A program made the translations under genes and the position numbers. Shown here piece by piece: positions 1 through 31,686 of a stretch of 31,686 nucleotides of DNA (its first letter is position 1; the number at the start of each line of letters is the position of its first letter). The DNA lies in the IMG/VR virus record IMGVR_UViG_3300030380_003868, positions 1 to 31,686 of that record. One strand, given 5' to 3'. The stretch is from a virus. The notes below the pieces were generated by a model, which was not told where the DNA came from, ran no database searches, and saw only the letters and a program-made list of their open reading frames with translations.

Positions 1-1
1 A

Positions 2-205
2 GCTTCTAGCTATGGCACTGTAGGTCTTACCTATGACGCCTCCGCATCTGACTTTATTGCTTACGATTCAGTAACAGAAGCTGACGCACAGTCATGGGTC
101 TGGGCTAACGGAGTAGATCAGTCTGAAACAGAGGCTAACCTTCAAAACCTTATTGACCAACAAGTAAATCCAGTAGACGCATCTGGTGTACCTTGGTCTT
201 CATAA
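2..205 (+). CDS. C-terminal part of small phage structural-type protein (DUF7936-like)
   Basis: The gene enters from the left edge and is open from position 2 to the TAA at 203-205, giving 67 residues. The visible end contains a run of the type AYDSVTEADAQSWVWANGV, then a helical ETEANLQNLIDQQV and a terminal GVPW. A Trp-containing helix, a short amphipathic helix and a final Pro-Trp is the layout I associate with the small DUF7936-type proteins found near structural genes of marine phages; this match is from memory. The start is outside the window. A 28-nt gap separates it from the next gene, so the two are probably co-transcribed. No catalytic residues are visible. Confidence 0.6.
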   Translation, partial: ASSYGTVGLTYDASASDFIAYDSVTEADAQSWVWANGVDQSETEANLQNLIDQQVNPVDASGVPWSS

Positions 206-233
206 ACCTTAACCACAACTAGGATTAACGACG

Positions 234-488
234 ATGGGAAAAAATGAAAAGACCCCAATCACCGTGAATGACAACCAATACTTTGTTGAAGATTTTAACG
301 ATCAACAACAGGCTATGGTTAATCACATCACAGATCTTGATCGCAAAATATCTAATGCGCGGTTCAACTTAGACCAGCTTGCATTTGGCCGTGAAGCCTT
401 TGTAAGCGCTCTTGCTCAGACTTTGAGCGGTGCTGAGGAGATCTCTGATGAGGACTACGAACAAGTATCTGCTGATACTGTTAATTAG
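234..488 (+). CDS. Small phage protein, DUF6447-like, helical
   Basis: An 84-residue acidic protein. The N-terminus carries a short beta-like stretch (ITVNDNQYFVEDFN), followed from about residue 25 by a long helix (QQAMVNHITDLDRKISNARFNLDQLAFGREAFVSALAQTL). A small strand-turn motif and a helix that could form a coiled coil is the pattern of the short DUF6447-type proteins common in cyanophages and other marine phages; no function is established that I know of. The last 41 nt overlap the start of the next gene in another frame, which suggests translational coupling. Confidence 0.6.
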   Translation: MGKNEKTPITVNDNQYFVEDFNDQQQAMVNHITDLDRKISNARFNLDQLAFGREAFVSALAQTLSGAEEISDEDYEQVSADTVN

Positions 489-1152
489 TATTGCCGGTCC
501 TGTCTTCGGGCAGGACACCCCAGAGGTAGATCCTGCGCCGGAAGTAGATCCTCCGCCAGTAAGAGATGACGGTGAGTTTGAGCCAGACCTTGATGGTGAA
601 GGTGACGACACAAATATTGAGGGCGACTTAAACACGTCAAACTCGAACAACAACAACGTCAGCAAAACATTTAATGGCGCTGGAAGCAGATCTATGCCTG
701 CATCCACGGCGATTGCACCGTCGCTTATGAGCAATGGTTCTGAGTCTTGTTTGCAATCTATTTCTGGTGGATTGCAATTAGTCGGTATTGGCGTGTCTTC
801 GGGCAAATATATGCAAGATGTAGAATGTAACCGCAGACGTGACGCTATTACTCTGTCAAACATGGGTATGAAAGTCGCCGCAGTGGCTTTAATGTGCCAA
901 AACCCAAAAGTATGGAGAGCCATGTTTATGTCTGCTACTCCGTGTCCTATAATTCGTTCTGGACGATTAGTTGTAGGTAAATCAGCGCTCTTAACTATTA
1001 AACAACAACCTGAGTTGCATATACCGGACTATGAAGAGGAAAAAATTTTTTACGACAAAATTTTAGGTGTGGGGGAAGATACCGGCAATGAAGAGACTGA
1101 TTCTCGCAGTATTTCTGATCGTTACCGCACCAGTATACGCGACGGAAATTAA
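448..1152 (+). CDS. Secreted protein of unknown function in lysis-proximal cluster
   Basis: I chose ATG 448 over the in-frame ATG at 430 because it begins directly with a classical Sec signal peptide: MRTTNK, a hydrophobic core LLILLISIAG and a likely cleavage after VFG (residue ~21). There is no lipobox cysteine, so this looks like a signal-peptidase-I substrate and not a lipoprotein. Mature residues ~22-80 are very acidic and Pro/Asp/Asn-rich; a compact part follows with four cysteines (SESC, DVEC, LMC, TPC) that could form disulfides in the periplasm. The start lies inside the previous gene (41-nt overlap). I do not recognise the family. It sits between structural and lysis genes, so a role in exit or envelope interaction is possible but unproven. 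Confidence 0.7.
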   Translation: MRTTNKYLLILLISIAGPVFGQDTPEVDPAPEVDPPPVRDDGEFEPDLDGEGDDTNIEGDLNTSNSNNNNVSKTFNGAGSRSMPASTAIAPSLMSNGSESCLQSISGGLQLVGIGVSSGKYMQDVECNRRRDAITLSNMGMKVAAVALMCQNPKVWRAMFMSATPCPIIRSGRLVVGKSALLTIKQQPELHIPDYEEEKIFYDKILGVGEDTGNEETDSRSISDRYRTSIRDGN

Positions 1153-1942
1153 CGACTTAGTTAACACCTCGCAAAGTATTAGAGATACCTTTGCTTATGG
1201 TATTAAAACTATTGCAGGTGGCGAAGCATATGCTTTGGACGGGAACATAGCGCCCGCCATGGCTCAAAACGGGCATATTACGGAAGCTCAACAAAACGCC
1301 TACAACGCGGCAGTTGCCGCAGTAAAAGCCGCCACATATACCTACGATCCCGGTGCTGATCAATATTTTCAAGACCAAGCAGATCAAGCCATGGATCAAG
1401 TATCAGAGATGATCGATGCGTATGTAGAAGCGGCACAAACGATCATCATGGTTGCAACCGTTAATGAGATGGCACAAGACGCGCAGTCTGCGGCAGATGA
1501 ACGAGAGGCCATGGCACTTCAAGAATTTATGGGTGCTAACGACGTAACTTTAGAAGACGGTGAAATAGAAGCCTATAACGACGCTTTATCTAACACTGAA
1601 GAAGCTATTCAAGTCGCGGCGGCATACATGGCTGTAGCTAATGATGAAAACTTGTTGGAGCAAGCTAATGACATGGCTTTTGACTTACAAGTTACCTATG
1701 AAGAAGCGGCGTCCGTGTTTTTTGATTTAGACACAACCGCCGTTTGGGTGTCTTTTGATGGAGGGAGCACTATCCAAGGCTTACAGGTAGGTAACTATTT
1801 CGTACAGGCGGAAGATGTTCTTACAAGAGCAGAGACTCAGGAGTTTTGGATTACCTCTCCTGAAGGCGGTTGCTGGTTCAATTACAGCACTGAAGAAAGA
1901 GAGCAGTGTTTACAAGAGCAGGGAATAACATATGGCCCTTGA
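1088..1942 (+). CDS. Secreted helical protein of unknown function
   Basis: ATG 1088 is preferred over an upstream in-frame start at 1067 because the protein then begins MKRLILAVFLIVTAPVYA, a textbook signal peptide with AxA-type cleavage near residue 18. The 284-residue product is acidic and Ala/Glu/Gln-rich. Residues ~60-200 look mostly helical (repeated AAVAAV, DQAMDQVSEMIDAY, DEREAMALQEFM). The C-terminal ~70 residues contain Trp, Gly and Cys (GGCWFNYSTEEREQCLQEQG) and may fold as a small beta domain with one disulfide. It overlaps the previous secreted gene by 65 nt and the next gene by 11 nt. Two overlapping Sec substrates directly before the holin region is unusual. No family was recognised. 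Confidence 0.7.
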   Translation: MKRLILAVFLIVTAPVYATEINDLVNTSQSIRDTFAYGIKTIAGGEAYALDGNIAPAMAQNGHITEAQQNAYNAAVAAVKAATYTYDPGADQYFQDQADQAMDQVSEMIDAYVEAAQTIIMVATVNEMAQDAQSAADEREAMALQEFMGANDVTLEDGEIEAYNDALSNTEEAIQVAAAYMAVANDENLLEQANDMAFDLQVTYEEAASVFFDLDTTAVWVSFDGGSTIQGLQVGNYFVQAEDVLTRAETQEFWITSPEGGCWFNYSTEEREQCLQEQGITYGP

Positions 1943-2462
1943 AGATATAGAGATTGACGTAGGCGGAACTAAATTTAAGGGTATTTGGATTGCCATTTTA
2001 TTTACTTTTGGTTCGTCTTTAGGTGGTGGTATTTGGGCCGTGTCTAGTTTTTTCTCAGAACTTGAAGCACAAAATGAAGCGGTTGAGTCGGCGGTTGCAC
2101 AAGCTAACACTCTTGAAGCACGGTTTACGGACCTTAAAGAAAATTCAGACACCAAGTTACAAGCTTATCAAGTCATTATTTCAGGCGTAGAACAATCTCT
2201 AGAAGATAATGATGTTGCAGGGTTGCAAGGTAAATTAGCAGAATTAGGAACTAATTTAGAGGCCATCATGGAAGCTCAAAAAGAGCTTTTAGATATGCGG
2301 GACAGGGTAGCTTCTGTTGAGAAAAGTAATGCTGAATCTGTCCTTACTGTGCAAAATCGGGTAGAGTCGCTAAGTGATGTAGATGAGCGCCTAACACGTA
2401 TCCAACGAGAAATAAATGATCTTTGGAGCGCCATGGACGATTTAGCTAACCCCTTACAGTGA
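1932..2462 (+). CDS. Membrane-anchored coiled-coil protein (possible i-spanin-like)
   Basis: A 176-residue protein with one N-terminal membrane segment at about residues 18-40 (WIAILFTFGSSLGGGIWAVSSFF), followed by a long predicted coiled coil (~42-165, rich in Glu, Lys, Leu and Gln). A single N-terminal anchor with an extended helical domain, encoded beside holin and endolysin genes, is the topology of Rz-type inner-membrane spanins, but there is no detectable Rz sequence signature and no embedded lipoprotein gene (o-spanin) was seen. The name therefore rests on topology and position only. The start overlaps the preceding gene by 11 nt. Confidence 0.65.
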   Translation: MALEDIEIDVGGTKFKGIWIAILFTFGSSLGGGIWAVSSFFSELEAQNEAVESAVAQANTLEARFTDLKENSDTKLQAYQVIISGVEQSLEDNDVAGLQGKLAELGTNLEAIMEAQKELLDMRDRVASVEKSNAESVLTVQNRVESLSDVDERLTRIQREINDLWSAMDDLANPLQ

Positions 2463-2469
2463 GTTGCAT

Positions 2470-2700
2470 ATGGACATTGGCGAAAAAGCTTTGATGAGAT
2501 TAGATGCTCACGAACGCGAATGTCTAGTTCGTTACAAAGCTATTCAAGATATTTTGTCTAAACACGACGGTCGTTTTGACAAGTTAGAGCAAGATGCAAA
2601 AGACGGTTTTGCCAAAATAGAACGTTACATTGTTTGGGGTGTTGGTCTTTTAGCTACTTTAATAACCTTATTTATGGGGTTGGCGGAGTTTGTTAGATGA
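2470..2700 (+). CDS. Small one-TM protein with cytoplasmic helix, XhlA/holin-like
   Basis: A 76-residue protein starting at ATG 2470; a TTG two codons upstream is a less likely start. Residues ~5-50 form a charged amphipathic helix (HERECLVRYKAIQDILSKHDGRFDKLEQDAKDGF), and residues ~53-72 a single membrane segment (YIVWGVGLLATLITLFMGLA). A KHDxRxxKLE helix before one C-terminal membrane span resembles XhlA/holin-associated proteins of defective prophages. It overlaps the following three-TM holin by 4 nt (ATGA). A lysis role is inferred from topology and neighbours. Confidence 0.65.
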   Translation: MDIGEKALMRLDAHERECLVRYKAIQDILSKHDGRFDKLEQDAKDGFAKIERYIVWGVGLLATLITLFMGLAEFVR

Positions 2701-3176
2701 ATTTTGACAAAGTAAAAGGGTTAGTAGGATCCCTTGCTCCTACACTTGGGTCCGCTTTGGGCGGTCCTGTCGGCGGTGCGGCGGCATCTATGTTGGCAAA
2801 CGTGCTTGGTTGCGATCCTGTTCCAGCAAAAATAGAAAAAGCCCTACAACAAGCTACACCTGAGCAGTTAGCTGAAATCAAAAAAGCTGAATTGGATTTT
2901 GAGGTCCGCATGAAGGAACTCGAAGTGGACGTGTTTGCGCTTGAAACTAAAGACATTCAGGATGCTCGAAGGACCTTCGCACAAGATTGGACAGCCAAAA
3001 TTATCGCAATCACAATGGTGTTTTTCTTTTGTGGGTACATCGCCATGATTACGATCATGCCGCCAGAGCAAAATTCAATGGAGCTTATTAACCTTGTGCT
3101 GGGTTACATGGGCGGCTTGGTAAGTGCGGTCGTCTCATATTTCTTCGGTTCAAGTCAGATGCGAGATAGCAAATGA
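2697..3176 (+). CDS. Holin, three-TM GTA/phage type
   Basis: A 159-residue protein matching the layout of the 'holin of 3TMs, gene-transfer release' family. It has a Gly/Ala-rich N-terminal segment (residues ~8-37, GSLAPTLGSALGGPVGGAAASML), a charged amphipathic middle (~45-98, with ATPEQLAEIKKAELDFE and FALETKDIQDARR), then two strong membrane spans at ~101-121 and ~130-150. The motif 'ETKDIQDARR..FAQDW' just before the second span is typical of this group. Holins form inner-membrane lesions that release endolysin at a set time. The gene is coupled on both sides by 4-nt overlaps, to the upstream small TM gene and to the endolysin downstream. Confidence 0.8.
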   Translation: MNFDKVKGLVGSLAPTLGSALGGPVGGAAASMLANVLGCDPVPAKIEKALQQATPEQLAEIKKAELDFEVRMKELEVDVFALETKDIQDARRTFAQDWTAKIIAITMVFFFCGYIAMITIMPPEQNSMELINLVLGYMGGLVSAVVSYFFGSSQMRDSK

Positions 3177-3604
3177 GTAAGCTCATTACACAATTAAAGC
3201 GCCATGAAGGTGTAAAGAAGTTTTGTTATCTGTGTCCGGCTGGTTTTGAGACTATTGGCGTGGGCAGAAACATAAGCGAAAACAACGGCTTAGGTTTATC
3301 AGACGATGAAATAGATTACCTTTTGGAAAACGACATCAAACGATGCAAGCAAGAATTGATCGCACTGTCGTGGTTCATGGACCTTGATCCCGTACGTCAA
3401 GACGCCATCGTTAACCTGTGTTTTAATCTAGGTATGACGCGCCTGCTGGGTTTCAAAAACGCTCTTGCGGCGATGGAAGCGGGGGATTACTCGAAAGCCG
3501 CTGACGAATTTTACGATTCTCGTTGGGCCAAGCAGGTAGGATCACGCGCCAACGAAGTTTGCGAAATGATTCGCACAGGTCGATACGGAGAAGGGTATGC
3601 GTAA
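3173..3604 (+). CDS. Endolysin, T4-type lysozyme (glycoside hydrolase family 24)
   Basis: A 143-residue muramidase that should cleave the MurNAc-GlcNAc bond of peptidoglycan. The GH24 active-site region is clear: KRHEGVKKFCYLCPAGFETIGVGR. Glu12 is the catalytic acid, and Thr27 in TIGVG matches T4 lysozyme Thr26. The position of T4 Asp20 is Cys21, giving the E-x8-C-x5-T variant known in part of the family. Later conserved segments are LSDDEIDYLLENDI, 'RQDAIVNLCFNLG', GFKNALAAMEAGD and SRWAKQVGSRANE. There is no signal peptide or N-terminal anchor, so export would depend on the holin directly upstream (4-nt overlap). It ends the lysis cluster. Confidence 0.92.
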   Translation: MSKLITQLKRHEGVKKFCYLCPAGFETIGVGRNISENNGLGLSDDEIDYLLENDIKRCKQELIALSWFMDLDPVRQDAIVNLCFNLGMTRLLGFKNALAAMEAGDYSKAADEFYDSRWAKQVGSRANEVCEMIRTGRYGEGYA

Positions 3605-3609
3605 TACTG

Positions 3610-3637
3610 TTCAAGCGACAAATAGTGATCCTATAAT
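3610..3637 (+). promoter_or_regulatory. Candidate sigma70-type promoter for tail module
   Basis: A perfect -10 hexamer TATAAT lies at 3632-3637, with a weak -35 (TTCAAG, 3610-3615) at 16 nt. It is in the 49-nt gap between the endolysin and the tail gene, the only untranslated break in the first 5.8 kb. It would start a transcript about 10 nt before the tail gene ATG, leaving a very short leader. Confidence 0.45.
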
Positions 3638-3653
3638 GTGGACGTACTAATGT

Positions 3654-5543
3654 ATGCCGCTTACCAAACTTCAATTCAGACCCGGTATTGTTAGAGACAC
3701 CACCTCCTACACCAATGAAGGAGGATGGTTCGACTGCGATAAAGTGCGTTTTAGGCAGGGTGTGCCTGAAAGAATTGGAGGATGGGAGAGAATCTCTAAC
3801 TCTGAATTTCAAGGCACGGCTCGCGGACTAAAACCGTTTAAAGCTTTAGACGGCACGTCTTTTATGGGCGTAGGTACACACCTTAAATACTATGTTGAAG
3901 AAGGTGGTGGCTATAATGACATTACACCTATTCGAGCCACTACTGCGGCGGGCGATGTTACTTTTGCCGCTACTAATGGTAGCTCAACCCTTACTGTAAC
4001 CGATAACGGACACGGTGCTGTAGCTAACGACTTTGTTACTTTCAGTGGTGCTGTTACGTTGGGTGGCAACATCACAGCAACTGTTTTAAACCAAGAATAT
4101 CAAATAGTTACAGTACCCACAGCTAACTCGTACACTATTACTGCCAAAGACACTAGCGGCACAACAGTAACTGCCAACTCCAGTGATACCGGTAACGGCG
4201 GCTCTTCTATTGTGGGCGCGTATCAAATAAACGTAGGTCTGGATACATCGGTAGCTGGCTCCGGTTGGGGCGCAGGTACGTGGGGCCGTGGTACATGGGG
4301 CAGTACGGCTACATTAACAGCCGTTACCGACATTTTACGTTTGTGGTCACATGATAACTTTGGTGAAGATTTAATTATCAATGTTCGCGACGGTGGTATT
4401 TTTTATTGGGATAAAAGCACAAGCAGTTCGCCTTACCAACGAGCGGTGGCTTTGTCGGATAGGTCTGGTTCAGACAGCACGACACCTACAATAGCTAAAG
4501 GGGTATTAGTTTCGGATCGGGACAGGCACGTAATTGTGTTTGGCTGTGACCCTGAAAACAATATTGGTGTGCAGGATCCCATGTTGATTCGGTTTAGTGA
4601 TCAAGAAGACCCTACTGTTTGGCAATCAACGGCGACTAACACCGCAGGTGACCTGCGTTTGGGTTCAGGTTCAGAAATTGTCACTGCGACCGAAACACGT
4701 CAGCAAGTTCTTGTGTTTACGGACACGGCGGTCTATGCCATGCAGTTCTTAGGTCCGCCTTTTACGTTTGGTGTGAATCTAATCTCTGAAAACGTGACCA
4801 TCATGGCACCAAATGCCACAAAAGCTGTGGACGACATGGTGTTTTGGATGGGCATTGAGGATTTCTACGTCTACAACGGTCAAGTGCAAAAGCTACCTTG
4901 CACTGTTAGGTCGTATGTATTTAACGACTTTAACGATGCGCAGGCTGAAAAAACGTTTGCAACATTAAACTCTTCTTATAACGAAGTGTGGTGGTTCTAC
5001 CCGTCGGCAGACTCAGATGAAGTTGACCGATACGTTGTGTATAACTATCTAGAAAAAGTGTGGTATTACGGCAATTTAGCACGTACTGCATGGGTTGATC
5101 GGGGCATCAACGGATACCCACGGGCCACGGGCACCGACCATTACGTCTACAACCATGAGTTTGGTATTGATGACGGCAGTACCGTGCCCAGTCAAGCGGT
5201 GGATAGTTACATTGAATCAAGTCAAATTGACATTGGCGATGGCGACAACTTTGCGTTTATACGCCGTTTAATACCCGACATCACATTTGACGGGTCTACG
5301 GCTACCTCTCCGTCTGTAGATTTTGTTGTTAAAACCAGAAACTTTCCCGGTGCGGCATACACTTCTACATCAACCAGTGACATTGTACGAAGCGCTACGG
5401 TTCCTGTAGAGCAGTTTACAGACCAAGCGCATATACGGTTGCGAGGTCGAAGTTTGGCACTACGTATTAATGGAGATGAGCTTGGCGTCAAGTGGCGTTT
5501 GGGTAGCCCACGGCTTGATATAAGACCCGATGGTAGGCGCTAA
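3654..5543 (+). CDS. Tail structural protein, packaged-DNA stabilisation-like (P22 gp10-type)
   Basis: A 629-residue virion protein. The N-terminus MPLTKLQFRPGIVRDTTSYTNEGGWFDCDKVRFRQGVPERIGGW is the hallmark of the tail/stabilisation proteins of many marine podoviruses. In P22 the related protein plugs the portal after packaging and joins the tail needle. Residues ~95-190 are a Thr/Val/Gly-rich beta insert (VTVTDNGHGAVANDFVTFSG type) that could be an Ig-like decoration. A glycine/tryptophan motif (GWGAGTWGRGTWG, around residue 205) precedes the main beta-rich body. ATG 3654 keeps the conserved N-terminus; the ATG at 3650 is in another frame and soon stops. The Shine-Dalgarno is poor. The stop touches the ATG of the next gene. 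The role is from family resemblance and not measured. Confidence 0.8.
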   Translation: MPLTKLQFRPGIVRDTTSYTNEGGWFDCDKVRFRQGVPERIGGWERISNSEFQGTARGLKPFKALDGTSFMGVGTHLKYYVEEGGGYNDITPIRATTAAGDVTFAATNGSSTLTVTDNGHGAVANDFVTFSGAVTLGGNITATVLNQEYQIVTVPTANSYTITAKDTSGTTVTANSSDTGNGGSSIVGAYQINVGLDTSVAGSGWGAGTWGRGTWGSTATLTAVTDILRLWSHDNFGEDLIINVRDGGIFYWDKSTSSSPYQRAVALSDRSGSDSTTPTIAKGVLVSDRDRHVIVFGCDPENNIGVQDPMLIRFSDQEDPTVWQSTATNTAGDLRLGSGSEIVTATETRQQVLVFTDTAVYAMQFLGPPFTFGVNLISENVTIMAPNATKAVDDMVFWMGIEDFYVYNGQVQKLPCTVRSYVFNDFNDAQAEKTFATLNSSYNEVWWFYPSADSDEVDRYVVYNYLEKVWYYGNLARTAWVDRGINGYPRATGTDHYVYNHEFGIDDGSTVPSQAVDSYIESSQIDIGDGDNFAFIRRLIPDITFDGSTATSPSVDFVVKTRNFPGAAYTSTSTSDIVRSATVPVEQFTDQAHIRLRGRSLALRINGDELGVKWRLGSPRLDIRPDGRR

Positions 5544-5842
5544 TGAGTTCGCGTCGTCTTGTAAGACCGCAGTTCCCAGTACCGCCGGGAATGTACGATC
5601 AGTCGTATATGGCATCTGTGGTACAATCGTTTTCAGTATTTTTGGAGCAGTTAAACAACCCCGGTGATGTTCGAGCGACGGATTTAACCTTGACGAACTT
5701 ACCAACTAATGACTCGGGACTTGAAGTTGGTGCTGTTTTTCAGCAAGATGGGATCCTGAAAATAACACTTTCGCATAAGCCGCATCCCGCTGGTGTCGCG
5801 GCCTCTAGCGCAGTCGGTACAGTAACTGTAACGACTACCTAA
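5543..5842 (+). CDS. Small tail-associated protein, unknown function
   Basis: A 99-residue protein that begins at the last base of the tail gene stop codon (TAATG), so it is translationally coupled. The N-terminal half is conserved-looking (RRLVRPQFPVPPGMYDQSYMASVVQSFSVFLEQLNNPGDVRATDLTLTNLPT), with an amphipathic helix around residues 22-38 and a beta-rich C-terminal half. I have seen this layout as a hypothetical protein directly after the same tail gene in uncultured marine phages, but no function is known to me. A structural or chaperone role is a guess from position. Confidence 0.7.
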   Translation: MSSRRLVRPQFPVPPGMYDQSYMASVVQSFSVFLEQLNNPGDVRATDLTLTNLPTNDSGLEVGAVFQQDGILKITLSHKPHPAGVAASSAVGTVTVTTT

Positions 5843-5869
5843 ATAGGCTCTTCACGAAAGGTATGACAC

Positions 5870-7585
5870 ATGGCGGCAATAGCTCAAGACTACAAAAAAC
5901 CAGAGCCTTTTGAGGTTCCTGAAGGCGGTCTTGCTTCTTTCCTTACAGCGACCACTGGCGAGTGGGCTGAAGCAACCAACGACGATTATATTCCAGAAAC
6001 CGGCATTGCCGGAGTAAAACAAGTAGCTGACAAGCTTGCAGAGTATGGACGGTACGAAGATGAGTACATGGTTCACGCGGCAGAAGGCGAAACGGTTATT
6101 CCTGCACAGGTTTTGGATCTAAACCCACGGCTCAAGGCCAAGTTGTTCAAAGAAATGCGGGACATGGGCCTCGAACCAGAGCGTTATGTTGTTGGTAGCG
6201 AGTTTAACTCTATTAACCCCGTTACCGGTCAACCTGAGTTTTTTCTTAAGAAAATTTTTAAAAGCGTTAAAAAAGCCGTCAAGAAAGTTGTAAAAGTATT
6301 TAAAAAGATAGCTCCAGTTGTACTGCCTTTTGCTTTAAATGCTGTGTTTCCGGGCATGGGCACCGTTCTTTCTGGCGCACTTGGCTCTGGTTTAGGCACA
6401 GCCATACAAGGCGGGAACTTAAAAGACGTGTTAAAAGCCGCCGCGATTGGTGGCGCGGCAGGTTATGTTGGTGGAAAGATTACCGGTGCCGAAACGGCGA
6501 TGGGTGACGACCCCTTTAAATTCCAAAACCCGTTTGGTGGAGCAGAACAAGCCGCTACCAGTGCTACGTCTGATGTAGTTGCACAAAACGTAGGAGCTAC
6601 ACCTGCTACTACACCACCTTCCGGTGCCTTACCTCCCGCAAGTGACTTATCACCTTTAAACATGACTCCCTCCGGCGGTTTAACCCCTCTTGAAGCACAA
6701 GTTGCTCAAGGTCTTTCACCCACGACACCTTCGCCTGCCGTAGGTACAGATTTTGTTGGACAGGCCGCCAATGCGGGAGCTGTTAGCACACCCGTAGCAG
6801 GGGATATTTCGTCTAGTCTGCTTCAACCTGAACAAGTTTCTGGCATGACAGCGGCAGGACAACCCTTACCACAAGGCGTAGATCCCAGTACTTTGAATAT
6901 TTCAAACACTACAACTGCGGGTGATGTTCTTTCTGGAACAGCTACTCCGGACGTTACTCCGTCTTATTTACAAGCTGTTGATTCTGGTCGAAATGTTTTT
7001 GAGAGAGCGGGTGATTATCTATTTAGAGGCGGTCGTTCTCCCGCTGAAATTGCTATGGAGGCAAGCCGTGCGGGTATGGATGCCGCTCAATTAGCTCGAC
7101 AAGAAGCATTATCAATGGGATTAACGCAGGGCGAAACTTCTAAATATGTTTTAGAAGCGGTAAACGCGGCTAAAGCCGGTGTGCAACCCGGCATGTTCCA
7201 AAAATACGGTCCTATTTCACTTTTAGCCGCAGGAGCTATGGGTGCCGCAGGTGGCTTTGAGACACCTGAAATGGAGCCTTTGTATGACCCCTATGGTGGT
7301 GCTACCGGCATGAGTTTGCTTGAGCAAAACAGAGCTATGTATGCACCCGGTGTCTTCCGATATGCCGCAAACGGTGGCGATGTAGCGTTTCCAAGAATGA
7401 ACGGCGCTATATCTGGCCCCGGCACAGAAACGTCAGACGACATCCCTGCTATGTTAAGTGATGGCGAGTTTGTTATGACCGCACGTGCTGTAAGAGGCGC
7501 AGGCGGTGGCGATAGAGAGCAAGGCATGCAACGTATGTACGACATAATGCGTCGCTTCGAGGGAGGTGCTATCAGTGGCAACTGA
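5870..7585 (+). CDS. Large virion protein with membrane-active basic helix (ejection-protein-like)
   Basis: A 571-residue protein preceded by GAAAGG. Residues ~60-125 carry a segment (HAAEGETVIPAQVLDLNPRLKAKLF, RDMGLEPERYVVG, NSINPVTGQPEFF) that recurs in marine phage virion proteins. Directly after it, residues ~126-147 are a strongly basic amphipathic helix (KKIFKSVKKAVKKVVKVFKK), followed by a hydrophobic Gly/Ala-rich stretch to ~205. This combination could insert into membrane during DNA ejection. The middle is Pro/Thr/Ala-rich and probably disordered. The C-terminus ends in the widespread SDDIPAMLSDGEFVMTARAVRGAG motif, also seen at the ends of tape-measure-like proteins. It overlaps the next gene by 11 nt. 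The ejection role is inference. Confidence 0.7.
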   Translation: MAAIAQDYKKPEPFEVPEGGLASFLTATTGEWAEATNDDYIPETGIAGVKQVADKLAEYGRYEDEYMVHAAEGETVIPAQVLDLNPRLKAKLFKEMRDMGLEPERYVVGSEFNSINPVTGQPEFFLKKIFKSVKKAVKKVVKVFKKIAPVVLPFALNAVFPGMGTVLSGALGSGLGTAIQGGNLKDVLKAAAIGGAAGYVGGKITGAETAMGDDPFKFQNPFGGAEQAATSATSDVVAQNVGATPATTPPSGALPPASDLSPLNMTPSGGLTPLEAQVAQGLSPTTPSPAVGTDFVGQAANAGAVSTPVAGDISSSLLQPEQVSGMTAAGQPLPQGVDPSTLNISNTTTAGDVLSGTATPDVTPSYLQAVDSGRNVFERAGDYLFRGGRSPAEIAMEASRAGMDAAQLARQEALSMGLTQGETSKYVLEAVNAAKAGVQPGMFQKYGPISLLAAGAMGAAGGFETPEMEPLYDPYGGATGMSLLEQNRAMYAPGVFRYAANGGDVAFPRMNGAISGPGTETSDDIPAMLSDGEFVMTARAVRGAGGGDREQGMQRMYDIMRRFEGGAISGN

Positions 7586-10500
7586 AACAACACGTCAGAT
7601 AGTACAAGAAAACCCTGAAATTGAGGCGTATCGCCTCGGTTTACTTCAGGATGTTCAACGCTTTATTGGCGGTCAAGTTACAGGTATTGATCCTGTAACA
7701 AAACAACCCGTCACGCGGGGCATGCCCCCTGCCTTTCAGGTTGCGGGCCTTTCGCCCATGCAACAACAGGCGGCTCAACTAGCCCAGCAAGGTATTGGCA
7801 CATATCAACCTTACCTTCAAAGCGCTACAGACCTCATGCGCCAAGGCGCAATGGCCGCGCAAGATGTTGGATTAGGTGGTTTACAAGAAGCCTTTGGCGC
7901 TACCCGTGCAGGGCAAGATGTCTTACAACAGGCGGCTCAACAGGCGGCGGCTCAACGAGCGATGCCGGAGTCATACCGACAAGCGGCAGAGCAAAGTCTT
8001 CGACAAGCCACACAAATGGGCTTTGGTGCAACGGATGTGGGTCGTCAAGATTTAGCGCGTGCGGCACAACAAACTCAAGCGGCAACACAGCTAGGACAGC
8101 AAGGTTTAGGTATAGCAAGTCAAGCGGCGGCACAAGAAGCGGCTAGAGCGCAAGGCGTTTTAGGTGGTGCGGCTCAAGGTGCTTTGACTGAGGCGGGTCG
8201 CGGAGCTACAGGTATTTTGGGTGCTGGTCAAGCGGCGGCACAGCAGGCGCAACTAGCGCAAGCTGGTCTTTCTGGTGCGGCAGGTCAAGCAAGATCTGAT
8301 TTGTTTGGTGCGGCAGGTCAAGCGGCGCAACAAGCAGAGTTTGGACGATTAGGTTTAGCTTCTCGTGCGGCAGAAGGCGCTCGTCAAGCACAATTAGCGC
8401 AAGCGGGTTTATCTGGCGGGGTACAGGCGGCAAACCTTGCGGCACAACGCGCTGATTTAGGTATCGGCCAACAGCAAGCGGGTATTGCAGGACAAACTGA
8501 AGCGGCGCAACGTGGCCTTTACGGTGGTGCGGCACAAGCCGGACAAGCGGCGCAAACAGCGGCGCAACGTATGTTGGGTCAAGCGAGTGTTGGTCAAGAA
8601 GGTATTCTTTCTGCTGGACAGCAGGCGGCGCAGGCGGCGCAAGGCGCGATTCCTGAGTTACAACAAGCGGCTCAAAGAGCCTCTCTTGAAGCTTCATTAG
8701 GTCGTGGCGGTCTTACAGATATTGCATCACGTGCTCAACAGATTGGCGGCATGGCTCGTACTGATCTTGCACAGGCCGTACAAGACGCTTCACAACAGAT
8801 TGGCGCAGGCCAAGCTGGTTTAGCAGGTGCCGTAGGCACTGCACGGGATGTCGCGGCTCAAGGAGCGGCAGGCTTTGGTGCTTTAGGTCAGCAAGCACTA
8901 CGACAATCTGGTCGCGCCCAGATGGGACTTAGAGGCAGTGCGGCTCAGTTTGATCCCGGTAGTCAGGTCAGTTCTTTCTTCAACCCCTTCGAACAAGCGG
9001 CTGTGCAACAGGCCCTGCAAGATATTCGCCGTGAGGGCGATATTGCTGGTCAAGGTTTGCGGGCACAGGCTGTGTCACGAGGTGCGTTTGGCGGATCACG
9101 TCAAGCTGTCGCGGAACAGGAACTTCAGCGTAATGTGTTGGAGCAACAAGCGCGGACAGCGGCCCAGATGCGACAAGCGGGCTTTAGCCAAGCTTCTCAG
9201 CAGGCGCAACAAGCGTTTGAAGCGGCTCGCGGTAGACAACAGCAGGCGGCGCAACTTACAGGTCAGTTAGGCCAGCAAGGCATCGCCTCCGCACTCCAAG
9301 CACAACAGCAGGCGGCTGGTCTTGGTATGGACGTAGCCGGTCGAGAGCAACAAGCCGCGACACAAGCGGCTGGTCTTGGTCTTCAAGGCTCTCAGCTTCG
9401 TGCTTCTGCGGCACAGCAAGCGGCACAAGCCGGGTTGGCGGGTACACAGCAGGCGGCAAGAGCGCAAGAACAAGCCGCTCGATTAGGTTTGCAAGCCGCA
9501 GGTCTTGGTGCACAGACAGCACAGCAGGCAGGCGCTCTTGGATTAAATGCGGCTCAACAGCAACAACAAGCGGCACAACGAGCGGCACAATTAGGCGTAG
9601 GTGCGGCACAGCAAGCAGGTCAGTTTGATCTTGCGGCGGCACAACGTGCACAGCAAGCGGCACAGCAAGCCGGTGCACTTGGATTACAAGCGGGTCAGTT
9701 AGGTTTATCTGCTGAACAACAACGCGCTCAAACAGCATTGCAAGCTTCTCAGGCACAACGTCAAGCCGCACAGCAGGCAGGAATTCTTGGTCTCCAAGGT
9801 GCTCAAATGGGCATGACAGCGGAGCAACAAGCCTTGCAGGCCGGGATGCAAGCCGCACAGCAACAACAAGCCGCCGCACAGCAAGCTGGTCAAATGGGAC
9901 TCTCTGCCGCACAGCAGGCCGGTCAGTTTGGTATGCAGGGTGCGCAGGCTCAACAACAGGCCGCACAGCAGGCCGCCGCGCTTGGATTACAGGCTCGCGG
10001 TCTTCAGGCTCAAACAGGTCAACAGGCGGGTGCACTTGGGTTGCAAAGCGCACAACAACGTGCCGCCGCCGCACAACAAATGGGTCAGATGGGCTTGGCG
10101 GGAGCGCAACAAGCAGGTCAGATGGGGCTACAAGGTGCTCAACTTGGCATGCAGGGCGCTCAGTTTGGTCGTCAAGCCGCTCAGGATCTTAGCAATCTTG
10201 GGCTACAATTCGGTCAGCTTGGTCAGCAAGACATTAACCAGATGATTGCATTGGGTCAGGCTAGTGGTCAGTTCGGTCAGCAACTGGGTCAGCTTGCCGG
10301 TCAAGGCGCAGGCATGGGTCAGCAAATTGCTTCACTAGGCCAGCAACAAGCTCAGTTAGGCCAGCTTGGTCAGCAATTGCGCGGAACCGACATACAACGG
10401 CTCACGGCCCTTGGTGGTCAGGAGCAGGCGCTACAGCAGGCGGTTCTAGACGCACAGCGTCAAACTAACTTGCAACAGCAACAGTTCCCATACCAACAGT

Positions 10501-10658
10501 ATGCGTTCTTGAGTGATATTTATCGTGGTACGCCGTCGTCTCAGTCGGTGACAACCATGTCACAAACACCTGACCCTAGTGTTGCACAGCAGATTGCTGG
10601 GTTAGGTATTGCAGGATTAAGTGCCGCGAAGGGCGGTCAAGCAATGGGGCTATTTTAA
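7575..10658 (+). CDS. Giant Ala/Gln-rich repeat virion protein
   Basis: A 1027-residue protein. GTG 7575 is chosen because GGAGGT (7562-7567) lies 7 nt upstream; an in-frame GTG at 7566 overlaps that site. Residues ~1-60 are ordinary (ETTRQIVQENPEIEAYRLGLLQDVQRFIGGQ, then GLSPMQQQAAQLAQQG). Nearly all the rest is Ala, Gln, Gly and Leu. From about residue 650 to 865 the phrase QQAGxLGL recurs at intervals of 18, 29 and 36 residues, that is sums of 7 and 11. This is the periodicity of long coiled or stacked helices (18 residues equal five helical turns). An interruption around residues 460-535 (FDPGSQVSSFFNPFEQAAVQQALQDIRREG...AVSRGAFGGSRQAVAEQELQR) matches a segment common in phage tail-associated proteins. 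It is likely an internal or tail-tube virion component. Confidence 0.75.
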   Translation: MATETTRQIVQENPEIEAYRLGLLQDVQRFIGGQVTGIDPVTKQPVTRGMPPAFQVAGLSPMQQQAAQLAQQGIGTYQPYLQSATDLMRQGAMAAQDVGLGGLQEAFGATRAGQDVLQQAAQQAAAQRAMPESYRQAAEQSLRQATQMGFGATDVGRQDLARAAQQTQAATQLGQQGLGIASQAAAQEAARAQGVLGGAAQGALTEAGRGATGILGAGQAAAQQAQLAQAGLSGAAGQARSDLFGAAGQAAQQAEFGRLGLASRAAEGARQAQLAQAGLSGGVQAANLAAQRADLGIGQQQAGIAGQTEAAQRGLYGGAAQAGQAAQTAAQRMLGQASVGQEGILSAGQQAAQAAQGAIPELQQAAQRASLEASLGRGGLTDIASRAQQIGGMARTDLAQAVQDASQQIGAGQAGLAGAVGTARDVAAQGAAGFGALGQQALRQSGRAQMGLRGSAAQFDPGSQVSSFFNPFEQAAVQQALQDIRREGDIAGQGLRAQAVSRGAFGGSRQAVAEQELQRNVLEQQARTAAQMRQAGFSQASQQAQQAFEAARGRQQQAAQLTGQLGQQGIASALQAQQQAAGLGMDVAGREQQAATQAAGLGLQGSQLRASAAQQAAQAGLAGTQQAARAQEQAARLGLQAAGLGAQTAQQAGALGLNAAQQQQQAAQRAAQLGVGAAQQAGQFDLAAAQRAQQAAQQAGALGLQAGQLGLSAEQQRAQTALQASQAQRQAAQQAGILGLQGAQMGMTAEQQALQAGMQAAQQQQAAAQQAGQMGLSAAQQAGQFGMQGAQAQQQAAQQAAALGLQARGLQAQTGQQAGALGLQSAQQRAAAAQQMGQMGLAGAQQAGQMGLQGAQLGMQGAQFGRQAAQDLSNLGLQFGQLGQQDINQMIALGQASGQFGQQLGQLAGQGAGMGQQIASLGQQQAQLGQLGQQLRGTDIQRLTALGGQEQALQQAVLDAQRQTNLQQQQFPYQQYAFLSDIYRGTPSSQSVTTMSQTPDPSVAQQIAGLGIAGLSAAKGGQAMGLF
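9522..10175 (+). repeat. Clearest 7/11/18-residue repeat block inside the Ala/Gln protein
   Basis: This is coding repeat and not intergenic DNA. The codons are mostly CAA/CAG, GCG/GCC/GCA and GGT/CTT, so the DNA is also low-complexity. QQAG(A/I/Q)(L/M)GL blocks are separated by 11- and 7-residue modules in mixed order. The modules have diverged in sequence, so the array is old and selected on protein level, not a recent slippage product. Confidence 0.7.
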
Positions 10659-12760
10659 TGAACACGTTAGACAGACCACTCTTTCGACAAATGGGCGGTC
10701 CAGCGCAGATGACTCCTGATGAGGCCATGATGGCCGTCGGTCAAGCTGAAGCGGCTGGCGCTCAAATGGGTCAAGAATATCTTGAAGGCACCATGCAATC
10801 GCTTGATCAAGCAGAGTCGCCTAAAGAGGTGATTGATGCTATTCGAGGCAACCAACAGCCACTAGAAGCGCGTTATCAAGAGCTTGCAGGCTTTGTAGGC
10901 GAGGAAGACGCACGCCAGACACCTGAAACGGTTCTGGCTCTTGTCCAGCCCACCATCATGATGACCGAAGAAGGCGCGATGGACACGGGCATTGCACAAT
11001 TGATGCAACAAATGGTTGGTGACGTTGACATGGGCGGCACTGATATGGGTCAGGGCGTAGGTAGCTTGATGATGGCAGGGGCTTCGGAGGCTCCTGCTCC
11101 ACAAAATTTTAACCAAGGCGGGGCTGTTGCTCACTTACAAACCGGATCCGACGGTACAGGTACGGTTCCCGCTGGTATAGCTGGTATAAACACCATCATG
11201 GAAACGTTTGGTAGCCTAGCCAAACCACCTAGCGCGGAGACCGTTGCGGGTTACTACGAATCCTTGTTACCCATGTACCAAAAAATATTGGGTGACGATG
11301 AGGAGGCGCGGCAAGCTAGACGCGCCGGTACATTTTTTGACATTGCACAAGCAGGTTTAAACTTGGCGGCGGGCGTGGATCCCAGAAGTGGTCAAAGTGT
11401 TGCGGGTCAACCTTTTGCCTCTCAGCTTGCGGCGGCGGCATCTCAACTACCTGCACAAATTAGTGCACGGGACGCGGAACGTCGTACAACAGATCGGGCA
11501 CTCAAAGCGTCTGCATTACAAACAGCTATGCAACAAGCGCAAGGGGCGCAAGACTTCAAGCAAACTATTGGTGCGACTCTGGCAAAAGATATTTTAGATC
11601 CAACGTCTTTCAAGTCTGAGGCAAAGCTTTTAACAATGCCAGAAGGTGGTGTTAAGGCTTTCAACATTGATACTCAAGCAGGTTTTGCTGATTACCAAAA
11701 AGCGCTAGATGCTGGCGCGATGCCGTATGAAAAGCCAACAGCAGACAGTGACAAAGCTAACTTCAGAGTTTTGACTAACCTTGAAACCAACACGCGTGAG
11801 TTTGTTGATATAAACACACCCGAAGGTCAAGAGGCTGTTAACAAGGCGTCTACCGCTAATGCGGCGTCCACGACCGGTGATGTATTTAGCATTAATACAA
11901 TCGCCACGGACCCCGGTGCAAAGACTGCACAGGCTTACCTAATTAACGGTGATAACTACTTAAGCTTCGACGGGGGTCGTACTTATCAAGATGATGATGG
12001 TAATACGGTGCCCATGCCTGCGGGTGCCGCTCCATTAAGTGACACCATTACATATCAAGTCATTACTACGCTGAACAAGCGTAAGAGAGCGGCTATGGAA
12101 CTTCGTGAAGCTTTAGGTGTCGCACCAGATGCTTCTGAAGACGAGTTTAATACTGCTGTAATTTCAAACAACGCCAAAGGTGGCTCACGTAATACTGACG
12201 GCACGGTTAATGCTGTAGCGTTGACGGCACAGGAGCAGGCTGATTTAAATGCACTACTAAACATGACCACAGAAAATGCTATGCAAGCGGCATTAGAAGG
12301 AACCGGTCCTTTCGCGGCGTTTTCTGCTTTTGTAACAAATACGCTGGGCGGCTTTGGTGTACCATTTGCAAGCGATTTAGAAACACAATCTGCACGACAA
12401 GCCTTGCGTGGAATACGTGTGTTAGGACGTTCTGCACTTGTTGTGAACCCACGATTCCCTGTTGCTGAAATGGAAAACGTAGCGGAATTGTTCCCGGACC
12501 CCGATGCTATTTTAAGAGATCCTGAATCAGAGGCTAACAAGCTAATTGAACTGAAACGTCTTGCAAAAGGTCAGTTGTATCGCAATCTTTCTGAAATGGC
12601 TGGTGGAGTTTCATCTGAATTGATTCCAGATATTGAAGCTAACAACCGTGAGCTACGTCGCCTGTTGTCACTTTTGCAAACAGTTCCGGATCAATATAGC
12701 ACCAGTGCTAATCAAGAAGGCGTAGTCAATGCCTTACGCGGTGCCTTGAGGAATAACTAA
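10658..12760 (+). CDS. Large virion protein, unknown function
   Basis: A 700-residue protein starting at the last base of the preceding stop (TAATG). It begins FRQMGGPAQMTPDEAMMAVGQAEAAGAQMGQEYLE, followed by Met/Gln/Gly-rich, acidic stretches and a NFNQGGAVAHLQTGSDGTG motif near residue 150 that I associate with marine phage structural proteins. The middle (residues ~230-310) is Ala/Gln-rich and helical. The last ~200 residues look globular (EMENVAELFPDPDAILRDPESEANKLIELKRLAKGQLYRNL). No membrane segment or enzyme motif is visible. Position in a run of four overlapping large genes suggests one virion sub-assembly. Confidence 0.7.
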   Translation: MNTLDRPLFRQMGGPAQMTPDEAMMAVGQAEAAGAQMGQEYLEGTMQSLDQAESPKEVIDAIRGNQQPLEARYQELAGFVGEEDARQTPETVLALVQPTIMMTEEGAMDTGIAQLMQQMVGDVDMGGTDMGQGVGSLMMAGASEAPAPQNFNQGGAVAHLQTGSDGTGTVPAGIAGINTIMETFGSLAKPPSAETVAGYYESLLPMYQKILGDDEEARQARRAGTFFDIAQAGLNLAAGVDPRSGQSVAGQPFASQLAAAASQLPAQISARDAERRTTDRALKASALQTAMQQAQGAQDFKQTIGATLAKDILDPTSFKSEAKLLTMPEGGVKAFNIDTQAGFADYQKALDAGAMPYEKPTADSDKANFRVLTNLETNTREFVDINTPEGQEAVNKASTANAASTTGDVFSINTIATDPGAKTAQAYLINGDNYLSFDGGRTYQDDDGNTVPMPAGAAPLSDTITYQVITTLNKRKRAAMELREALGVAPDASEDEFNTAVISNNAKGGSRNTDGTVNAVALTAQEQADLNALLNMTTENAMQAALEGTGPFAAFSAFVTNTLGGFGVPFASDLETQSARQALRGIRVLGRSALVVNPRFPVAEMENVAELFPDPDAILRDPESEANKLIELKRLAKGQLYRNLSEMAGGVSSELIPDIEANNRELRRLLSLLQTVPDQYSTSANQEGVVNALRGALRNN

Positions 12761-15700
12761 TGGTAGATGATGACGATGACATCTTGTCAGGTCCTACGCC
12801 CATTACTTTGTCGCAAGACGAATTAGATGCTTTTGTAAGGGAACTGGGCGGGTCAAATAAAGCTATACCTATTTTAGCTCAGGAGATTGCGGCGGCTTTG
12901 GAAGAGGAGCAACCGGAGTATTTTACGGGCGGTTATGCTCGCCTGCGTAACGGAACTTCTACTGTTTTCGATTTAACGGAAGGCACTGCTGAACTTACGC
13001 CAGATCAACGGGGGCTTAGTGACGTAGACATTATCCGATCGTTTCTTGTAAACCCTGATGGCAAACCTATCCGAGAAGGGTCTTTTGGAGAAGGGTTTAA
13101 GAAAGAAGCGCCACGTCAGGTAGGTGCTTTTGGTGGGGCTATTGGCGGTGCAAAATTAGGTGCCGCAATGACCGCAGGCGTACCACCGGTTAGTCCACCC
13201 ACTATTGCGCTTAAATTTGGCGTGCCTATTGTGACTACTTTGGTTGGAGCTATTGGTGGTCAGGGTGCTGTAGATTACTTTCAAGAAAAGTTGATGGGCG
13301 AAGAAGATCTTGTTCTTCCCGGCACTACGGCTGACGAAGAAATGGGTAAAACTGCGGCGACCGTTGCAGGTTTTTTTGCTACACCTTGGGCGATTTCCAA
13401 AAATGTAAACTTTGGAGCCGCGCAGTATTTAGACAATCTAGCGAAGATGAACGACGAGGTTGTGCCTCTAGCCTCTAAAGCTTATCGCGGTGACCAAGCG
13501 GCGATGCAGGCCCTGACTTCACCTGCAATGCGGGAAGCTTTACGAACCGGTGGTCAAGGTACTCGTAAGCTTCGTTTTATTCGTGGCTCTGAAAGAATGC
13601 TGTCTAAAACAGCCGAAGAAGCTCGAAAGAACCCTTTGCTTACTGCTACAGCGGAAGCAGGGTTTGGTGCAGGCGCTACGATAGGTGCAGGGTTTGCGGA
13701 AGAAAAGTATGAAGGTGAAACTATACCTCGACTTTTTTCAGAAACAGTTGGTGGTCTTACTACAGGCTTAACTATTCCCGGAATAGTTCGAGGCGGCATA
13801 TCTATTTTCAAAAATTACGATCAGGTTGGCCCTTTTTTTAGAGATGTAAAAAGACGGTTTGATCAAGGTGGCATACGCGCTGTTGTGTCAGGTGTTAAAG
13901 AAAACCGATTGCAAAAGGCCACAGATCGTCTTCGCTTGTTGTTAGAGGGCAGTGGCGAAGATGTTGACTTCATCATTGAGCAACTAGAGGCCACGGGACG
14001 CGCTTTACGTGATGAAGCTGGTAATCCCATTGAGTTGACAGCCGGTGCAAAAGCTGGAAGTCCTACATTGCTGGCTATTGAAAAATACCTTGAAAATATC
14101 GCACCTCGTTTAGGTACTGATCGTGCGGCGGCGGCGGAATCCGCTATTGAGTCTATTCGAGCACAAGTCTTATTGATGTCTCAGTCGGGAGATCGAGAGG
14201 CGCTTGAAGCTTCCGCTCAAACACTTAACGACCTGTTTAACGCAGGTTTGACAGAACGGCTATCTGCTAGAACAGAAAAGCAGTTAGAGGCTTACCGTCG
14301 AGTAGGTGGCGAGGATGAGCGATCAAATGCAGAGCTTGGTCAGGCTTTGTATGACATTGCGTCAGCAGAGCTAAGAAAAGCTCGCGCTCAAGAAACAGAG
14401 CTTTGGGAAGCCATTCCTGAGTACACCATTGACATGATGGGCGCAGAGCGTCCAGCCTTTATGGACATATGGTCCCGACTTCCTGACACGCCCGAAAAGC
14501 GAGAACTGATAATCGCGGACCTCGCGCCTTTAAACAAATTTGTAAACCGTAAAGCTGAAGAGTCGCAAGGCTTTGAGACCATGATGGATGCGACATTGTC
14601 TTCTACAGAATTGGTGGACATGCGCAGTGTAGCGACGGAACTCGCTCGTACCTTACGGTCACAAGGTAAAAACAATTCTGCTCGAATTGCGGGAGAGTTT
14701 GCAGAAGCCATACTGGAAGATTTGCAACGCATTCCTGATGAGTCCATCTCTCAGGCATACACTGCGGCAAGAGAGTTTTCTAAAGCTTTAAATGATGTTT
14801 ACACCAGAGCGTTTACTGGTGATGTTCTTGCTACGCAACGAACGGGTGCCGAACGGATTCCCGTAGAAACACTTATGGACCGTCTGCTTCGAGGCGGGGC
14901 AGACCCCACTTTGATGCGTATTCGCGACTTACAAAAGGTAGCTCAATTTGCGGCAGATGAGGGGCTAGAAGGCGCTGAACAGACGATGGCTAACATTGAC
15001 ACCGTATATGAAGCCATGCTTCGTAGTGCACGGGCCAAGGCCCTTGACCCTACTGCAACGGGGAAGATAAACGAAAAAGCTTTGTATGACTGGATAAGAG
15101 ACCATTCAGAGTTGCTTGACATGTTCCCTGCACTCCGTAGCGATTTGGAAAACTTAAACACAGCTTCTGTTTTGTTGAACCGTACTAAAGAATACAACAG
15201 GCAAAAAGAAGTAAAGATTCGTCGCCAAGTAAACTTTCAAAACTTGTTGGGCGAAAACGCCGAAAGCCCCGTTTTTTCCGTATCTCAAGCTTTGTCTGCG
15301 GGTAATCGAGCGCCACTTAGATCGTTAGACAACTTGACCCGCGTGGCTATGCGAGCGCCAGAAGCAGAGCAAGCGGGTGCCAAAAAGGCGTTGCAAGGTG
15401 CAATTTTGGAATGGGTAATGACTAAAGGTGGCTCGACTGGGACACGATTTAGTCCATCCGCCATGTGGGAAAGCCTTACCGATCCTATTCGAGGCACAGG
15501 TACAGATGGCGTAAGTCTGCTTGACTACATGAAAAACAAAGGCTTGATGTCTGATGTGGAAGCTAAAAACTTAGATTCTATGCTTCGCGAAATGATCAAG
15601 TACGAAGCAGGTCTTAACGCGGGTACGATTGATCAGTTAGCCGAAAACTCAGGCCCTGTGTTTGACCTTTTCCTACGTATCTCTGGTGCCAAGCTAGGTA

Positions 15701-16209
15701 CGATGGGTTCAGATATATTGGGTGGTGGAAATCAGTCACTTATTGCCGCAGGTGCCGGTTCTAAAGCGATGCGCGAAGTTTTCGCCAACATACCTTTGGC
15801 TTTGCAAATGGACGTAATGCTGGACTTGATTCGAGATCCAAAGCTACTGGCGATGTACCTTAAAAAGCCTGCTTCTGAAAAAGAAAAGCTTAACCTAGTT
15901 AACAGGGTCACTGATTACTTCAAGAAAAAAGGTTTAGATGTTACACGTCGCGGCGGTGCGGCCACGGCTCGTGAACTTGAAGAAGACATAGAGCAGGCGG
16001 TAACAGCACCCATTATCGAAGAAGAACCTGTACCGGCTCCTCCACCGACGCCCAGCGAGCCTTTGGTCCAGCTACCACCATTGCCACAGATACAAGGGGC
16101 ACCACAACAAGCTCAACCTAACCCACAACAGCGCATGCAATACGCCGCGTTGTTTCCAGAGGACGAGGCTTCTCAGATGATTCGCGGGGGTATCGGTAGC
16201 TTAGGCTAA
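12760..16209 (+). CDS. Very large internal-virion/ejection-like protein
   Basis: A 1149-residue protein, coupled to the previous gene by TAATG. The start is highly acidic (MVDDDDDILSG). Two hydrophobic Gly/Ala-rich regions (residues ~120-172, GAFGGAIGGAKLGAAMTAGV...IVTTLVGAIGGQGAV, and ~290-350) could be membrane-seeking. The large middle (~370-1040) is helical and charged. The C-terminus is a Pro/Gln linker ending RMQYAALFPEDEASQMIRGGIGSLG, a terminal motif I have seen on several marine phage virion proteins. Size, hydrophobic segments and position last in the tail run suit an injected internal protein of T7 gp16 type, but no lytic transglycosylase motif was found. Its last 9 nt overlap the 3' end of the opposite-strand helicase. 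Confidence 0.7.
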   Translation: MVDDDDDILSGPTPITLSQDELDAFVRELGGSNKAIPILAQEIAAALEEEQPEYFTGGYARLRNGTSTVFDLTEGTAELTPDQRGLSDVDIIRSFLVNPDGKPIREGSFGEGFKKEAPRQVGAFGGAIGGAKLGAAMTAGVPPVSPPTIALKFGVPIVTTLVGAIGGQGAVDYFQEKLMGEEDLVLPGTTADEEMGKTAATVAGFFATPWAISKNVNFGAAQYLDNLAKMNDEVVPLASKAYRGDQAAMQALTSPAMREALRTGGQGTRKLRFIRGSERMLSKTAEEARKNPLLTATAEAGFGAGATIGAGFAEEKYEGETIPRLFSETVGGLTTGLTIPGIVRGGISIFKNYDQVGPFFRDVKRRFDQGGIRAVVSGVKENRLQKATDRLRLLLEGSGEDVDFIIEQLEATGRALRDEAGNPIELTAGAKAGSPTLLAIEKYLENIAPRLGTDRAAAAESAIESIRAQVLLMSQSGDREALEASAQTLNDLFNAGLTERLSARTEKQLEAYRRVGGEDERSNAELGQALYDIASAELRKARAQETELWEAIPEYTIDMMGAERPAFMDIWSRLPDTPEKRELIIADLAPLNKFVNRKAEESQGFETMMDATLSSTELVDMRSVATELARTLRSQGKNNSARIAGEFAEAILEDLQRIPDESISQAYTAAREFSKALNDVYTRAFTGDVLATQRTGAERIPVETLMDRLLRGGADPTLMRIRDLQKVAQFAADEGLEGAEQTMANIDTVYEAMLRSARAKALDPTATGKINEKALYDWIRDHSELLDMFPALRSDLENLNTASVLLNRTKEYNRQKEVKIRRQVNFQNLLGENAESPVFSVSQALSAGNRAPLRSLDNLTRVAMRAPEAEQAGAKKALQGAILEWVMTKGGSTGTRFSPSAMWESLTDPIRGTGTDGVSLLDYMKNKGLMSDVEAKNLDSMLREMIKYEAGLNAGTIDQLAENSGPVFDLFLRISGAKLGTMGSDILGGGNQSLIAAGAGSKAMREVFANIPLALQMDVMLDLIRDPKLLAMYLKKPASEKEKLNLVNRVTDYFKKKGLDVTRRGGAATARELEEDIEQAVTAPIIEEEPVPAPPPTPSEPLVQLPPLPQIQGAPQQAQPNPQQRMQYAALFPEDEASQMIRGGIGSLG

Positions 16210-17652
16210 CCACCCCGCAACATCCTCTCTCAAAACAGTGCCTGCGAGATTTATTTTGTCACGTAGCGCCTGTAAAATCTTTTCATCGATGGTGTCAGGG
16301 CACACAAAGTCAATGTAGGTCACGCTCTTCTGCTGTCCTATTCGGTGTGCGCGATCCTCTGACTGAAGCCTAATTTCTAGATCATAACTGTTGCTGAAAT
16401 AAACAACGGTGTTGGCTTCTGTGAGCGTGATGCCATAACCACCTGTTCGGGGTTGTCCCACAAAAAAACGTAAATTGGAGGAAGGGTCTTGAAAACGCTC
16501 TACGATATCTTGCCGATCATCTTGGTCGGTTTCGCCATAGTAGGATGCTACGCTGTCGTTGCCGTACCGCTTGCGTAGCGCGTCCTCTATGCGGCGTATG
16601 TCGTAGGACCACGTTGCCCAGATAATGACTTTACCTTGGGTCTCTTCAGCCACGTTAAGCAACTCTTCAATGCGACTGTTTTTGATTTCCTGTATGTCAC
16701 CCTCGTCTGGTTGAAGAAAACCACAGCATATTTGTTGTAGGCGCATGATCTGCGTCAAGACAGATTGTGTCGTGGACAACTCGCCTTTCTCTAACATCGC
16801 TAAAGCAAACTCTTGCATCTGTACATATACTTTTTTCTGCTCTGTGCTGAGTGGAATCTCTCGTCTCGTATACACTTTGTCCGGCAAATCAAGGCAATCT
16901 TGCTTCAAAACACGCAAACTAAACTCATCCAACCTATTGCCAAGCTCGTCTAGGCGTTGGTATCCAGTAATTTCTTGGAAACTATGCGCCCCTAACGTCC
17001 GACGACGGACCACGGCATATCGAGATTGAAAACTGTAATAGCTGGCAAAGCCTAAAGCCCTGTCATCAAGAAAGGCACACTGCGTGTACAAGTCCATTGG
17101 CGACTTAGAAATAGGCGAGCCTGTCAAAATGCGGCGGTACTTTGCTTCCCTGCCGACCTTGACCAGATTCTTGGTGCGCACCGCACCTTTGTTCTTAATA
17201 GTGGTGCTCTCATCAACAACCATAAAATTACGAGGGTTGTTGCGCAGATACTTCATCGCCACGTTCGTACCCTTGTCAGTGCTGAAAGCCTCGGTGTTCA
17301 TGACCAGCACGTTCAAATGTCCCGCCTCACGCTCCGAAGGCACCGCAATCTTACGCAACGCGTCCTTGAATTTATTGGTAAAGTTGGGTTGCCAACGGAC
17401 CACGGATCTTGGGATACGGTCAGGTAGGTGCCGTGGTATCTCTTGCTTTACCCAGTTGTCGAAGACACCTTTTGGTGCCACAACTAACACAGTATCTATC
17501 TCGCCTTCCTCAAATAAAGCGCCAATCGTATCGATAGTGACTTTACTTTTACCTGTCCCCATCTCCATGAAAAGCGCGTAGTACGGGCGTCTCCACGAAT
17601 TTACAAAGGCGTCCCGCTGGTGCTCATATGGCTCTGTCTTGAACTGAAACAT
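16201..17652 (-). CDS. SNF2-family (SF2) DNA helicase/ATPase
   Basis: A 483-residue protein. The start is ATG at 17652 because GGAG lies six bases upstream on this strand; a longer reading to 17718 has no ribosome site. SF2/SNF2 motifs are all visible: Q12 in YEHQRDAF, Walker A MGTGKS (31-36), motif Ia VVAPKGVFDNWVKE-like, motif II DEST (147-150), motif III LTGSP (176-180), motif V TGGYGITLTEA (~403-413) and motif VI QSEDRAHRIGQ (430-440), the SNF2 signature. These proteins translocate on dsDNA; in phages they are thought to assist replication, recombination or repair. It is the only minus-strand gene here, convergent with the virion genes and divergent from the replication operon. Confidence 0.93.
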   Translation of the reverse strand: MFQFKTEPYEHQRDAFVNSWRRPYYALFMEMGTGKSKVTIDTIGALFEEGEIDTVLVVAPKGVFDNWVKQEIPRHLPDRIPRSVVRWQPNFTNKFKDALRKIAVPSEREAGHLNVLVMNTEAFSTDKGTNVAMKYLRNNPRNFMVVDESTTIKNKGAVRTKNLVKVGREAKYRRILTGSPISKSPMDLYTQCAFLDDRALGFASYYSFQSRYAVVRRRTLGAHSFQEITGYQRLDELGNRLDEFSLRVLKQDCLDLPDKVYTRREIPLSTEQKKVYVQMQEFALAMLEKGELSTTQSVLTQIMRLQQICCGFLQPDEGDIQEIKNSRIEELLNVAEETQGKVIIWATWSYDIRRIEDALRKRYGNDSVASYYGETDQDDRQDIVERFQDPSSNLRFFVGQPRTGGYGITLTEANTVVYFSNSYDLEIRLQSEDRAHRIGQQKSVTYIDFVCPDTIDEKILQALRDKINLAGTVLREDVAGWLA

Positions 17653-17667
17653 TTTTATCTCCAACGC

Positions 17668-17697
17668 TTGATATGCAATGATATATGATGCTATGGT
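17668..17697 (+). promoter_or_regulatory. Candidate promoter of replication operon (extended -10)
   Basis: TTGATA (17668-17673, 5/6 to the -35 consensus), an 18-nt spacer, TATGGT (17692-17697, 4/6 to -10) and a TG one base before the -10 form a plausible sigma70 promoter in the 93-nt divergent gap. The AT-rich centre (ATATGCAATGATATATGAT) could also serve the minus-strand helicase. ATATGCAATG loosely resembles the ATATGCGATA promoters in the right-hand region. Confidence 0.5.
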
Positions 17698-17745
17698 CTC
17701 TTTCCAGCCCAAAAACAACGGGCCTAACCACGAAAGGAGACTAAA

Positions 17746-18324
17746 ATGAGCGATGTGCTCTTGGATTTCATGGAAGCTGACACCCAGTCCGGGGCTTCCA
17801 ACGTCGAGGCAGTATCAGACGGCGGACTGCAATCAGTGGCGAATCTAGCAATTGCTGTACGCGATAAAGAGGCTTTGATCTCTGAACTCGAAGGTAAGCT
17901 TAAAGAACAGAAACGCGAACTGTTAAAACTAACCGATGAAGACCTACCAGCGCTTCTGCTTGAATTAGGCATTACTAAATTTGAGCTGGAGGACGGATCA
18001 AAAATTGAAGTCCGACCCACGTATGGCGCACACATAAAAGCCGAAAACAAACCTGCCGCGTTTGAATGGCTTCGAGATAATGAGTTCGGAGACATCATCA
18101 AAAACACGGTGGCGTGCAACTTCGGTCGAGGCGAAGATGGCGCGGCTTACCGCTTCATCGAAGCCGCACAAAAGATGGGTTACTCACCCGAACAAAAAAC
18201 GGATGTGCATCCCAGCACGCTAAAAGCGTGGGTGAAAGAGCGCGTCGAACAGGGGGAAGAATTCCCTATGGAACTGTTCGGCGCATTTGTCGGTCAACGT
18301 GCAACAATCAAGAGAGGAAAATAA
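17746..18324 (+). CDS. First gene of replication operon, unknown coiled-coil protein
   Basis: A 192-residue protein preceded by GAAAGGAG. Residues ~38-68 form a charged coiled coil (RDKEALISELEGKLKEQKRELLKL). Then comes a small domain with ITKFELEDGSKIEVRPTYGAHIKAENK, an alternating-strand region, and AFEWLRDNEFGDIIKNTVACNFGRGED. The C-terminal part contains HPSTLKAWVKERVEQGEEFPMELFGAF. I do not recognise a named enzyme family. The gene directly precedes the SSB-like gene (1 nt apart) in a replication operon, so a DNA-transaction or accessory role is likely. Confidence 0.7.
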   Translation: MSDVLLDFMEADTQSGASNVEAVSDGGLQSVANLAIAVRDKEALISELEGKLKEQKRELLKLTDEDLPALLLELGITKFELEDGSKIEVRPTYGAHIKAENKPAAFEWLRDNEFGDIIKNTVACNFGRGEDGAAYRFIEAAQKMGYSPEQKTDVHPSTLKAWVKERVEQGEEFPMELFGAFVGQRATIKRGK

Positions 18325-18325
18325 C

Positions 18326-19096
18326 ATGGCGAAAGCAGAAGTAGCTGTGCAGAAAGACAAGGACATCGTTACGTTCGACGCATCGATGTTCGAACAAGAC
18401 GCTGGTAAGGGTCTAGAAAACATAGGGCAAGATGATCTTGCATTACCGTTCCTGAAAGTATTGAGTCGTCAAGACCCAGTGCTTGACGATTTGGACGATG
18501 CGAAGGCCGGTGACATCCTGAACACCGTGACCAACCAGACGTTCAAAGGTAAAGACGGTATCTTGGTCATACCCTGTGCGTACCAAAGACGTTTTATTGA
18601 GTGGGCACCGAGGGGTCAAGGCACTGGTGCACCGGTGAATATCTTTACTCCGGATCAGGAACGTCCACAAACAGAACGTAGCAAGGACGACAATCGTGAT
18701 TACGTTGTCGGCGGTAATGGCACTTACATTGAAGAAACGCACCAGCACTTTGTGTTGGTGATTGATGGTGAAATTGTCAGCACTGCACTCATCGCGATGA
18801 AATCAACTCAGTTGAAAAAGTCGCGCAAATGGAACTCCATGATCGCCCAGCGTACCCTTATGGGCAAAAATGGACCGTTCAATCCCCCACGCTTTAGCCA
18901 CGTATACAAGCTAAAGACCGTTTCTGAAGAGAACTCTAAAGGTTCTTGGCACGGTTGGGAAATCTCGCTAGACGGCATGGTCGATAACGCGGGGTTCTAC
19001 CAGCAAGCCAAACTGTTCAACGAGCAGATCATGGCAGGGGATGTGGAAGTTAAACACGCTAACGATGAGGTTGGTGAAGATAACGTTCCATTTTAG
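18326..19096 (+). CDS. Putative ssDNA-binding protein
   Basis: A 256-residue protein. ATG 18326 is preferred over an upstream in-frame start because GAGAGGA sits just before it and the previous gene ends 2 nt upstream. The body is beta-rich with basic and aromatic residues (YQRRFIEWAPRG, STALIAMKSTQLKKSRKWNSMIAQR, RFSHVYKLKTVSEENSKGSWHGWEISL), as expected for an OB-like fold. The C-terminus is an acidic tail ending EVGEDNVPF, closely resembling the DDxIPF tip by which bacterial SSB recruits partner proteins. Position before primase, helicase and polymerase supports the call. No named SSB family was confirmed, so this rests on tail, composition and context. Confidence 0.65.
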   Translation: MAKAEVAVQKDKDIVTFDASMFEQDAGKGLENIGQDDLALPFLKVLSRQDPVLDDLDDAKAGDILNTVTNQTFKGKDGILVIPCAYQRRFIEWAPRGQGTGAPVNIFTPDQERPQTERSKDDNRDYVVGGNGTYIEETHQHFVLVIDGEIVSTALIAMKSTQLKKSRKWNSMIAQRTLMGKNGPFNPPRFSHVYKLKTVSEENSKGSWHGWEISLDGMVDNAGFYQQAKLFNEQIMAGDVEVKHANDEVGEDNVPF

Positions 19097-19105
19097 GGGT
19101 AACGG

Positions 19106-19119
19106 GGGGCTTCGGCCCC
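19106..19119 (+). terminator. UUCG-loop hairpin between SSB-like gene and primase
   Basis: GGGGC-TTCG-GCCCC is a perfect 5-bp stem closed by the extra-stable C(UUCG)G tetraloop, followed by TCTCTTTT. The tail is too mixed for an efficient intrinsic terminator, so it is probably a partial terminator or an mRNA 3'-end stabiliser that would keep SSB-like message more abundant than primase message. Confidence 0.5.
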
Positions 19120-19138
19120 TCTCTTTTGGGAACAGACA

Positions 19139-20680
19139 ATGTCTGATGCAAAAAAGTTTTCGGCTATCTTTGATGGCCTTAAAGGTGCTTATGGCACTTT
19201 TAAAATCGATAGTAAAAAAGCTGACGGCAAGAATACTGGTAAAGCATCCCTCCTTCGTGAACCACGGACCATGGAGCTTTGGGAAGGGCACCTATCGGGA
19301 AAAGGCAACAGTGTTGGGATTATCCCAATCAACGAGGATAATCAATGCGTCTGGGGATGTATTGACATTGACCAGTACCCTTTAGATCACAAGCGACTGA
19401 TTGAAAAAATCGACCATGCTGGGCTACCTTTAGTGGTTTGTCGCTCAAAGTCCGGCGGTGCACATTGTTTTTTGTTTACGAAAGCTTGGATCAATGCAAA
19501 ATTGATGCAGGATACCTTGCAACACATTGCGGCAGGGTTAGGATATGGTGGCAGTGAAGTTTTTCCAAAGCAGATTAAGTTATTTCTTGATCGCGGGGAC
19601 GTTGGTAATTTTCTCAATCTTCCGTATTACGACGCTGAAGATGGACTCAGGTATGCCTTTAACGCGGATGGAAGCGCCGCGACACTCGAAGAGTTTTTTG
19701 CACTCTATGACAATGCCGCCCAGACCAAAGAGCAGGTAGAAGCTCTTACACACCAATCCATCGAAGACACTCCCATAGTAGATGGGCCACCTTGTTTGCA
19801 AACTATTTGTGCCAACAAAATAGGCGAGGGTGGTCGTAACAACGGCTTGTTCAACGTCGGCGTTTACTTGCGTAAAGCGCATCCCGACACATGGCAGGAT
19901 GAAATCCTGCACCACAATATGTCTTATATTGATCCGCCTCTGCCGCTTAACGAGGTGAATCTGGTCGTTAAACAGCTTGAGCGTAAAGACTACGCCTACA
20001 AGTGTTCGGATATGCCTATCCAACCATACTGCAACAAAGATGTGTGCATCACCCGAAAATTTGGTGTGGGTGCGGCAGTGTCTGACATGGCAATCGCTAA
20101 CCTGCGCAAATACAACTCCGTGCCACCGGTGTGGTTTCTTGATGTCAATGGGGTTCCTTTAGAACTCGATACAGACGCGCTTCTGAGCCAAATAGCTTTT
20201 CAAAAATCGTGTATAGAGCAGTTGAACTTTATGCCACAGACGTTGCCTAAGCGCGGTTGGGAAGGGCGTATCAATCAACTCATGAAGGAAATGTCAGAGA
20301 CGGACGGTGCAATCATCGAGGTATCGCAAGATGCGTCAGTGACCGGGCAGTTTTACGAGTTTCTTGAAGAGTTCTGTAGCAACAGTCAACGGGCAGAAGA
20401 CCGTGAAGAAATCCTACTACGCCGTCCATGGGTGGACGATGAGTCGGACTCCATCTTCTTCCGGCTCAAGGACTTCGATGCGTTCCTGCGCAAAAACAAA
20501 TTTACTGAATTCAAATCACACAAGATTGCCCAGCGCCTACGGGACATCAACGGTGAATCGGTCGTGCTTAAAATTAAAGGTAAGCCCGTGCGTGTCTGGC
20601 AACTGCCCGTTAATGAGCTAGACCACATAGAAACCACCATAGAAGGCGCTACCTTTGATGTCGGTGAGGCACCTTTCTAA
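19139..20680 (+). CDS. DNA primase, archaeo-eukaryotic (AEP) type
   Basis: A 513-residue protein. The N-terminal AEP catalytic core shows the metal-binding pair in WGCIDIDQY (Asp76, Asp78), the nucleotide-binding SGGAH (His109) and the downstream VFPKQIKLFLDRGDVGNFLNLPYYD segment (~141-165), the layout of TOTE-type/phage AEP primases. A second domain has four candidate metal ligands: PPCLQTIC (Cys219/Cys224), YKC (Cys289) and YCNKDVC (Cys298, Cys303), before TRKFGVG. This resembles the Fe-S or zinc helical domain of primase large subunits, fused here. It would make primers for the polymerase downstream. The last ~100 residues may be a winged-helix domain. It is coupled to the helicase by TAATG. 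Confidence 0.85.
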   Translation: MSDAKKFSAIFDGLKGAYGTFKIDSKKADGKNTGKASLLREPRTMELWEGHLSGKGNSVGIIPINEDNQCVWGCIDIDQYPLDHKRLIEKIDHAGLPLVVCRSKSGGAHCFLFTKAWINAKLMQDTLQHIAAGLGYGGSEVFPKQIKLFLDRGDVGNFLNLPYYDAEDGLRYAFNADGSAATLEEFFALYDNAAQTKEQVEALTHQSIEDTPIVDGPPCLQTICANKIGEGGRNNGLFNVGVYLRKAHPDTWQDEILHHNMSYIDPPLPLNEVNLVVKQLERKDYAYKCSDMPIQPYCNKDVCITRKFGVGAAVSDMAIANLRKYNSVPPVWFLDVNGVPLELDTDALLSQIAFQKSCIEQLNFMPQTLPKRGWEGRINQLMKEMSETDGAIIEVSQDASVTGQFYEFLEEFCSNSQRAEDREEILLRRPWVDDESDSIFFRLKDFDAFLRKNKFTEFKSHKIAQRLRDINGESVVLKIKGKPVRVWQLPVNELDHIETTIEGATFDVGEAPF

Positions 20681-22185
20681 TGTACCGGATCTTCGGGCCT
20701 CCCGGCACAGGCAAGACAACAACTCTGCTTAACATGGTGGACAAGTCTCTGTCTGAGGGAGTGCCCTCTAGTTCCATAGGGTTCTTTGCGTTTACAAAGA
20801 AAGCCGCCGCAGAGGCCAAGGAACGCGCCTCACGGCGCTTTGAGTTAGACCCCGACAAAGACCTGCCTTACTTCAGAACGATCCACTCGCTGGCTTACAG
20901 ACTGCTCTCGATCAAAGAGCACCAGATGATGGGGACAGCACAGTACAAAGAACTGTCCGACGCCATTGGGTTTGAGCTAAACGGCACCAGTTACGTGGAT
21001 GAATGGGACACTACGGTTAAAACAAGCGACCATCCAATTCTGTCCCTTATCAACCTTGCCCGCACAAAGAAAAACCACCTGCGGCAGGAATACAACCGGA
21101 GCAACATCAACCACACGTGGCTTGAGGTAGATTACGTCGCTAGTAGCTACCACAACTACAAGACGGCTAATAACCTTCTTGACTTTACCGACCTGCTACA
21201 AAAATTTATTGAGGAGGCAAACTTTCTGTTGCCCCACTTCGACTTGTGTTTTTTAGATGAAGCACAAGACCTTTCGCCCTTACAGTGGGACATCGCTCAC
21301 AAACTGGACGCCAAATCTAAAAAGATGTACTGCGCCGGTGATGACGATCAAGCCATCTACGTTTGGGGTGGTGCGGATGTAGACCACTTCATCAACTTGC
21401 CCGGCGGCTCAGAAACATTAGAGCAATCGCACCGCGTTCCTCGTGCTGTACACGAGCTTGCCGAAAGAGTCGTCAGTCGTATCAAAAACCGTTTCCCCAA
21501 AACCTACCGTCCCCGCGATGAAATGGGTTCTGTGCAACGGATCGTGGATGTCAACCAACTCGACATGGCTCACGGCTCTTGGCTCATTATGGCTCACGCC
21601 AACTATATGCTTCACCCGATTGCCACTACGTTAAAAGAGCAAGGCTATTTGTTCTTACGAGGCCACGATCAAAGATCCATCCCCGAAAAGATGTCGGTTG
21701 CCATCAACGGTTGGGAGCAACTGCGCAAAGGCAGGGCGATCCATGCGGGTGCTATCAAAGCCATCTACTCGTTTATGTCGGGCAACAACATTCGGATCAA
21801 ACGTGGCTTTAAAAAAATTAATGACGATGATGACGTGCTCATTGACCTTAAAACCTTGCAAGCACATTACGGTTTACTTATCGGCGCTGATATGATCTGG
21901 CATGAGGCCATGGATAAGATCCCCGATAAAGACCGTGCCTACATCGTAGCCATGCTTCGACGGGGAGAAAAATTTAATGCCAAGCCTCGCATTCGATTGT
22001 CCACGATTCACGGTACAAAAGGGGGCGAGGCCGAAAACGTTGTGCTTATGCCTGACCTTACTAACGCGGCGCTTGAGCAGTCCGGTGATGAGCTACATAG
22101 AACTTTCTACGTAGGCATCACGAGGACACTTAAAAACCTCTACATATTAGAACCCGATGACTATTTAAAGGCTTACGAACTATGA
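20680..22185 (+). CDS. UvrD/Rep-like SF1A DNA helicase
   Basis: A 501-residue 3'-5' type helicase. Motifs in order: Walker A GPPGTGKT (6-13), Ia FFAFTKKAAAEAKER (~35-49), Ic TIHSLAYRLL (~67-76), Walker B LDEAQD (192-197), III GDDDQAIYVWGGAD (220-233), IV-like QSHRVP (249-254), V STIHGTKGGEAENVV (441-455) and VI YVGITR (477-482). It is shorter than cellular UvrD (~720 residues) because the 1B/2B accessory domains are reduced. It starts on the last base of the primase stop codon and overlaps the next gene by 4 nt, so primase and helicase are probably made in fixed ratio. Confidence 0.92.
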   Translation: MYRIFGPPGTGKTTTLLNMVDKSLSEGVPSSSIGFFAFTKKAAAEAKERASRRFELDPDKDLPYFRTIHSLAYRLLSIKEHQMMGTAQYKELSDAIGFELNGTSYVDEWDTTVKTSDHPILSLINLARTKKNHLRQEYNRSNINHTWLEVDYVASSYHNYKTANNLLDFTDLLQKFIEEANFLLPHFDLCFLDEAQDLSPLQWDIAHKLDAKSKKMYCAGDDDQAIYVWGGADVDHFINLPGGSETLEQSHRVPRAVHELAERVVSRIKNRFPKTYRPRDEMGSVQRIVDVNQLDMAHGSWLIMAHANYMLHPIATTLKEQGYLFLRGHDQRSIPEKMSVAINGWEQLRKGRAIHAGAIKAIYSFMSGNNIRIKRGFKKINDDDDVLIDLKTLQAHYGLLIGADMIWHEAMDKIPDKDRAYIVAMLRRGEKFNAKPRIRLSTIHGTKGGEAENVVLMPDLTNAALEQSGDELHRTFYVGITRTLKNLYILEPDDYLKAYEL

Positions 22186-22457
22186 CTTCAAACAATTCTT
22201 TTTTAAAACTGGATCAAGCAATTCGGAAATACATTAGGTCTGAAAAAGTACAACGCGAGTTGTTCGAAGACATAGCAACTAAATTTTTAAAGGCACAAGT
22301 CGAAACACGGTCAGGGTTTTCAGTAGACGGTAGGGCCGTGGGTGGTTGGGATACTCTAGAAGGTACCAACACACGATTTTCAAATGTCCTTATTGACAGC
22401 GTCATTGCGGTTATTGCCGATGAATTTAAACAAAGCCCTAGTGAGAAAAAAACATGA
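22182..22457 (+). CDS. Small ORF in replication operon, unknown
   Basis: A 91-residue protein with 4-nt ATGA overlaps at both ends, a strong sign of a real coupled gene. The N-terminal half is helical and charged (LDQAIRKYIRSEKVQRELFEDIATKFLKAQV). It is followed by a Gly-rich turn (GFSVDGRAVGGWDTLEG) and a C-terminal helix. No known motif was recognised. Position between helicase and polymerase suggests an accessory replication factor. Confidence 0.65.
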   Translation: MTSNNSFLKLDQAIRKYIRSEKVQRELFEDIATKFLKAQVETRSGFSVDGRAVGGWDTLEGTNTRFSNVLIDSVIAVIADEFKQSPSEKKT

Positions 22458-22606
22458 CTTCCGATATGACTTCCATCCCCTGCCCAAAGTGCGGCAACAA
22501 AGCAAAAGAAATTATCCACGCCGCTGAGAACAAACGACGAGGGTGGTACTGCGAAAGCTGTAAGCACTACGAAATCGCAATCCTCAGAGAGAAGAAGGTA
22601 GCCTAA
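22454..22606 (+). CDS. Small zinc-ribbon protein
   Basis: A 50-residue protein with two CxxC knuckles: CPKC (Cys10, Cys13) and CESC (Cys33, Cys36), separated by 19 residues with basic AENKRRGWY. This is a minimal zinc ribbon of the kind found in nucleic-acid-binding adaptors. It starts in an ATGA overlap with the previous gene and its stop TAA shares a base with the polymerase ATG, so it is tightly coupled on both sides. It could contact DNA or the polymerase; no partner can be read from sequence. Confidence 0.75.
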   Translation: MTSDMTSIPCPKCGNKAKEIIHAAENKRRGWYCESCKHYEIAILREKKVA

Positions 22607-24510
22607 TGACCGGCAAACTACAGATGGCAATGTTCCCACCCAAAACAGATTGGGTGCCTATTGCAGAGTTTCCTGACCTTACCGATGCAAAGGAAATCGC
22701 CATCGACGTGGAAACACGCGACCCGCATTTGAAAGAGCGCGGTCCGGGTTGGCCCACCAAAAACGGGGAAGTCGTGGGCTACGCCATTGCTGTCGCAGGC
22801 TGGTCTACCTACATCCCCGTCGGTCACGCAGGAGGCGGAAACCTCGATGCACGGATCACGGCCCGCTGGCTCAAGAAAGTATTCGAGTGCCCTGCCGACA
22901 AAATCATGCATAACGCACAATACGACCTTGGGTGGATTCGTGCCATGGGCTTCACAGTCAACGGCAAAATCATCGATACCATGATGACCGCCAGCCTAAT
23001 CGACGAAAACCGTTTTAGCTACAGCTTGAACGCGCTGGCTTACGATTACCTTGGTAAAACCAAATCTGAAAAAACCCTGACCGAAGCCGCACGCAGTTTT
23101 GGCGTAGACCCCAAGTCAGAAATGTGGCGTCTGCCTGCAATGTATGTCGGCCCTTACGCAGAAGTGGATGCAGAGCTTACCCTTGAGCTTTGGGATCATT
23201 TCAAAACTATTCTTAACCGCGAAGATTTATGGAATATTTGGGAACTTGAAACCGAACTCCTACCCTGCTTAGTCGAGATGACTATGCGTGGCATACGCGT
23301 CGATGCAGACAAAGCAGAGCGCACCAAACAATCTTTAATGCGGCGAGAAGCACATCTACATAAATGTATTAAAAAAATCGTGGGTAAAGACGTTGAGATC
23401 TGGGCGGCTCAATCCATCGCCCAAGCTTTTGACAAACTATCGATACCTTATCCAAAAACAGAGAAGGGTACGCCTAGCTTTACAAAAACATTCTTACTCG
23501 AACACAACAGCGAGTTAGCCGGTTTGATCGTACAGTGCCGTAACGTTAATAAAACACACGGTAGCTTTATCGACGGCGTCATGAAATACGTTCATAACGG
23601 TCGTGTGCATAGCCATGTGAACCAACTACGATCCGACGACGGTGGTACCGTCAGTGGCCGTATGAGTTACAACTCGCCTAACCTCCAACAAATCCCGGCT
23701 CGCGATCCAGAGCTTGGCCCCCTCATCCGTTCCCTATTTGTCCCCGAAGAAGGTCAGCAGTGGGCGGCTATCGACTTCTCGCAACAGGAACCACGGATCT
23801 TGGTGCACTATGCTAGGGCGTTCGGTGAATCACGTAATGCACCCTTGGCGGGCGTCGATGAAATTGTTGAGGCGTACTGCACCAAAGCGGACACTGATTT
23901 TCATACCATGGTCGCTGAAATGGCAAACATTCCCCGTAAACAAGCCAAAACCATAAATCTAGGCATGATGTATGGCATGGGTGTCAATAAGTTAGCCGAC
24001 CAACTGGATTTATCTATCGACGAAGCGAAAGCCCTGACCAAGCAATACCACGAACGCGTCCCATTCGTTAAAGCACTTATGCGGGGCGTCCAACAACGAC
24101 TCGAAGACCCACGGTCCTCCGGGTCCATACGGTCCCTCAAAGGACGCAAGTGCCGGTTCGATTTATGGGAACCCGATACATTTGCCATGCACAAGGCCCT
24201 GCCCCGTGAAGAAGCCATCGCGACTCACGGGCCAACGACACGTTTAAAACGTGCCTATACCTACAAAGCACTAAACCGACTCATCCAAGCTTCCGCCGCC
24301 GATATGACCAAGCAAGCGATGCTTGACTGTTATAAAGCTGGTCATATACCCATGCTTCAAGTCCATGACGAATTGGCTTTTTCCGTAGACAGTATTGATC
24401 AAGCAAGAGAGTTGTCTACGATGATGGAACAGGCAATACCTATCGAGGTGCCAAATCGTTGTGATATTGAGATTGGTCCTTCGTGGGGGGAATGTGAGGA
24501 CGTAACCTAA
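22606..24510 (+). CDS. DNA polymerase, family A, with 3'-5' exonuclease
   Basis: A 634-residue PolA without a 5'-3' exonuclease domain. Proofreading domain: Exo I IDVET (Asp34, Glu36), Exo II MHNAQYDL (Asn103, Asp107), Exo III YAEVD (Tyr184, Asp188). Polymerase: motif A AAIDFSQQEPR (Asp390), motif B RKQAKTINLGMMYG (Lys448, Tyr456) and motif C QVHDE (His587-Asp588-Glu589), so all catalytic residues are present. The residue matching E. coli Phe762 is Leu452, the form frequent in marine viral PolA and thought to slow synthesis and raise fidelity. A T7-type thioredoxin-binding insertion was not seen. It ends the operon; no classical terminator follows directly. Confidence 0.96.
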   Translation: MTGKLQMAMFPPKTDWVPIAEFPDLTDAKEIAIDVETRDPHLKERGPGWPTKNGEVVGYAIAVAGWSTYIPVGHAGGGNLDARITARWLKKVFECPADKIMHNAQYDLGWIRAMGFTVNGKIIDTMMTASLIDENRFSYSLNALAYDYLGKTKSEKTLTEAARSFGVDPKSEMWRLPAMYVGPYAEVDAELTLELWDHFKTILNREDLWNIWELETELLPCLVEMTMRGIRVDADKAERTKQSLMRREAHLHKCIKKIVGKDVEIWAAQSIAQAFDKLSIPYPKTEKGTPSFTKTFLLEHNSELAGLIVQCRNVNKTHGSFIDGVMKYVHNGRVHSHVNQLRSDDGGTVSGRMSYNSPNLQQIPARDPELGPLIRSLFVPEEGQQWAAIDFSQQEPRILVHYARAFGESRNAPLAGVDEIVEAYCTKADTDFHTMVAEMANIPRKQAKTINLGMMYGMGVNKLADQLDLSIDEAKALTKQYHERVPFVKALMRGVQQRLEDPRSSGSIRSLKGRKCRFDLWEPDTFAMHKALPREEAIATHGPTTRLKRAYTYKALNRLIQASAADMTKQAMLDCYKAGHIPMLQVHDELAFSVDSIDQARELSTMMEQAIPIEVPNRCDIEIGPSWGECEDVT

Positions 24511-24538
24511 AAAAACCAGCTATTCTATACATTAAATC

Positions 24539-24565
24539 TTGCTTTATCTAAGATAATCGTATAGA
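24539..24565 (+). promoter_or_regulatory. Weak candidate promoter before the tandem repeats
   Basis: TTGCTT (24539-24544) and TATAGA (24560-24565) are 15 nt apart, shorter than ideal, in an AT-rich stretch just after the polymerase gene. A transcript from here would carry the three repeats in its 5' leader ahead of the ribbon-helix-helix gene. Confidence 0.25.
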
Positions 24566-24575
24566 TTTGCTTACA

Positions 24576-24747
24576 GGACAGGGGAGACCCAATATCGCTG
24601 GCATAAGACACCGGTGTCCGAAAACGTCTAGGACAGGGTATTCCGACACCCAAATTGCTGGCGTAAAGCACCAGTGTCCGAAACGCTCAGGACAGGGAGG
24701 TGGCTCCCCGTAACATGGTCTGAGGCACCGGGGTCTGAAACGCCTCA
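24576..24747 (+). repeat. Three tandem ~58-nt imperfect repeats with conserved hairpins
   Basis: Units are 24576-24630 (55 nt), 24631-24689 (59 nt) and 24690-24747 (58 nt). Each starts GGACAGGG and ends in a form of CACCnGTGTCCGAAACG. Hairpin 1 differs in sequence but is kept: GGG-GAGA-CCC, GGGT-(8 nt)-ACCC, GGGAG-GTGG-CTCCC. Hairpin 2 closes with TA(A)GAC/GTCTA, AGC/GCT and TGAGGC/GCCTCA around a conserved loop. Such compensatory change points to selected RNA or DNA secondary structure. Unit 1 also has a 12-bp palindrome, GACACCGGTGTC. Unit lengths are not multiples of three. The block lies directly before an RHH gene: operator array, structured leader or origin are the main options. Confidence 0.8.
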
Positions 24748-24769
24748 CCTATTAACTGGAGATTTTTGT

Positions 24770-25006
24770 ATGGATACCACAAAGTGGAAATCAGTACTCA
24801 TGCCTCGCGATGTCTACGAAGAAATCGTGGTCATTGCCCGTGTAGAAGGCCGCACAATCAGCGGACAGCTACGCTACATCACAGAAGCATGGAAGCAGGC
24901 CAACCTGACAAAGAACGATCAGGCGTTTATTAAGGATGAAGTAGCCAAGTTCCACGATGCAAACGGCCAGACCAAACCGCTTACGTCAAAAAGCTTTTCT
25001 ATTTGA
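24770..25006 (+). CDS. Ribbon-helix-helix-like small DNA-binding protein
   Basis: A 78-residue protein beginning at ATG 24770, with GGAG 8-9 nt upstream. Residues ~5-45 read strand (WKSVLMPR), helix (DVYEEIVVIARVEG), turn, helix (TISGQLRYITEAWKQAN), which is the MetJ/Arc-type ribbon-helix-helix order with a basic/polar strand for DNA contact. The tail is flexible and basic (KPLTSKSF). RHH repressors usually bind repeated operators, and three tandem repeats lie 23 nt upstream, so autoregulation is plausible. It is coupled by TGATG to the next gene. Confidence 0.6.
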   Translation: MDTTKWKSVLMPRDVYEEIVVIARVEGRTISGQLRYITEAWKQANLTKNDQAFIKDEVAKFHDANGQTKPLTSKSFSI

Positions 25007-25188
25007 TGGACATAAAAGCTAAACTAAAAGCTCTGTTGGAAAATTTAGATGAGTCTTACGAAAGAAAAGGAGTTGTTAACCGATCAGACCTCAATGAGAT
25101 CATCGTGTGGCAAGAATTACTGTATGCAAAACGAGATGCCGAACGAGAAAGGAGTGCCAAGCCCGTCAATCCCAAAAATGATGATTGA
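25006..25188 (+). CDS. Small helical protein, unknown
   Basis: A 60-residue, highly charged, helical protein (IKAKLKALLENLDESYERKGVVNRSDLNEIIVWQELLYAKRDAERERSAK). It starts at the last base of the RHH gene stop, so it is translationally coupled. No family was recognised. It could form a partner or antitoxin-like helical pair, but nothing in sequence proves this. Confidence 0.55.
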   Translation: MDIKAKLKALLENLDESYERKGVVNRSDLNEIIVWQELLYAKRDAERERSAKPVNPKNDD

Positions 25189-25339
25189 CGATGCTTTAAT
25201 CGCGCTTCAAGCGGCCCATAGTTGGGCAAACCGCACCGGGCGCGTTGTAGTAATAATGGAAGATCTGTCGGTGACGTTTCAAGATGAATTAACTGCCGAT
25301 TCCTTGAAACTTGTTTTAGAAACCATACATGGGGCTTGA
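25181..25339 (+). CDS. Small protein, unknown; start uncertain
   Basis: A 52-residue protein (MMIDDALIALQAAHSWANRTGRVVVIMEDLSVTFQDELTADSLKLVLETIHGA) overlapping the previous gene end by 8 nt. The frame is open further upstream; ATG 25136 would add 15 residues, but neither start has a good ribosome site, and I favour the coupled start. Predicted helix, two strands (RVVVIMEDLSVTF), helix. No known family. It ends the small RHH operon. Confidence 0.45.
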   Translation: MIDDALIALQAAHSWANRTGRVVVIMEDLSVTFQDELTADSLKLVLETIHGA

Positions 25340-25433
25340 ATATTTACTCGATTTGTGATGTAAGTTGTTATGGCGTTAGGGTTCTTTGAAATACGTTCCC
25401 AAAGTGTATTTACCTCTTAACCATATTGAACCC

Positions 25434-30818: not shown

Positions 30819-31499
30819 ATGTTTTTTCAGTTCATTAAAAAAAGCAGTAACGCTAAAACCGGAGCGATACCGGTAACGAATAGTTCGCGGGATACTTGCC
30901 CGCCAGCCTGCCCGCTAAAAGGTAACGCGGGTTGCTATGATGAAGCGCTTTTCTGGACCCGTCTTAATTGGGATAAAGTCGACAGCGGAGAGCGCGGCGC
31001 GTCATGGTCTCATTTACTTGATCAGATCCGCGCCTTACCCGACGGCCAATTGTGGCGGCATAACGTCGCTGGGGATTTACCGCCATCCGGCGACAATCAA
31101 ATTCACGTTTCTAAATTGCTTCAATTAGTCGAAGCTAACAGCGGGCGTAAAGGGTTTACGTATACCCATTACCCTATGACAATGATTAACGAGGGCTTAG
31201 TGAACATGGCGAATCGGCGCGGGTTTACTATTAACGCGAGCGCGGACACTGAAAAACAAGCGGTTAAGCTATACCGGCGCGAGTTGCCTACTGTCGCACT
31301 GGTAGCCGCAAACAAGCGTGGCAAAGACTGGCGCAAGTTTAGGCGCGACAGCGTCCAGTTCGTGAGGTGTCCCGCTGAATATCTCGACACGGACTGCAAA
31401 GCTTGCCAGCTATGCCAGCGCTCCAATCGTCGGTGCGTCGTGGGATTTACCCCGCACGGGTCCAATAAAAACAGCGCGGAAATTATAGCTTCTAATTAA
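30819..31499 (+). CDS. Cysteine-rich phage protein (DUF7227-like), possible metal binding
   Basis: A 226-residue protein starting at ATG 30819 after GGGAGG; a GTG at 30795 would overlap the leader. The N-terminus KSSNAKTGAIPVTNSSRDTCPPACPLKGNAGCY has Cys27, Cys31 and Cys39. A C-terminal cluster CPAEYLDTDCKACQLCQRSNRRC supplies Cys184, Cys193, Cys196, Cys199 and Cys206, followed by VGFTPHG. The 'SNAKTGPIPV..TCP.CPLK..GCY' start is, from memory, the signature of a phage/plasmid DUF7227-type family. Eight cysteines in two clusters suggest Zn or Fe-S binding. Function unknown; like the DUF932 protein it is typical of mobile elements. Confidence 0.7.
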   Translation: MFFQFIKKSSNAKTGAIPVTNSSRDTCPPACPLKGNAGCYDEALFWTRLNWDKVDSGERGASWSHLLDQIRALPDGQLWRHNVAGDLPPSGDNQIHVSKLLQLVEANSGRKGFTYTHYPMTMINEGLVNMANRRGFTINASADTEKQAVKLYRRELPTVALVAANKRGKDWRKFRRDSVQFVRCPAEYLDTDCKACQLCQRSNRRCVVGFTPHGSNKNSAEIIASN

Positions 31500-31511
31500 A
31501 GGGCTTTTTTT
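31484..31511 (+). terminator. Possible weak terminator
   Basis: AGCTT...GGGCT (about 31484-31502, five pairs including two G-T) is followed by a run of eight T. The stem is weak, but the T-run and position just after the stop codon match the pattern at the other unit ends. Confidence 0.4.
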
Positions 31512-31514
31512 TCA

Positions 31515-31566
31515 ATCGCATATATGCGATAAAGGGCGGGCGGTAATGTCGCCGCGACACTTTGGG
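31515..31566 (+). promoter_or_regulatory. Recurring promoter motif copy 4 within a 16-bp palindrome, with CACTTTGGG leader
   Basis: ATCGCATATATGCGAT (31515-31530) is a perfect palindrome containing the ATATGCGATA core (31522-31531; extended -10 TGC-GATAAA). GTCGC-C-GCGAC (31548-31558) is a second interrupted palindrome, overlapping the start of CACTTTGGG (31558-31566). This leader lacks the AGG of the others and runs into GAATTAAAAAA before the ATG. Confidence 0.5.
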
Positions 31567-31576
31567 AATTAAAAAA

Positions 31577-31686
31577 ATGCCAAAAGCATACAAGCAAAAC
31601 GAGCGCCGCACTGGCGCACTGGCGCGGGCGAAAGCTTCGCAATTCACAGAAAAGAATGGGCGCACTATTGAACAATGGAAAGCGCG
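31577..31686 (+). CDS. Start of small basic protein, truncated by window edge
   Basis: The frame opens at ATG 31577 and runs to the end (36 codons): MPKAYKQNERRTGALARAKASQFTEKNGRTIEQWKA. It is strongly basic and helical and follows the promoter/leader copy 4. The ribosome site is poor (GGGAATTAAAAAA). The 'RTIEQWKA' phrase is seen in small phage and plasmid ORFs, but the family cannot be named from this fragment. Confidence 0.5.
   Translation, partial: MPKAYKQNERRTGALARAKASQFTEKNGRTIEQWKA

Follow-up and report, generated by a model that had tools for sequence, protein, structure and literature searches.

STAXI (RF01728) consists of two or three pseudoknots in tandem, located near integrases and other DNA-handling genes, and its function is unknown (PMC2864571). 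In mosquito-borne flaviviruses, xrRNAs are also found in tandem and adopt a P1-P2-P3 three-way junction with an L3-S4 pseudoknot (PMC5760640, PMC7603331); such an RNA halts the bacterial exonuclease RNase J1 (PMC5760640). The 'coremin' xrRNA of plant viruses, for its part, contains the motif GUCCGAA (PMC10520033). Repeated RNA pseudoknots have also been recruited by a phage: in phage TE, pseudo-ToxI repeats allow escape from ToxIN, a type III toxin-antitoxin system (PMC5086642). Here we describe a tandem array of pseudoknotted modules in a phage genome. It appears to represent a new family of structured RNA, found in two unrelated phages, whose fold, strand and position are defined.

Fold of the three units

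The window, i.e., the whole stretch of 31,686 nucleotides that was analysed, comes from a tailed phage carrying a gene for DNA polymerase A, whose nearest annotated phage matches, in phage DSL-LC04 and Pelagibacter phages, show at most 56% identity. Apart from a SNF2-type helicase gene, its long ORFs lie mostly on the plus strand. Three tandem units, whose P1 helices start 55 and 59 nt apart, follow the polymerase gene and precede a gene for a 78-aa ribbon-helix-helix-like protein (Table 1). ARAGORN predicts no tRNA in the array region.

Each unit is a three-way junction made of P1 (GGAC/GTCC), P2 (GGG/CCC) and P3 (GCTGG/CCAGT), to which a pseudoknot is added by pairing of loop L3 with bases past P1, with a GAAA(A)C linker in between. 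When units are folded singly, ViennaRNA recovers the P1-P2-P3 junction for most of them. An earlier, sequence-only reading of this DNA had proposed two simple hairpins per unit, and its pairings all exist: the first set (GGG/CCC, GGGT/ACCC, GGGAG/CTCCC) is P2 of the units. The second set (GAC/GTC, AGC/GCT, TGAGGC/GCCTCA), however, is not a hairpin but the pseudoknot, which spans P3 and P1. The supposed conserved loop, CACCnGTGTCCGAAAC, actually contains the 3' strands of P3 and P1, which are contiguous in all units (0 nt between them), and the supposed GGA-containing 'ACAGGACA linker' is not free either, as it has the 5' strand of P1 inside. Since GGA is paired in P1, the suggestion of a sponge of the CsrA/GGA type was abandoned.

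Table 1. Positions of the array and its surroundings in the window
Feature	Position	Strand	Details
SNF2-type helicase gene	16201-17718	-	
DNA polymerase A gene	22606-24510	+	upstream of array; phrog_17, E=3e-115
-10-like box GATAAT (in GATAATCGTATAG)	24552-24557	+	putative leader promoter
Unit 1	24576-24629	+	P1 24576-24579/24616-24619; P2 24581-24583/24588-24590; P3 24597-24601/24611-24615
Unit 1 pseudoknot		+	AGAC 24606-24609 with GTCT 24626-24629; linker GAAAAC 24620-24625
Unit 2	24631-24687	+	P1 24631-24634/24676-24679; P2 24636-24639/24648-24651; P3 24657-24661/24671-24675
Unit 2 pseudoknot		+	AGC 24667-24669 with GCT 24685-24687; linker GAAAC 24680-24684
Unit 3	24690-24746	+	P1 24690-24693/24733-24736; P2 24695-24699/24704-24708; P3 24714-24718/24728-24732
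Unit 3 pseudoknot		+	GAGGC 24722-24726 with GCCTC 24742-24746; linker GAAAC 24737-24741
GGAG, likely ribosome-binding site	24758-24761	+	12 nt past last pseudoknot strand; from sequence
Ribbon-helix-helix-like protein gene (78 aa)	24770-25006	+	3' of array; RHH_5, E=4.5e-4, short of Pfam's cut-off

Pairing of GTCC with the GGAC of the next unit was considered and rejected. Unit 3 has no downstream partner and, in the third unit of the related contig L106, an AGAC/GTCT change is compensated inside the unit, when pairing with the GTCC of the previous unit would be broken; P1 therefore forms within a unit and not between neighbours. Outside the helices, conservation is mainly restricted to A5, A25 and GAAA, and both the P2 loop and the P2-P3 joint differ in length and sequence. 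The small number of invariant unpaired bases and the variability around P2 suggest that a shape, rather than a ligand pocket, is selected. Not all copies are perfect: unit 3 of the window has one G-U pair in P1 and one mismatch in P3, the latter helix being intact in the related contigs L004, L103 and L106. The first unit of two of these (L103 392-449 and L106 4911-4969) is devoid of P2 and carries an extra T before GAAA, with P1, P3 and the pseudoknot retained; this may be decay or, alternatively, a natural experiment on the parts that the module requires. Together, this loss of P2 and the P3 mismatch of the window indicate that some copies are not intact.

Covariation and distribution of the module

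Folding energies are ordinary (z = -0.45 for the array, and -0.1 to -2.6 for single units), so that the case for the fold rests on covariation rather than on stability; energy models of the whole array, computed without pseudoknot terms, favour long-range pairings (-60.1 versus -37.8 kcal/mol). Covariation was assessed on a hand-anchored alignment (A2) of 14 units from seven contigs, from which the variable loops were taken out; its 13 distinct rows, or 218 cells, were compared to 500 shuffles. Pairing is found in 95.0% of cells, versus a shuffled mean of 87.9% (0 of 500 shuffles as high), and the covariation score of 0.262, versus 0.145, was not equalled in any shuffle. Pairs changed on both sides number 6, as opposed to 2.6 in shuffles (1 of 500 as high), values to be read as counts and not as probabilities because the shuffles ignore the relatedness of the sequences, which inflates them.

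Changes are seen in P1, P2, P3 and the pseudoknot alike. Third units of related phages show G-C, G-U and A-U states in P1 as well as in P2, and P3 and the pseudoknot alternate between C-G/U-A and G-C/A-U. The compensating mutations seen over the 14 copies are indicative of selection on the fold, in line with the earlier suggestion of three tandem structured elements with compensatory changes, which is now borne out in homologues. That these are only structured-looking repeats, resulting from duplication, chance pairing and inheritance, would agree with the ordinary energies of the units and with the close relationship of many orthologues. This explanation is nonetheless largely refuted, and to us extremely improbable, as all four helices are compensated, both between paralogues and between unrelated phages, and as sliding the 3' strands as a control leaves at most 46% of cells paired. 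G-U pairs account for 17 of the 218 cells, where the other strand would show A-C mismatches, and all copies share the orientation of the adjoining genes, which together point to a transcribed, plus-strand RNA and argue against the hairpin replication origin that had also been envisaged. Comparison of the copies hence shows both the fold of the module and its plus-strand orientation.

Pattern scans of IMG/VR found the array in close relatives, with three units in L004, L103 and L106, two in L030 and L101, and an array identical to that of the window in L086. In addition, one diverged unit is present in an unrelated phage, represented by three contigs (L088, L093 and L102), and shares with the window units 80-86% of 44 aligned core columns. 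In L088, an operon that includes Erf-like and RecE-like genes precedes this unit, which lies 18 nt past the stop codon of the final ORF and is followed by a strong GC-rich terminator and, farther on, by an integrase gene. A model built from 12 units (R1) scores the array relatives and the unit of the unrelated phage at 47-80 bits, and gave no convincing match across 77 loci of polymerase relatives.

Similar DNA was not found in annotated phages and plasmids. A search of a species-level genome collection with one pattern gave no true match, and among 1,145 genomes sampled from two proteobacterial classes the only hit (L319, 30 bits) is ascribed to chance, as it is antisense within a LysR gene; because the filters were strict and a positive control was lacking, these absences from genomes are weak evidence. 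Other candidates were dismissed as well. A locus beside tRNA genes (L104, GGACAGGG...GTGTCCGAAA) is devoid of P3 and scores 13 bits with R1; a weak match of 17.9 bits (L272) overlaps an ORF start and is put down to chance, as are the other loci from eight pattern scans, which have neither P3 nor pseudoknot and are mostly coding-like. The earlier failure to match the array to a named RNA class stands: Rfam 15, applied to the entire window, gave zero matches at gathering score, and only weak, irrelevant ones at E<=10 for the array and the L088 copy.

Probable leader position and candidate functions

Of 84 loci, 82 have the ribbon-helix-helix gene as the downstream neighbour of the polymerase gene, and 7 of these 82, all from the clade of the window, carry the array. 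Comparison of the gap between the two genes (24511-24769 in the window) across the 82 loci shows that it is empty in many (42-75 nt), or contains small ORFs, larger insertions or the RNA array; the two conserved genes thus flank a slot for variable cargo. In L106, an extra 111-aa ORF separates the array, which is retained, from the ribbon-helix-helix gene. Among array-less relatives, 58 of 62 distinct loci carry a TATAAT-like hexamer (at least 5 of 6 positions) 29-53 nt 5' of the ribbon-helix-helix gene, compared to 35% in shuffles. In the array phages, a -10-like box instead precedes the array and none is present between array and gene. A generic sigma-70 scan missed this box in the window, and no -35 box was recognised. 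This displacement of the box, together with synteny, suggests that the array is probably the 5' leader of the transcript of the ribbon-helix-helix gene, as one of the functions first proposed, a tandem structured leader, would have it. The first P1 begins about 19 nt after the box, and hence close to the presumed 5' end. In relatives such as L029, L006 and L044, a conserved TATAMT box about 29-53 nt before the ribbon-helix-helix gene is followed after a few bases by (C/G)nTATAC, which is possibly a promoter plus operator for the ribbon-helix-helix protein.

What such a leader would do is more tentative. The reading that we put forward, with distinctly less than even confidence, is that the three modules are transcribed from the plus strand at the head of the ribbon-helix-helix mRNA, where each P1-P2-P3 junction, locked by its pseudoknot between L3 and the bases past P1, would act in cis as a stiff, 5'-proximal block shielding its own transcript from ribonucleases. 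In the integrase phage, the module would shield the 3' end of the transcript of the upstream operon, and additional copies could serve as back-ups. A general effect on the carrier RNA, e.g., protection from decay, is favoured over the control of a single gene because the element stays while the following genes differ, and because it sits at the end of an operon in the second phage. The flavivirus xrRNA, which stops RNase J1 with the same P1-P2-P3 and L3-S4 topology, offers a precedent.

A cis-regulatory switch, in which the module would sense a metabolite or bind a protein, possibly the ribbon-helix-helix protein itself, and thereby control downstream translation or transcription, seems fairly unlikely. 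It would fit a leader placed directly ahead of a ribosome-binding site, the strong terminator between the L088 copy and the integrase gene, and the tandem layout, also known for glnA (PMC2864571), in which several copies would make the response sharper, an idea already put forward for the tandem glnA riboswitches. However, invariant unpaired bases are few, the genes that follow vary (ribbon-helix-helix-like, 111-aa ORF, integrase), relatives have the same gene without the leader, and inspection by eye revealed neither a clear antiterminator nor a clearly sequestered ribosome-binding site. We consider unlikely a role in trans, in which the pseudoknot repeats would occupy a ribonuclease or a defence protein of the host, a phage precedent being the pseudo-ToxI of phage TE (PMC5086642). 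Two to three pseudoknot repeats in a cargo slot, with a copy number that differs between phages and no toxin-like neighbour (PADLOC gave nothing relevant), would agree with such a decoy, which would then represent a novel type of RNA counter-defence. Against this, the repeats diverge by up to 45% across the aligned core, the units measure 55-59 nt versus 34-36 nt for ToxI, their topology combines a junction with a pseudoknot, and no counterpart came out of the 1,145 sampled proteobacterial genomes or of the one-pattern search of the species-level collection.

A STAXI-like element, i.e., tandem pseudoknots of mobile DNA near DNA-handling genes, perhaps acting as folded single-stranded DNA, is very unlikely in our estimation. 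The neighbours, a DNA polymerase gene in the group of the window and RecE-like, Erf-like and integrase genes in that of L088, resemble those of STAXI (PMC2864571), and the pseudoknots likewise come in twos or threes; the strand order and sequence are different, however, the models do not match in either direction, and the G-U cells favour a plus-strand RNA.

Comparison with known systems

Some resemblances do not hold. HDV-like, hammerhead, pistol and twister ribozymes differ in strand order or core, and none is matched in Rfam. The GUCCGAA shared with the plant-virus 'coremin' xrRNA is a coincidence, as the GUC/GAC hairpin is impossible in the array. The glnA and Downstream-peptide (glutamine) riboswitches are also short 5'-leader aptamers from marine settings, sometimes tandem in the case of glnA, but have no Rfam match here at E<=10. 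Type III antitoxins (ToxI, CptI, TenpI) and the phage pseudo-ToxI share with the array tandem RNA pseudoknots in variable copy number; the array units, in contrast, are longer, diverged and built on a three-way junction, and PADLOC and Pfam reveal no endoribonuclease toxin gene adjoining them (neighbours are ribbon-helix-helix-like, small ORFs or integrase).

The three-way junction with an L3-S4 pseudoknot is the feature that the array units have in common with the flavivirus xrRNA. The second pseudoknot of the latter (PK1), which joins the 5' end to bases between P3 and P1, has no counterpart, nor has its base triple, and PK1 cannot form since 0 nt separate P3 and P1 in the array. The two RNAs belong to different virus worlds, and exonuclease resistance of the array would be an analogy only. 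It is quite improbable that a DNA phage has convergently evolved an exonuclease-blocking RNA of this topology, tandem in a 5' leader and at the 3' end of an operon elsewhere; if the junction did block ribonucleases, it would be the bacterial-virus counterpart of xrRNA.

The nearest known kind is STAXI. An E. coli example, located via published primers (PMC12370729), scores 134 bits in the same RF01728 pipeline with which neither the window record nor the array region gave a match at E<=10, and R1 found nothing above background on STAXI. In this example (L318, 244-395), pseudoknot strands compensated between copies can be read by eye (GUUCC/GGGAC, GUUUC/GAAAC, AUCCUC/GAGGAU). Its strand order, with the pseudoknot read from sequence, is A5'-B5'-UGARA-A3'-UUCG hairpin-B3' with CCAAUG linkers, unlike the array units, in which a three-way junction is followed by a GAAAC linker and a 3' pseudoknot strand past P1. 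The two nevertheless share a pseudoknot repeated two to three times, with diverged and compensated stems, in a mobile-element setting. The array is thus distinct from STAXI, although it may belong to the same kind, and would add a second, different fold to this small class of mobile-element tandem pseudoknots.
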